This document shows positions 1 through 64,000 of a stretch of 64,000 bases of DNA, in pieces. The position numbers were made by a program, and so were the translations under genes. The first letter of the stretch is position 1. Every line of letters begins with the position of its first letter. This DNA is from Nitrospirae bacterium JdFR-85. GTDB taxonomy: Bacteria > Nitrospirota > Thermodesulfovibrionia > Thermodesulfovibrionales > JdFR-85. The notes under the pieces are model-generated. The model saw nothing but the letters and a program-made list of their open reading frames with translations, was not told the origin of the DNA and ran no database searches. The stretch covers positions 31,696-95,695 of the forward strand of contig MTOU01000021.1 in the NCBI GenBank assembly GCA_002011745.1. Direction: 5' to 3'.

Positions 1-699
1 CAGAGACCAGGTCTCTTTTGGGTCCCAGGACCAGTATCTGCCCCATGCATCATTGGCCCATGCAGCACCAGAGAATATTGCGAAGGTGAGCATTGGAAAT
101 CCCATGAGGATCAGTCTATAAGAATATCTCTCTATCTGACTGTCAGGCATTCCGAAATCCTCTGCCCTTATGGAGTCTCTTCTTCCATAGAGGAAATTGA
201 CCGCCTCTAAGGAGAAGCTTACTACAAATACTGCATAGGCGGCAAAGGCCACGATCACATGCCACTCATACCAAGGGCTCTGCAATGCAGGGGGAATTGG
301 AATAATCTGGGGATTTCTTGTCAGGAGCGCATACAGACATGCACCAGCAGATATCAGAGATATAAACAGCCCTGGTAGGTGAATATCCCTGAAACGACTT
401 TGTACAAATAGATAGGCAATAGTGGCAGACCAGGCGAACCATGACAGTGTTTCATACAGTGTCTGAAAGGGTGGCCGCCATCCTTCCACTGTTCTCAAGA
501 CTATTAGGAGGGTATGTATAATTGCTGTGCACCATAGCAGACTGGTTAAAGCCCTTCCGAGCCCCTTTTTTGCTGTTAAGAAATAAAAGATACCTATTAA
601 AAACCCAGATAGATAGAGTATTGCTACAAACCAGTATAGTCTGAGTTCAACAGTTAACAGATAGGCTTCTCTAAGGAGTATCTCTTTCTCTGGGGTCAT
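1..699 (-). CDS. ccsA: Cytochrome c biogenesis protein CcsA/ResC-like (C-terminus truncated by window edge)
   Basis: Not in ORF track because it runs off the edge. Hand translation from ATG at 699 gives MTPEKEILLREAYLL... ending ...GAAWANDAWGRYWSWDPKETWSL, the tryptophan-rich WWD heme-handling motif; multiple TM segments; ATGA overlap with the upstream gene. Confidence 0.9.
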   Translation of the reverse strand, partial: MTPEKEILLREAYLLTVELRLYWFVAILYLSGFLIGIFYFLTAKKGLGRALTSLLWCTAIIHTLLIVLRTVEGWRPPFQTLYETLSWFAWSATIAYLFVQSRFRDIHLPGLFISLISAGACLYALLTRNPQIIPIPPALQSPWYEWHVIVAFAAYAVFVVSFSLEAVNFLYGRRDSIRAEDFGMPDSQIERYSYRLILMGFPMLTFAIFSGAAWANDAWGRYWSWDPKETWSL

Positions 700-1427
700 A
701 TGCCCTTTTCGAGGCGTTCTATAAGGAATTCAGGAAGTCCTATATTTTCCATCTTCTCCTGAGTCTTTCTGAAGTTATATTCCACTCTCAGTATCTCCAC
801 CTTTTCTTCGTCCAGTATCACGTAAGTAGCTCTTGGATCACCATCCCTTGGCTGGCCTACACTGCCTGCATTTATCATATATCTACAGGACTGTTTGAAC
901 TCTGTCTTATCATTATACACGACCATCTCAGAGGAAGGTAACCTTTCAATGATGAAGGGCCTATGACTGTGACCAATAAAACATATCTTTTCCTCAAAAT
1001 ACTGGAAGTTTACCTCTGCATCATACAGTGTCAATATATAGTTCCAGGCATCAGGGTCTTTTGGAGTAGAATGTACTAAGAAAAGACTCTCTTTTGAAAG
1101 TCTCTTCAGGATCTTCATCTCCTCCAGTAATTTCCTTGTCCTTTCCTTTATCTGGGTAGCAGTCCATTCTGCTGCTACTCGGGCATCTCTGTTGAAGTAC
1201 TCAAGAGGAGTCAGACCTATTACTGCCCAGTCATGGTTGCCTGCCAGTACTACTTCGCAGTTGTCATATATGAGTTCTACACACCTGTCAGGGTCTGGCC
1301 CGTAACCTACTGCATCTCCAAGAAAGAGTATCCTTTTAATACCTCTTTCTTTTATTTGCTGGAGCACTGATTCAAGAGCCTCCAGATTTGCATGGACATC
1401 TGAGATTATTGCTAAAGGATAATCCAT
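696..1427 (-). CDS. Metallophosphoesterase (YfcE/MJ0936-like)
   Basis: ISDVHANLEAL, FLGDAVGYGPDP, GNHDW, GHSHRPF, NAGSVGQPRDGDPRA motifs. Confidence 0.9.
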   Translation of the reverse strand: MDYPLAIISDVHANLEALESVLQQIKERGIKRILFLGDAVGYGPDPDRCVELIYDNCEVVLAGNHDWAVIGLTPLEYFNRDARVAAEWTATQIKERTRKLLEEMKILKRLSKESLFLVHSTPKDPDAWNYILTLYDAEVNFQYFEEKICFIGHSHRPFIIERLPSSEMVVYNDKTEFKQSCRYMINAGSVGQPRDGDPRATYVILDEEKVEILRVEYNFRKTQEKMENIGLPEFLIERLEKGI

Positions 1428-1430
1428 GGT

Positions 1431-1847
1431 TTAATGAATACGTTTCTGTATCCTTTTTGTTATCCTGTCAAGAATACCGTTTATAAATGCAGGTGATTCC
1501 TTGTCAGAGTATTTTTTTGATATCTCGATTGCCTCATTTATTGTTACAGCCGCGGGTATGTCATCCCTGTAAAGAAGTTCATAAGTAGCAAAACGGAGTA
1601 TATTTCTGTCCACCACTGCCATCCTCTCAACACTCCAGTGTTCTGATACAGATGATATTGTCTTATCGATTTCTTTTAAGTGCTGAATAGTTCCCATCAC
1701 AATCTCTTCAGTAAATTTTCTTATCTCTTCAGAGGCTGGATGGTCCTTCCAAAAATCCTTTAATTTGTCTCTGTCTGGATTAGTACCCGTGAGGTCGAAC
1801 TGATAGAGTATCTGAAGTGCATACTCCCTTGCCCTTCGTCGCTTCAT
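1431..1847 (-). CDS. nusB: Transcription antitermination protein NusB
   Basis: [17 protein letters not shown]-terminal RNA-binding and [27 protein letters not shown] motif. Confidence 0.95.
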
Positions 1848-2305
1848 AGTTTTTTAAGCAGATTGGCCATCTCCATCGCTGTGATTGCGGCATCCCAGCC
1901 TTTATTGCCAGCTTTTGAACCAGCCCTTTCAATAGCCTGCTCAATAGTGTCAGCCGTGATAATACCAAAGGCTATAGGTACACCTGTCTCCATGGTAGCA
2001 AGTGCTATCCCTTTTGAAGCCTCTGAAGCAACATACTCAAAATGAGGGGTTGCTCCACGAATTATGGTGCCCAATGCAATAATGGCATCATACTCAGCCT
2101 TCTCTGCCAGTCTTTTCACTATCATAGGAATCTCAAACGATCCAGGAACACGGACTATTGTAATATCTTTCTCAGAAGTTCCATGTCTCCTTAAGGCATC
2201 AATTGCACCGTCTATCAGTTTTGTTGTGATGAAGTCATTAAACCTGCTTGCCACTATACAGAATTTTAATCCCTTTCCACTTACTTCACCCTCAATAATC
2301 TTCAT
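1844..2305 (-). CDS. ribH: 6,7-dimethyl-8-ribityllumazine synthase
   Basis: [40 protein letters not shown] motifs. Confidence 0.97.
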
Positions 2306-2314
2306 CTCTGCCTC

Positions 2315-3532
2315 CTAAACTCTTTCCAGGATATGACCAAGTTTGTTCTTCTTGGTCTTGAGATAGCCTATATTTTTATCATTAGGACGGACCTCAATTG
2401 GTACACGTTCCACAATCTCAAGTCCATACCCTTCAAGTCCTACAATCTTTCTTGGGTTATTTGTCATTAATCTTATCTTTCTAACCCCTAAGTCCACCAG
2501 TATCTGTGCACCTATACCATAGTCTCTGAGGTCAGGCTTGAATCCCAGTTTAATATTGGCTTCAACAGTATCAAGACCCTGATCTTGGAGTGCATAAGCC
2601 CGGAGTTTATTGGCAAGACCAATACCCCTTCCTTCCTGCCTCATATAGAGTATCACACCCTTTCCTTCATCCCTGATCATACTCATCGCCTTCTGCAGTT
2701 GTGGTCCACAGTCACATCTTTTTGAGCCGAAAACATCTCCAGTGAGACACTCTGAATGTACCCTAACAAGCACAGGTTCATCAGGGGTGATCTCACCCTT
2801 TGTGAGAGCAAGATGTACATTTGAGTCAACCATATTTTCATAGGCTATGGCCTTGAACTCTCCTCCATACTCAGTGGGAAGGGTAACTTCTGCTATTCTT
2901 TTAACCAGTCTCTCTTTACGCATCCTGTATTCGATCAGGTCTTTGATTGTGACTATTTTAAGGTTGTGTTTTTTGGCAAATTCCATTAGCTGTGGAACCC
3001 TTGCCATAGTCCCATCATCATTCATAATCTCACATATCACACCTGCCGGATAAAGGCCAGCAAGCCTTGCCAGATCAACAGAGCCTTCGGTCTGTCCTGC
3101 CCTCTGAAGTACCCCACCTGGCTTTGCCTTCAAGGGGAATACATGTCCTGGTTTGACCAGATCCTCAGGCTTTGTGTTAGGGTCTATTGCTGTCTTTATT
3201 GTGGTTGCCCTGTCATGGGCTGAAATACCTGTGGTAACTCCCCGGCGTGCTTCTATCGAGACTGTGAAGGCGGTTCCGTAAGGAGAAGTGTTCTCATCTG
3301 TCATCATAGGGAGTCTTAACTCTTCAACCCTTTCTGGTGTGAGACTGAGACATATGAGGCCTCTACCATATTTTGCCATGAAGTTTATAGCCTCAGGGGT
3401 GACCTTCTCTGCTGCTATACAGAGGTCACCCTCATTCTCCCTGTCTTCATCATCTACAAGGATGATCATCTTGCCCTGTCTGATATCCTCTATAGCTTCC
3501 TCAATAGTGTTAAATTTATATTTGCTTCTCAT
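2315..3532 (-). CDS. ribBA: Bifunctional DHBP synthase / GTP cyclohydrolase II
   Basis: [11 protein letters not shown] (RibB) plus [24 protein letters not shown] and RQEGRGIGL (RibA). Confidence 0.97.
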
Positions 3533-3607
3533 CTTTTAACCTCCTTCTGTTTAAAAGACAGGTAATTCTTAAAAATTATAACAGATTTGGGTACTGTTAA
3601 GCTTAGT

Positions 3608-4252
3608 TTATATAAACCCACCTTCTCGGAGTTTCTCCATTAGAGTGGATTCACCTCCTCTGGTTACTCCAGTAATAAACTTTTCTATGTATTTCCCTAT
3701 TATATCGGTTTCAAGATTTACTGTGTCTCCTACCTTTTTGTAGCCTATTGTTGTCACCTTTGCTGTGTGAGGAATTATGACCACTTTAAAAGACCTCTCT
3801 GAGAGGTCTGCAACTGTGAGACTTATCCCGTCTACAGCAATAGAGCCCTTTTTAACAATATATCTCATAAGGGCCTCTGGTGTCTCTATCTCAACATGAA
3901 ATGTCTCTCCCACCCTTGTTTTGCTTTTTATTCTACCAATACCATCTACATGACCTGTTACGATATGACCCCCAAGTCTATCACTCGGTCTTAAAGAAGG
4001 TTCCAGATTAACATAGTCTCCCTTTTTCAACATTCCCAAATTTGTATTCCTGAGGGTCTCATCTGAAAGGTCAAAACTCAACAGTTCACCCTCCAATGAG
4101 GTGACTGTTAGACAGACTCCATTAACGGAGATGCTATCTCCTAATTGTGACTCTTTGGATATCTCTTCAGACCTTACAGCAAGTTTTGTTATATCGGCCC
4201 TCTTTCTTAGGGATTCTACTATTCCAAGTTCTCTAACCAGCCCTGTAAACAT
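3608..4252 (-). CDS. ribE: Riboflavin synthase alpha subunit
   Basis: MFTGLV start, two lumazine-binding repeats, GGHIVTGHVDG. Confidence 0.96.
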   Translation of the reverse strand: MFTGLVRELGIVESLRKRADITKLAVRSEEISKESQLGDSISVNGVCLTVTSLEGELLSFDLSDETLRNTNLGMLKKGDYVNLEPSLRPSDRLGGHIVTGHVDGIGRIKSKTRVGETFHVEIETPEALMRYIVKKGSIAVDGISLTVADLSERSFKVVIIPHTAKVTTIGYKKVGDTVNLETDIIGKYIEKFITGVTRGGESTLMEKLREGGFI

Positions 4253-4253
4253 A

Positions 4254-4592
4254 CTATTCCTCTACATCAATCTCGAATTTCAGTGTTACTGAGTATCCTG
4301 CAGGCAGTTCCACCCTCTCTGACCAAGAAGTATAGATACTCACAGATTCTTCAGAGATTGTTACAGAGATATCAGAATAGTTTATAGGAACATCAAGTGA
4401 GACTGCCTTATCGTATACCAGCTTTCTGTATCTTTCAGGGTTTCTGTAACTGAGACGGGCGATCTCTTTTGTTTCTGATCTGAGTGAGAAATACTTGTAA
4501 TAGGGGCCAACAAATTTGTATCCGAGATAGGCAGATACTATTAGTAAAAGAATACATATGAGAGGTCTTATTGCTCCCTTCTGGTTGTTCAT
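4254..4592 (-). CDS. Hypothetical protein with one N-terminal TM segment
   Basis: ORF between ribE and lepB; LICILLLIVSAYLGYKFVG hydrophobic segment. Confidence 0.65.
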   Translation of the reverse strand: MNNQKGAIRPLICILLLIVSAYLGYKFVGPYYKYFSLRSETKEIARLSYRNPERYRKLVYDKAVSLDVPINYSDISVTISEESVSIYTSWSERVELPAGYSVTLKFEIDVEE

Positions 4593-4627
4593 AATAACCT
4601 CCCTTGGGGAACTCCCCTTGTATGTAG

Positions 4628-5248
4628 TTAGTGTATAAGCTTACCAATTCTATTCAGCCTTGGAAGATGTTTTGTTCTGTCCCAAGACCAGTATATAATA
4701 AATGCTTTACCTTTGACATCCTTCATATCCACAAACCCCCAGTATCGACTGTCATAGCTTTGGTCTCTATTGTCACCCATCACAAAGAGTTTCCCTTCAG
4801 GGACATAGACAGGTCCAAAGTTATCCCGTACATCCTTGGAAAGAGGTCTTATATCATTGTCTGTATGCTGTACATAGGGTTCATGAAGGGGTTTCCCATT
4901 AATATAGACCACCTTATTCCTCTCCTCCACCACATCACCACCAACTCCGATAACTCTTTTAATAAAATCTCTTGTCGGGTCTTGAGGATATCTGAAGACT
5001 ATTATATCCCCTCGTTTAGGTTCTGTGAAGACAAGAATTCTTTTGTCTGTGAAAGGGATTTTTGTGCCATATATAAACTTCAGTACCAGTATATGGTCCC
5101 CCACAAGCAGTGTGGGCTTCATTGAGCCTGAAGGTATCTTAAATGCCTGAACAACAAAAGCCCTTATGATAAGGGCAAGTATAAGAGCGACTATTATAGC
5201 CTCTGCATACTCCCTTAGTTTGCTCTTTTTCTTGTAACTCATATTCAT
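4628..5248 (-). CDS. lepB: Signal peptidase I
   Basis: [55 protein letters not shown]. Confidence 0.96.
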
Positions 5249-7050
5249 TGCTCTACTCCAAGAACAGAAAGGAATGCTTCCTGAGGAACCTCAATCCTTC
5301 CAAGCTGTTTCATCTTTTTTTTACCCTCCTTCTGTCTTTCTAAGAGTTTTTTCTTTCTGGTTACATCGCCACCATAGCATTTTGCGAGAACATCCTTCCT
5401 TAAAGGTTTGATGGTTTCTCTTGCGATTATTTTTGAACCAACGGCAGCTTGAATAGCAACCTCAAAGAGCTGTCTCGGTATTACTTTCCTAAGCCTTTCT
5501 GTTATCTGGCGTGCTCTATAGTATGCCTCTTCTGTATGTACAATAAGACTCAATGCATCTACAGGTTCACCATTGAGAAGGATATCCAGTTTCACAAGCT
5601 GAGACTCCCTGTATCCAATAAATTCATAGTCCATGGATGCATATCCCTTTGAGAGGGATTTGAGTTTGTCATAGAAATCCCATAGTATTTCACTCAATGG
5701 TAGGTCATATACTAACATTATTCTGTCTCTGCTTACATAGTTGAACTCTCTCTGGACCCCTCTCTTCTGCTGGCAGAGAGACAGTATATTGCCTACAAAT
5801 GCTTGAGGCACAAAGATAGTTGCCCTTACAAAGGGTTCTTCTATCTTCTTGGGTCTGCTGGGCATGGCCTTGGGATTGTCAACCATAATGATACTGTCTT
5901 TCTGGTCAGTAACCCTGTACACAACGGTTGGGGCAGTGGCTATAATGGAGATGCCAAATTCTCTCTCAATTCTCTCTTTTATGATCTCCATATGTAGTAG
6001 CCCAAGGAAGCCACACCTGAAACCGAATCCAAGAGCTGCAGAACTCTCGGGCTCAAACCTTAATGAAGCATCATTTAGTCTCAGTTTCTCCAAGGCATCC
6101 TTGAGATTCTCATAGTCTGCACTATCTACAGGATAAAAACCGCAATAGACCATTGGTTTTGCCTCTTTGAATCCAGGACAGGGCTGAAGCACGGGTCTTT
6201 CTTTCTCGGTAATAGTATCTCCTACCTTGGTGTCTCCTACATTCTTTATACCTGCAATTATGTAGCCTACCTCTCCTGCACTCAGAGTATCAACTCTCTG
6301 CATCTTGGGGGTAAACACCCCAACCTCTGTCACCTCAAATTCCTTTCCTGTGGAGAAGAGTTTTATCATGGATCCCTCTCTTACCATACCATCAAATACC
6401 CTTACAAGGACTACGACTCCTCTGTAATTATCAAACCATGAATCGAATATCATCGCCTTCAGGGGTGCCTGAGGATCACCCTTTGGAGAAGGTATCTTTT
6501 TAACAATAGCCTCAAGGACATCCTCTGTCCCTATACCCAGCTTTGCAGAGACCAATACAGCGTCTGTACAATCTATCCCTACCACCTCTTCTATCTCTCT
6601 TTTTGTGGATTCTGGGTCTGCCTGGGGCAGGTCTATTTTATTTATCACAGGGATAAGTTCCAGGTTGTTCTCTACTGCGAGATAGGCATTTGCGAGTGTT
6701 TGGGCTTCTACTCCCTGTGTAGCATCAACTACCAGAAGGGCTCCTTCACAACAGGCAAGACTTCGGGAAACCTCATATGAGAAGTCAACATGCCCAGGTG
6801 TATCAATAAGGTTTAGAATATATTCTTGACCATCTTTTGCCCTGTAATGAATCTTTACTGCATGTGCCTTTATGGTGATGCCCCTTTCTCTTTCCAGATC
6901 CATACTATCAAGGATCTGTTCTACCATATCTTTCTTACTAACTGCTCCAGTAATCTCCAGAATACGATCAGCGAGAGTCGACTTCCCGTGGTCAATATGG
7001 GCTATTATGGAGAAGTTTCTAATATTTTTCATTTTATATTTCTGTTTCAT
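5245..7050 (-). CDS. lepA: Elongation factor 4 (LepA)
   Basis: [22 protein letters not shown], full length 601 aa, [16 protein letters not shown]-type segment. Confidence 0.97.
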
Positions 7051-7969
7051 TAAATTTGAGTGCTAGATATGCGGCCCCGAGGAGGCCTGCATCTTCTCCA
7101 AGGGTGGCAGGCAGAATATGTGTTTTTTCTATTAATTGTGGGAATGCCCTTCTTTCTGCCTCTTTTTTTGCTTCCTTTGCAAGTATATCCCAGGCACCAA
7201 TTAAACCACCACCCACAATCACTGCCTCGGGAGAGAAGATATTCACAAGAGTGGCAATCCCTATCCCGAGATACTTTCCTGCCCTCCGAAGAGAATCCCT
7301 TGCAAGAGAGTCTCCCTCAAGGGCATATCTGTAAATATCCTCAGAGGTGATTCTATAGAAATTACCCTGATAGGCCTCTCTCATTATACTCTCTTTGCCT
7401 TTCTCTAATGCCTCTACCACATATGAGACCAATGCCCTTGCTGATGCATAACTCTCTAAGCACCCATTGTTACCACAGGGACATGAGAGTCCTTCAGCCT
7501 CTACAGTAATATGTCCCAATTCAGCAGCAACATTAAGGAGATCGCCTCTGTAGATAACCCCTCCTCCAATGCCTGTACCCAAAGTGAGCATAACAAAATT
7601 TTCACTCTCCCTTCCTGCTCCAAGCCATTTCTCACCAAGGGCTGCAGCGTTTGCATCATTCTCCACAACTACAGGCACTGAAAATCTCTCTTCAATATCT
7701 TTAATGAATCTCTTATTCTCAATAGCGGGTAGATTGGGAGACTTTTTTACTACTCTCTCCTCCTTATCAATCACACCTGCTAACCCAATCCCTATTGCAT
7801 CTATCTTTACCTCAGAGAGGGTATCAATTGAGTTTATTAGCTTCTCTACAGTATCCTCTCCTGAAGACTCCTTTATCTTTCTAATGATATTGCCCTTCTC
7901 GTCTACAAGGGCGACTCTTATATTCGTGCCACCAATATCTACGCCTATAACAAACTGTTTCTTTAACAT
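7034..7969 (-). CDS. ROK-family glucokinase-like sugar kinase
   Basis: [29 protein letters not shown], zinc motif [10 protein letters not shown]. Confidence 0.93.
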
Positions 7970-8051
7970 TGGGTATTAAAGGTTGAAGCCGGAATTTATG
8001 TAGATGAATAGAAATTTTAACATATTCATTCTATCTCTTGCATAATACAAA

Positions 8052-8075
8052 TGGACTATTATGTGGACTATTATG
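8052..8075 (+). repeat. Perfect 12-bp tandem direct repeat TGGACTATTATG x2
   Basis: tggactattatgtggactattatg read directly in the intergenic region. Confidence 0.9.
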
Positions 8076-8094
8076 CACTTTTTATATTCTCAGT

Positions 8095-8110
8095 TGTCCC
8101 TTTTGGGACA
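8095..8110 (+). promoter_or_regulatory. Inverted repeat TGTCCC-N4-GGGACA, candidate activator (UAS) site
   Basis: tgtcccttttgggaca, perfect 6-bp arms, about 77-100 bp upstream of the candidate sigma-54 promoter. Confidence 0.5.
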
Positions 8111-8186
8111 CTTATAGTATGGATATTAAATGGATAACAGGCCGAAATTCTTTTATATCAATGAGTTCGCCTTCAGAATCATTAAC

Positions 8187-8202
8187 TGGTATGCCTTTTG
8201 CT
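8187..8202 (+). promoter_or_regulatory. Candidate sigma-54 (-24/-12) promoter
   Basis: TGGTATGCCTTTTGCT: GG and GC dinucleotides with the required 10-bp gap; matches TGGYRYRN4TTGCW closely. Confidence 0.6.
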
Positions 8203-8261
8203 TATTAGAAATAACGACTACATAGTAGTCAGTAATTTAAAGAAAGGGGAGGTAAGAGGCT

Positions 8262-9278
8262 ATGAAACGAAAGTATGTAGTGTTTTTTGTAACAGCCCTC
8301 TTTCTGATGGGGCTGTTTGCTTCCGTTAATGCAGCACAGTGGGCAAATCCGGACCTGCTGGTCACTCCTCAAACCTTAAAACAGAATCTTGGAAAGCCAG
8401 ATTGGGTTGTGGTTGATTGTCGAGACTACAAGAAGTATCTCGCAGGTCATATTCCAGGTGCTGTAAGTTTTGGTAAAAGGTGTAAAAAGGCCTTAAGAGA
8501 CCCTACAAGTAGGGTATGGAAGGATGTCTCAAAATATGAAAAAATACTGGGTAACGTGGGGATAGGAAATGATACGCATGTAGTATTTTATTATGGTGAC
8601 CTTAGAGACATGCCTGATGCATCGGTAGGATTCTGGGTGCTGGAGTATCTTGGACATGATAAGGTCCATGTGCTGAATGGTGGAATTGGGGCATGGCTTA
8701 AGGCGGGTTACAAATTAGAGAAGAAGCCTGTTAAACCTAAACCAAAGACATTTAAAGTGAAGCTACGCAAGAGTGTCTATGCAGATACCACTGAGATACT
8801 TGCCATTGCAGAAGGGAAGAAGAAGGGTGTACAACTTATTGATTCAAGGACAAAGAAAGAGTTTATTGGTAAAGACTGCAGGGCCCTCAGGTGTGGACAT
8901 ATACCAAATGTGACTATAAATGTTTCTCACATTGATACTCTACCCAGAACAGCGAGAGGTGGGATTTTACCAGTGCTTGATCCCAATGTGGTCTCTAAGG
9001 CTTTTGCCAGTCTTGACAAGAATAAGAGAACAATCGCCTACTGTCAGACAGGGACCCGTTCTACCTTGACATATCTTCAGCTGAGGCTTCTTGGGTTTAA
9101 AGATCCTGCAAACTGGGATGAGTCATGGAGAGTATGGGGTTCATCTCTGGAGAACTTCCCGATTGATGCCCCTAATGGTGTTCAGTACTACAACTTTGCA
9201 AAGGTGAACAAACTTCTAAAGAAACTTAAGCATAAAGTTGCTACCTTAGAAAAGAAACTTAAGAAACTCGAGAAGTAA
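8262..9278 (+). CDS. Exported tandem-domain rhodanese (sulfurtransferase) with C-terminal coiled coil
   Basis: Signal peptide MKRKYVVFFVTALFLMGLFASVNAA; two rhodanese domains; active loop CQTGTRS only in second domain; Lys-rich heptads at C-terminus; RBS ggggaggt. Confidence 0.92.
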   Translation: MKRKYVVFFVTALFLMGLFASVNAAQWANPDLLVTPQTLKQNLGKPDWVVVDCRDYKKYLAGHIPGAVSFGKRCKKALRDPTSRVWKDVSKYEKILGNVGIGNDTHVVFYYGDLRDMPDASVGFWVLEYLGHDKVHVLNGGIGAWLKAGYKLEKKPVKPKPKTFKVKLRKSVYADTTEILAIAEGKKKGVQLIDSRTKKEFIGKDCRALRCGHIPNVTINVSHIDTLPRTARGGILPVLDPNVVSKAFASLDKNKRTIAYCQTGTRSTLTYLQLRLLGFKDPANWDESWRVWGSSLENFPIDAPNGVQYYNFAKVNKLLKKLKHKVATLEKKLKKLEK

Positions 9279-9328
9279 GGATACTCAAGAGAGCAGCCCC
9301 TCGTTGCCCTTCTCTTCTCGGAAGTGCG

Positions 9329-9361
9329 GGCTTTGTTATCCCCTCAGGGGATAACAAAGCC
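9329..9361. terminator. Strong hairpin, likely bidirectional terminator after the rhodanese gene
   Basis: GGCTTTGTTATCCCC-TCA-GGGGATAACAAAGCC, perfect 15-bp arms; weak T-tract downstream. Confidence 0.55.
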
Positions 9362-9455
9362 TACTTTATACTAACCCAGTTTTTATTAAAAGAATTATCC
9401 TCTATGTTTTCTGCCTTGGTATAATCCTCTATTTTGGTATGATATAATAAAGGAT

Positions 9456-11150
9456 ATGGAGCATAACTATGCGGAATTAATAGAGAAGTTTTTCAATGAA
9501 AGGTTTCTCTATTATCATATTTTTGAAGAATTTTTTATTGCCTTTGTCTGTTTTATTATATCTCTGAGGTCTTTTTCTATACTTAAAACAGAGGAGAACT
9601 TATATCATGAACAGCGTAGTAGAATCTTTCTCATAGCTTCTGCCTTTATTATACTTGGAATAAACAGTACTACCCATGCATTTATCCATGCCTATGGTCT
9701 TAATCTGAATCTCTTGTATCAGACACTGCTTGGTTACTGCTTAGGACTCCTTGTACTCATAGTGGCTATCTCTGCTGTTAAACCGAATAGTAAAAGATTT
9801 CTTCCTTTCCTTTATGTCTTCTTTCTTTTCCTTCTGATCCCTGATTTATATGAAAGATTTCCTGTCTTTTCTGAGTTTAGACCATTAGTATGGATATTTG
9901 TAGCATATCTGTCAGGTGTGGTTTGTATGCTTTATATTGCCACCTACTACAGAACCTCAGATCAGAGATTTCTATATTCTGCCTTTGGGCACCTGCTTAT
10001 CTGTATCTCTTCAATATTTCTGTTCTTCCCTTCAGCTATTGGTTCAAGGATGTGGCTTTATGGACATCTCTTCAGACCCATTGGTTTTGGTATATTGCTT
10101 TTTAGCATGAACCGTAAGGAGTTATTGCAGATTGGAGGTAGCATACTCTACAGGGTTCTTGCAGCTTTCAGTCTTCTTGCTGGGATTCCTCTTTTAACCT
10201 TTGGCATAACTGTATTTTATGAGAATATCCATCCTATTCAGATAGTGAGCAAAAGGATGCTTATATTCCTGTTATTAATAGTTACTCTCGCCTCTGCATT
10301 ACTCTTTGGCCTTGGGCTTATAATCAGACTTATAAAACCTATCCTTCAGTTGAAAGACTCTGTAGATACCCTTGTGGAGACAGGATTCAATAGAAAGATT
10401 GATATTAACAGCAATGATGAGATTGGAGAGCTTAGTAAGGCATTCAATGATATGGTCTCAAAACTGAGAGAGGCTATGCAGGAGCAGGACAGGCTGAGTA
10501 GACTTGCTGCTACAGGAGAGCTTGCCGCAACCCTTGCACATGAGATAAAGAATCCTCTGAATGCTATAGGAGGAGCAGCCTCTTACATAAGAGAGAACTT
10601 CAAAGGCACCCTTATTAGAGAGTTCCTCCAAATTATTTCAGAAGAAGTTTCGAGAATAAATAAACTTACAGCCACATTGTTGAGTTTTGCCAAACCTGTT
10701 AAACCTGAAAAGCAGACAGTGGATATTAATAAGCTTGTTAAAGAGACACTGGATTTACTCTCACAAGACATTAGAGAAGAGAATATCAATCTTAGGACAG
10801 AGTTACAAAATAGACTCCCATATGTGAATTGTGATCCTAACCAGATAAAACAGCTGCTTATTAATCTCCTGCTGAATGCCTTTGATGCAGTTGACGGCAA
10901 TGGAGAAGTTGTAGTAAAAACAGAAGCCTTGGATGGAAATCTCTTCTTAAGTGTGAAGGACAATGGAATCGGAATTAAGAAAGAATACCTTGATCAGATA
11001 TTTAATCCCTTTTTTACAACCAAAACAAGAGGTACAGGTCTCGGGCTTGCTATCTCCAAGAAGATAGCCAAAGAACATGGAGGCGACCTCTTGGTAGAAA
11101 GCACCCCTGGCAGAGGCAGCAAGTTTACACTTTCAATCCCAATAGAGTAA
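9456..11150 (+). CDS. Membrane sensor histidine kinase (multi-TM N-terminus, HAMP, HisKA, HATPase)
   Basis: About eight TM segments; HEIKNPLNAIGGAASYI H-box; NLLLNAFDA N-box; GTGLGLAISKKIAKEHGG. Confidence 0.94.
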   Translation: MEHNYAELIEKFFNERFLYYHIFEEFFIAFVCFIISLRSFSILKTEENLYHEQRSRIFLIASAFIILGINSTTHAFIHAYGLNLNLLYQTLLGYCLGLLVLIVAISAVKPNSKRFLPFLYVFFLFLLIPDLYERFPVFSEFRPLVWIFVAYLSGVVCMLYIATYYRTSDQRFLYSAFGHLLICISSIFLFFPSAIGSRMWLYGHLFRPIGFGILLFSMNRKELLQIGGSILYRVLAAFSLLAGIPLLTFGITVFYENIHPIQIVSKRMLIFLLLIVTLASALLFGLGLIIRLIKPILQLKDSVDTLVETGFNRKIDINSNDEIGELSKAFNDMVSKLREAMQEQDRLSRLAATGELAATLAHEIKNPLNAIGGAASYIRENFKGTLIREFLQIISEEVSRINKLTATLLSFAKPVKPEKQTVDINKLVKETLDLLSQDIREENINLRTELQNRLPYVNCDPNQIKQLLINLLLNAFDAVDGNGEVVVKTEALDGNLFLSVKDNGIGIKKEYLDQIFNPFFTTKTRGTGLGLAISKKIAKEHGGDLLVESTPGRGSKFTLSIPIE

Positions 11151-11161
11151 AATCTTTTGAC

Positions 11162-12487
11162 ATGAAAAAGAAGATCCTATTAGTTGAGGATGAGATTAAC
11201 TCTCTTAAGGTATTCTCCAATACCCTTAGAAAGCATGGGTTTGATGTGGATACTGCAAGGACTGCAGAGGATGGCCTTGAGATGTTAAAGGACAATTATT
11301 ATGATCTTATTATATCTGACTTCAAGCTTCCCGGTATGGATGGAGAGAAGTTTCTTGAAAAGGTTAAAGTCACTCTTCCTGAGGTTCCAGTAATTCTGAT
11401 CACAGCCTATGGCACAATTGAGAGTGCTGTTAATGCGATGAGAAAAGGTGCCTACACCTATCTTACTAAACCTGTTGATCTTCAACTGCTGGTTACAGTC
11501 TCCAGAGAAGCCATAAGACTTGCAGGACAGGATAATTATAACACCATTAATGGGAAGTATCAGTTCTTCAATATAATTGGAAAGACTAAAAAGATGAGAG
11601 AAGTATTCTCACTAATACAGAGGGTGAGTAAAACAGATGCGAATGTGCTTATTCTTGGTGAAAGTGGAACAGGTAAAGAGCTTGTTGCAAGAGCCATACA
11701 TTATAGTTCTTTAAGGGCTGATAATCCTTTTATCCCAATAGACTGTACTACCATCCCTTCAGAACTTATGGAGAGTGAGCTGTTTGGCTATGAGAAAGGG
11801 GCATTCACCTGTGCATATGAAAATAAAATAGGTCTGCTTGAGATGGCAGACAAAGGCACAGTATTTTTCGATGAGATAGGCGATCTTGATGTGGGATTAC
11901 AGAAGAAGTTACTCCGATTTTTACAAGAGAAGGAGTTTTATCGTTTGGGAGGGAAGAATAAAGTAAAAGTTGATGTAAGGGTTCTGGCGGCTACTAACCG
12001 TAATATTGAAGATGCTGTGGAGAGAGGAGAATTCCGTGCTGATCTATACTACAGGCTTAACGTGATTACAATTAATGTGCCTCCCTTGAGAGAGAGAAAA
12101 GAGGATATCCCAATGCTGGCTGAACACTTTCTGAATCTGTTCTCTAAGAAGAACAGGAAAGAGATAAAGGGCTTTGATAAAGAGGTGATTGATATATTTA
12201 TGACATATGAATGGCCTGGTAATGTGAGAGAATTAGAGAATGCTATAGAGAGGGCTGTTATTCTATGTCCCTATGATACGATTACTATTGATTGTCTTCC
12301 AAGAAAATTAAAGAATCTTACAGAGATACATGATAATGAGGAATTTAACTTGATGGAGATAGAAAAGAGGGTGATCCTTAGGGCCCTTAATAAGACCTCA
12401 TGGAATCAATCAAGGGCTGCTGAGCTGCTCGGTATCTCAAGAAAACAACTACGTACCAAAATGAAAAACCTTGGTCTACTTCAGTAG
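11162..12487 (+). CDS. NtrC-family sigma-54-dependent response regulator
   Basis: REC domain; AAA+ GESGTGKELVARAIH; EKGAFTCAYE (variant GAFTGA loop); Fis-type HTH at C-terminus. Confidence 0.95.
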   Translation: MKKKILLVEDEINSLKVFSNTLRKHGFDVDTARTAEDGLEMLKDNYYDLIISDFKLPGMDGEKFLEKVKVTLPEVPVILITAYGTIESAVNAMRKGAYTYLTKPVDLQLLVTVSREAIRLAGQDNYNTINGKYQFFNIIGKTKKMREVFSLIQRVSKTDANVLILGESGTGKELVARAIHYSSLRADNPFIPIDCTTIPSELMESELFGYEKGAFTCAYENKIGLLEMADKGTVFFDEIGDLDVGLQKKLLRFLQEKEFYRLGGKNKVKVDVRVLAATNRNIEDAVERGEFRADLYYRLNVITINVPPLRERKEDIPMLAEHFLNLFSKKNRKEIKGFDKEVIDIFMTYEWPGNVRELENAIERAVILCPYDTITIDCLPRKLKNLTEIHDNEEFNLMEIEKRVILRALNKTSWNQSRAAELLGISRKQLRTKMKNLGLLQ

Positions 12488-13338
12488 ACAGGCAGAATAG
12501 TCTCTGTGATTATACTCTGAGTCCCTTTAAAATTTTTTTCTGCAGTGTATGCCTCTTCAAAGGAGTTGAAGACCCCAAACACTGAGGAGCCACTTCCTGC
12601 AAGAAGTGCTGCCAGTGAGCCTGCCTCAATGAGCCTATTCTTGATCTCCTTTAGTTCTGGATAGAGTCTGAAGACAGGTTCTTCAAGGTCATTCTGTAGT
12701 ACATACATAAGGCTGGTTTTATCTTTATACTGGAGGGCCTCTAAGGTTTCTTGAAGGAGTGTTTCTAAGTCTCTTCTGTCAGTCCTGTTTATGTTTACCA
12801 AAGAATAGGCCTTTTTAGTAGAGATACCGTAGGGGGGCTTCAGAATAAGCAGCCAGAATCTTCTGGTCTTCTTATATAAAGGTTTTACAATCTCTCCTCT
12901 GCCCATAACAAGGCTCAAGGGTGATGAAAGAAAGAAAGGGACATCAGAGCCTATGGCAGAGGCTATATTGAAAAGCTGTTTTTCTGAAAGATTCAGTCTC
13001 CATAGTCTATTAAGGCCTATTAAAGTGGTTGCTGCATCTGTGCTGCCTCCTCCAAGACCTGCCTGAAGGGGTATCCTTTTTATTACATGAATACGTGCTC
13101 CCTTCTGGATGGATGTATGTCTCTGAAGTAGAAGTGCTGTTTTGTATACAAGATTCTCCTGCATCTTTATGTCTTCGGTACAGGTTACCTCGATTCCTTT
13201 GGGTATTAGTTCGAATACAAGGGTATCATAGAGAGTTATCTTCTGCATAAGAGAGAAAAGGTTATGGTAACCATCAGGCCTTTTTGATAGAATCTTTAGA
13301 AACCAGTTTATCTTGGCCGGTGCCTGGAGTTTAAACAT
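12481..13338 (-). CDS. ispE: 4-diphosphocytidyl-2-C-methyl-D-erythritol kinase
   Basis: APAKINWFLKI, PLQAGLGGGSTDAA, LAGSGSSVFGVF. Confidence 0.95.
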   Translation of the reverse strand: MFKLQAPAKINWFLKILSKRPDGYHNLFSLMQKITLYDTLVFELIPKGIEVTCTEDIKMQENLVYKTALLLQRHTSIQKGARIHVIKRIPLQAGLGGGSTDAATTLIGLNRLWRLNLSEKQLFNIASAIGSDVPFFLSSPLSLVMGRGEIVKPLYKKTRRFWLLILKPPYGISTKKAYSLVNINRTDRRDLETLLQETLEALQYKDKTSLMYVLQNDLEEPVFRLYPELKEIKNRLIEAGSLAALLAGSGSSVFGVFNSFEEAYTAEKNFKGTQSIITETILPVY

Positions 13339-13354
13339 GAAATATTATTGACTG

Positions 13355-15073
13355 TTACTGTTTTTTTATTTTTAAGTCCTTTATTTTCTTCTCTAACCTT
13401 TCTTTAATCCCCTCTTCTTTTTCGTGGAATTCCAGTGCCTTCTGATAGTATTTCAGGGCCTCCTTAGGATTGTTTAGTTTCAAGTATACATCTCCGATAT
13501 GTTCATAAATTACAGGGTCATCACCAACCTTCTCAAGAGCCTTCTTAAGCTGTTCGAGGGCCTCTTTGTATCTGCCCATCTGGTAATAGACCCATCCAAG
13601 AGAGTCAATGATGTAGCCACTGTCTGGTTTTAACTCAAGGGCTCTTTTAATAAGGCTGAGTGCCTCCTCAAGATTTATCCCCTTTTCAGCATAGCTATAG
13701 CCGAGATAGTTTAGGGCTTCTGCATGATTGGGGTTAAGCTGGATAGCCTTTTTCAGGGCATTGACCATCTCGTTAAATCTCTTCTGTTTTTCATAGACCA
13801 CTCCAAGGTTGAAATAGAGTTCAGCATCTTTAGGAAACTTTTTGATTCCTCTTCTCAGAGTATCCTCTGCTTCTTTGTATCTCTTAAGCCTTACAAGATT
13901 CATTGTCTTGTATATATAGTAGTCAGGTTTTTCATCAATCCTGATTAATTCATCATAGGTCTTTATTGCCTCCTCATATCTATCAGTCTCGGAGTAAAGG
14001 TAGGCAAGATGCAGTAGTCCCCTGATATTCTTAGGGTCAAACTGGAGCAGTTTTTTTACCTCTTCAATTGCCAAATCATATTTCTTGAGCATCTCAAGGG
14101 CTATTGATAAATAGTATCTTGATAAGATATCCTTGGGTTGAGACTCCAGCACTATTCTGAACTCCTCTATAGCCTTTTCATATTTTTCATCGTCAAGATA
14201 CAGGAGCCCCAATCTCTTGTGGATGTCAATATTGGTAGGCAGTTGTCTGCTTAATTTTTTTAGCTCTTCAATGGCTTCTTCGATTCTGTTCTCTCTTATA
14301 TAAAGGCTGGAAAGGCGTTCCCTCGCCTTGGTATTATGAGGATTTGCCTCTATACTCTTTTTGTAGTATTCAATAGCCTTTTTGTAGTCTTTCTTTATCT
14401 CCATAATTAATGCAAGGCTAAAATAGGCAGTATCAAAATCAGGACGTATATCTGTACATTTGAGATAGTATTTTTCAGCCTTCTCATACTCCTCCATTTC
14501 AAAGTATACACTGGCAAGATAATAATAGCCCATGATGCTGTCAGGTTTCTGTTCTATAAGTTTATGAAGAATCTGGATCGCATCCTCATATTTCTTCTCT
14601 GAAGCATAGAGCACACCCAGGAATAGATAGGCATCTGAATCCATAGGATCTATTTTTATGACCTTGTTGTATATATTTATAGCATCCTCTCTCCTATTCT
14701 GTCCGTTATATAACTGGCCAAGTAGTTTCAGGGCTGGCACATAATCTGGAAACTTCTCCATCGTTTTCTCCAGTACTTCGGTTGCCTCTTTGAGTTTTCC
14801 TGTCTTAAGAAGCAGGGAGCCTATTACTACCTTTAAATAGGGTGATTCAGGATCAGATGATGCAGCCTTGTTGTAATACTTCAGTGCTTCTTCCCATCTT
14901 CCCTCTATTTCAGCCATATAGCCGAGGATATAATTGAAGTAAGAGTTACTATTGCTGGTAGCTTTATCCCTTAGAGGGGTTTTCACCTGATTGCTCTCTG
15001 TATTCCTTGGATGAGGCGTAGAGGCACAGGATAAAATAAAAAGCAGAAGAACTATTATTAGCTGTTTATGCAT
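13355..15073 (-). CDS. TPR-repeat lipoprotein
   Basis: Lipobox-like LLLFILSCAS; more than 12 TPR repeats. Confidence 0.9.
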   Translation of the reverse strand: MHKQLIIVLLLFILSCASTPHPRNTESNQVKTPLRDKATSNSNSYFNYILGYMAEIEGRWEEALKYYNKAASSDPESPYLKVVIGSLLLKTGKLKEATEVLEKTMEKFPDYVPALKLLGQLYNGQNRREDAINIYNKVIKIDPMDSDAYLFLGVLYASEKKYEDAIQILHKLIEQKPDSIMGYYYLASVYFEMEEYEKAEKYYLKCTDIRPDFDTAYFSLALIMEIKKDYKKAIEYYKKSIEANPHNTKARERLSSLYIRENRIEEAIEELKKLSRQLPTNIDIHKRLGLLYLDDEKYEKAIEEFRIVLESQPKDILSRYYLSIALEMLKKYDLAIEEVKKLLQFDPKNIRGLLHLAYLYSETDRYEEAIKTYDELIRIDEKPDYYIYKTMNLVRLKRYKEAEDTLRRGIKKFPKDAELYFNLGVVYEKQKRFNEMVNALKKAIQLNPNHAEALNYLGYSYAEKGINLEEALSLIKRALELKPDSGYIIDSLGWVYYQMGRYKEALEQLKKALEKVGDDPVIYEHIGDVYLKLNNPKEALKYYQKALEFHEKEEGIKERLEKKIKDLKIKKQ

Positions 15074-15101
15074 GAATTAATTATCTCATATTATACCAGC
15101 T

Positions 15102-16379
15102 ATGGTCAAAGAATGGTTTTTGAGAAAATTATGGATATTCCAAACCTTAGTAATCTATAATTTAGTAATGGGAGGAAGTACCAGAAGATATACAACATCA
15201 GAGGCTGAGGGCACTGTAGAGAAACGATCCAGAAAAGAGATAATTGAAGAGGCACTGAAAAAAGACCTCCCATACCTACGTTTTGAGAAGGAACTTGAGA
15301 GAGAGTTTCTTGACCACTACTTCCGTCATTCGCTGAATCAGGCACGTTTTGCTATGTTTCTGGGTTCTGTCTTCTATGCTGCCTATGGACTGCTTGACTA
15401 TATAATGTTCTCTGAAGTTAAGACCACATTTTGGGCTATCCGTTATGGCATAATCCTACCAGGCTTATTGCTGGTGTTTATTGCACTGTTTTTTATAAAG
15501 ACTGAGAGAATGCTACAGATATGGCTCAGTCTGGCGATACTTCTTGCAGGCAGTAGCGTTGTTGTCTATAACAAAATAATATTGGGTGATTTTTATATAG
15601 GGCTGATACTCATAATTCTTTTTGGTTGTGTGGTCTTGCCTCTTAGATTCAGATATGCAGCCATCAGCAGTCTGGCTGTAACTTCTGCCTACATAGGCAT
15701 AATAGGTATAAATATTCATCAGAAACCTGTTCCTGTCAATAATGTTTTTGACCTTATTACAGCAAATGCCTTTGGATTATTTGCATGTTACCTCTTGGAA
15801 AAATACAAGAGGAAGGAATATCTACAGCTGTGTTTGTTAAACCTGGAAAAGGATAAACTGAGGGAACTATCCTTGGTTGATGGACTTACAAATATTGCAA
15901 ACCGAAGGGCCTTTAATGATTTCTTCTCAAGAGAATGGAGTCGTGCCCAGAGATTCGGTCATACTGTGGCACTGTTACTTATAGATGTCGATCATTTCAA
16001 GCTTTATAATGATGCACTGGGACATCAGGCAGGTGATGAATGCCTCTGCAGGATAGCAGGAGTACTTAATCTATATAGAAGACGGGCCAGTGACTTTGTA
16101 GCCCGTTACGGAGGCGAGGAGTTTGTCTTCATGCTCTTGGGAGCCTCTTCTGAGTATGCCATAGAGGTTGCAGAGGCTATACGTATGAAGGTGAAAGACC
16201 TGCAGATACCACATCCTGCCTCAGGTATTGATAGAAATGTGACTATCAGTATAGGAGTCGCTTTCTGTGTGCCTACCAGAGAGATGGAAAAGGAGGAGCT
16301 AATTAAGATGGCTGATAAGGCCCTGTATCAGGCAAAACGGAATGGCAGAAACAGGGTGGTCTTTTTACAAGACCACTGA
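15102..16379 (+). CDS. Membrane diguanylate cyclase (GGDEF)
   Basis: Six-TM N-terminal region; DGLTNIANRRAFN and RYGGEEFVF active site. The true start may be downstream of 15102. Confidence 0.93.
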   Translation: MVKEWFLRKLWIFQTLVIYNLVMGGSTRRYTTSEAEGTVEKRSRKEIIEEALKKDLPYLRFEKELEREFLDHYFRHSLNQARFAMFLGSVFYAAYGLLDYIMFSEVKTTFWAIRYGIILPGLLLVFIALFFIKTERMLQIWLSLAILLAGSSVVVYNKIILGDFYIGLILIILFGCVVLPLRFRYAAISSLAVTSAYIGIIGINIHQKPVPVNNVFDLITANAFGLFACYLLEKYKRKEYLQLCLLNLEKDKLRELSLVDGLTNIANRRAFNDFFSREWSRAQRFGHTVALLLIDVDHFKLYNDALGHQAGDECLCRIAGVLNLYRRRASDFVARYGGEEFVFMLLGASSEYAIEVAEAIRMKVKDLQIPHPASGIDRNVTISIGVAFCVPTREMEKEELIKMADKALYQAKRNGRNRVVFLQDH

Positions 16380-16490
16380 GAGACAACCCTTCCTGCCCAT
16401 ATTTATTATGTTTCTTGGGAGGTTTGATTGTTGTAATATTTATTAGAAGGACTCCTTTCAATACCTCATTCATTTCTGTTACTATAAAAC

Positions 16491-17498
16491 ATGTACATAT
16501 CCAAGAAAGAGATAAATGGGGTTGTAAATTATTTTATCTGTGAGACCTATGCTGAGGGTGGGAAACTGAAGAGTCGAGTGCTCTTTGAACTTGGGCCAGA
16601 TCCAAAGAAGTACATTATCTACCCTGGAGGCAACAGTTTTTATATTGATGAGACAGTGGAGTTGAGTATTGCCAGCAAGGGATACAATGTGGATACCTTT
16701 GAACTGGAGGCACTCTTCTGGCCTTACTTGGACCCAAGATTAAAGAGAATTCTTAAAGACCCTGTACGGAAGGCCTCTTCAAAGAGGTACAAAAGAGAAG
16801 AACTCTTCCAGATGCAATCAGAGATCCATATATTCGACAAAAGGAGGCTCCATTTTCTCCGCTTTGGAGTGATCAATCAGGATGAGATAAACACCTATCC
16901 TTATAGGTTCTTTAATAGACTGCTTGGTAAATCCAGAGATGAGATTGAATGTATGATTGATGAGGCAGAAAAGGCTCTCAAGAGGTCTGAGCTTAAGATC
17001 TATGTATATACTATCTTCAATCTCAAGAGTCACTTCCCCAACATGATGGATGCCCTTGTTGCTCCCTTTGCCCTTGATCAGGATAAGGTTGATGATGCCT
17101 TCTTAGAGGAACTCTGCCGTCTTAACAATGATAAGGAGTTCTGGGGAGAAGACCCACCAAAGGGAGGTCTCCATAGCTATCTGAAGAAGTATGTGATTAT
17201 GTATTTTGATAATGAGTTCCCCAAGAGCAGAAGAGTGATGAGGGGTTTTGACTGGAGAGAGTTCAAACAGTATCTGTTACGCAAAAGAGAGGTTGCCCTT
17301 AAAGAGGCTCTTAAGGTGCTTAAGATTTCAGAGGATGAATACAGAAAGATGACAAAGAGACAGTTGAGGAAGAAATTCCGTCGTCTTGCCCATCAATACC
17401 ATCCAGACAAAGGAGGCTCAGAAGAGAAGTTTATCCAGTTGTCTGAGGCTTATCAAAGACTGCTTGAAGAGAAGAAAAAGGAGAAGATATGGAGGTAG
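16491..17498 (+). CDS. Protein with C-terminal J domain (DnaJ-like)
   Basis: C-terminal YRKMTKRQLRKKFRRLAHQYHPDKGGSEEKFIQLSEAYQRLLE with HPD motif; about 265-aa uncharacterised N-terminal region. Confidence 0.85.
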   Translation: MYISKKEINGVVNYFICETYAEGGKLKSRVLFELGPDPKKYIIYPGGNSFYIDETVELSIASKGYNVDTFELEALFWPYLDPRLKRILKDPVRKASSKRYKREELFQMQSEIHIFDKRRLHFLRFGVINQDEINTYPYRFFNRLLGKSRDEIECMIDEAEKALKRSELKIYVYTIFNLKSHFPNMMDALVAPFALDQDKVDDAFLEELCRLNNDKEFWGEDPPKGGLHSYLKKYVIMYFDNEFPKSRRVMRGFDWREFKQYLLRKREVALKEALKVLKISEDEYRKMTKRQLRKKFRRLAHQYHPDKGGSEEKFIQLSEAYQRLLEEKKKEKIWR

Positions 17499-17504
17499 TT
17501 GAAG

Positions 17505-18383
17505 ATGGCAGAGAAGAAACTCCGTTTAGGACTTCCAAAGGGTAGTCTTCAGGAGTCCACACTAAAACTATTTAAGAAGGCAGGATATCATATAACTGTT
17601 TATTCCAGAAGTTATTATCCCTCAATAGATGACCCTGAGATAGAGGCGATGCTTATCAGGGCGCAGGAGATGGCACGTTATGTAGAGAGTGGTATCCTCG
17701 ATTGTGGTCTTACAGGGTATGACTGGATAGTAGAGCAGAATGCAAATGTGAAAGAGGTGGCTGAACTGAATTATGCAAAAGAGGGGCTTAGGCCTGTAAA
17801 ATGGGTGGTAGCAGTCCCTGCAAACTCTGATGTAAAAAAAGTTGAAGACCTTCAAGGCAAAAGGATTGCAACCGAGCTTGTGAACTTCACAAAGAAGTAC
17901 CTCAAATCAAAGGGGATTAAGGCTACTGTAGACTTCTCCTGGGGGGCCACCGAGGTGAAGCCACCCCATCTTGCCGATGCGATTGTGGAGTTGACCGAGA
18001 CTGGTACATCTTTGAGGGCAAATAATCTCAGGGTGATAGATACAGTTCTTGTCTCTACAACCCGTTTTATTGCCAATCGTAAGGCATGGAAAGACCCTTG
18101 GAAACGGCAGAAAATAGAGAATATAGTGATGCTTCTGAAAGGTGCCCTTGAGGCAGAAGAAAGGGTTGGGTTAAAGATGAATGTCCCAGAAGAGGCATTA
18201 AAAAAGGTACTTTCTCTGCTTCCTGCAATGCATTCACCCACTATATCTATGTTGACAGAGCAGGGATGGTATGATATAGATGTGGTGATTGAAGAGAGGC
18301 TTGTGAGAGATCTTATTCCAAAGCTGAAGAAGGCAGGAGCAACAGGAATAGTGGAGTATCAGTTGAATAAAGTGATTCCTTAG
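17505..18383 (+). CDS. hisG: ATP phosphoribosyltransferase (long form)
   Basis: [47 protein letters not shown]; start moved to ATG 17505 because of the RBS ggaggt (ORF track starts at TTG 17499). Confidence 0.94.
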
Positions 18384-18393
18384 TATCGAATTC

Positions 18394-19566
18394 CTAACTC
18401 CCGAGTCTCTTTATTAGCTCCCGGAGGGGTATGCCCTTGTCTTTGGCTATTTTTTTTATATCTTCATACTCAGGGTAGTATCTTTTTATACCATTGTATT
18501 CTACTACCTTGAATCTTATCTTTCCAAACTCAGTCTCTTTCTCCTGTATGTTTCTTTTCAGAATGCTTCTTCTCATCTCATAATATCTTATCCCCAAGGT
18601 GGTGGTCTCGGCAAAGACGATGTCCTTCAATTTCTGAGTATCCTCTCTCTTTGACAGGAGGGTGAGTAGAGTGCCAGGACGGGATTTTTTCATGATTACA
18701 GGAGTGAGATACACCTCAAGGGCTCCTTCCCTTAGAAGTTTCTCTATAAGATATTCATACACCTGTGGATTCATATCATCAATATTGGTTTCCATCACCA
18801 CAACCGTCTCCTCATTGCTGTTTGGAATTTTTTCACCCACAAACACTCTCAGGATGTTTGGTTGTTCCTGAAGCTCCATTGACCCAGCACCATGTCCTAT
18901 CTTCTGGATAATCATCTCATGCATTGGTCCAAAGCCCTTTACAATGGACCTGAGAATTGCAGCCCCTGTAGGTGTAGTGAGTTCCTGCATCACACCGCTT
19001 GAGTAAACAGGGATGCCTTTGAGAAGCTCAGCAGTTGCTGGTGCTGGTACAGGTAGCAACCCATGAGAGGTGTTTACATGGCCACCTCCCACATTAACTG
19101 AAGAAGCATAGACCTCTTTCAATTCTAGATAATCAATACAGAGGAGTGTGCCTATAACATCAACCAGACAGTCTATTGCTGCCAGTTCATGCAAATGCAC
19201 ATCCTCTCGTAAGATTCCATGGACCTTGGCCTCTGCCTCAAATATGTTTGTGAAGACCTCTAAGGCCTTCTCTTTAACAGAGTCTTTCAGCTTAGAATGT
19301 TCAATCAGTGCTCTTATATCTCTGAATCTTTTACCGGCTTGTCCATCTTTAACCACTACATCTATCTTTGTAGCCCTTATACCCTTTCTCTTCACCTCTT
19401 TCTTTTCAATCCTGAATTCATTCCTCAGGCTCTCTTTAAGATTCTTTAAGAGATGTTCAAGGGGGGCACCAAGGTCGGAGAAGGCTCCAAGCAGCATATC
19501 TCCACTTATACCTGAGGAGCAATCAAGATAAGCAATCGTCATGAGTATAATGATACAAAATATCAC
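18394..19566 (-). CDS. larC: LarC-type nickel-insertion / nickel chelatase protein
   Basis: TIAYLDCSSGISGDMLLGAFSDLG, VHLHELAAIDCLVDVIG, TPTGAAIL, ETNIDDMNPQVYEY. Confidence 0.9.
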   Translation of the reverse strand: MIFCIIILMTIAYLDCSSGISGDMLLGAFSDLGAPLEHLLKNLKESLRNEFRIEKKEVKRKGIRATKIDVVVKDGQAGKRFRDIRALIEHSKLKDSVKEKALEVFTNIFEAEAKVHGILREDVHLHELAAIDCLVDVIGTLLCIDYLELKEVYASSVNVGGGHVNTSHGLLPVPAPATAELLKGIPVYSSGVMQELTTPTGAAILRSIVKGFGPMHEMIIQKIGHGAGSMELQEQPNILRVFVGEKIPNSNEETVVVMETNIDDMNPQVYEYLIEKLLREGALEVYLTPVIMKKSRPGTLLTLLSKREDTQKLKDIVFAETTTLGIRYYEMRRSILKRNIQEKETEFGKIRFKVVEYNGIKRYYPEYEDIKKIAKDKGIPLRELIKRLGS

Positions 19567-19629
19567 GTTAGGCTTTCAAAAATTTGATTTAAAGGTTACT
19601 GAAGTGATAAAATTTTAATTTAAATCTAA

Positions 19630-21108
<1,479 letters not shown>

Positions 21109-21111
21109 GAA

Positions 21112-22650
21112 ATGTTTAAAGAAAAAATTCTTGTCCTTGATTTTGGTTCCCAGTATACCCAGCTTATTGCCAGAAGGGTGAGGGAGTGTAAGGTATACTC
21201 TGAGATCTATCCTTTTAATGTCTCTGTTGAGAGGATAAAGGAGTTTTCTCCCAAGGGTATAATACTCTCAGGAGGTCCATCAAGTGTATATGATGATGAG
21301 GCTCCTCTGCTTGAGCCTGAGGTGTTCGAACTTGGTATCCCTGTGCTCGGGATATGTTATGGGATGCAGGTTATGGCATATATGCTTGGTGGAGAGGTTA
21401 ACAGGGCCCAGAGGAGAGAGTATGGCAGGGCAGAAATAATTATTGATGATGACAGGGACCTGCTCTGGGGTATTACTGATCGCTCGGTGGTCTGGATGAG
21501 CCATGCTGACCGTATTGACAAATGTCCAAAGGGGTTTCAGCCAATAGCACATACAGAGAACTCTCCAATCGCAGCTATGGCAGATTACAGCAGAAAGCTC
21601 TATGCACTGCAGTTTCATCCAGAAGTGGCCCATACAGAAGAGGGGAAGAGGATCATCCAGAATTTTGTAATTAATATATGTGGTTGCAGGCCAGAATGGC
21701 AAATGTCTTCTTTTATTGATTGGTCTGTGGAGAAGATCAGAGAAAAAGTAGGAGACAAAAAGGTGATCTGTGCACTCAGTGGTGGAGTGGATTCTTCTGT
21801 GACGGCACTGCTGGTGCACAGGGCTGTGGGGGATAACCTTACATGTATCTTTGTAGACAACGGGCTTCTGAGAAAGGGGGAAGCAGAAAAAGTAAGAGAT
21901 ACCTTTCAGAGACACTTCCAGATCAGACTCCTCTTTGTCGATGCCAGAGAGAGGTTTCTGACTCTCTTAAGAGGGGTGGTTGATCCTGAGGAGAAACGGA
22001 AGATCATTGGTAGAGAGTTTATAAAAGTGTTTGAGGAGGAGGCGAGAAAGATAAAGGATGCAGAGTTTCTTGCACAAGGTACACTCTATCCTGATGTGAT
22101 AGAGAGTGTGTCTTTCAAGGGGCCGTCTGCAACCATCAAATCACACCATAATGTGGGAGGTCTACCAGAAGTAATGGATTTGGAGCTGGTTGAGCCCCTC
22201 AGGGAGCTATTCAAAGATGAGGTCAGAGAACTGGGTGAAGAACTGGGGTTACCAGAGGAGATATGCTGGAGACATCCCTTTCCTGGCCCAGGTCTTGCAA
22301 TAAGATGTCTTGGAGAGGTGACACCACATAGACTGGAGATACTGAGGGAGGCAGATGCGATAGTGCTTGAAGAGATTAAAAGGGCGGGTTATTACAGAAA
22401 GGTGTGGCAGGCATTTGCGGTGTTGCTTCCGGTAAGGAGTGTAGGGGTTATGGGTGATGAAAGGACATATGAGTATGTCCTTGCAGTAAGGGCTGTAACA
22501 AGCCTTGATGGTATGACAGCAGACTGGGCAAGACTGCCTGACAGTCTTATGGCACGGATATCAAACAGGATTATTAATGAGGTAAAAGGGATAAACAGAG
22601 TGGTGTATGATATAAGCTCAAAACCGCCGAGTACTATTGAATGGGAATAG
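21112..22650 (+). CDS. guaA: GMP synthase (glutamine-hydrolysing)
   Basis: [44 protein letters not shown]-terminus. Confidence 0.97.
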
Positions 22651-23533
22651 TATGATTGATTTTAAAGAGTATATAAATAAACGGCGGGAGGCAGTTGATC
22701 AGTACCTGAGGGAGTATTTCAGTAAAAAGTTTCAACCTGAGATACTTTATAATTCAATCACCTATTCCCTTTTTGCAGGAGGCAAACGTCTCAGACCCCT
22801 TCTTGCCATAGCCTCTTATGAGGCATGCGGTGGTGAGTATTCTCATATCCTGCCCCAGGCTTCAGCTATTGAATTGATCCATACCTATTCCCTTATACAT
22901 GATGACCTTCCAGCCATGGATGATGATGACCTCAGAAGAGGCAAACCTACAAATCACAAGGTCTTTGGAGAGGCTATAGCGATCCTTGCAGGAGATGCCC
23001 TCCTGACAGAGGCCTTTGTAATGTTTTTGAAGAGTGAGTATTTTTCTGCAGATGCCCTTGTAAAGGCGTGCAGAGTGTTGGCAGATGCTGCTGGAGCAAG
23101 GGGGATGGTGGGAGGACAGGCCGAGGATATACTGTCTGAGGGGAAAGAGCCTGATCCTGACACCCTCTTTTTTATTCATACACATAAAACAGGTGCCCTA
23201 ATTAGTGCCTCTGTAAGGATCAGTCCAATTCTTAGTAATGCCCCTCAGAGTATCTATGATTCTTTAACCATCTATGGAGAAAAGATAGGACTTGCATTCC
23301 AGATAGTGGATGACATATTGGATGTGACAGGAGATGAAGAAAAACTGGGCAAAAAAACAGGTGCTGATAAGAAAAAAAAGAAGATGACATATCCTGCCCT
23401 TTACGGGATTGAGAGGTCCAGGGCAGCAGCGAATGAGCTTATAAAGGAGGCCCTTGCTGCCATAAATATGCTTGATGAAAGGGCTGAGCCTTTGAGGGCA
23501 ATAGCAGAGTATATAATCAAAAGAGTTGAGTAA
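22637..23533 (+). CDS. ispA: Polyprenyl (farnesyl/geranylgeranyl) diphosphate synthase
   Basis: [29 protein letters not shown]. Confidence 0.95.
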
Positions 23534-24293
23534 GAAAGAGAGACTCGATCTATTACTGTTTAAGAGAGGTCTTGTTGAGAGTAGACAACGTGCCAGAGCA
23601 CTTATTATAGCAGGTAAGGTTCTGGTTGATGGGGTAGCCCTTACAAAGACTGGTGCCCTTGTAAGTCCAGATGCAGATATAACCATTCAGTATGAGCTTC
23701 CCTACGTAAGCAGGGGTGGCCTGAAGTTGCAGGAGGCATTAGATTTCTTCAAAATTGACCTTAAGGATAAGATCGCAATGGATGTTGGTGCCTCTACCGG
23801 AGGTTTTACCGACTGTATACTCCAGAGAGGTGCAAAACGGGTATATGCGGTGGATGTGGGTTATGGTCAGCTACACTGGAGACTGAGAAAAGATCCAAGA
23901 GTGGTGGTAATGGAGAAGACGAATATCCGATATCTCGAAAGGGACAAGATTCCTGAAGATATTGACATAGCAACCATAGACCTCTCCTTTATTTCTCTAA
24001 TAAAGGTTTTACCAAAGGTGAAGGAGTTTCTGGGTCATGGTGCAGAGGTGCTTGCCCTTGTAAAGCCCCAGTTTGAGGTGGGCAGAGAAGAGGTGGAAAA
24101 GGGTGGGGTGGTTAGGTCTGAAGCCAAAAGGCTGAAGGCAGTGCAGAAGGTATGTAACTGCTTAGAGGAACTGGGCTTCAGGATAGAGGGCACAAAGGAG
24201 TGTACTGTTAAGGGACAGAAGAAGGGAAATGTAGAGTACTTTGTGTATGCCATATTGAAAGAGAATCCACCTTTTGTGTTAAAATGCCAGTAA
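23526..24293 (+). CDS. tlyA: TlyA-family rRNA methyltransferase (S4 plus FtsJ-like)
   Basis: S4 domain RLDLLLFKRGLVESRQRARALI, MDVGASTGGFTDCILQRGA, LVKPQFEVGR. Confidence 0.94.
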   Translation: MSKKERLDLLLFKRGLVESRQRARALIIAGKVLVDGVALTKTGALVSPDADITIQYELPYVSRGGLKLQEALDFFKIDLKDKIAMDVGASTGGFTDCILQRGAKRVYAVDVGYGQLHWRLRKDPRVVVMEKTNIRYLERDKIPEDIDIATIDLSFISLIKVLPKVKEFLGHGAEVLALVKPQFEVGREEVEKGGVVRSEAKRLKAVQKVCNCLEELGFRIEGTKECTVKGQKKGNVEYFVYAILKENPPFVLKCQ

Positions 24294-24294
24294 G

Positions 24295-24741
24295 ATGGAA
24301 GAGATTGGTATTGTACAGAGCATTGATGGGGTTATTGCAAAGGTTCTTGTAAAGAGAAAGAGTATCTGTGATAAATGTACTGAGGGGAAATGTTTGCTCA
24401 CTGAGGGTGGAGCAATAATTGAGGCATTCAACCAGGTGAAGGCAAGGGAAGGCCAAAGGGTGAAGGTTGTTTTCCGTCCTTATTCTTATCTGAAGGGGTC
24501 TGTAATTATATATGGTATTCCTGCTATAGCACTGGTTGTAGGTGCTATAGTTGGCAAGGAGTTTTTAAGTAGGTTTATTGAGACGATAGATCCTGACCTT
24601 TTGTCAGCAATTGGGGGCTTTGGACTTTTTCTGATAGCCTTCATTGCTGTAAGAGCGATCACATCAAGAATGGAAAAAAAGGTAGAGTACAAGCCTATTG
24701 TGGAGGAAATACTACCACCAGAGACAGTGGATGAAGAATAG
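24295..24741 (+). CDS. RseC/MucC-like SoxR-reducing system protein
   Basis: Cys cluster CDKCTEGKCL, two TM segments. Confidence 0.8.
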   Translation: MEEIGIVQSIDGVIAKVLVKRKSICDKCTEGKCLLTEGGAIIEAFNQVKAREGQRVKVVFRPYSYLKGSVIIYGIPAIALVVGAIVGKEFLSRFIETIDPDLLSAIGGFGLFLIAFIAVRAITSRMEKKVEYKPIVEEILPPETVDEE

Positions 24742-24784
24742 TTTATTCTGTTGGAGAATTTAAAAATAGAGCAAAGGGGGTAGC

Positions 24785-26872
24785 ATGGGTAAAGTGGATG
24801 TAAAGAATATCAGAACCTTTTCAGTTATTGCCCATAGTGGTGCAGGGAAGACATCTCTGGTTGAAGCAATGCTGTTTAATGCAGGTATGATCGACAGGAT
24901 GGGTTCAGTTGAGGCAGGAAACACAGTAACTGATTATGAACCTGAAGAGATTGAGAGAAAGATATCCATCACTTCTGCAATCGCTTTCTGTGACTGGAAT
25001 AATTACAGACTCAATATTATAGATACCCCTGGTTTTTTGAACTTTATAGAGGATACAAGGGGTTGTCTCAGGGTTTCAGATGGTGCAGTACTGATAGTGA
25101 GTGCAATATCAGGAGTTAAGGCTGAGACAGAAAAGATATGGAAATATGCCTGCGAGTATGAACTGCCAAGAATAGTCTTTGTGAATAAGCTTGATAAAGA
25201 GAATGCGAGTTTTTCAAGGGCGATTGGTGATATAGAGAAGTCTTTTGAGACAGAGGCGATCCCTTTGAATATACCTATTGGTGAGGCAGACAGTTTCTCA
25301 GGGATTGTAGACCTGATAAAGATGAAGGCATATAAATGGGAAAATGGCAAGAGAGTAGAGATAGAGCTTCCTGACTCAGAGGATGTGAATGAGTATAGAA
25401 AGAAACTGGTGGAAAAGATTGCAGAGGCTGATGATGAACTTATAGAGAAGTATCTGGAAGGTGAGGACCTATCTGAAGAAGAGATTATCAGGGGTATAAA
25501 AGAAGGTTCCCTCACAAGGAGGTTTCTCCCTGTGGTCTGTGGAGCTGCCACCCAGAATGTGGGGATAGACCTGCTGATGGATGCCATTGTGCTCTGTCTG
25601 CCTTCTCCTGAAGAGATGGCAAGGATAAGACCGATAGTGGGTAGAAATCCCAAGGATGGTTCAGAAGTGACAAGAAATCCCTCTCCTGAAGCCCCCCTCT
25701 CTGCATATGTATTCAAGACCATAGCTGATCCCTTCGCAGGTAAACTCACTGTGATGAGAGTCTACTCCGGCACCCTCAGGGCAGACTCTACTGTCTATAA
25801 TGCATCCACTGATACAAAGGAGAGGATAGGGCAGGTCTCTTATCTTCTTGGAAAAAAACAGGTTCCTGCACAGACAGCAGGTCCTGGAGAGATTGCTGTG
25901 GTTGCAAAGCTGAAAGAGACCAACACAGGAGACACCATCTGTGATGAGTCAGCACCGATTGTTTTTGATAGAGTAACTTTTGCAGAGCCAATCCTCTCTT
26001 ATGCGATTGCTCCAAAGAGTAAAGGGGATGAAGAGAAGATCAGTGCAGGACTGCACAAGATAGCAGAAGAGGACCCTACCCTAAGGTATTACAGGGACGA
26101 GGAGACCAATGAGCTCATACTTTCAGGTATGGGGCAGGTGCATATTGAGGTGGCTTTACAGAAACTCCAGAGAAAGTTTGGTGTTAGTGTAGAGATGAAG
26201 ACCCCTAAGATACCCTATCGTGAAACGATCAAAGGCAGAGCAAAGGCTCAGGGTAAATACAAGAAACAGACAGGCGGTAGAGGCCAGTATGGTGACTGCT
26301 GGATAGAGATAGAACCACTACCCAGGGGTGCAGGGTTTGAGTTTGTGGACAAGATAGTTGGAGGTGTTATCCCGAGGCAGTATATACCTGCAGTGGAGAA
26401 GGGTATAGTTGAGGCACTTAAAGAAGGGATACTTGCAGGTTATCCAATGGTTGACCTGAGGGTTACTCTCTATGATGGTTCTTACCACTCTGTGGACTCC
26501 TCAGAGCTTGCCTTTAAGATCGCGGGTTCTCTTGCAATTAAGAAGGCAGCCATGGAGGCAAAGCCTGTGTTGCTGGAGCCTATAATGAAGGTGGAGGTGA
26601 TCACTCCAGAGGATACCCTTGGAGCAGTAATAGGAGACCTTAATGCAAAAAGGGGGAAAGTCCAGGGTGTAGAGCCCCAAGCTGGTGGTAATCAGAAGAT
26701 TGTTGCCCTTGTGCCAATGGCTGAGATGCTCACATATGCAAATCAGCTACATAGCCTCACCTCGGGCAGAGGACTCTATACAATGGAATTTTCCCATTAT
26801 GAGGAGGTTCCAGGGAATATTGCACAGAAGATCATTACTGAAAGAAAGACAGAAAAGGAAGCAGCAAAATAA
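24785..26872 (+). CDS. Elongation factor G-like paralog (EF-G2 type)
   Basis: EF-G domains; variant G1 AHSGAGKTSL and variant G3 DTPGFLNF; NKLD. Confidence 0.9.
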   Translation: MGKVDVKNIRTFSVIAHSGAGKTSLVEAMLFNAGMIDRMGSVEAGNTVTDYEPEEIERKISITSAIAFCDWNNYRLNIIDTPGFLNFIEDTRGCLRVSDGAVLIVSAISGVKAETEKIWKYACEYELPRIVFVNKLDKENASFSRAIGDIEKSFETEAIPLNIPIGEADSFSGIVDLIKMKAYKWENGKRVEIELPDSEDVNEYRKKLVEKIAEADDELIEKYLEGEDLSEEEIIRGIKEGSLTRRFLPVVCGAATQNVGIDLLMDAIVLCLPSPEEMARIRPIVGRNPKDGSEVTRNPSPEAPLSAYVFKTIADPFAGKLTVMRVYSGTLRADSTVYNASTDTKERIGQVSYLLGKKQVPAQTAGPGEIAVVAKLKETNTGDTICDESAPIVFDRVTFAEPILSYAIAPKSKGDEEKISAGLHKIAEEDPTLRYYRDEETNELILSGMGQVHIEVALQKLQRKFGVSVEMKTPKIPYRETIKGRAKAQGKYKKQTGGRGQYGDCWIEIEPLPRGAGFEFVDKIVGGVIPRQYIPAVEKGIVEALKEGILAGYPMVDLRVTLYDGSYHSVDSSELAFKIAGSLAIKKAAMEAKPVLLEPIMKVEVITPEDTLGAVIGDLNAKRGKVQGVEPQAGGNQKIVALVPMAEMLTYANQLHSLTSGRGLYTMEFSHYEEVPGNIAQKIITERKTEKEAAK

Positions 26873-26888
26873 TAAAGCAGGATATCTC

Positions 26889-27356
26889 TTGTTCTTTGTT
26901 GCTTTCTTTTTGTTAATTACAGTTATAGATGCGTCAGCTACTGTAGATATAGAGAAGAATAATTCACTGGTAGTTGTGAGGATTAAGGATGAGAAGCTTT
27001 CTGAGGTACTGAATTATCTGGCAGAGAGGTTTGGATTTGCCCTTGATATAAGGTATCCTCTAACAGAAAGGATTTCAACAGCAATAAAGGCATCTTCTCT
27101 GGAAGAGGTAATAATAAAACTCCTGAGCCTCTATTATATAAAAAATTATTCCATACATTTTGACTCCCAAGGCAATATCAAAGGTGTGAAATTCTATAAA
27201 CCTGGATCCTCAACTAAACCATTTGAGAAGACCTCTATATCTGAGAAGATATCGAAATCTCCTGAAGAACCAGAGGAGGAGGCTCCTGCTGAAAAGGTGC
27301 CATTATATGAGGTGCCCTCGAAGCCCCTTTATCTTCCACCTAAGAGTACCTATTGA
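26889..27356 (+). CDS. Exported hypothetical protein with STN/secretin-N-like segment
   Basis: Downstream part of ORF 26685..27356; plausible TTG start at 26889 gives a signal peptide; LSEVLNYLAERFGFALDI resembles STN domains; Pro/Glu-rich C-terminus. Confidence 0.55.
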   Translation: MFFVAFFLLITVIDASATVDIEKNNSLVVVRIKDEKLSEVLNYLAERFGFALDIRYPLTERISTAIKASSLEEVIIKLLSLYYIKNYSIHFDSQGNIKGVKFYKPGSSTKPFEKTSISEKISKSPEEPEEEAPAEKVPLYEVPSKPLYLPPKSTY

Positions 27357-27385
27357 AAAATTTGATTTTATAGAGGAGGTTTTCT

Positions 27386-27895
27386 TTGGAAGAGAAAGAG
27401 ATTGTTCCTTTGCTGAGGTCACTGGGGTGTGGTGAGAATGTAATAGCCCATATACTCGCTGTAAGGAGGCTGGCGCTACAAATAGCAGATTCAGTAACCA
27501 TCTCTGTTGACCGTGAGCTTCTTGAAAAGGGTGCAGTTTATCATGATATTGGTAGGGCCAAGACTCATGGGATTGAGCATGCAGTGGTTGGTGCTGAGAT
27601 GGCAAAGAATATGGGGCTTGACGAAAGAGTTATAAGAATCATTGAGAGACATATAGGAGCAGGGATAAGTAGACAAGAGGCTGTAGCGCTTGGTCTGCCT
27701 GAGAGGGATTATATACCAGAGACACCTGAGGAGAAAATAGTAGCATATGCTGACAATCTTATTGATGGAGACAGAGTAGTCAGTTTTGAAGAAGCACTAA
27801 GGAGATTCAAACTCATACTCGGTGAGGACCATCCTGCTGTTGAGAGGTTTATAAAGATGCATAAAGAGATCGAGAACTGGAGGGAAGGTCAATAA
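27386..27895 (+). CDS. HD-domain (HDIG-type) phosphohydrolase
   Basis: AVYHDIGRAKTHGIEHAVVGAEMAK and RHIGAG. Confidence 0.88.
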   Translation: MEEKEIVPLLRSLGCGENVIAHILAVRRLALQIADSVTISVDRELLEKGAVYHDIGRAKTHGIEHAVVGAEMAKNMGLDERVIRIIERHIGAGISRQEAVALGLPERDYIPETPEEKIVAYADNLIDGDRVVSFEEALRRFKLILGEDHPAVERFIKMHKEIENWREGQ

Positions 27896-27939
27896 TTTCA
27901 GTATTTTTAACCTTTTTTTTGTTAATATATTAATTAACT

Positions 27940-29277
27940 ATGAGAAGGGGAGTGGCCAGAAAGGTACTTATCCTACTGGGCATCCTGTTTCTACTGGGGA
28001 CTGCAGATGCCAGTACTGTTAAAGAGTTCATACTCGACAATGGTCTGAAAATACTTGTATCAGAGGATCATAAGGCCCCTATTGCTACCTTCCAGATATG
28101 GTATAGGGTAGGCTCAAGAGATGAACCTGGTGGGAAAAGTGGCATCAGCCATCTGCTTGAACATATGATGTTTAAGGGGAGTAAGAACTTCGGTCCAAAG
28201 ACATTTTCACGACTCATTCAAAAGAACGGTGGTGTTGACAATGCCTTCACCACAAGGGATTATACAATGTATTATGAGACACTTCCTTCTGACAGAATAG
28301 AACTTGCCTTGGAGTTGGAGGCTGACAGGATGAAGAATCTTCTTCTCAGGGATGAGGATGTAAGGTATGAACGTAATGTAGTTATGGAGGAAAGAAGACT
28401 TAGATACGAAGATGACCCCCAGAGCCTTGTGTATGAGGAAGTGGTTGCTACTGCATTTAAGGTGCATCCATATCATAATCCTGTAATAGGCTGGATGTCA
28501 GAGATTGCCAGTATAACAAAGGAAGACCTCTTTAAACATTATAGGTCCTATTATTGTTCCCAGAATGCCTTTATAGTGGTGGCAGGTGATGTAAAGGCAG
28601 AGAAGATACTGAATATGGTAAAAAAATACTTCAGTGATGTTCCTGAATGTCCTGAAAGGAGACCCCTCTCATCTCAGGAGCCCCAGCAGCGGGGTGAAAA
28701 AAGGGTGTATGTGAAGAAAGAAGCAAAATTGCCTTATGTGTTGATTGCCTACCATGTTCCGAGCTTTCCAGATCCAGACAGTGCTGCTCTTGATGTGCTG
28801 AGTTCTGTGCTTTCTGGCAAAAGTGGAAGGTTGTACAAGAAGCTTGTGCGTGACAGGAAAGTGGCAATAGGGGCTTTTGCCTCTTACAATGGATTGCAGA
28901 TTGATCCATTTCTGTTTTTTCTTGGAGGTACAGCGACAGAGGGCACTGATGGCACCACCTTGGAGAAGGCACTACTTGAGGTTGTGGAGGAGATAAAGAG
29001 GAAGTTACCTGAGGAGAAAGAAGTACAGAAGGCAAAGAACCAGATTGAAGCCACCTTTATAATGGGACAGGATTCCATATTCTTTCAGGCAGAGCTTATA
29101 GGGATGTTTGAGATACTTGGAGACTGGCGCCTGAAAGAGAGATATCTTCAACAACTAAACGAGGTTACTCCAGATGATGTCTCTCGTGTAGCAAGAAAAT
29201 ATCTTACCAAGGAGAACAGGACAGTAGGTATACTCATACCCATAGATAGAAAGAAATCAGAAGGAACAGGTCATTAA
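27940..29277 (+). CDS. Exported M16-family zinc peptidase
   Basis: Inverted zinc motif HLLEHMMFKGSKN; signal peptide. Confidence 0.93.
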   Translation: MRRGVARKVLILLGILFLLGTADASTVKEFILDNGLKILVSEDHKAPIATFQIWYRVGSRDEPGGKSGISHLLEHMMFKGSKNFGPKTFSRLIQKNGGVDNAFTTRDYTMYYETLPSDRIELALELEADRMKNLLLRDEDVRYERNVVMEERRLRYEDDPQSLVYEEVVATAFKVHPYHNPVIGWMSEIASITKEDLFKHYRSYYCSQNAFIVVAGDVKAEKILNMVKKYFSDVPECPERRPLSSQEPQQRGEKRVYVKKEAKLPYVLIAYHVPSFPDPDSAALDVLSSVLSGKSGRLYKKLVRDRKVAIGAFASYNGLQIDPFLFFLGGTATEGTDGTTLEKALLEVVEEIKRKLPEEKEVQKAKNQIEATFIMGQDSIFFQAELIGMFEILGDWRLKERYLQQLNEVTPDDVSRVARKYLTKENRTVGILIPIDRKKSEGTGH

Positions 29278-29286
29278 GGGGGCGGA

Positions 29287-30069
29287 ATGTGGCTGTCTGA
29301 GGCATTCAGGTATATCAGGTGGCAGGATATTCTGGATATACTTATTGTTGCCTTTGTGATATATCGGCTACTTCTGCTTATAAAAGGTACAAGGGCTGTA
29401 CAGATGATCATTGGACTCTTAATTCTGCTTGCTGCCTTCTTTCTCTCTGATTATCTACAACTGCATACCATGTATTGGATTATTCAGAGTTTCTGGGCAC
29501 AGGTGGTCCTTGCCCTTATAATCCTTTTTCAGCCAGAAATAAGAAAGGCCCTTGCGAGAATGGGACAACCTCCCTTTCTGCCCAATCTTGCACCTGCATC
29601 AGAGATGAAGTCTGTAGATGAGATAGTAAGGGCTGCTGTGACCATGGCAAACAGAAAGATAGGGGCCCTTATTGTTTTAGAGAGGGATATCTCCCTGAAT
29701 GAATTGGTAGAGATAGGGACACACCTTGATGCAAGGGTGTCAAAGGAATTGCTGTTAAGCATATTTCATCCCTCTTCACCTATACATGATGGTGCTGTGA
29801 TAATAAGAGGAGACAGGGTGGTTGCTGCAGGATGTTTCCTTCCTATCACATTCAGGGCAGACATAAGCCGATCTCTTGGGACCAGACATAGGGCAGCCCT
29901 TGGTTTAACCGAGGAGTCAGATGCTGTGGTTGTAGTAGTTTCTGAGGAGACAGGAATGATATCTGTTGCAGAGTACGGCAGATTGGAAAGCCCTATGGAT
30001 ATGGGTTCACTTATGGAGTATTTAACAAGGGTCTTCACAGAACGGAAAACAGAGAGGAGACGGAAGTGA
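29287..30069 (+). CDS. cdaA: Diadenylate cyclase
   Basis: Three TM segments; DAC motifs PIHDGAVII and LGTRHRAALGLTEESDAVVVVVSEETG. Confidence 0.96.
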   Translation: MWLSEAFRYIRWQDILDILIVAFVIYRLLLLIKGTRAVQMIIGLLILLAAFFLSDYLQLHTMYWIIQSFWAQVVLALIILFQPEIRKALARMGQPPFLPNLAPASEMKSVDEIVRAAVTMANRKIGALIVLERDISLNELVEIGTHLDARVSKELLLSIFHPSSPIHDGAVIIRGDRVVAAGCFLPITFRADISRSLGTRHRAALGLTEESDAVVVVVSEETGMISVAEYGRLESPMDMGSLMEYLTRVFTERKTERRRK

Positions 30070-30716
30070 TGGTGAAGTTGAATCAGGTCTTTCTTAATAA
30101 TATAGGACTTAAGCTTCTGTCTCTTGCACTCGCAGTGGTGCTCTGGTATCTGATATCAGCAAAAGGTGTCTCTGAAGTGACTATTGAGGTGCCAATTGAA
30201 TATGTGAATATACCTCAAGGGTATGAGATTGTTTATAAAAATGTGGATAGAGTGAATATTACACTCTTTGGGAGTGAAAGAATTCTCAGATCTCTCAAGA
30301 CAGAGGACCTGAGGGTTACAGTGGATATGAAGGGCAAGACAGAAGGTAGACTGAGGTATAAGATAACCAAAAAGGATATTAAGATCCCTTCTGCAGTCAA
30401 TGTCTCTGAGATAGAGCCTTCACAGGTAGAGGTATTGCTTGACAGAACAGAGACAAAGACAGTCCCTGTAGTGGTTTCTTTATCAGGGCGACTGAAAGAT
30501 AAATATAAAATGGAGATAGAACCGTCAGAGATTGTTATAGCAGGGCCTTCGAGTATCTTAAAGAAGGTTAGATATGTCATTACTGATAGGATAGTTCCAG
30601 AGGATGTGGGAACAAATACAGTGAAGCGGGTCAGGGTCCATTCAGAATTTGAGAGGGTGAGACTACTTACAGATACAGTGGAGATTAGGTTTATAAAAAA
30701 GGAGGCAGAGAAATGA
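30066..30716 (+). CDS. cdaR: YbbR-domain protein (CdaR)
   Basis: N-terminal TM plus YbbR repeats; ATGA coupling to cdaA. Confidence 0.92.
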   Translation: MMVKLNQVFLNNIGLKLLSLALAVVLWYLISAKGVSEVTIEVPIEYVNIPQGYEIVYKNVDRVNITLFGSERILRSLKTEDLRVTVDMKGKTEGRLRYKITKKDIKIPSAVNVSEIEPSQVEVLLDRTETKTVPVVVSLSGRLKDKYKMEIEPSEIVIAGPSSILKKVRYVITDRIVPEDVGTNTVKRVRVHSEFERVRLLTDTVEIRFIKKEAEK

Positions 30717-32071
30717 AACTCTTTGGTACTGATGGTATCAGAGGTATGGTTAATCGTAATCCCATGACTCCAGAGACAGTAGTAAAGATTGGGATGGCAG
30801 CGGCAAAGACACTCAGAAAGATTGGTGGCCGCAATAGAATTCTTATAGGAAAGGATACGAGAATATCGGGATATATGCTTGAGAGCGCGCTTACCTCTGG
30901 AATCTGCTCTATGGGGATGAATGTGGTACTGGTGGGTCCTTTACCTACTCCTGGGGTGGCATATCTCACAAGAACAATGAGAATGGATGCAGGTATTGTC
31001 ATATCTGCTTCACATAATCCCTTCCAGGACAATGGGATAAAGTTTTTCGGACCTGATGGTTTTAAATTGTCTGACAGTATTGAAGAAGAGATAGAAAGAC
31101 TTGTGCTGGCTAAATCTTTCCTGGATGAGCGTCCTGTAGGGGCATCTATTGGCAAGGCTTACAGACTTGAGGATGCCACAGGCCGATACATAGAATTCAT
31201 AAAATCGACAATACCAAAGGGTTTTACACTGGAGGGGCTAAAGGTAGTTGTGGACTGTGCCAATGGTGCAGCATACAAGATAACCCCTACTGTATTGACT
31301 GAACTGGGGGCAGAGGTGATTACCATCAATAATCATCCTGATGGAACGAATATAAACCACTGCTGTGGCTCTACAGATCTACACCACCTCAAAGAGGAGG
31401 TACTACGTCATGGTGCCCATGTAGGAGTGGCCCATGATGGTGATGCTGACAGGTGTATGCTTGTTGATGAGGAGGGGAGAGAGGTGGATGGAGACATGAT
31501 GATGGCAGCATGGGCTAAGGAGATGAAGAAAGAAGGAATCCTGAAACGTAATACAGTTGTGGCAACAGTTATGACAAATCTTGGAGTGGAAAGGTATCTA
31601 CAGAAGAAGAGGATTAGGCTTGTAAGGACTCCTGTTGGAGACAGATATGTAGTAGAGGAGATGATAAAAGGGGGTTATAACCTGGGAGGTGAACAGTCAG
31701 GACATATAATATTCTTTGACTACAACACCACAGGGGATGGACCTGTAACGGCACTACAGATGCTGTACCTTATGAAGAAGAAGGAGAGAACTTTGTCAGA
31801 GCTTGTCTCTGATATATTCCTATATCCCCAAATACTGATAAATATTGAAGTAAAGGATAAAAGTGTTATCGAAGATGCCAGGGTTAAGAAGTCTATAAAG
31901 GCTGCAGAGCAGAAGCTCTCTAAGGAGGGAAGGATTCTCGTGAGACCCTCAGGAACAGAGCAGAAGATAAGGGTTATGGTTGAGGGAGCTGACAGGGAAC
32001 TGATTCAGGAGATAGCAGAAGAGGTGTCAGAGACTATAAAAAATACAGACAACTCCAGAAGTGGTGGTTGA
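30713..32071 (+). CDS. glmM: Phosphoglucosamine mutase
   Basis: LFGTDGIRGMVN, GIVISASHNPFQDNGIKFFG, DGDADRCMLVDE, RPSGTEQKIRVMVEG. Confidence 0.97.
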   Translation: MKLFGTDGIRGMVNRNPMTPETVVKIGMAAAKTLRKIGGRNRILIGKDTRISGYMLESALTSGICSMGMNVVLVGPLPTPGVAYLTRTMRMDAGIVISASHNPFQDNGIKFFGPDGFKLSDSIEEEIERLVLAKSFLDERPVGASIGKAYRLEDATGRYIEFIKSTIPKGFTLEGLKVVVDCANGAAYKITPTVLTELGAEVITINNHPDGTNINHCCGSTDLHHLKEEVLRHGAHVGVAHDGDADRCMLVDEEGREVDGDMMMAAWAKEMKKEGILKRNTVVATVMTNLGVERYLQKKRIRLVRTPVGDRYVVEEMIKGGYNLGGEQSGHIIFFDYNTTGDGPVTALQMLYLMKKKERTLSELVSDIFLYPQILINIEVKDKSVIEDARVKKSIKAAEQKLSKEGRILVRPSGTEQKIRVMVEGADRELIQEIAEEVSETIKNTDNSRSGG

Positions 32072-34370
32072 AGGTGCCTTTGTCCTCTGGATAATTATTA
32101 TAGAAGCTATTGTCCTGAGTTATATTTTTCTCTATTTTCCCAATTTTACATTCATACTCCTTCTTTCTCAATTATGTATCTTCCTCAAAAGATTCGGCAT
32201 AAAGAGGACGGTGCTGCTGTTTCTGGTCTTCTCCACGGTTTTTGTATACTCCCATTCAGTGCATTTAGGGAAAAGCTTTACTCTTATAAGGAGGATGGAT
32301 AATGTAGTCTTTGAGGGTATAATCGATGATCTGCCCATCAAGGGAGTCCATAAGTGGAGGCAGGGTATTTCCCTACGGCACCCCAGGATAGATTCGGATA
32401 CAGAGATTATTCTTGACAGACCTCTTCCACCAGGAACACTGATAAGAGGGATAGGGCTTCTGAAAATGAAGCAGAGGAGATACAATCCAGGTAGTCTACC
32501 ACATAGTCCTAAAGTAATAATCATACCGAGGAGTTTTTCTGCAAGTTCTATCAATAATATAAGATATCTACCACAGATACTCAGATGGAGACTCCTTGAA
32601 CATTTCTACAAGAGTTTTCCTGAGGATGTGGCTGAGGTTTTATCTGCTGTGGTAGTAGGACATAGTCCTCAGAAAGGGCTTTACAGTGCATATTCAAAGG
32701 TGGGAGTCTCCCATCTGTTGAGCATCTCAGGTACCCACTTTGGACTTTTTGCCTTCATGGTGTTTTCATCAGTATTCTGGGTAGCCAGACTGATGCCTCT
32801 TAAATGGCTTATAAGGATTAGCTCTTTTGTCAGCCTGAAAGAAGTGGCAGCAGTGCTGACCCTACCACCTCTGTGTTTTTATCTCATGCTCTCAGGTGGA
32901 AGGATACCTGCTATGAGGGCATTTATAATGACTATGTTGTTTCTTATAGGACTGCTTCTTGGTAGAAAGAGACAGTGGCTCTATGCAGTATTATTTGCAG
33001 CAGTGGTCATTCTACTGACTGACCCCCAGGCTCTATTCAGTCCTTCATTTCAGCTCTCTTTTATGGCAGTGCTTTTTATAGGACTCACGATTACTAAAAC
33101 AGAGCCTCTCGTTGAGAGATTCACAAACAGATTGGTTAAGGTATCTCTGAGGCTGTTCTTTATCACCTCTGGGGTCTTCTTTGGATTAATGCCTCTGATT
33201 ACATACTGGTTTCATCATATCTCCATCTTTACAATACCTTTTAATATGGTAATTACACCTATTGTATGTTTTGTTATCCTTCCTTTTGCGATTTTCTCAA
33301 GCATAGCATTTCTTATCACTGGAGAATTTCCCTTTACAGGTCTTTTAACAAAGATGGTCTCCCTTGTTAACACCACTGTTGTGGCTGCCTCAGAGTCATC
33401 TATGGCATGGATGCCTGTAAAGGGATTTTCTCCCCTGGTGATTGTATTCTTATACCTCTCAGTGCTTATGCTGATTTTAAGAAAGAAGCTTGTTTCTGGG
33501 ATATTTTTTGTTACAGGAGCTTTGCTTATTCTTTCTTCTTATACCTTTGACAGAGCATATTCAGTCATGGTTACCTTTCTGGATGTGGGCCAGGGAGATG
33601 CTGCTGTGGTGGAAGACGGAAGAAATACCATAGTCTTGGATACAGGTCCCACAGGTGTCGAGTTGATCAGCTATCTTAGATATCGAGGTATAAAACAGGT
33701 TGATGCACTGCTTTTAAGTCACGCAGGTACGGACCATTCAGGAGGTCTATGGAGAGTACTTAGAGAGTTTGAAGTGAGGGAGTTATGGGACAATGGTTTT
33801 ATTACCTATAAACCATCCCTTCCTGATAGAGTAAGAAAGAGGAGACTGAAGGCAGGTACGATGTTACAAAAGGATGATATGAGTCTACTTGTATTACATC
33901 CTCCAGAGGGATACTATATCTTAAGGGGTGACGAGAAGAACAACAACTCTCTTGTGGTAAAGGTTGAGAAGACTACTCTGTCAGTGCTTTTTACTGGTGA
34001 CATTGAAGGGGATGCAGAGGAGTCTCTACTCAGACTGGGAAGATATCTAAGGAGCAGGGTGCTGAAGATACCCCATCATGGAAGCAGCACCTCCTCTACA
34101 GAGAGGTTCCTAAGAGCAGTATCTCCAGAGATGGTGGTCGTAAGTGTAGGCTCTGATAACCCCTATGGTCATCCCCATAGGGATGTACTTGAAAGGCTTA
34201 AGGGGTATAAGCTCTTAAGAACAGACATTGATGGGGCCGTTAGGATAATGATAAAGAGGGATGGTAGCACTTTGGTTAGGAGATACAGGGAGTCTGTTTT
34301 AAAGAGAGTTTCCTCTGGTGATCTTAGAGGAGAACTCAAGAACCTGTATAGACTCATCTCTGTATGGTGA
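32061..34370 (+). CDS. comEC: ComEC/Rec2 DNA-uptake channel protein
   Basis: Competence domain SHLLSISGTHFGLFAF plus C-terminal MBL domain FLDVGQGDAAVVE, SHAGTDHSGG, IPHHGSSTSS. Confidence 0.94.
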   Translation: MVVEGAFVLWIIIIEAIVLSYIFLYFPNFTFILLLSQLCIFLKRFGIKRTVLLFLVFSTVFVYSHSVHLGKSFTLIRRMDNVVFEGIIDDLPIKGVHKWRQGISLRHPRIDSDTEIILDRPLPPGTLIRGIGLLKMKQRRYNPGSLPHSPKVIIIPRSFSASSINNIRYLPQILRWRLLEHFYKSFPEDVAEVLSAVVVGHSPQKGLYSAYSKVGVSHLLSISGTHFGLFAFMVFSSVFWVARLMPLKWLIRISSFVSLKEVAAVLTLPPLCFYLMLSGGRIPAMRAFIMTMLFLIGLLLGRKRQWLYAVLFAAVVILLTDPQALFSPSFQLSFMAVLFIGLTITKTEPLVERFTNRLVKVSLRLFFITSGVFFGLMPLITYWFHHISIFTIPFNMVITPIVCFVILPFAIFSSIAFLITGEFPFTGLLTKMVSLVNTTVVAASESSMAWMPVKGFSPLVIVFLYLSVLMLILRKKLVSGIFFVTGALLILSSYTFDRAYSVMVTFLDVGQGDAAVVEDGRNTIVLDTGPTGVELISYLRYRGIKQVDALLLSHAGTDHSGGLWRVLREFEVRELWDNGFITYKPSLPDRVRKRRLKAGTMLQKDDMSLLVLHPPEGYYILRGDEKNNNSLVVKVEKTTLSVLFTGDIEGDAEESLLRLGRYLRSRVLKIPHHGSSTSSTERFLRAVSPEMVVVSVGSDNPYGHPHRDVLERLKGYKLLRTDIDGAVRIMIKRDGSTLVRRYRESVLKRVSSGDLRGELKNLYRLISVW

Positions 34371-34377
34371 TATAATT

Positions 34378-35118
34378 TTAAATCTCAATTACAGAACCCT
34401 TCTCAAGCACAACATATTTTGTATAAAGACATGAGAGAAGTTCTTTCTTTATGGCTTCAGTGAACTGGGGCTTCATATGGGTGATATAAAGTATCTCTGG
34501 AGTTATTTTGTACCTTTCAAGCATCTCAATTAGAAGGGTGGGACATAGATGTCCTGTGCTGAGGGCGATATCCTTCATCTTATCTGGATAACTCACCTCA
34601 ACAACAATCTTCTTCACATCTTTTTCTTTCACCTCTCTCCAGAAATTCTCTGTTGGGCCTGTATCGGCAGTAAAGGCAATATACCTGTTCTCTGGAGTTC
34701 TTATTATATATCCAAAGGTCTCTACAGAGTGCTCCATCAGTACAGGATAGACCCAGAGCGAGGCTATACTTTCTGGCTCAGCAGGTCTAAGTTCTATCAA
34801 TCTGAGAATAGGTGATGACTTAGAAGGTATACAGGTGAAATCAGGCCAGATGCTGTTGTTGAATATATGTTCTTTCAGAGCCCTAAGAGTGGAGCAATGT
34901 CCATAAACAGCGAGGGGTTTTAGGTAGTTACTATTCAGTCTGTTGCCAACCAGAAGAGGAAGGTCTCGGATATGGTCTACATGAGGATGTGTGAGAATTA
35001 TATGATCAACCTTTTTCTGTTCCTCTAAGCTGAGATAATCAACAACTGATCCTGCATCAAGAAGCATCCCTGAGTCGAAAAGGAAAGTAGTAAAATGACC
35101 AACTACCTTGATAGTCAC
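34378..35118 (-). CDS. Metallo-beta-lactamase-fold protein, class II cyclic-nucleotide phosphodiesterase-like
   Basis: ILTHPHVDHIRDLPLL, STGHLCPTLLIEML, ITHMKP. Confidence 0.8.
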   Translation of the reverse strand: MTIKVVGHFTTFLFDSGMLLDAGSVVDYLSLEEQKKVDHIILTHPHVDHIRDLPLLVGNRLNSNYLKPLAVYGHCSTLRALKEHIFNNSIWPDFTCIPSKSSPILRLIELRPAEPESIASLWVYPVLMEHSVETFGYIIRTPENRYIAFTADTGPTENFWREVKEKDVKKIVVEVSYPDKMKDIALSTGHLCPTLLIEMLERYKITPEILYITHMKPQFTEAIKKELLSCLYTKYVVLEKGSVIEI

Positions 35119-35126
35119 TTCTGAGT

Positions 35127-35897
35127 CTACTTTCTTGATTTATATAAATCGTATAGATACTTGAGTATTATAGGCTCTTGGCGGATCATCTTCTCAAGAA
35201 GCTCTTGTGTAAGCACCAAGAGAGAGACCTCTGTAAGACTTATAACAGATGCAGTTCTGGGGCTAAGGGTTAGAAAGGCTATCTCACCAAATATGTCTCC
35301 CTCCAGCAGAACAGCCAGTCTGATCTCTTCGTCCTTTACATAGGTCTTCACCTCTACAGAACCTTTCATAATTATATAGACAGTTCTGTCTGTGTCTCCC
35401 TCTCTTATAATCCTGTGTTGAGGGGGGAAGGTGAGTGCCTTTGCCCTTTGCAGCAGCATAATTACACCCTCTTTTCTGAATGGTTCAGGTAGCAGTTCTG
35501 ACCTTAGAAAGGTCTCCTTTAGCTCCTCTACAGTCTGATGCTTCCCTAAGGGTGCGGTCTGCTGAGGAGTAACTTTCTCTGTTTTAAGTTCAACAAGTAG
35601 ATCTGTGATCTCCCTCTGAACCTCTAAATCATGGGGCTTAATAGAGAGGATCTTCTTCAGTGTGAGTATCGCCTTTTCATAAATTCCTTCTTTCTTGTAT
35701 AGCTCTGTTGCCTTTCTGTAGGCAGCCACTGCTGCATCCCAGTTGCGCTTGTTCTGGAAGAAGTCTCCGAGTTTCAGGAAATGAGTAGGATCATTCGGTT
35801 CTTCCCTCACAAGGGAATCAACCATCTGGATTGCATGGTCCCAATCTTCTCTGCTAAGGGAATCGAAAAGAACTCTCCAGTCCTTCTCTGTAGCCAT
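35127..35897 (-). CDS. TPR plus cyclic-nucleotide-binding domain protein
   Basis: N-terminal TPR; phosphate-binding cassette GDIFGEIAFLTLSPRTASV. Confidence 0.9.
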   Translation of the reverse strand: MATEKDWRVLFDSLSREDWDHAIQMVDSLVREEPNDPTHFLKLGDFFQNKRNWDAAVAAYRKATELYKKEGIYEKAILTLKKILSIKPHDLEVQREITDLLVELKTEKVTPQQTAPLGKHQTVEELKETFLRSELLPEPFRKEGVIMLLQRAKALTFPPQHRIIREGDTDRTVYIIMKGSVEVKTYVKDEEIRLAVLLEGDIFGEIAFLTLSPRTASVISLTEVSLLVLTQELLEKMIRQEPIILKYLYDLYKSRK

Positions 35898-35928
35898 AAT
35901 TGATGATAAAGATAGCCCTTATAAAATG

Positions 35929-37839
35929 TCAACTATTGCCTTTATTTACTGCTATACTGTAGAGTTTTACAGGTGTCTCTCTGCCTCTGACTTTTACAGT
36001 GCCCACTGTCTTTATCTCCACCACAGCGTCCATCTTCATGATAAATTCCTTGGAGAGACAGTTGTATGTAAACTCTGATATGAGGATGTCTGTATTGTAC
36101 TGTCTTGTAAGGGACTCAAGCCGGGCTCCCAGGTTTACATGGTCTCCAATAACAGTATAGTCCATTTTCTTGTCTTCTGAACCAATGTTTCCTACAATAA
36201 CCTCTCCCGTGTTGATTCCTATGCCGGCATCTATTTCTGGTCTTCCCCGGGCTCTGCATCTCTGTTGAAGAAGTCTGAGTCTTTTTATCATCTCTATGGC
36301 ACACTGTACTGCCATCTCTGCATGTCTGGGTTGTTTTACAGGTGCACCCCAGAAGGCCATGATTTCATCTCCTACAAATTTATCAAGGGTTCCATCGTGG
36401 GCGAATATAACATCGGTCATCTCCTTAAAGTATTCATTCAGGATTGAAACTACCTCCTCAGGGGATAGCTTTTCTGCTAAAGAAGTGAATCCTTTTATAT
36501 CAGCAAACAACACTGTTACCTTCTCCTTTACACCACCAAGTCTCACCATCTCAGGAGACTCAATCAGCCTTTTTACTATCTTTGGGGAGACATAACAGGA
36601 GAAGATACGTTTTATCTGCCTCTGACGTCTTTCTTCTAAGAGATATCTGTAGGTTACAGCTATTCCTCCCTCTAACAGCACCACAGCCATAGGATAAAAG
36701 AGGTTAAGCCTCCACATAAATCCTTCGAATATTATGAGATTGAAAAAGAGAACTGCTACAGCCAGTCCACAGAACCAGAGGATTGTTCTAACTGCTCTTG
36801 AGGGTCTGATAAAGATGCCCAAGGCTCCAGAGACTGCTATAAGGAGTATGTTTATAAAGCTTGGGGCATCTTTTAAGATTCTTCCTGTAAGGATATTTGA
36901 TACTACAGTGGCGTTCTTCTCAGTTCCTGGTGTATTTGCAGAAAAAGGGGTTATCACAAGGTCATACACTGTCAGGGCTGTTACACCCAGTAGTACCACC
37001 CGATCTCTCAGTTCCTCTTTAGATATTTCTCCCTCAAGCACCCTGTAGGCAGGGATATAACAAAAACTTCCCTCTTTGCCAAGATAGTTTATCAGCATTC
37101 TGCCAAAGGTGTCTGTAGGAATAAATCGATGACCTATCTCAACCCCCATTCCGCCAATTACCTTCAGGGCATCTACAGATACACCCATTGCTACCCTTGC
37201 TACCTGTAGGGCAAAGGAGGGCACCAGTTCTCCATTATATTGAAGGTACAGATACTCCCATCTCCTCTTACCATCTCTGTCAGGCATGCTATAGACATGT
37301 CCAAAGACTGTAGCAGTGGCTATCTCCTCAGGGGGCAGAAGACACCTATATGCTTCAGGTACCCTAAGAAGACTGTAATTTTCTATCCTCTGCACAGTAC
37401 TTCTGTAGAGGTGCTGAGGTATTATGCCTCTGTATTTCTTATTCTCCTCTATCTCAAATCCGAGGGCAAGTACTACACGGTTTCTGTATCTGGAAAGTAC
37501 TTCTGCAAGACGCTGGTCTGCCACATCGCTTTCAGGTTCTACATAAAGGATGTCAATACCGAGTACTCTGGGCTCTGCAGAGAGGATATCTTCTATGAGT
37601 CTGGCCTGAAGTGCTCGGGACCATGGCCATCTGCCGTATCTCCTAAGAGACTCTTCATCAATAGCCACAATAACTATCTCATCAGACACAGAAGGAGTAT
37701 GTATTAGGTTTCTTAATTTAAACCTGAAGTCCGTAAGAAGACCCTCTATATGTTCATTTATGACTGAAGGAGAAAGGAGAAACAGGGATACCATAAGAAG
37801 GATTATGGATATATGGATTAATGTCTCTTTTGTCTTCAT
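35929..37839 (-). CDS. CHASE2-domain class III adenylate cyclase
   Basis: CHASE2 (IDEESLRRYGRWPWSRALQARLIEDI), three TM, cyclase motifs LFADIKGFTSLAEK, DKFVGDEIMAFWGAP, DYTVIGDHVNLGARLE. Confidence 0.93.
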   Translation of the reverse strand: MKTKETLIHISIILLMVSLFLLSPSVINEHIEGLLTDFRFKLRNLIHTPSVSDEIVIVAIDEESLRRYGRWPWSRALQARLIEDILSAEPRVLGIDILYVEPESDVADQRLAEVLSRYRNRVVLALGFEIEENKKYRGIIPQHLYRSTVQRIENYSLLRVPEAYRCLLPPEEIATATVFGHVYSMPDRDGKRRWEYLYLQYNGELVPSFALQVARVAMGVSVDALKVIGGMGVEIGHRFIPTDTFGRMLINYLGKEGSFCYIPAYRVLEGEISKEELRDRVVLLGVTALTVYDLVITPFSANTPGTEKNATVVSNILTGRILKDAPSFINILLIAVSGALGIFIRPSRAVRTILWFCGLAVAVLFFNLIIFEGFMWRLNLFYPMAVVLLEGGIAVTYRYLLEERRQRQIKRIFSCYVSPKIVKRLIESPEMVRLGGVKEKVTVLFADIKGFTSLAEKLSPEEVVSILNEYFKEMTDVIFAHDGTLDKFVGDEIMAFWGAPVKQPRHAEMAVQCAIEMIKRLRLLQQRCRARGRPEIDAGIGINTGEVIVGNIGSEDKKMDYTVIGDHVNLGARLESLTRQYNTDILISEFTYNCLSKEFIMKMDAVVEIKTVGTVKVRGRETPVKLYSIAVNKGNS

Positions 37840-38243
37840 CAGATAATAGACATTGGAGTGGGTTCGACCCTCTGCATCTGGATAATCAAGGTGACCTCAT
37901 TCTCAAACAGATCAGCAAGGGTGTCACCTTTAAAGATGATATATCCCTCCTGGTCAATAGCCAATGCAATGAAGTGTCTCCCTTTGCCCTTTGGTACCAT
38001 AATGAATGTCTGAAAGTCTCTGCTCCAGTCTATTATCTCAAATTCTTCCTCTATGGTAGGCATATCAGGGGCCTCAACTACTATTTTTATTAGTGATACT
38101 GCTCGGGGTATCTCTGTGATGGAGACACTGTCTGTCTCTTGGGTGCCAAAGCTTATATACACTGTTGAGTAGGGATACTCCTCTATAGTACCTCCACAGG
38201 AGGCGAGGAGAATTATAACAACTGTAAATATTAGAAGTCTCAT
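37839..38243 (-). CDS. Small lipoprotein
   Basis: Lipobox IILLASCGG; stop overlaps start of cyclase gene. Confidence 0.75.
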   Translation of the reverse strand: MRLLIFTVVIILLASCGGTIEEYPYSTVYISFGTQETDSVSITEIPRAVSLIKIVVEAPDMPTIEEEFEIIDWSRDFQTFIMVPKGKGRHFIALAIDQEGYIIFKGDTLADLFENEVTLIIQMQRVEPTPMSII

Positions 38244-38247
38244 TCCT

Positions 38248-39015
38248 TCACCTTGGAAAGAGTATTTTTATTCCCACCCTTGTTAATTCAACAGGTGGTC
38301 TCTGCCAGAGGTGTCTTTTGAGTCTCTTTGAGATATGGCGAGGCCTAAGAGGTTTAAGCAGTTTAGGAGGCTTCTTCCTTATAGAAACCTTGCCTACAAC
38401 AGCTGTTCCTTTAATAATGGGCCTAAGTTTAGAGGTTATGATTCCTCTTATCAGGCGGGGAGGGTTAGGTCCTTTTATTATTGAAGACTCTCCCTTCTGT
38501 ATAACAACAATAGGCCCTCCTTTGATGTTTCTCAATTCTACCTCTCCCTCTATCACATGTACAAATGTGGTCAATGCCTCTTCAGAACCTTCTATCCATA
38601 TGATGAACCTTGTACCCCTGACTGATGCTAATGCAGTTGGGGTATGAATCTCTAACTCAGAGTTTCCGACAAAAACTCTTAATGCGCCTCTTAGTAGTTT
38701 ATATATAGCCTTTGAGCGTCCCTTTTCAGAATTGTATAGATACTCTTTCACCACGAGCCTGCTCATCTCAGACAAGTTCAGGACACTGTCATCTATAAAG
38801 TAGAGCTTTGCCCCTGAGTCTTTGCCTGTCTCTACAGTATCCTCCATAAAAAGAGGAGCCTGAGGAGTGGCCTCTTTTTTCTCTGCTTCTCTCAGGATAT
38901 ATACCTCTTTTCTTACACTGAGTACTTTGCCCGCCCTTGTGAGTGCATGGATATTCTCTGGTAGGGTAGCTCCCACCGTTAGACAGACAAGTAAGGCTAA
39001 TATAGCCTTTCTCAC
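38248..39015 (-). CDS. Exported FecR-domain protein
   Basis: Signal peptide; FecR motifs LRVFVGNSELEIHTPTALASVRGTRFIIW. Confidence 0.88.
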   Translation of the reverse strand: MRKAILALLVCLTVGATLPENIHALTRAGKVLSVRKEVYILREAEKKEATPQAPLFMEDTVETGKDSGAKLYFIDDSVLNLSEMSRLVVKEYLYNSEKGRSKAIYKLLRGALRVFVGNSELEIHTPTALASVRGTRFIIWIEGSEEALTTFVHVIEGEVELRNIKGGPIVVIQKGESSIIKGPNPPRLIRGIITSKLRPIIKGTAVVGKVSIRKKPPKLLKPLRPRHISKRLKRHLWQRPPVELTRVGIKILFPR

Positions 39016-40325
39016 AGTACCTCCACCTTCAATGTGAGAGAAGTTATACTTCTTTTATATTCAAACACATTGATGTTAGAGATGTTCCTGATGTAGTCCT
39101 GTTGTAGTATAAGCATCATCTTTCTACTAATGTTGTATATTAATTGGAGAGTCACCTCGTGTAGTCTGTCCTTTCTTTCTATATCTGTGGGTATAAAAGG
39201 AGCTTTGAAGCGATTTTCAGTGAATTCATACTCTATGCCTATGAGAGCCCTCTGGATGGGATATCGAAGTATAGCTCCAATGGAATAGCCATTGTAGTCC
39301 CAGTAGTCCTTTTTTGTCCTTGTCCATTCATGGGCTCCTGATATAGTGGTTTGAAGGGTCCTTACTCTGAAAGTAATACCTCCTTTTACAGTATGCTTAT
39401 GCCCTGACCTTATTGAGTTATCCTCAAAAAGGGAGCTATCCCAGTATCTTTGCTTTTTATACTCGTAACTGAGACTGCTGGAGACAGCTCTATTATGGAT
39501 AATTCTCATGTTAAAATAAAATCCATGGCTTCTGCCATATAGCTTACTGCCAAAGTAGGAGTATTCAAAGGCATAGCCTGTTTCTGTAGAGAAGTTTTCA
39601 CCAGAAGACCACTGTATACAGGGGTTAAGCCTTTGATAGTGGATATTAAACTTAGTTAAATCATCTTTTTGGTAGAGACTCTGGTAGAGGTTGTATCTTG
39701 TAAGCATCTTGGCATTGTTGGTGCTGAAGAGTCTCAGATAGGCGTCAACATAAAGAACCCCTTTCAGGTCTTCCTTCTCTGGTGCTTTAATTGGTGGATT
39801 TGTGGGTTCAAGCACCACATTTGTGTCATACTGTAGAGAGGCATAGACACTGAGTCCATATGCTGATGGTTCACATATCCTAAGCAGTTCTGTGACACCC
39901 TCTCTGATGGTACGATCCTCAGAATTCAGTAATCTTCTCAGATGAGATACTGCCTTAGTACATTCATCTGTAATGGTGTAGAGTCTACCCAGTTCCAGGT
40001 GTATGTAGTCATTCTCTCCTATTATACTGAGTGCCTTAAGCAAAAGCCCTTCAGCATCGGTGTATTGTCCTGTTCTGCTATAAGTGATCCCTAAGTAATA
40101 TAAGGCCTCTGGATTGAGAGGGTCTTCTTTCAGGGCTTTTTGAAATAGCTGTTCTGCCTTGGAGTAGTCACTCCTGTTAAGGGCTTCAATACCCTGGGCT
40201 ATAAGTAGGTCTTCTGACAGGATATGCTCACTCTTTGCTGAGGCATCAACAGGGGCAGGAACAAAAAAGAGATAAAATATTGTGAATATTAGGAGATATC
40301 TACTTTTTATCTTTTTCAAGTTCAT
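39012..40325 (-). CDS. TPR protein with C-terminal beta-barrel-like domain
   Basis: Signal peptide, N-terminal TPRs, then alternating amphipathic strands typical of outer-membrane proteins. Confidence 0.75.
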   Translation of the reverse strand: MNLKKIKSRYLLIFTIFYLFFVPAPVDASAKSEHILSEDLLIAQGIEALNRSDYSKAEQLFQKALKEDPLNPEALYYLGITYSRTGQYTDAEGLLLKALSIIGENDYIHLELGRLYTITDECTKAVSHLRRLLNSEDRTIREGVTELLRICEPSAYGLSVYASLQYDTNVVLEPTNPPIKAPEKEDLKGVLYVDAYLRLFSTNNAKMLTRYNLYQSLYQKDDLTKFNIHYQRLNPCIQWSSGENFSTETGYAFEYSYFGSKLYGRSHGFYFNMRIIHNRAVSSSLSYEYKKQRYWDSSLFEDNSIRSGHKHTVKGGITFRVRTLQTTISGAHEWTRTKKDYWDYNGYSIGAILRYPIQRALIGIEYEFTENRFKAPFIPTDIERKDRLHEVTLQLIYNISRKMMLILQQDYIRNISNINVFEYKRSITSLTLKVEVL

Positions 40326-40468
40326 ATCTCCATGTAAGGATTTATTAAATTATAAAGATTTTACAGGCAAATTGCAATCTTTTCTGATGAAATTCCAACT
40401 GATAATCGGTTTTGGGGAAGGGGTATCGGGTCTATGTCAGGTGTCTAAAAATTGTTTATAATTAATCT

Positions 40469-40648
40469 ATGGAAGAAGAAAAAGAAAAACTTGTAAGATT
40501 CAATCTGTATCTGGAAGAAGAGGTGCTTGAGGCGTTGGAGGAGGTGGCAAGGGAGTATACAGAGGAGACAGGGAAGAAGTGGTCAAAGGCAGCTGTGATA
40601 AGACTTGCTCTGAGTGAGTTTTTTACAAGAAGGGGTAGATTAATCTAA
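40469..40648 (+). CDS. Ribbon-helix-helix-like small protein (59 aa)
   Basis: Absent from ORF track (length cutoff). Hand translation: MEEEKEKLVRFNLYLEEEVLEALEEVAREYTEETGKKWSKAAVIRLALSEFFTRRGRLI. Confidence 0.7.
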   Translation: MEEEKEKLVRFNLYLEEEVLEALEEVAREYTEETGKKWSKAAVIRLALSEFFTRRGRLI

Positions 40649-41692
40649 GTATCTATTCACATCCTGATAATTAAAACTTCTGTCTCTTAGTACTCCTTTT
40701 ACAAAATGGAATATTTTACGCCTTTGTTCTCTGCTCAACTGGGGATAGAATACTGGATGGGCTACTACTGCACCTCTGAAGGCATAAAAGGGTGCTACCA
40801 CTGATAGTATCTCCTCGTCAGAGGTTTTCTGCAGGTAGGAGTCATAAAAGAGCTTTAGAGCTTCCTTGTAGGCATCCTTCACTTCATTGTGATACATTAT
40901 TGAATAGAAGATATAGTTAATACTAAGGGCGGTGATGTCATCTGCAGGCTCTCCCCATGGACCACGACTCCTGTCTAAGAGGACAAACTCTCTGTCTCTG
41001 AACCATATATTTCCTGGATGGAAGTCTCCATGTATCTGGGACAGTCTCCTGTAAAGGGGCTTCAGCTTGGCTCTCCAGTCAATACAGAGCTTTTCTATTT
41101 CTGCCATCTCCTGATAGCTCAGAACACCTTCAGGATAGAAATCAAAAACCCCCATCAGACACTCTCCATGCCCGATTGTATCTCTTAACTTCCTCCAGTA
41201 AAGGTCTTTCGATTCCTTCTTTACTGAATGGATGTCTGCAAGGTACTCTACCATGGAGTGGATCTTTTCCCGGTCTCTGCTGTTAAGGGAATCTTTCTCT
41301 TTCATATCTTCTAAATCAACAAAATAGTTCGTTCCCTCCACTTTTTCCATTACAAGAAAGTACTCCTTGCCACCACTTATCGATTTAACAGAGCCATCCT
41401 CCATCAATGCAAGCACATCCACTGGTCTCACATGGCTGGGTAGATTGGGATATTCATCATAGGCAAGTAGGAATACAGAAGCCCTGTCTGAGGGATAATC
41501 ATGGCCGAGCCCCTGAGGGGCCAGGTCTTTGATTACATACTCATATCTTTTACCTTCAGACTCAAAGATCAGGGAGAATCCTGTACCATGTACTCCTGCT
41601 CCTAATCTTTTAAACTCTAATAGGTTTACATCCTTGTACCTCTGTCTTAAGTATCCAAGTATAGCCTCTTTCTCAATCATTGAAACCTCCAA
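40640..41692 (-). CDS. APH/choline-kinase-like phosphotransferase
   Basis: LSQIHGDFHPGNIWFRDREFVLLDRSRGPWGEPADDI. Confidence 0.88.
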   Translation of the reverse strand: MEVSMIEKEAILGYLRQRYKDVNLLEFKRLGAGVHGTGFSLIFESEGKRYEYVIKDLAPQGLGHDYPSDRASVFLLAYDEYPNLPSHVRPVDVLALMEDGSVKSISGGKEYFLVMEKVEGTNYFVDLEDMKEKDSLNSRDREKIHSMVEYLADIHSVKKESKDLYWRKLRDTIGHGECLMGVFDFYPEGVLSYQEMAEIEKLCIDWRAKLKPLYRRLSQIHGDFHPGNIWFRDREFVLLDRSRGPWGEPADDITALSINYIFYSIMYHNEVKDAYKEALKLFYDSYLQKTSDEEILSVVAPFYAFRGAVVAHPVFYPQLSREQRRKIFHFVKGVLRDRSFNYQDVNRYLD

Positions 41693-41760
41693 GAAAAATA
41701 GCCGGTTTTTAGATATAATAGTATACCCTATGAATATTAACCCAGTACAAGGAGTATGCT

Positions 41761-41955
41761 ATGAGAATCTGGATTGATGAAGACAAATGTATAGGTTGTG
41801 GAAACTGTCAGGAGATATGTCCTGCGGTGTTTGCATTGGATGAAGAGATAGGCAAATCAAGAGTGATTGATCCTGATGCATGTGACTATGCAGACTGTTG
41901 TGAGGCAGCAGAGGAGAACTGTCCTGTTGAAGCGATAACAATTGAGCCTGACTGA
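41761..41955 (+). CDS. Single-cluster [4Fe-4S] ferredoxin
   Basis: CIGCGNCQEICP ... CPVEAI. Confidence 0.93.
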   Translation: MRIWIDEDKCIGCGNCQEICPAVFALDEEIGKSRVIDPDACDYADCCEAAEENCPVEAITIEPD

Positions 41956-41960
41956 TATGT

Positions 41961-42623
41961 ATGATCCAGAAGGACTTCGATATAGACCGAGTAATAAAGC
42001 TTGTCCAGAGACATGTCAAGGAATTGGATCTTCCATGGCTTGATCAACTCTCCAGAAGAGACAGAGATCCTTTTAAAGTGCTTATTTCCTGTATTCTCAG
42101 TCTCAGAACTCAGGATAAAACCACATCAGAGGCCACAAAGAGGCTATTCAGCCTGGCCCATACTCCTCAGGATATGATAAAGCTCAGCACAAAAGAGATA
42201 GAGAAGGCGATCTATCCTGTAGGCTTTTACAGGGTGAAGGCAGAAAGGATAAAGAGGCTTTCAGATACAATAGTACAGAAATACAATGGAAAGGTGCCTT
42301 CCACTTTAGAAGAGCTCTTGAGGCTTGAAGGTGTGGGTAGAAAAACAGCAAACCTGGTGATAACACTCGGCTATGGAAAGGATGGAATATGTGTGGATAC
42401 CCATGTCCACAGGATCACAAATCGCTGGGGCTATGTGAGAACCAGAACACCTGAGGAGACAGAGATGGCCTTAAGAGAGAGGCTGCCAAAGAGATACTGG
42501 AAGATGCTGAATGGTCTTCTTGTGGCCTTTGGGCAAGGTATATGTAAGCCTATCAGTCCTTTATGCACAAAGTGCAGGGTTTCAGAGTGTTGCAGAAAGG
42601 TAGGGGTAAAGAGATACCGATAA
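41961..42623 (+). CDS. nth: Endonuclease III
   Basis: HhH LLRLEGVGRKTANLVI, VDTHVHRITNRWGY, C-terminal Cys cluster CKPISPLCTKCRVSECC. Confidence 0.95.
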   Translation: MIQKDFDIDRVIKLVQRHVKELDLPWLDQLSRRDRDPFKVLISCILSLRTQDKTTSEATKRLFSLAHTPQDMIKLSTKEIEKAIYPVGFYRVKAERIKRLSDTIVQKYNGKVPSTLEELLRLEGVGRKTANLVITLGYGKDGICVDTHVHRITNRWGYVRTRTPEETEMALRERLPKRYWKMLNGLLVAFGQGICKPISPLCTKCRVSECCRKVGVKRYR

Positions 42624-42630
42624 AGGTGGA

Positions 42631-43737
42631 CTACACAAGGGTGCTGGATTCAGACAGCTTCAGCTCATTTTTGTAAAACCTATGAAGTTTGGTTAAATCT
42701 CTATACAGTCGAGAGAATGCTTCAAAGTTGAGGGACTGCTGTCCGTCTGAGAGTGCCTTGTCAGGCTCAGGATGGACCTCAATCATCACACCATCTGCTC
42801 CTGCCACTACAGAGGCGAGGGCCATGGGCCTCACAAGGTCCCTTTTACCAGTAGCATGACTTGGATCAAAGATCACAGGTAGATGGGAGATTTTTTTAAT
42901 CAGAGGTATAACAGAAAGATCAGCAGTGTTTCTTGTTGCCCTCTCGAAAGTTCTGATTCCTCTTTCACAGAGGATAACCCTCTCATTGCCCTCAACTACT
43001 ATGTATTCTGCAGAGGCGAGCCATTCATCCACAGTGGCTGAAAGCCCTCTCTTCAGCAGAACAGGCTTCTGTACCTTACCAAGCTCCTTCAGGAGGTCAA
43101 AGTTCTGCATGTTTCTTGCACCTATCTGGAGTATGTCTGCCACTTCCTGGACTTTTTCCACATGCTCTGGGCTCATCACCTCAGTAACCACTTTTAGTCC
43201 AAACTGTCTCTTTACCTCTGCCAGAATTCTCAGACCTTCCTCTTTTAATCCCTGAAAGCTATGGGGTGATGTCCTCGGCTTGAAGGCACCTCCACGAATT
43301 ATCTTCACCCCGAGAGAGGTCAGAATCTCTCCTGCCCTCATCATCTGCTCATAGTTTTCCACCGCACAGGGACCTGCTATAATCACGAATTCATCAGCAA
43401 TGCCAATCTTTATTGTATTATCAATACTTATAATAGTATCCTCAGGATGGAAGTCTCTGCTTACAAGTTTATAGGGCTTTGTAACATGAATTATTTCCAT
43501 TATTCCCTTGAGTCTCATGAGAGGTGTATCATCAATCCATCCCTGGTTTCCTATCACCCCTATGGCAGTCCTTTCTGCACCAGGGATAACCACAGGCTTC
43601 AGCCCCATCTCCTCAATAGTCTTTTTTACCTCTTCTATATCCTCCTCAGTTGCCCACTGATGCATTACAACAAGCATAGACTTCTCACTCCTAAAGCTAT
43701 TCTTTTCTATCTTTTCTCTTATACTCAGGGTCTCCAA
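42631..43737 (-). CDS. aroF: 3-deoxy-7-phosphoheptulonate synthase (ACT-like N-terminus)
   Basis: [57 protein letters not shown]. Confidence 0.95.
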
Positions 43738-44494
43738 AAAGAACCCCTCGTAGCCAGCGATGGGCGAATTTAAGTAGTTCCATCTCGTCTTCTTTTATTC
43801 TTTCAATCGTTTCAGAGTCTATATCATGTACCTTAAGGAACCTGCTTTCAAAGACAAAGTTTCTGAAACTGTCAATATCATAGCTGCAGAGAAGAAACAG
43901 TCTCAGGCTCTTTTCATCAGGCTGAAGATCTGATGCAAGGAGCTTTTTACTGAGAAGTATATCAAACCAGAACTTATTTGTATCATCATAGAGGTTTATC
44001 TCTTGTGCCTGTCTCCATTCTCTTACTGTCCACTCTCTGTCTTCATTGTAGCCTTTGCAGTATGACTCCTTAATAGGAAAGAAAAAGTCGTCTCCTCCCA
44101 GTTCTCGGCTTTTCAGAATTGCAAAACCTATGGGATAGTATCTGCATACAACGGGTCTATCTGAGTATATGGTACAGCCCGAATCAGTTACAAAGGGGCA
44201 TCTGCCTTCTGGTGTCATTCTAAGCATCAGAAGAGGGAGTTTTGTCTTTTTTAGCTCAGCCATTATGGTGTATTTTGCTATAAACTCCTGTGAACTAAGG
44301 CCTAACCTCTGTTTCATTCGTAGTATGTCATAGGGTGTGAGAAAGACGTCGATTTTGCCACAACAGTGGGTGAAACACTCCAGACCTTTATGACACATAA
44401 AGGTGAATTTACTGTCAAGAGACATCTTGATTGGTGTTATAGGACTTCCTGAGAGTTGTTTGATTATATCTTGCATTTTATTCTCCTTCTTCAA
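43697..44494 (-). CDS. YkgJ-family cysteine-cluster protein
   Basis: CHKGLECFTHCCG ... GRCPFVTDSGCTIYSDRPVVCRYYP. Confidence 0.88.
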   Translation of the reverse strand: MKKENKMQDIIKQLSGSPITPIKMSLDSKFTFMCHKGLECFTHCCGKIDVFLTPYDILRMKQRLGLSSQEFIAKYTIMAELKKTKLPLLMLRMTPEGRCPFVTDSGCTIYSDRPVVCRYYPIGFAILKSRELGGDDFFFPIKESYCKGYNEDREWTVREWRQAQEINLYDDTNKFWFDILLSKKLLASDLQPDEKSLRLFLLCSYDIDSFRNFVFESRFLKVHDIDSETIERIKEDEMELLKFAHRWLRGVLFGDPEYKRKDRKE

Positions 44495-44906
44495 TTATTT
44501 TATAGGTGTAGCTTATATTGGCTACACCTTCAAGGGTTGCCTTAACAGAACAGTATTTATTCATGGAGAGTTCTACAGACCTCTTAACTGCCTCTTCAGA
44601 TATATTTCTGCCCTTCACAATATACTCTATGGTTATCTCAGTAAACTTCTTTGGATGGTTTTCTGCCCTTTTGCCAACTATGTTTAATTCAAACCCTGTA
44701 ACATTCTGTTTCTTTTTTTTGAGAATGGATATTACATCCATGCCTGTGCAGCCTCCCAGTCCCATAAGTACAAGCTCTGTTGGTCTTGGTGCTGTATCTG
44801 ATCCTCCTACCTCATGGTCACCATCCATAACAATACTATGGCCTGATGTTCCATCTGCAACAAACCTCAGACCATCAACCCACTTCACCTCTACCTTCAT
44901 ACACAC
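44478..44906 (-). CDS. OsmC-family protein
   Basis: PTELVLMGLGGCTGMDVISIL and NKYCSVKATL. Confidence 0.92.
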   Translation of the reverse strand: MCMKVEVKWVDGLRFVADGTSGHSIVMDGDHEVGGSDTAPRPTELVLMGLGGCTGMDVISILKKKKQNVTGFELNIVGKRAENHPKKFTEITIEYIVKGRNISEEAVKRSVELSMNKYCSVKATLEGVANISYTYKIIEEGE

Positions 44907-45083
44907 CTCCTTGTTTATAACTGAGGCTAAAAAGATAGCCTTTATTATTATAAAACCTTAACACCAAATAATTCATTTACCCCAAAACCTGAGTTGGGCC
45001 TGGTCAGAAAAGAACGCCTTTGCGTTGTTTTTGAATTCTCTTCAGATACCACCTTTCTCAATACTAAGTCTTGTTATAAGGAA

Positions 45084-45129
45084 GGGGGCCCCCATCCCCG
45101 GAGGGGGAGGGATGGGGACGTGGAGGGGG
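45084..45129. other. GC-rich island with GGGGGCCCCC palindrome, CCCCATCCC/GGGATGGGG dyad and G-quadruplex pattern
   Basis: gggggcccccatccccggagggggagggatggggacgtggaggggg in an otherwise AT-rich intergenic region. Confidence 0.7.
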
Positions 45130-45186
45130 ACAGTAGGGTTGTGTATATATTCTAATAATAAAATTGTGAAAAAAATGTGAAGATTT

Positions 45187-46188
45187 TTAATCGTAGCCTT
45201 CGAGGGTGAAGGAGGAGAATATCATTGGATAAAGAACTATTAGGAAAAAGACTATAAGCAATAACAGGGCAGTGAGTAACCATCTCCTCTGCCAATGCAT
45301 GAGGGGGACCCCTTCTGCTTTCATTAACTCTGCAAAACCTGGGAATAGTCCAAATACCGTTGCTCCTAAAAGAGTGATATAAAGAGGATATCCCACATAA
45401 TGGTACTCCTTCTGGAGAATATCAAAAGGACAGTGATGGGTCGGAATCTCATAAAAATAAAGAGAAATGAAACTTATTAGAGAAACAATAGAGATAAAAA
45501 AGAATAATATTGCTAAGAAGGCTGTTAAGTATATAAGCCATATTTTTGTGTATCTGTAAGACAGGAAGCCTGTGAGAAAATATGCTGCTACTGTGGCAAA
45601 GAAGGTATACTTCATGGGCCTGATGGGCAGACCTGCCAATGTGCTTGCTATGCCTCTTGAGTTTTCACTGAAAAGGGCACCGCAGCAGGAGGTGATTACA
45701 TCAGGGCTTAAACCCAGAAAGAATTTTATTTCAAAATAAACGTCTAAGATGAAAAGAGGTAGAAAGAGAATGAGAGAGGCATATTTCTTTCTTACAAGAG
45801 GTAGATTCTCTGTTCTCTGGTCAATATAATTGATAAGGATCCAGATCGATGATACAAAGAATATAGTAACTTTCAGTAGCAGTGCCCACCAACCAATAGT
45901 ATTTGCATTTAGAGTGCCTGTGGCACACATTGCTCCTACAAACTGGGTATGTATATCATCAACTGTATAGATAAAAAGAAAAAGGCTCAAGAGATTAATG
46001 GCAAGAACAAAAGCAATCATACTTGAAAGAAGATAGGTCTTTCGTTCAAGGCTCAGCTGTCTTGCAGAGGAACTCTCTCTATCCCAATAACGGATGATTT
46101 TGAACCCCTCATAAGAGCTATACAGGACCATTACTGTAACCAGGGAGGTACCTCCAAGCAGGGCAATTATACCAGGGTGAAGAATCAT
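45187..46188 (-). CDS. Multi-TM membrane protein of unknown function with Cys/His motifs
   Basis: About nine TM segments; GAMCATGTLNANTIGWW, TSCCGALF, THHCPFDILQKEYHYVGYPLY; coupled to ABC ATPase. Confidence 0.85.
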   Translation of the reverse strand: MILHPGIIALLGGTSLVTVMVLYSSYEGFKIIRYWDRESSSARQLSLERKTYLLSSMIAFVLAINLLSLFLFIYTVDDIHTQFVGAMCATGTLNANTIGWWALLLKVTIFFVSSIWILINYIDQRTENLPLVRKKYASLILFLPLFILDVYFEIKFFLGLSPDVITSCCGALFSENSRGIASTLAGLPIRPMKYTFFATVAAYFLTGFLSYRYTKIWLIYLTAFLAILFFFISIVSLISFISLYFYEIPTHHCPFDILQKEYHYVGYPLYITLLGATVFGLFPGFAELMKAEGVPLMHWQRRWLLTALLLLIVFFLIVLYPMIFSSFTLEGYD

Positions 46189-46189
46189 C

Positions 46190-46870
46190 TTACTGTGTCT
46201 CTTTTATCATGCCGTCTCTTAACTCAATTACTCTGTCTACCACACTACTGTCATATACCAAAGGGTCATGGGTTGCAATTATCACGGTCTTGCCACTCCT
46301 TTTTATCTCTTCAATGATTCTCAGAAACTCCTCTGAAAGCTTAGTATCAAGATGAGCAGTGGGTTCGTCTGCAAGAATAATTTCAGGGTCATTAATAAGG
46401 GCCCTCGCAATGGCTACCCTCTGCTGTTCTCCTCCTGACAGATGCTCTACATTGAAATCTGCTCTTTTGCTTAATCTCATGCTTTCCATTACTTTCTCTG
46501 CACGAGCTTTTATCTCTGTCAAGGAGAGTCCTGTAGGATAAAGTGGAAGCATAATATTCTCTCTCACGGTGATTCCCTTCAAGAGGTTGAACTGCTGAAA
46601 CACGAATCCAAAGGTCCTGCGTCTGATTTCTGTGAGAGATCTTTCTGGCAGTTTTGCCACATCCCTACCACTTATCAAGATTCTGCCAGAGGTGGGTCGG
46701 GACATACAACCAATAAGGCTAAGGAGAGAGGTCTTTCCTGAGCCACTCGGTCCTTTTAGAACCACTGCCTCATTTTTGTTTATCCTGAGGGATATCCCCT
46801 TTACTGCCCACACCTCATTAGGCTGACCTGGATTGTACACTTTTGTTACATTCTCAAGTACTACAGTCAT
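46190..46870 (-). CDS. ABC transporter ATPase (MacB/LolD type)
   Basis: GPSGSGKTSLL, VFQQFNLL, LSGGEQQRVAIARALINDPEIILADEPTAHLD. Confidence 0.95.
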   Translation of the reverse strand: MTVVLENVTKVYNPGQPNEVWAVKGISLRINKNEAVVLKGPSGSGKTSLLSLIGCMSRPTSGRILISGRDVAKLPERSLTEIRRRTFGFVFQQFNLLKGITVRENIMLPLYPTGLSLTEIKARAEKVMESMRLSKRADFNVEHLSGGEQQRVAIARALINDPEIILADEPTAHLDTKLSEEFLRIIEEIKRSGKTVIIATHDPLVYDSSVVDRVIELRDGMIKETQ

Positions 46871-48037
46871 TTATCCCCTCATCACCTGGTCAGGCTCTGT
46901 CATGGCCGCCTTCCAAGAAGGCACTATTGTAGAGGCCATATAAGGCACTACTGTGAGAAACAGTAATACAAGGATTTGATAGGCGCTTACATAGGGTGTT
47001 AGCTTCAAAGTAGGGAATACTACTGACCATCCTTTAAGGGCAGTAGATAGCAAGGGTGCTCCAAAGAAGAACACGTGCATGTATCCACCAATAAGACCGG
47101 TGAAGAAAGAGAGTGAAGAGAGAACAAATCCCTCCCAGAACTTCAGTTCCATTATATCCGAACTCTCCCATCCTATGGCCTTTAGTATTCCTATCTCTCT
47201 CCTTTCTTCTGCAGAAAGCCCTGTTGCCTTATCCCAGGCAAGTATTACAAATGCCACCACTGCTGCAATAAACATTGTGAGTATCATTCCACTACGCCAG
47301 TCAAAAAGAGACTCATATGTTCTAAGAATCTCCTCTCTTGTTATAGGTCTTGTAGAGGGGAACAGTTTTTTGATCTTCTCTGCTACTGTCTCAATCTCTT
47401 CTGGATTGTAGACCTCTACCACAATATCAGTGGCAAACCCTGTAGGTATCTGAAAGAGTCTCTTTATATCATCATTACTCAGGATAATAAGGTCATTGGT
47501 CAGAATATCTGAGGCTGTCTTAAATATACCTGCAATCTTGAAGGTATAACTGATTCCATCTGCCCCGATAATAGTGATTCTATCTCCCACCTCAGCGAAA
47601 TATGCCTTAGCCACTCCTTTACCCACAATGCATACCCCTTTCTGCTCAGAAAAGAAACTTTTCCCTTCTAAGATCTCAATCTTCCTGAGCATATCCCTAT
47701 TTGCTCCTAAGAGGGTGTAATTTGCTCCAATAAAAGGGTCATAATAGTAACCCCAGTACCGGGGTTCTACTTTTCCGACACCTGGTATAGTCTTTATTTT
47801 ATTTATATACTCAACAGGTATAAGTTCATGCCTCCCTGCGACAGTCCTCTGTACAGTGATCTCTGGGGCTCCTTGAAGGATCTCTATGGCCTCTTTTTTG
47901 AGTGCATAGGTAAGAAGTAGTATAGAGGATAATATAAACACGAGTAGAGAGAAGGCAAAAAGTAGGGCAAGATTCTTATACTTTCTTCTGCAGAGACAAG
48001 AGAGCGCAAATTCAAGAATCATTAAATGACGCCTCAT
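46871..48037 (-). CDS. MacB/FtsX-type ABC transporter permease
   Basis: N-terminal TM, MacB_PCD-like periplasmic domain, AEERREIGILKAIGWESSDIM and C-terminal TMs. Confidence 0.93.
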   Translation of the reverse strand: MRRHLMILEFALSCLCRRKYKNLALLFAFSLLVFILSSILLLTYALKKEAIEILQGAPEITVQRTVAGRHELIPVEYINKIKTIPGVGKVEPRYWGYYYDPFIGANYTLLGANRDMLRKIEILEGKSFFSEQKGVCIVGKGVAKAYFAEVGDRITIIGADGISYTFKIAGIFKTASDILTNDLIILSNDDIKRLFQIPTGFATDIVVEVYNPEEIETVAEKIKKLFPSTRPITREEILRTYESLFDWRSGMILTMFIAAVVAFVILAWDKATGLSAEERREIGILKAIGWESSDIMELKFWEGFVLSSLSFFTGLIGGYMHVFFFGAPLLSTALKGWSVVFPTLKLTPYVSAYQILVLLFLTVVPYMASTIVPSWKAAMTEPDQVMRG

Positions 48038-48339
48038 TTGACCGCCTCCAAAGGCCTTCTGAAATGGGGTGGAGGAGAGAGTACCGAACCCGCTGGGAAA
48101 TGTTCTAAACAGGATGGACAGTCCTGAAAGGCACTAAAGATATCAGTCTGCGAAGGATGTCTTGTATATCTTGCTTCAGTCCATATAGCAAGGTCTGTTG
48201 CAGTCAGGCCCTGACAGAGTTGTCTGAGATATTTCATCTCATCAATCCTTGTGTTTATGGAGATATAGCTGAAAAGTAAAATTCCTATCAGTAGAAGAAG
48301 CTCTACAATGAAGATCCCTATGAATACTTTGTATTTCAT
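48034..48339 (-). CDS. Small membrane-anchored protein with CxxC motif
   Basis: N-terminal TM; C-terminal AFQDCPSCLEHFP; coupled to permease. Confidence 0.75.
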   Translation of the reverse strand: MKYKVFIGIFIVELLLLIGILLFSYISINTRIDEMKYLRQLCQGLTATDLAIWTEARYTRHPSQTDIFSAFQDCPSCLEHFPAGSVLSPPPHFRRPLEAVK

Positions 48340-48350
48340 AAATTTTTATG

Positions 48351-48386
48351 AGAGAAAAGAAGCGGATTTATCCGCTCCTTTTCTCT
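48351..48386 (-). terminator. Hairpin between nosL and the downstream ABC genes
   Basis: agagaaaagaagcggatttatccgctccttttctct: near-perfect inverted repeat with one mismatch in the stem. Confidence 0.6.
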
Positions 48387-48392
48387 ACTGAA

Positions 48393-48908
48393 CTACATAT
48401 GCTCCATCTGCATATGTTCCATCTTCATCTTTTTCATCTTCATTTTGGGAAGTACATTAGGAGTTATTTCAGAAAACTGGAGCATTTTCTTGCCCTTGTG
48501 GTCTTTCATGAATATCTCTGCTTTTTCTTTGCCCTTTACAGGAATGAGTTCCATACCCATAGGACCATAAACATCACTTCCGATAACAAAATATAGATCC
48601 TTATCATCTGCCTTTACCATTTTTGTTGTGTAGTATTCTGTTACATATATGGCATCAATCTGGTCTGCACTTTTGCCATACTTTCCCAAGTTGAAATAGT
48701 ACCTGAACATGTCCTTGGGTCCATCAAATGCAACGTATGTACCATCCTTGAATAAAATCTCTGCTACCCATTTGGGATACTTGGATACAATCATTCCACA
48801 TACTGGACACTTGTCTTTTGGTCCAGGTGTCACTGGTTCTGATGCCCATGCAAGGGCGAAAACTCCCAATAAAAGTAATACAGCCAGTATTATATAGACT
48901 TTTCTCAT
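48393..48908 (-). CDS. nosL: NosL-family copper-binding protein with Met/His-rich tail
   Basis: CPVCGMIVSKYPKWVAEI, FDGPKDMFRYY; tail MKMKKMKMEHMQMEHM; start set at ATG 48908 after RBS aggagg (ORF track extends to 48953). Confidence 0.88.
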   Translation of the reverse strand: MRKVYIILAVLLLLGVFALAWASEPVTPGPKDKCPVCGMIVSKYPKWVAEILFKDGTYVAFDGPKDMFRYYFNLGKYGKSADQIDAIYVTEYYTTKMVKADDKDLYFVIGSDVYGPMGMELIPVKGKEKAEIFMKDHKGKKMLQFSEITPNVLPKMKMKKMKMEHMQMEHM

Positions 48909-48972
48909 AAGAAACCTCCTATTAATGTATTCTAAGGGGTAAGACCCCTCCAAATAAATATTATGATGAGGT

Positions 48973-49341
48973 TTATCTTGAGGGACAGGGTGGTTTGAAG
49001 TGTTCCTGAGAAAGGATAAATCTCTTATAGGTTTCTCTATTTAGTATAATCGTACTTACAGAAAAGACTACAAGGACTACTGTAATAGGAACAAATACTT
49101 CAGAGTTGTATCCGAAAGTAGAAGATTTTTTATTACATATATCAGGTAAGATTCTTAAATTATGTTTAGAAAGATCGTTTCTTGACTTAATAAAAGTAAC
49201 CCCTGAGAAAAGAAGTCCTATAACTATCACAGGTATCAGAATAAGAAATATCCTTCTGACCCCTGTTATTCTGGATTCTCCCTTCTTCTGCACAGAAGGA
49301 CTCCTTTTCCTATCTGTGGCCTCTCTTCCTCCCAGCACCAT
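48973..49341 (-). CDS. Hypothetical protein with two predicted TM segments
   Basis: ORF upstream of nosL, same strand; IFLILIPVIVIGLLFSGVTF and VFVPITVVLVVFSVSTIIL. Confidence 0.5.
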   Translation of the reverse strand: MVLGGREATDRKRSPSVQKKGESRITGVRRIFLILIPVIVIGLLFSGVTFIKSRNDLSKHNLRILPDICNKKSSTFGYNSEVFVPITVVLVVFSVSTIILNRETYKRFILSQEHFKPPCPSR

Positions 49342-49754
49342 GTTTTTTTCTCTCTTAATTGTATGGTTCGGATTTAAATATTTAAAAGTTTACATTATCA
49401 ATATCTTTTATTTCAATTTTGTCTTTCAGTATGATAAAAATTTTAAATTTAACCATTTAAAAAATTAATTTGTATAAGGCTATCAGGAATCTTTAAAATA
49501 TGTTTAAATAATTTAATAGGGTGGGGTGAAAGTGGATAGAGCCTGTGATGGAAGAAAATCAGGCAGTAGAAGAGGGGAAGGGGTAGGTATAAGTATGAAC
49601 CTATTTAAGAAGTTTAACCTAATATCTAAGAAAGGGAGGTGAGAGGCGACAGAACAGGATATAGCAAAAGACATAAGTCATTTCACTACAACCTGCACGC
49701 AAAATAAAAACAGAAAATTAAACAAAATCCTAAATAATAAGCTGGGAGGTAGGT

Positions 49755-50843
49755 ATGAAGAAGAAACTATTTTTCCTTACTCTAATAGTAGCCTTAATAG
49801 CTGCAGGTCTTATTCTTCAAAGTGGAGAAGAGAGGGCAACGGCTGCAAAGAAAGTATATGAAGGAACCCTTTATGTTGCTGGTATGGGTGGCCATTTTGC
49901 TGTTGCTGATGTAGTAATTGATCCCAGTGATACTGAACAGCCTATAAAGGTAAAGAACTTAGACAAGATTGATATTGGAACTGCAAAGACCCATCCTACA
50001 CATGATCCCAGAATTGATAAAAACAACAGAAGCATTATGTTCTGGTCCACATATAAGTATGATCCCAATGGGAATCTCCATGTGGGCAAGACAGACCTGA
50101 AGACTGGTAAAGTTATAAAAGATGTTGCTCTTCCCAGGCCTGATAGGGCCAAGAAGGTGGTAGCTAACTACTGCGGTTCAGGTCAGTCAGACAAATACTA
50201 TATGCCTGTGTCCATGTCTGATGAGGGTTATATTGATGTGTTTGATAAAGAGACCTTGGAGCTCAAACATCGTATCTGGGTTTCAGAGCTGGGTTATAAA
50301 CCTGGCACCTATACATTTGCCCATGGAACAAACACTCCAGATGGTAAGTACTTCCTTTTGACACTAAATCTCACTCCTACAGGCTGGACAAAGTGGACAG
50401 GAAATACCCAACTCATTCTGCTTGATATGAAGGCCCTTGAGCAAGGAAAAGCCAAGAAAGTGGCAGAGGCTACCATTACTGGAATGGCAGGAAAGACTAT
50501 TACCTTCAGGCAGTACTTCACCAACAATGGTAAATACCTCCTGCAGTCAGGTGCTGACAGGGGTTATCTCATCGATGTGAAGACCCTTAAGGTTCTGGAT
50601 GAGATAGCACCTCTTCCTGGTGAGAACCATGACATAATACCCACCCCCGATGACAAATATGGCATTATGACTCTGAGGCAGAAGATCAAACACAAGGGTA
50701 AAGAGATAGTTGATGGAACTCTCCTGTTGTATGATATCGAGGCAAGAAAGACCATAGGCAAACCTACTTCAGTCTGTTATCCTTGTCATAAGTACTTCGG
50801 AAAGAAGGCTGTACTCTGTGGAATCGAGGCAAACTGGAAGTAG
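49755..50843 (+). CDS. Exported beta-propeller-like protein with C-terminal CxxCH (putative c-type heme) motif
   Basis: Signal peptide; repeated blade-like segments (LYVAGMGGHFAVADVV, GYIDVFDKETLELKH, GYLIDVKTLKVLDEI, GTLLLYDIEARKTIG); C-terminus SVCYPCHKYFGKKAVLCGIEANWK; RBS gggaggt. Confidence 0.85.
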   Translation: MKKKLFFLTLIVALIAAGLILQSGEERATAAKKVYEGTLYVAGMGGHFAVADVVIDPSDTEQPIKVKNLDKIDIGTAKTHPTHDPRIDKNNRSIMFWSTYKYDPNGNLHVGKTDLKTGKVIKDVALPRPDRAKKVVANYCGSGQSDKYYMPVSMSDEGYIDVFDKETLELKHRIWVSELGYKPGTYTFAHGTNTPDGKYFLLTLNLTPTGWTKWTGNTQLILLDMKALEQGKAKKVAEATITGMAGKTITFRQYFTNNGKYLLQSGADRGYLIDVKTLKVLDEIAPLPGENHDIIPTPDDKYGIMTLRQKIKHKGKEIVDGTLLLYDIEARKTIGKPTSVCYPCHKYFGKKAVLCGIEANWK

Positions 50844-50857
50844 TTAGAAGGTTCTGA

Positions 50858-50888
50858 GGCGGGGAAGCATATTTCTCTCTTCCCCGCC
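50858..50888 (+). terminator. Hairpin after beta-propeller gene
   Basis: GGCGGGGAAG-N11-CTTCCCCGCC then cctttccttc. Confidence 0.65.
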
Positions 50889-50977
50889 CCTTTCCTTCAA
50901 AGTCTCTGAACCCCTTTTAAAATCTCCTAAGACAAGGATTCTCTCAACTTAAGAGAACCTGGATGGGGGCGTAGAAA

Positions 50978-52168
50978 GTGAGATTTAGCATCCATACAGT
51001 AGCTATAAAGAATCTGAGGAGGAAACCCTTCAGGAATGCTGTCCTTGTGTTATCTATAGCTCTGCTTGTCTGTTTGCTTGTATTTGCTGTCTCCTTCAGT
51101 ACAAGTGTGAGTTCAAGTATAAAAAAAGCGACGGCTAGGCTCGGAGCTGACCTGATTATTGTGCCTACAGGTGCAGCAGGCTTTGCACAGGATTTCCTCC
51201 TTGAGGCAGAAAGAAAGTCATTTTATATGCCCAAGAGCGTTATTGAAAAGGTAAAGAAGATAGAAGGGATAAAAAAGGTCACCTATCAGACATATCTACA
51301 GACGATTCCAGGTGTCTGTTGTGATGTGGCACAGACACAAGTTATAGCCTTTGACCAGGAGACAGACTTTATTGTTAAACCGTGGCTGCAGAAATCCATA
51401 GGCCGTCCGCTCAAAAGTGGTGAGGCTATTGCTGGATATGAGACAGCAGAGAACCTTGGATTGGGTCTTCTTGAGGTTGAGAAGACCATATTTAACAAGC
51501 AGTTCAAAATAGTAGGTGTACTTGAGAAGACAGGTACAGGGCTGGATAATGCATTATTTATGACAGAGAAAGACTTAGAAAAGATTGTTGCATCAGGTGA
51601 TTCTCCTGTTAAGAAAGATATGATATCTATTATCTTTGCAAGAGTAGATGGTTCCCTCGATCCTTATCATGTGGCCTTAGAGGTAGAAGGGAAGGTTAGA
51701 GAGGTGGATGTGGTACCGAGAAAGGAGATGGGTAGAGAGCTTCTTAATACCCTTCAGGATATAAATAAGATATTTCTTATCTCCATAATAATAGCCTCTG
51801 TTCTTACAGTCTTCCTCACTTGGGCGATCTTTTCCGCGATCGCAAATGAAAGGGCAAGAGAGATCGGGATTATGCGTGCAATAGGTGCAAGACAGTCTCA
51901 TATTGTGAAGGTCTTCATCTTAGAGGTGATGCTCCTTGGAGGCGTAGGGAGCTTTATGGGTATGAGTGCAGGCCTATATCTGTCGCTTATACTCACCAAG
52001 GGATTCAGTTTATTGAAGAAGATGCCAGCAGATATTAGTCTGCCTGAACAGATCCTTATAGCCATTATGGGTATCCTCTTAGGGGTATCTATCTGTATTG
52101 TAGGAGCATTAGTGCCTGTAAACCAGATCAAGAAGAAAGAGCCGCTTCTGGCGATAAAGGAAGAGTAA
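50978..52168 (+). CDS. MacB/FtsX-type ABC permease
   Basis: GTG start; AIKNLRRKPFRNAVLVLSIALL, NERAREIGIMRAIGARQSHIVKVF; Cys pair TIPGVCCDVAQT in the external domain. Confidence 0.93.
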   Translation: MRFSIHTVAIKNLRRKPFRNAVLVLSIALLVCLLVFAVSFSTSVSSSIKKATARLGADLIIVPTGAAGFAQDFLLEAERKSFYMPKSVIEKVKKIEGIKKVTYQTYLQTIPGVCCDVAQTQVIAFDQETDFIVKPWLQKSIGRPLKSGEAIAGYETAENLGLGLLEVEKTIFNKQFKIVGVLEKTGTGLDNALFMTEKDLEKIVASGDSPVKKDMISIIFARVDGSLDPYHVALEVEGKVREVDVVPRKEMGRELLNTLQDINKIFLISIIIASVLTVFLTWAIFSAIANERAREIGIMRAIGARQSHIVKVFILEVMLLGGVGSFMGMSAGLYLSLILTKGFSLLKKMPADISLPEQILIAIMGILLGVSICIVGALVPVNQIKKKEPLLAIKEE

Positions 52169-52169
52169 G

Positions 52170-52871
52170 ATGGCACAGGTGGAGGCTTTAAATTTAACCA
52201 AGATTTATACAATAGGAGATGAAGAGATCATGGCAGTTAACAATGTCTCCCTGAGTATCCAGAAGGGGGATTTTATCTCTATTGTAGGACATTCAGGCTC
52301 TGGTAAAACCACGCTTTTGTCAATGATAGGTGGAATCCTGAGACCCACATCGGGTAGAGTTCTATTTGAAGGTGTAGATATATGCTCCCTTGATGATGAT
52401 AGCCTATCAGATCTTAGGAATCAGAAATTCGGTTTCATATTTCAGGCTGCCACACTACTGCCTACTCTCACTGCAAAAGAGAATGTTCTGCTGCCTGTAG
52501 CCTTTGGTGGTTGGAGAGATACTGTGGATACCAAGATTGAGGAAAGGGCAGTAGAATTACTGAAACTGATCGGACTGGAAGAGAAGATTGATGCCTATCC
52601 CTCACAACTTTCAGGAGGACAACAGAGACGTGTGGCTATAGCAAGGGCATTGATAAATGAGCCTCAGTTAATACTGGCTGATGAGCCTACTGGTGATCTT
52701 GATGAAGAGACAGAGGCAGAGATAATAGGACTTTTTCATAAGATCAACAGACAGTGGGGGACGACCTTCATAATAGTAACTCATAGTCTGGACATAGCAA
52801 GACAATGTAAGAAGGTATACAGAATGAAGCAAGGAACATTGAAGGAAGAAATCACAGAGTATACAGCCTAA
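52170..52871 (+). CDS. ABC transporter ATPase (MacB/LolD type)
   Basis: GHSGSGKTTLLSMIGG, LSGGQQRRVAIARALINEPQLILADEPTGDLDEET. Confidence 0.95.
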   Translation: MAQVEALNLTKIYTIGDEEIMAVNNVSLSIQKGDFISIVGHSGSGKTTLLSMIGGILRPTSGRVLFEGVDICSLDDDSLSDLRNQKFGFIFQAATLLPTLTAKENVLLPVAFGGWRDTVDTKIEERAVELLKLIGLEEKIDAYPSQLSGGQQRRVAIARALINEPQLILADEPTGDLDEETEAEIIGLFHKINRQWGTTFIIVTHSLDIARQCKKVYRMKQGTLKEEITEYTA

Positions 52872-52881
52872 GGGGGATGAT

Positions 52882-53310
52882 ATGCAAAGGAGAGTATTAT
52901 GGTCAAAGGGAATTTTATTATTAATTGTTTTTATTCTCTTTGCCTGTACAAAGGGAAAGCCAGAAATCATTGTAAAAGGTGCTACATTGATCCCTTCTCC
53001 CAAGATGAAAGGAGTAGCATCTGCCTTTATGTTTATTGTTAATGAGGGCGACGGAAGCGATAAACTGATTGGATGTGCCATTAAAGAATATCCCTCTGTG
53101 AGAGGAGAGCTGCATGATATGATAAAAGGGAAGATGACAAGAGTCCTTGAGATATCTGTGCCTCCAAAGGAGACAGTAGCACTCAAGGCAGGTGGACTTC
53201 ACCTGATGTTCTTTGGTGTACCTGATTCATTACCTAAAGAGGTAACTGTACTTTTGAGGTTTGAGAAGAGCGGAACTGTGGAGGTCAAAACACAGGTGGG
53301 AACTCTGTAG
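52882..53310 (+). CDS. PCuAC-like copper chaperone lipoprotein
   Basis: Lipobox LFACTKG; GELHDMIKGKM ... GGLHLMFFGVPDSL fits the H-x-M/M...HxM copper site of PCuAC. Confidence 0.82.
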   Translation: MQRRVLWSKGILLLIVFILFACTKGKPEIIVKGATLIPSPKMKGVASAFMFIVNEGDGSDKLIGCAIKEYPSVRGELHDMIKGKMTRVLEISVPPKETVALKAGGLHLMFFGVPDSLPKEVTVLLRFEKSGTVEVKTQVGTL

Positions 53311-53362
53311 TTGTCCCCTCTCTTTGGATTTTCCTCCCTGCTGTCGTTTATAATTAAATATA

Positions 53363-54427
53363 ATGGAAAATTTTATCAGTGTTGTTATCCCAAATCGTAA
53401 TGGGAGTGCCACAATAGGAAAGTGTCTTGAGTCTGTATTCTCATCTCGTTATAAGAGATTTGAGGTGATTGTTGTTGATGACTGCTCTGATGATGACTCT
53501 GTAGACATTATAAAGAGATTCCCCTGTAAGCTGATCCAGCTAAAGAGACATTCAGGTGCATCAAGGGCGAGAAATGTAGGGGCAGAAAACAGTAGTGGAG
53601 ACATTCTCTTTTTTATTGATGCAGACTGTATCCTCAGGGAAGATACCCTCTCAATAGTACATAAAACCTTTTCCGAATGTTCTTCAGATACCATCATAGG
53701 TGGCACTTATACAAAGGTCCCCTTTGATAAAGGCTTCTTCAGTACCTTTCAGTCAGTTTTTGTAAATTATTCAGAAACAAAAAAGACAGACAATCCTGAC
53801 TATATTGCTACACATGCAATGGCAATTGATGTCCATACCTTTAGGGATTCTGGAGGCTTTAGAGAAGATTTTCTTCCAATACTTGAGGATGTGGAGTTTA
53901 GCCATAGGCTCAGGAAGATGGGATATAAACTCCATATGAACCCTGAGATACTTGTTCAGCATATATTCAATTATAATTTAATAAAGTCTCTGCGGAATGG
54001 TTTTAGGAAATCTAAGTACTGGACCATGTATTCTATTAAAAACAGAGACCTCTTTGTTGACTCTGGTACAGCCTCCTTAGAGTTGAAAGTAAATGTTGTC
54101 TCATACTTTCTGTCTCTTCTATTTATAGCCTTTTGGATATACTCTCTGAAGGGTGTATTCTTGTATCCATTGCCAATTATATACGCCTTTAATATTTTCG
54201 TGAACAGGAAACTGATAAAGGCATTTTATGATACAAAAGGGCTGGGCTTCGCTTGTCTATCCCTGTTGTATTATTTGATGGTTTATCCCTTGGCAGTAGG
54301 CATAGGAGCGATCGCTGGTGTCATAGCCTATCTATTTAGCCCTGAACTGCGCAAGTTAATCCGTGTCAATGACAGGACCTATACCAGTAGTTGTGAGACT
54401 ACAGATAATCCAAGTATCAGGGGATGA
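53363..54427 (+). CDS. Family 2 glycosyltransferase
   Basis: SVVIPNRNGSATIGKCLESVFSS, VVDDCSDDDSVDI, FFIDADCIL; C-terminal TMs. Confidence 0.92.
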   Translation: MENFISVVIPNRNGSATIGKCLESVFSSRYKRFEVIVVDDCSDDDSVDIIKRFPCKLIQLKRHSGASRARNVGAENSSGDILFFIDADCILREDTLSIVHKTFSECSSDTIIGGTYTKVPFDKGFFSTFQSVFVNYSETKKTDNPDYIATHAMAIDVHTFRDSGGFREDFLPILEDVEFSHRLRKMGYKLHMNPEILVQHIFNYNLIKSLRNGFRKSKYWTMYSIKNRDLFVDSGTASLELKVNVVSYFLSLLFIAFWIYSLKGVFLYPLPIIYAFNIFVNRKLIKAFYDTKGLGFACLSLLYYLMVYPLAVGIGAIAGVIAYLFSPELRKLIRVNDRTYTSSCETTDNPSIRG

Positions 54428-55539
54428 GGTTTTCTCCATTCCGGCATATTGGTACTATTTTCTGGAAGAGTCGTCCAATACATCTTACTCTTTTTGTGAC
54501 AAGAAGGTGTAATGCACGGTGTTCTTTCTGTTTCTATGTCTCTGAGACCTCTTCAGAGGTAGCCTCAGAAGAACTCTCTTTAGAGGAGTTTGAGAGGCTT
54601 TCAACATCAGTGGGAAGTCTTCTCTGGCTTGCCTTCTCAGGTGGTGAGATATTTCTTAGAGGTGATATTGCAGAAATAACAAAGATATTCTATGATAGGA
54701 ACCGTCCTGCCATAATACTTTTGCCTACAAATGGGCTCTTGCCTGAGGTTATAAGGGAGAAGACCGAAGAGATTCTTAGATATTGTAAAAGAAGCACTAT
54801 TGTAGTGAAACTATCCTTAGATGGTCCTGAATCACTGCATGATTCCTTAAGAGGGGTAAAGGGATGTTTTAAGAAGACCCTCCAGACATATGATATCCTT
54901 TCTGAACTGCTCTATAAATACCCAAACTTTGAACTGGGTATAAATACTGTATTCTGCTCCATGAATGAGGATTACATGGATGAGATTATTGAGTTTGTCA
55001 ATGGATTGGACAATATCAGAACCCATACCATATCGTTAATAAGGGGTGAAGTAGCAGATGAGAGGCTTAAAGAGGTAGACCTTAGAAAATACCTTCGAGC
55101 AATCCAGAAGTTAGAGAGTAACCTCAAAAAGGGTGTATCTGCTGTTTATCGTTTCAGAGGGGCCAAGCTTAAGGCATCTCAGGATATTCTGCAACGACGT
55201 CTCATATATGAGACCGCCACTCAGAAAAAGGCTCTTATCCCCTGTTATGCTGGTAAAATTAATCTTGTTATCACAGACACAGGTGAGGTCTATCCCTGTG
55301 AGAGATTTAGTCCTTCTCTGTTAATGGGTAATATAAGAGACAGTGGTTATGATATTCGGAAAATTCTTGGTTCTGAAAGGACAAAAGAAGTGGTGCAGTC
55401 AATCAGAAATGGCTGCTACTGTACTCATGAGTGTTACCTTATGACAAATATACTATTCAATCCCTCTACATATCCTATGCTAATGCGCGAGTATATTCGG
55501 TTGCTTTTGGGTTCATATCTACCCAAGGTGGCCTCTTGA
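54424..55539 (+). CDS. Radical SAM protein with SPASM-like C-terminus
   Basis: CNARCSFC (CxxxCxxC), AFSGGEIFLRGD; C-terminal Cys set CYAGK...YPCERF...CYCTHEC. Confidence 0.9.
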   Translation: MRFSPFRHIGTIFWKSRPIHLTLFVTRRCNARCSFCFYVSETSSEVASEELSLEEFERLSTSVGSLLWLAFSGGEIFLRGDIAEITKIFYDRNRPAIILLPTNGLLPEVIREKTEEILRYCKRSTIVVKLSLDGPESLHDSLRGVKGCFKKTLQTYDILSELLYKYPNFELGINTVFCSMNEDYMDEIIEFVNGLDNIRTHTISLIRGEVADERLKEVDLRKYLRAIQKLESNLKKGVSAVYRFRGAKLKASQDILQRRLIYETATQKKALIPCYAGKINLVITDTGEVYPCERFSPSLLMGNIRDSGYDIRKILGSERTKEVVQSIRNGCYCTHECYLMTNILFNPSTYPMLMREYIRLLLGSYLPKVAS

Positions 55540-55541
55540 GG

Positions 55542-56978
55542 TTAGGCCTTCTTAAAAATGTCCTTCTTTGCCCATAACCAGAAGAGACTCTTGAAACCCT
55601 TTAAAGCGGCTTTAATGTCATGAATGTTTCTTATATTCAGTAGCCTTCTGAGAAGATAGCGAGGCCTTGAGTAGAATTTTCTGAAGGCTATCTGTCTGAG
55701 TTTAAGAATCTCATCTCTTGTCATAGTATATGGAATAAAGGCAGCACCCTGGTATGTGAAGTCTGAGAGATCCTCAGATATGGTACCGTACTTTTCAAGG
55801 TTGTTATAGAGATATGTGCCGGGGAATGGTGTTATTGCATGAAAATTTGCAATATCAGGATCCAGTTCTAAGGCGAACTCGATGGTCTTGAGACCTTCTT
55901 CAAAGGTCTCTCCGGGTATACCAAATATAAAGGGGGTACTCACTTTAAGACCTACCTCTTTTGCTGCCTTTACAGCCCTACGGGTCTGCTCAAGAGTTAT
56001 CCCCTTTTTTATGGTATTCAGATTCTTCTGTACCCCGCTTTCAGCCCCAAACAGTATTGCCCAACATCCTGCATCCTTGAATGCCTGAAGAAGCGGTTTG
56101 TCCACTTGGTCCACACATGCAGAAACAAACCATGTGAATTTAAGTCTCCTTCTTTTTATTTCCTCTGCTATCTCCATTGCTCTGTTGTAGTCTGCTGCAA
56201 AGGTATCATCCAGAAACTTTATCTCTTTATACCCCTGTCTAAGGAGTGTCTCGATCTCTGCCAGCACATTATCCACACTCCTGTAACGGATGCCACTCTT
56301 TCTTTCAGGATCAATTTGGAAGCAGAATATACATCTTCTCTTACAACCCCGTGAGGTTATCATTGTAGCAACAGGTTTTCTCCTGTATGTGGCTGGAGGG
56401 GGTATGTACTTGTTGGGATCTCCTAAGAGTTCTCTTGCTGGAAATGGGATAGAATCAAGGTCCTCTATTAAGGGTCGGGGAGGATTCTTTATGATCCTGT
56501 CCTTTTCTCTGAATACCACGCCCTTTACACCTCTCAGGCTTCTGTCACTCTGGAGCATCTGAAGCATCTCAGGTACTGTAAGCTCACCCTCTCCAGTAAC
56601 AACAGCATCTATGGCCTCAGCATCCTCATCCTCAAGACATCTCTCTTGCATAGCAATAGGGTAAGGTCCTCCTACACAAATAAAAGTCTCTTTCAAGACA
56701 TCTTTTATATCTCTTGCAGTCCTTTTTGCCCTTGGCCATCCAAAGGTGGTCGAATATATACCCACAAATTCTGGTGAATATCCCTTTACCTCAGCAATTA
56801 TCTCATCATGGGACATGAAAGCGCCATTTAAGAACTTTACCTCATGGCCTGCCCTCTGCAGACATGCAGCCACATATAGGGTTCCGAGTGGTTGCCAATA
56901 GTTAATCTGTGAACCTGCTGTCTTAGATGAGAAGATGTCTTCTGGTCTCCATGCGGGTATGACAAGAACACACTTCAT
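55542..56978 (-). CDS. B12-binding-domain radical SAM protein
   Basis: N-terminal cobalamin-like domain, VVTGEGELTVPEML, ITSRGCKRRCIFCFQ. Confidence 0.92.
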   Translation of the reverse strand: MKCVLVIPAWRPEDIFSSKTAGSQINYWQPLGTLYVAACLQRAGHEVKFLNGAFMSHDEIIAEVKGYSPEFVGIYSTTFGWPRAKRTARDIKDVLKETFICVGGPYPIAMQERCLEDEDAEAIDAVVTGEGELTVPEMLQMLQSDRSLRGVKGVVFREKDRIIKNPPRPLIEDLDSIPFPARELLGDPNKYIPPPATYRRKPVATMITSRGCKRRCIFCFQIDPERKSGIRYRSVDNVLAEIETLLRQGYKEIKFLDDTFAADYNRAMEIAEEIKRRRLKFTWFVSACVDQVDKPLLQAFKDAGCWAILFGAESGVQKNLNTIKKGITLEQTRRAVKAAKEVGLKVSTPFIFGIPGETFEEGLKTIEFALELDPDIANFHAITPFPGTYLYNNLEKYGTISEDLSDFTYQGAAFIPYTMTRDEILKLRQIAFRKFYSRPRYLLRRLLNIRNIHDIKAALKGFKSLFWLWAKKDIFKKA

Positions 56979-58327
56979 GGTCTGCTGTTCTGGAGAATCC
57001 TCTCTGCTACCTCTATGCCTGACTCCATTGCATGATCCATATTGTAGTATTTAAACATCCCTGTTCTTCCAGCTATATATAGGTTTTTGAATTTCTGTAG
57101 ATACTCTAATATCTTATTATAGTGTGTTTTGTATTCTGTATCCAGTATCGGATATGCCTTTGGGACTCTTACGATGACGCTGTCAATAACCTCATCTTTC
57201 CTAATAAATCCCATTTCTTCAAGGTAATGCACTGTCACATCTGTAATCTCTTCATCAGAACTACTCCATGTCTGATCTCCTTCAAAACAGAAATACTCAG
57301 TTACAAGCAGAGTCTTGCCCTCTGGAGCCATCTTGGGACTCCAGTTTGTTGGTTCATGTATTCTCCCAAAGGGTATCTCCTTCTCTGGTACATATATCCA
57401 CGTCTGGTCAGTAACATTTCTACGGTTTATCATGATTGTGGCTATTACAAGGTCTCTGTATCTGAGTGAAGAAGAGGCTCTTCTGACTTCTTCAGGAGGT
57501 TTCGGGTCAAGACTGTTTATCAGAGTTGTAATAGGGATTGTGGATACAAAATTCTCACCTTTAACAGTATGACTACCATCACAGTTTTTAACCACTACAC
57601 TCTCTATCCTAAAATCTTTATGATTTATCTTTTCAATCCTTGTATCTGTCTGAATAGTGTTATATCTGTTTATCTCTTCCTGGAGCCTCTCTGATATTCT
57701 ACCAATTCCGAGAGTCGGGTAGAGGAATCTATCAGCCAGAGTAGGAAGGTTCTTCCCACTGAACCTGAAGAAGGCATTCTTTATTGCTGTGGCCAGGGAG
57801 AGTCCTTTGATGCGTTGAGCTACCCATTCTGCACTTATTCTATTGCAATTAATTCCCCAGACCTTTTCACTGTATGTCTTAAAATAGATATTAAACATTG
57901 TCCTTCCAAAGTTACTTACCACCCAGTCTTCAAGGGATACATTGTTACGAGGCCTTATCACCTTTCTAAGCCTCTCGATAGAATAATCAGCAACTATTTT
58001 TAGGGTAGTGGGGATTCCAAGACCAAAGATAGCATTTGTAGGTTTCAGGGGATAATCAAAGTACTTTTTTGACATGTATATTTTACTTTTTCTGGGAACA
58101 ACTAAAAGTTCCCCCCTCATTAAATTCTTTATAAAATCTTCAATTTTCTCTTTTTTTGTAAAAAATCTATGGCCTCCGAGGTCAAAACGGAAACCATTCT
58201 TTACAACTGTTCTTGCTAATCCCCCTACTACATTGTGGGCCTCAAAGACTATAGTTTCCCTCTCTGCTCTTGATAAAAAATAAGCTACTGTAAGGCCTGA
58301 AAGTCCACCACCTAAGATTATGACCAT
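56975..58327 (-). CDS. FAD-dependent amine oxidase / UDP-galactopyranose mutase-like protein
   Basis: VIILGGGLSGLTVAYFLS, GGHRFFTKK; ATGA coupling to radical SAM gene. Confidence 0.88.
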   Translation of the reverse strand: MVIILGGGLSGLTVAYFLSRAERETIVFEAHNVVGGLARTVVKNGFRFDLGGHRFFTKKEKIEDFIKNLMRGELLVVPRKSKIYMSKKYFDYPLKPTNAIFGLGIPTTLKIVADYSIERLRKVIRPRNNVSLEDWVVSNFGRTMFNIYFKTYSEKVWGINCNRISAEWVAQRIKGLSLATAIKNAFFRFSGKNLPTLADRFLYPTLGIGRISERLQEEINRYNTIQTDTRIEKINHKDFRIESVVVKNCDGSHTVKGENFVSTIPITTLINSLDPKPPEEVRRASSSLRYRDLVIATIMINRRNVTDQTWIYVPEKEIPFGRIHEPTNWSPKMAPEGKTLLVTEYFCFEGDQTWSSSDEEITDVTVHYLEEMGFIRKDEVIDSVIVRVPKAYPILDTEYKTHYNKILEYLQKFKNLYIAGRTGMFKYYNMDHAMESGIEVAERILQNSRP

Positions 58328-58335
58328 AAAAATAT

Positions 58336-58797
58336 TTATCTTGCAATCAATACAGGAACCTTGGCATTGTTGGCCACTTCTCTACTTACACTCCCCATAA
58401 ATAAACGAGAGACCCTGGTGCCTCTTGAGCCCACAATGATCAGATCAACACCTTCCTCTTCTGCTGTGTTTAGTATCTCCTCTGCTGGATGACCTGCCTT
58501 AATAACCGTTTTTATTCCCTTTATTCCAGCATCTTCAAGTAATTTCTTGTAATGTCCAACAATTGCCTTTGCCTTTTTGTCCAAAGCTTTCTTATATTCT
58601 GTACCTTCCATTACTTCTTTTAAGGTAGCCAGTTCTGCTTCACTCAGCATTTCATCTATTAAAGACCTGCCCTCAAGTTTCTGCACATGAAGCAATATAA
58701 TACTTTCAGGCCTTACAGAGGGGAACAGTTGTATAAATCTGTCAATAATAGTTCTTGAGCCTTTTGTGTCATCTACAGCAAGTAAAACTTTTTTCAT
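58336..58797 (-). CDS. Universal stress protein (UspA family)
   Basis: VLLAVDDTKGSR, GVDLIIVGSRGTRVSRLFMGSVSREVANNAKVPVLIAR. Confidence 0.95.
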   Translation of the reverse strand: MKKVLLAVDDTKGSRTIIDRFIQLFPSVRPESIILLHVQKLEGRSLIDEMLSEAELATLKEVMEGTEYKKALDKKAKAIVGHYKKLLEDAGIKGIKTVIKAGHPAEEILNTAEEEGVDLIIVGSRGTRVSRLFMGSVSREVANNAKVPVLIAR

Positions 58798-58823
58798 TTA
58801 AACCTCGATTATTTTTTAAATTT

Positions 58824-59120
58824 TTAATGTCCAGGTGCTCCATAGCCTCCCATGGGTGCTCCATAGCCTCCTGCGGGTGCTCCATAACCTCCTGCGGGTG
58901 CTCCATAACCTCCTGCGGGTGCTCCATAACCCCCTGCAGGCGCTCCATAACCTCCTCCAGGGGCTCCATAGCCGCCTGCCTCTCCTCCATATCCACCTGT
59001 TGCTGGACCCGTTGCTGGGGCTCCTGAGATATCTATATTACGAGGCGCGAGACTATAACCCATTAGAAACCCTAATATTCCTACCAAAATCACAACAACA
59101 ACCCATACACTTGTTTTCAT
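58824..59120 (-). CDS. Membrane-anchored Gly/Tyr/Pro repeat protein
   Basis: N-terminal TM VWVVVVILVGILGFLMGYSLAP then six to seven GGYGAPA repeats; RBS ggaggaga. Confidence 0.8.
   Translation of the reverse strand: MKTSVWVVVVILVGILGFLMGYSLAPRNIDISGAPATGPATGGYGGEAGGYGAPGGGYGAPAGGYGAPAGGYGAPAGGYGAPAGGYGAPMGGYGAPGH
58831..58978. repeat. About seven copies of a 21-bp coding tandem repeat
   Basis: tgcgggtgctccataacctcc and close variants in direct succession. Confidence 0.9.
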
Positions 59121-59148
59121 ATATCTCCTCCCTCTAAATTTTTAAAAG

Positions 59149-59400
59149 TTACCCTCTCTCAATTTTCAGTATTATCTTTCCAGCCTCTGTCCTTTCCTCC
59201 AACACCTCATGTCCTGCCTGCTCACACATCTGCATAATAGTCTCTTTTGAAGAAGGATTGTCAAAGATAACCTCCAGAATTTCACCTTCTTTCATTTTCT
59301 CCAGAGACTTCTTTGTGTAGATCTGGGGATGGGGACAGACATATCCACATACATCGAGAACATAAGTACCATCACCTGTCTTCTCAAACTTTACTGCCAT
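59149..59400 (-). CDS. tusA: TusA-family sulfur carrier protein
   Basis: LDVCGYVCPHPQIYTKKSLEKMKEGEILEVIFDN (CPxP motif). Confidence 0.94.
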   Translation of the reverse strand: MAVKFEKTGDGTYVLDVCGYVCPHPQIYTKKSLEKMKEGEILEVIFDNPSSKETIMQMCEQAGHEVLEERTEAGKIILKIERG

Positions 59401-59440
59401 CTTTTTAACCTCCTTTTTGATTTTTTATTTTAATTTTACT

Positions 59441-60934
59441 TCAAAAACTCTCTAATTCTTTTGCCATCTTTCTTTCAGTCCACCAGTTAAAGAACTTTAC
59501 TCCAATGAATGCACCGAGTACCATTCCTGTTCCATATACCCACCCATTAGGGTCACCACCTGCAGCCCTTATAAAGAAGGCACCTATGTTACATCCGAGA
59601 GAAGGTCTTGAGCCAAACCCCATCAACAATCCACCCAAGATACCCCATACATATAACTCTCCTTTGGGCCATTTAAACCTGAATTCATTCTGCAGACGGG
59701 CCATTACCATGGAACCAAAGATAATACCCAGTGACATCCAGAGTGCAGGATTACGCCACAGTTCAGGGATACCATTCACATATCCAAAGAAGATATTGTC
59801 ATGCATGTTCCACCCAAACTTTTCCAGTATCCAAGCTCCAAACTGTGCCTCCTGGCTTGTAATATACCAGTATCCAGGATCAAAGACCGTATTTCCTACT
59901 GTAACATCACCCACAATCTCACGGATAGAGGAGAGTTTAGGAACAAAATTGGGATCATATAGCTTGGCTCTGGCTGAGAGATCCAGCCCATGTCCCATCC
60001 TGGTCAGAAGCTGTCCAAAGTTGTTTACACCGAATTTTACCTGCATTCCCTTCATAACAAGTATATGGAGACCTGCAGTAATACCAATAAGCACTCCCAT
60101 TAAAGAGGTTCTCTTTGAGGCAGTAATCATATTCCATATACCTGCAAGTTCATCACCCAGTCCTGTCTTTCCTTTCTGTTTTCTCCTCTTTTTAATGAAT
60201 CCCTTTCTTGCCCACTTCATATATACAACTATCAATATTAAAGTGGCTGGTAGGATGGCATTTATAAGAGAATTACCTATGAAATAATGTATAGTAGTGG
60301 GATGACCATTAGATATAAGCTTAGCTATTGTATACTGGGGTTTGTTCCATACATAACCTGCCAGATACCTGTCAAACCAACCACTCTCCATTATATAAGG
60401 TGGTATCCATTTCTTCTGCATTGCTGACTCAACCCAGGACTGTGGAAGAAGCTTGTCGAATACACCTCCAACATCTACAAATATTGCCTGTCCAAGAGAG
60501 AGTCCAAAAATCACTGCAAGAATGGAGGTTCCATTACCTTCACCTATTTTGTAGAGAGAACCTGAAGCACATCCACCCGCAAGAACCATTCCTATACCAA
60601 AGATTGTTCCTGATATTAACATATGAATACCAAAAGGAGCAGGATGGAATGTACTCATATTAGTTGCTGAAAGGACTGCCTGAACAATACTAAAAAAGAC
60701 AAGTGCTATCATTATCCCCACTGCCATTCGGGGAACACCTGCAGCAAATAAGTCCCTGGAAGCAGATGCAAAACAAAACCTTCCATACTGGAGCATCATA
60801 CCATAAGCAAAACCAAACCAGATATAAACAATCAGATAGATATAATAAATGTTAACCTTATAATAAATGAAACTGATGAGCAAGAGGGCTCCCATAATAA
60901 TGTATGCCCACATCTGATTTCTCTTTTCTTCCAT
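59441..60934 (-). CDS. YeeE/YedE-family (thiosulfate/sulfur-compound) transporter, fused two-domain form
   Basis: GYGMMLQYGRFCFASASRD-type segment, GTIFGIGMVLAGGCASGSLYKIGEGNG, GFGSRPSLGCNIGAFF; many TMs. Confidence 0.93.
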   Translation of the reverse strand: MEEKRNQMWAYIIMGALLLISFIYYKVNIYYIYLIVYIWFGFAYGMMLQYGRFCFASASRDLFAAGVPRMAVGIMIALVFFSIVQAVLSATNMSTFHPAPFGIHMLISGTIFGIGMVLAGGCASGSLYKIGEGNGTSILAVIFGLSLGQAIFVDVGGVFDKLLPQSWVESAMQKKWIPPYIMESGWFDRYLAGYVWNKPQYTIAKLISNGHPTTIHYFIGNSLINAILPATLILIVVYMKWARKGFIKKRRKQKGKTGLGDELAGIWNMITASKRTSLMGVLIGITAGLHILVMKGMQVKFGVNNFGQLLTRMGHGLDLSARAKLYDPNFVPKLSSIREIVGDVTVGNTVFDPGYWYITSQEAQFGAWILEKFGWNMHDNIFFGYVNGIPELWRNPALWMSLGIIFGSMVMARLQNEFRFKWPKGELYVWGILGGLLMGFGSRPSLGCNIGAFFIRAAGGDPNGWVYGTGMVLGAFIGVKFFNWWTERKMAKELESF

Positions 60935-60977
60935 TCCCTCTACCTCCTCCTTTCTGATAAAATTTTATGTAATGTTA

Positions 60978-61001
60978 AAGAAGAGTGAAAAAAATTGTCA
61001 A
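60978..61001 (-). promoter_or_regulatory. Candidate sigma-70 promoter for the YeeE/YedE-tusA operon
   Basis: Minus strand TTGACA (60996-61001) and a TTAACA/TAACAT -10 box 17-18 bp downstream. Confidence 0.6.
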
Positions 61002-61004
61002 CTA

Positions 61005-61022
61005 AGAAAGATTAATCTTTCT
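61005..61022. promoter_or_regulatory. Perfect 18-bp palindrome AGAAAGATTAATCTTTCT abutting the -35 box
   Basis: Read directly; lies between divergent YeeE/YedE and DUF1858-like genes. Confidence 0.6.
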
Positions 61023-61107
61023 ATAATTTTATTTAATACTTTATCTGAAATTATATCTGAAAGTAAAAATAATTTGCAAGTAATTCTTTTCAGAAGGGGG
61101 TGAGGGT

Positions 61108-61323
61108 TTGTCAGAGTTAGAGGAGATAACAGCTTCTACGAGAGTGGTAGACATTATTAAGAACTTTCCTGAGCTCACAGAGTATTTCCTACGAATGGGT
61201 ATCTGTGGTTGTGGATATGCATGGGAGAGTGATTATTATTGGAGTATGGAGAAGGTGGCAAAAGAAAAGAAGCTGGATTTAAATAAACTTCTTGATGAGT
61301 TAAACAGGATGATTCAGTCATAG
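61108..61323 (+). CDS. DUF1858-like small protein with putative redox-active Cys pair
   Basis: TTG start with RBS; STRVVDIIKNFPELTEYFLRMGICGCGYAWESDYYWSMEKVAKEKKLDLNKLLDELN. Confidence 0.75.
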   Translation: MSELEEITASTRVVDIIKNFPELTEYFLRMGICGCGYAWESDYYWSMEKVAKEKKLDLNKLLDELNRMIQS

Positions 61324-63020
61324 AATACTCTTACTATTGTTTTATATCGGAAGACTCCTTCAGTGGTGGAAAATGTTATGGAATGTGTATAAGGGCTGAT
61401 CTCCTGTTCAATATAATCAGGTAGAGAAACCTCAGTACTGTCTGATATTATTAGTACGGCTGTAGAGGCTTTTGTATAAGAGATGCTTTGGTAGTAGCGG
61501 GGGATTTTATACTCCCATGTGAATCTCAAGGGTGATGTTTCAATTGTTCTCTGGGGAGGGGAGAGGTTGTTGCCTCTGTAATAGAGTATGTTTTTCTCAG
61601 TAAAGATATCTAAAATTGGTACAGATATTGCGTAATTAAGCAGAGGATACTGAAGGTGGTTGTCTTTCTGCAATGTAAAGACCTTTACATTTTCTATGCT
61701 CAGGGTATTGAGAAACTCACCTGCCCTCATTAGGTTAACAGTACTCATCTTCTGTAGAAAGGGAAGATATGCAGAATATCCTATTGTAAGAGAATAGACC
61801 AAGATAGAAAGAACAAAGAACCTCTTGAGTCTTCTTCCATGAATACTCTGGAGGCCATAAGAGGCCAGCAAGACAAGCATAGGAAAAGCCATTATTATAT
61901 ATCTTATTCTTTTTATCTCAAGTAGAAACACAAGTAGCAAAGGCCATGCTGCTATTAAAAATTTACTGTCTTTATTTTTAAGGGCTATATATATAGAATA
62001 TACTGCTATAGCAGTTATAAATGGATGTGTCTGGAAGAGAAAGGTTGAGATGAAGCCCTCCTCCCATCGTCTCAACCCAGGCCTCTGGTAGGTGAAAAGG
62101 AGTCTGATCTGTTCTGAAAACACTTCAAGATTGGACAGAAGAGTCCCTCCTATTAAAAAAGCTGACAATACTGCTACTGGAATTACAGTAAAGGGCTTTG
62201 ATTCTTTGAAATACAGTACAAGAAATATAACTCCCAATACAGAGAGCATCAACCAGGTGGAATACTTGGAGAAAAAGGCCAGAAATATTGATATTGATGA
62301 GAGAACTATCATTTTTGGACCATCCTTATGAAGGGCATTTATAAAGGTGGCTACAGCGAGAGTAAAGAAGAACATAGTAGGAATATCTACAAGCATGAGA
62401 GGCACCTGAGAGAAGAGGTATGGGATGCCTAAGAGCAACAGGCCCGCATAAAATCCTGTTTCTCTGTTCCAGAGTAATTTTCCAATATAGTAGATACATA
62501 CAGTGGTGCCTGAGAAGAACAGGGTTGTAAGTATCTGTATATAAATCCTTTTTTCTCCAAAAAATTTAAAAATCAGGCCATAAAGGAAGGGAACAAGAGG
62601 CATATCAGTCCACGCAAAGATCTCTCTACCCCATTGTCTAAGGAAGTATCCAATCCCAAAGAGCTCAAGATGTTTGGCCTGGGTAAAATACCTTGAGGCA
62701 TCTACAATAACCTCTGGTGTAAACCAAAATCCTATTGATACAGTAAAAGAGAATAAGAATAAAAGAAGAGGATGGTAATAGTCATCGAAGGGGATTGCAG
62801 AGGCCAAAAAAGCCCCTCCAAGGCCTATAAGTAGAAGAACAAAGACTTTGACATGATTGATGTGTAAGAAAACCCATTGCCAACTTGTGAGTTTATTGTC
62901 GTCTATATTACGAAAAATGAAAAGAAGAAGAAAAAGGATAAGGGTTAAGAAAGAGATAATAAAAAAACAGGAGACATCTACTGTCTCCTGTTTTTCATTA
63001 AGAACAATAAATCTTTTCAC
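61314..63020 (-). CDS. Family 39/83-like membrane glycosyltransferase; start uncertain
   Basis: Many TMs; PLVPFLYGLIFKFFGEKR, TVCIYYIGKLLWNRETGFYAGLLLLGIPYLF. GTG start at 63020 overlaps a terminator. Confidence 0.8.
   Translation of the reverse strand: MKRFIVLNEKQETVDVSCFFIISFLTLILFLLLFIFRNIDDNKLTSWQWVFLHINHVKVFVLLLIGLGGAFLASAIPFDDYYHPLLLFLFSFTVSIGFWFTPEVIVDASRYFTQAKHLELFGIGYFLRQWGREIFAWTDMPLVPFLYGLIFKFFGEKRIYIQILTTLFFSGTTVCIYYIGKLLWNRETGFYAGLLLLGIPYLFSQVPLMLVDIPTMFFFTLAVATFINALHKDGPKMIVLSSISIFLAFFSKYSTWLMLSVLGVIFLVLYFKESKPFTVIPVAVLSAFLIGGTLLSNLEVFSEQIRLLFTYQRPGLRRWEEGFISTFLFQTHPFITAIAVYSIYIALKNKDSKFLIAAWPLLLVFLLEIKRIRYIIMAFPMLVLLASYGLQSIHGRRLKRFFVLSILVYSLTIGYSAYLPFLQKMSTVNLMRAGEFLNTLSIENVKVFTLQKDNHLQYPLLNYAISVPILDIFTEKNILYYRGNNLSPPQRTIETSPLRFTWEYKIPRYYQSISYTKASTAVLIISDSTEVSLPDYIEQEISPYTHSITFSTTEGVFRYKTIVRVFYD
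62963..62995. terminator. Bidirectional Rho-independent terminator downstream of the DsrE-like genes
   Basis: AAAAACAGGAGACA-TCTAC-TGTCTCCTGTTTTT, perfect 14-bp arms with A/T tracts on both sides. Confidence 0.85.
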
Positions 63021-63025
63021 AAGCT

Positions 63026-63328
63026 TTAGAGTACTATCACCTTATCAGCTTCATGCTGCATAACTGCATTGTTGTACTGACTGCCACATACTACCTTTTC
63101 AGGAATACCACTCTTGTCGATTCCGAGACCAGTTGCATTATGGTCACAGAAACTCATATCTACTCCTTCAAGTTTACTCAACTCTGTATACTTTGGATTC
63201 TCCAGCAGTTTTGTACCTGTATCCATTGTAAAGATAATAACCTCATGTCCCCTTGCCAGGGCAGCTTTTGTGATCCCAATGACATCATCAAGATGCTTGT
63301 CTGTATTAACGAATATTCCTAATTTCAT
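63026..63328 (-). CDS. DsrE-like protein
   Basis: MKLGIFVNTDKHLDDVIGITKAALARGHEVIIFTMDTGTKLL ... VDMSFCDHNATGLGI with DsrE-position Cys; GSQYNNAVM. Confidence 0.85.
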   Translation of the reverse strand: MKLGIFVNTDKHLDDVIGITKAALARGHEVIIFTMDTGTKLLENPKYTELSKLEGVDMSFCDHNATGLGIDKSGIPEKVVCGSQYNNAVMQHEADKVIVL

Positions 63329-63355
63329 TTTATTACCTCCTTAGATAAGCTTAAT

Positions 63356-63523
63356 TTACCATGAAATAACTTTATCACTCGATTCAATGAGTTCAACAAT
63401 CTGATCATAATTTTTATTTTCTCTTAAATCAACAACTGTTACTTCGTGTGATTTTTTATGTTCCTCCATAAACTTCTTTGCTGTGTCATCAGGGTCCTGT
63501 TTTAAGAGATATAGGATTTTCAT
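63356..63523 (-). CDS. DsrH/TusB-like small protein (55 aa)
   Basis: Absent from ORF track (length cutoff). Hand translation: MKILYLLKQDPDDTAKKFMEEHKKSHEVTVVDLRENKNYDQIVELIESSDKVISW; RBS aaggaggt. Confidence 0.7.
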   Translation of the reverse strand: MKILYLLKQDPDDTAKKFMEEHKKSHEVTVVDLRENKNYDQIVELIESSDKVISW

Positions 63524-63540
63524 GATTACTTTACCTCCTT

Positions 63541-63813
63541 TCAGTAAGGTATTATGTGATCATACTCTAAGAGTTTCTGGGCTATCTCTTCAGTGGAAAG
63601 ATACTGCATATCTTCATTGTCTTTACAGTTGGTGTAAAGGCCCATTTCCATATCTTTTATTGTTTCCAGATTCAGAGTATTCTGCTCATTCTCTTCCACT
63701 TTCCTGTCCAGTACATAAACATCGATGATGTCATCCATAAGAGTAATACCCACAGCCATCCTCAGTGCCTCATCCTGTCTGTCCCTGACCAATATTGCAA
63801 TCTTCTTAGCCAT
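63541..63813 (-). CDS. DsrE-like protein
   Basis: MAKKIAILVRDRQDEALRMAVGITLMDDIIDVYVLDRKVEENEQN; RBS gaaggaggt. Confidence 0.75.
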   Translation of the reverse strand: MAKKIAILVRDRQDEALRMAVGITLMDDIIDVYVLDRKVEENEQNTLNLETIKDMEMGLYTNCKDNEDMQYLSTEEIAQKLLEYDHIIPY

Positions 63814-63856
63814 CTCATAACCTCCTTCTTTTATTCCTTAAAGTTAAAGTTTATAT

Positions 63857-63885
63857 ATTTTATTTAACATTCTACTTTAAGTCAA
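63857..63885 (-). promoter_or_regulatory. Candidate sigma-70 promoter for the DsrE-like operon
   Basis: Minus strand TTGACT-N17-TAAAAT, upstream of the RBS/ATG at 63813. Confidence 0.7.
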
Positions 63886-63907
63886 GTCTGCCTTAGATTA
63901 GGTAATG

Positions 63908-64000
63908 TCAATCTTTCTGTGTAAATTCTTTAAGAGGGTGTAAACTCCAATGCTCATTCAAATAACTTATTACTGCATACACTATCCTCTCTATACTTTC
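63908..64000 (-). CDS. Possible 3' end of an off-window gene
   Basis: Frame open from the window edge: ESIERIVYAVISYLNEHWSLHPLKEFTQKD-stop. Confidence 0.35.
   Translation of the reverse strand, partial: ESIERIVYAVISYLNEHWSLHPLKEFTQKD

Follow-up and report, generated by a model that had tools for sequence, protein, structure and literature searches.

Is the sulfur-gene block of a genome-reconstructed Nitrospirota bacterium with sulfate-reduction genes a disproportionation cluster, or does it serve another route of sulfur metabolism? The block lies in a 64,000-nucleotide window (the whole stretch of DNA analysed), whose end is also the contig end on the upstream side of dsrF. On the minus strand, the order is dsrF-dsrH-dsrE (63813-63026), a GT-C glycosyltransferase gene (63020-61314), and yedE-tusA-Gly/Tyr gene-usp (60934-58336). 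An earlier note on this DNA had listed YedE, TusA, DsrE-like, DsrH-like, DUF1858-like, and repeat membrane proteins, and all are present about where it placed them. The GT-C and Usp genes, which also lie inside the block, were overlooked in that first reading. The features are as follows.

58336-58797, minus strand: universal stress protein (Usp), last gene of the unit (Pfam Usp, 3.8e-26)
58824-59120, minus strand: single-TM repeat protein with a Gly/Tyr tail (from sequence and composition)
59149-59400, minus strand: TusA sulfur carrier with a CPHP motif (PF01206, 7.7e-23)
59441-60934, minus strand: YeeE/YedE-type sulfur importer, 497 residues (Pfam Sulf_transp PF04143, 1.6e-41)
60972-61001, minus strand: promoter-like site for yedE, TTGACA-18-TAACAT (consensus match only, 10/12)
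61108-61323, plus strand: small DUF1858/redox-disulfide-like protein (GICGCG) with a TTG start (Pfam 5.2e-5, TIGR03980 7.7e-5, both under cut-off)
61314-63020, minus strand: GT-C polyprenyl-phosphate-dependent glycosyltransferase (ArnT/PMT_2-like), 568 residues (PF13231, 5.9e-11)
62962-62996, minus strand: strong hairpin with a 15-pair stem and then a T run, putative terminator or attenuator
63026-63328, minus strand: DsrE of DsrEFH type II with catalytic Cys61 (PF02635, 3.9e-5, over cut-off)
63358-63523, minus strand: DsrH-like subunit (YTD CHP), 55 residues, adjoining DsrE in 12 relatives
63541-63813, minus strand: DsrF-like subunit (YTD CHP), 90 residues, with a clear Shine-Dalgarno site (from synteny and conservation)
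63857-63885, minus strand: promoter-like site for dsrF-H-E, TTGACT-17-TAAAAT (consensus match only, 10/12)

Our analysis demonstrated the gene content, conservation, catalytic residues, co-occurrence, and folds of this block. Because conservation, gene order, and Shine-Dalgarno sites are concordant in dozens of genomes, the genes are, judged by sequence, real and more than products of chance.

In 2026, the 'DsrE plus two hypotheticals' of YTD (YedE-TusA-DsrE) clusters was recognized to be a sulfurtransferase, DsrEFH type II, and sulfur transfer along TusA-DsrEFH-II-DsrC was demonstrated in vitro (Plum-Jensen et al., 2026; PMC13293266). As in the cable-bacterial DsrEFH type II of that study, a conserved-Cys DsrE is accompanied here by two small partners, the genes are linked to tusA and yeeE/yedE, and dsrAB of the reductive kind is in the genome; unlike in the cable-bacterial system, the GT-C gene parts dsrFHE from yedE-tusA and the subunit order is F-H-E. 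The DsrEFH described here probably belongs to subtype 1 (mostly Nitrospirota) of the same study. Cys61 of DsrE was invariant in 13/13 aligned sequences, and the sole sequence match of the DsrE profile in the PDB was a weak one to A. vinosum DsrE (2hy5_A, E 0.11). The DsrF-like protein, which was 49-87% identical across 12 syntenic relatives, gave no match in a Pfam search, and PDB profile searches with it and the DsrH-like protein returned nothing useful. Its AF2 model was alpha/beta (pLDDT 90.9), and a PDB fold search with this model for a DsrEFH-type fold found nothing significant; 2pd2, a DsrE-family entry, appeared at TM 0.60 as one among many alpha/beta folds and was itself not significant. 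In the DsrH-like protein, I3, L4, D50, V52, and W55 were invariant across 12 relatives. Models of the DsrF-like and DsrH-like proteins matched the small DsrE partners at 16/16 Desulfobacterota loci (E 1e-22 to 3e-4), and the three syntenic subunit genes are linked to tusA and yeeE/yedE both here and in relatives.

The YedE profile aligned to the TsuA structures 6leo, 6lep, 8j4c, and 8k1r (best E 4.7e-27), and the Cys motifs fell in register; Cys54, Cys122, and Cys448 were invariant in 15 sequences. YedE resembles the TsuA-TsuB (YeeE-YeeD) thiosulfate-uptake system (6leo, 8j4c, 8k1r) in family, in its three Cys motifs, and in having a TusA-like partner. Unlike TsuA, which has about 340 residues, it has 497 with an unaligned middle region, and unlike TsuA-TsuB it sits in a dissimilatory sulfur setting. 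Scores against the NCBIfam TsuA models fell far under the cut-offs (104 against 400 bits and 66 against 645 bits). The PDB relatives of TusA are of the TusA type, and TusA adjoins this type of YedE in nearly all loci. In a quick tree with five YedE proteins of Desulfobacterota YTD clusters as the reference, YedE of the present type formed its own clade on a long branch (SH-aLRT 100), apart from the reference proteins. YedE was 89% identical to that of JdFR-81, which belongs to another family of the same class; genomes of the same genus and the same family carry YedE of the other subclade, and the GT-C and DsrE trees are discordant with the YedE pattern. From these three observations, the history of the cluster looks mosaic rather than one of simple vertical inheritance or transfer of the whole cluster.

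How far, then, is this a YTD cluster? Published YTD clusters have the order yedE-tusA-dsrE-chp-chp (Umezawa et al., 2020, as described in PMC9751629, PMC8780430, and PMC12998232). The resemblance asserted in the earlier note holds for every component, as YedE, TusA, DsrE, and a pair of small conserved proteins occur together in both; it fails for gene order and probably for YedE, which falls in a separate clade in the quick tree. The contiguous arrangement is absent, dsrF-H-E, GT-C, and yedE-tusA-Gly/Tyr-usp standing in its place, and the block here has three or four extra conserved genes. One of these might be the third conserved hypothetical (chp1-3) that is mentioned in YTD (PMC12998232). 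No glycosyltransferase or Usp in YTD clusters, and no mention of the Gly/Tyr protein, was found in the searchable literature, which excluded subscription papers (including Umezawa et al., 2020) and supplements. What is new here is the variant, in which the core system nearly always travels with the GT-C and Gly/Tyr proteins.

A PDB fold search with the AF2 model of the GT-C protein (pLDDT 91.8, pTM 0.93) gave ArnT as the top match (5f15, E 3.1e-8, TM 0.50). D40, D107, D139, D212, and D471 were invariant in 32 sequences, and D107, the acidic residue of the first outer loop, was matched to the catalytic Asp of ArnT by position only. Predicted fold and invariant Asp residues are those of ArnT/PMT-type GT-C enzymes; unlike them, at about 12% identity, the protein belongs to a distinct, strongly conserved subfamily linked to sulfur genes. 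It was present at 52/64 loci and in 34/35 Nitrospirota genomes having this YedE. Among 45 copies, 34 adjoin dsrE or yedE, and in several genomes GT-C lies elsewhere. Six GT-C-positive genomes are without this type of YedE, and in three of these GT-C lies beside DsrE and another YedE. Across Desulfobacterota at large, GT-C was found in 1/148 genomes, that one being the search's own centre. Recurrence beside dsrE/yedE across genomes and phyla led us to reject a chance insertion of the GT-C gene that split the cluster. The gene has a GTG start and no clear Shine-Dalgarno site, so it is probably translationally coupled to dsrE. The hairpin lies just after dsrE within the 5' end of the GT-C coding sequence (region 62950-63005, -22.1 kcal/mol, z -6.25). 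Promoter-like sites in the region were about as numerous as in shuffled sequence. The DUF1858-like gene recurs in the same slot at other loci, on either strand.

The Gly/Tyr tail, in which GGYG occurs eight times with a spacing of 7 residues, is rich in G (40%), A (21%), P (14%), and Y (11%) and lacks Cys; its gene contains a 21-bp tandem repeat. This gene lay downstream of yedE-tusA in 71/71 loci with enough flank, which speaks for a close tie to YedE-TusA. In composition only, the protein resembles the sulfur globule proteins SgpA-D of Allochromatium, which are small, exported, structural, and linked to Dsr sulfur oxidation (PMC10386293); unlike SgpA-D, which have cleaved signal peptides, it is a membrane-anchored GGYG-heptad protein. 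The block of GT-C, YedE, TusA, and Gly/Tyr genes recurs in at least five phyla, with Usp added in Nitrospirota and Desulfobacterota. Usp was found at 55/58 Nitrospirota, Desulfobacterota, and unplaced loci and at 0/13 loci of Actinomycetota, Rokubacteria, and Pseudomonadota. Fifteen other Desulfobacterota DsrEFH loci had neither the GT-C nor the Gly/Tyr gene.

The earlier statement that no dsrAB genes are present is correct for the window and misleading as a picture of the organism. A search elsewhere in the genome for aprAB, sat, and dsrAB, as the earlier note had proposed, found all of them, in the sets dsrA-dsrB-dsrD-dsrN, aprBA-qmoABC-sat (one of two sat genes), and dsrC followed by a dsrM-like gene. 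DsrC has both C-terminal Cys residues (terminal sequence ACRYAGLPKPTGCV). By its genes, DsrAB is of the reductive type, because dsrD is present (dsrD serving as the sign in place of a DsrAB tree). In the phylum sample, dsrA was over cut-off in 31/35 holders of the cluster, the remaining four genomes have a completeness of 70-85%, and the cluster-dsrA association had a Fisher p of 1e-9 with genomes counted as independent. Among holders tested via named loci, dsrA was found in 12/14, with a partial match in one more. These counts speak against a cluster common in non-sulfur organisms. In a genome of the same genus, only some 2.3 kb separate the cluster and dsrAB.

The block is probably a sulfur uptake and relay module that feeds the Dsr pathway, with the GT-C and Gly/Tyr proteins as dedicated partners. 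Because dsrABD(N), dsrC, aprBA, qmoABC, and sat are in the genome, its likeliest role is in a sulfur-oxidizing TusA-DsrEFH-DsrC-DsrAB relay or in the oxidative part of disproportionation. The relay residues are all present (YedE Cys54/122/448, TusA CPHP, DsrE Cys61, and the C-terminal Cys pair of DsrC); flux direction, substrate, and the roles of the GT-C and Gly/Tyr proteins we infer. YedE would conduct reduced sulfur (thiosulfate or sulfane/polysulfide) through the inner membrane along its three cysteines, and its substrate is uncertain because thiosulfate failed to load cable-bacterial TusA or DsrEFH II in vitro (PMC13293266). TusA would accept sulfur on the CPxP cysteine, and Cys61 of DsrE in DsrEFH type II would take it from TusA and hand it to DsrC. 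The DsrC persulfide or trisulfide would be converted to sulfite by reductive-type DsrAB running backwards, a direction that is unproven at the enzyme level (PMC13293266), and AprBA-QmoABC and then Sat would carry sulfite to sulfate. If an external electron acceptor is available, the outcome would be sulfur oxidation; otherwise, the route might form the oxidative side of disproportionation. As partners of the relay, the GT-C enzyme and the membrane-anchored Gly/Tyr protein would act at the external surface of the membrane, where GT-C enzymes work. Our guess, by analogy with sulfur-globule envelope proteins, is that the Gly/Tyr protein may hold or organize S0/polysulfide at the mouth of YedE and, equally a guess, that the GT-C enzyme may glycosylate this protein or the nearby envelope.

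The same genes are also compatible with sulfur trafficking in disproportionation, with biosynthesis, or with detoxification. We regard it as unlikely that the cluster is a specific S0/thiosulfate disproportionation module, in which YedE-TusA-DsrEFH supplies sulfur to both arms and the organism makes its living from disproportionation. YTD was present in all surveyed S0 disproportionators of Desulfobacterota and Nitrospirota and is still rated a leading candidate in these phyla, yet is no marker on its own (PMC12998232); it is upregulated in Desulfolithobacter under thiosulfate disproportionation (PMC9751629), and our genome has sat-apr-qmo-dsr, as disproportionators have. Only 25/63 cultured disproportionators carry DsrEFH II/YTD, however, and many sulfate reducers unable to disproportionate carry it as well (PMC13293266), so the cluster is a weak and disputed marker for the lifestyle that the earlier note read from it. 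By the quick tree, the YedE type here also differs from that of Desulfobacterota YTD clusters. Moreover, the cluster is present in Nitrospiraceae bacterium Ngb-4, a sulfate reducer. A role in sulfur assimilation or tRNA/cofactor thiolation, with an envelope-glycosylation gene adjacent by chance, seems very improbable: TsuAB and Tus/TusA relatives do serve these processes in E. coli, and Usp and GT-C enzymes are generic families, but the strong tie to dsrA, the presence of DsrEFH, and the recurrence of GT-C in at least five phyla exclude chance adjacency.

It is somewhat doubtful that the GT-C and Gly/Tyr proteins form a cell-surface module (for S0 or mineral attachment, for example) that is co-regulated with uptake and has no direct part in the relay. 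In favour of it are the outer-face activity of GT-C enzymes, the extracytoplasmic location predicted for the Gly/Tyr tail, the strong predicted terminator between dsrFHE and the GT-C gene, and the several genomes in which GT-C lies elsewhere; against these stands the Gly/Tyr gene behind yedE-tusA at every one of the 71 loci.

For the uptake-and-relay module that we prefer, a bolder and rather improbable extension is that, in dsrAB carriers, the GT-C and Gly/Tyr proteins form a dedicated envelope device that captures or holds S0/polysulfide outside the membrane and feeds YedE-TusA-DsrEFH II. A match to 'YTD' alone should not be read as disproportionation, and the block sets a Nitrospirota-type system apart from the YTD clusters of Desulfobacterota. 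The finding bears on the route by which insoluble or chain-like sulfur enters sulfate reducers and disproportionators and reaches DsrC, for which the conserved block supplies two new candidate parts, the GT-C enzyme and the Gly/Tyr protein. If they do form an envelope device, it would be a sulfur-globule-like interface common to several phyla.

The sulfur block that the earlier note had placed at 58336-63885 consists of real genes, and those it named are all present, but the list missed a 568-aa predicted polyprenyl-phosphate-dependent glycosyltransferase (GT-C) at 61314-63020. The genes are listed below.

Genes of the block; ordinals give transcription order
63541-63813 (-), DsrF-like ORF, 90 aa, first
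63358-63523 (-), DsrH-like ORF, 55 aa, second
63026-63328 (-), DsrE, third
61314-63020 (-), PMT_2-type membrane protein (GT-C), 568 aa, fourth
59441-60934 (-), YedE, fifth
59149-59400 (-), TusA, sixth
58824-59120 (-), GY (Gly/Tyr-repeat protein), single TM, eight GGYG heptads, seventh
58336-58797 (-), Usp (universal stress protein), eighth and last
61108-61323 (+), DUF1858-like small gene, in the gap before yedE

The contig ends with the window, 187 bp upstream of dsrF. Elsewhere in the window, an exported double-rhodanese-like protein (8262-9278, +) lies outside the cluster, ~50 kb away, and a NosL-like protein, several FtsX-type ABC transporter units and an exported beta-propeller-like protein cluster at 45187-52871.

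A strong hairpin and T run (62996-62962, -; z -6.25) directly follows dsrE and falls within the opening codons of the GT-C gene. That gene starts with GTG 5 nt past the dsrE stop and has no clear SD. This hairpin is terminator-like and a possible attenuator. Together these features suggest two units, dsrF-H-E and yedE-tusA-GY-usp, with expression of GT-C depending on read-through from the first or on translational coupling; block promoters are consensus matches only.

YedE of the window type occurs in 35 of 198 genomes of the phylum and forms one clade apart from others (36 rows, SH-aLRT 100, quick tree), with a recurrent surrounding order of (tusA2)-dsrF-dsrH-dsrE-GT-yedE-tusA-GY-usp. Scanning named genomes yielded 80 loci, which come from Nitrospirota, Desulfobacterota, Actinomycetota, Rokubacteria, Pseudomonadota and unplaced bins. 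Among loci with sufficient flank, GY followed yedE-tusA in 71/71, GT-C lay upstream in 52/64 (25/25 outside Nitrospirota), and Usp was found in 55/58 Nitrospirota, Desulfobacterota and unplaced loci and in 0/13 others. In 20 control Nitrospirota loci centred on DsrE away from window-type YedE, GY appeared once, adjoining another GT-C/YedE pair; 15 other Desulfobacterota loci gave no GY match. JdFR-81 (G176, L033), of another family, shares yedE-tusA-GY-usp (window 58336-60934) with a YedE 89% identical to the window's, and same-genus and same-family genomes of JdFR-85 carry another YedE subclade, pointing to a mosaic or horizontally moved half-cluster.

DsrE matches occur in 23 of 148 Desulfobacterota genomes and are more divergent than Nitrospirota DsrE. 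The centre genome (G198) has the GT-C/yedE/tusA/GY/usp block, with a divergent tusA-dsrE-F-H set ~4 kb away; the 15 further DsrE loci that were read lack GT-C and GY genes, and any yedE close enough to be seen there belongs to a different type, with open frames of 399-423 aa. Four further Desulfobacterota loci (L106, L115, L117, L128) pair the GT-C/yedE block with such a set 4-5 kb off. Elsewhere, dsrE-F-H precedes a short (~290-aa) YedE (L163, L167, L169, L171, including a case in the complete 2.37-Mb genome G014) or a divergent 470-aa YedE and TusA (L166, L168, L170, L177, L182), the latter with Usp in most loci and without GT-C or GY genes.

A GT-C profile (32 members) matched 40 of 198 Nitrospirota genomes, with 45 copies in all, and 34 of these copies adjoin dsrE or yedE; 34 of the 35 window-type-YedE genomes have one (Fisher p 6e-31, relatedness ignored). 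Four genomes (G122, G124, G162, G184) carry GT-C beside DsrE and a YedE of different subfamily. The AlphaFold model (pTM 0.93, pLDDT 91.8) best matched ArnT in the PDB (5f15, E 3e-8; 5ezm, 6e-8), then further GT-C enzymes, and D40, D107, D139, D212 and D471 are invariant among 32 aligned sequences. A rough count shows some Ser/Thr in nearly all GY tails, which might therefore be O-glycosylated.

Relay residues are retained. YedE has three invariant cysteines, Cys54, Cys122 and Cys448, that line up with the Cys motifs of TsuA, a thiosulfate transporter; the TusA motif is CPHP, and DsrE Cys61 is invariant among aligned relatives; the DsrE profile had a single, weak PDB sequence match, A. vinosum DsrE (E 0.11). 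In the published YedE-TusA-DsrE (YTD) cluster, DsrE and the conserved hypothetical proteins CHP1 and CHP2 have been identified as DsrEFH type II, and TusA-DsrEFH-DsrC persulfide transfer has been demonstrated in vitro (PMC13293266).

The host assembly (47 contigs, 2.33 Mb, completeness reported 100%) holds the block's YedE as its only copy (PF04143 search). The earlier note had proposed looking elsewhere for aprAB, sat and dsrAB, and all are present: dsrA-dsrB-dsrD-dsrN by sequence reading (dsrA by TIGR02064), aprBA, qmoABC and two sat. Host DsrC has both C-terminal cysteines, and a dsrM-like gene comes next. Two differing sat genes share contig G000:C9 (L201; 4855-6120 and 16299-17510), one with apr-qmo and the other near a membrane pyrophosphatase. 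In the Nitrospirota sample, dsrA was above cut-off in 31 of 35 window-type-YedE genomes, the remaining four being 70-85% complete; among named-locus holders it was in 12 of 14, with a partial match in one more. One same-genus genome has the cluster ~2.3 kb from dsrAB. Conversely, dsrA does not predict the cluster, which many dsrA genomes lack, including a whole small-genome family (f6).

The core of the block is already known from work of 2020-2026, and within the literature that was searched the extended block seems not to have been described. The disproportionation proposed in the earlier note is possible but is not implied by the block. We infer that GT-C and GY may form an extracytoplasmic sulfur-handling or envelope device, and the block is best read as a sulfur uptake and relay module serving DsrAB in the oxidative direction.
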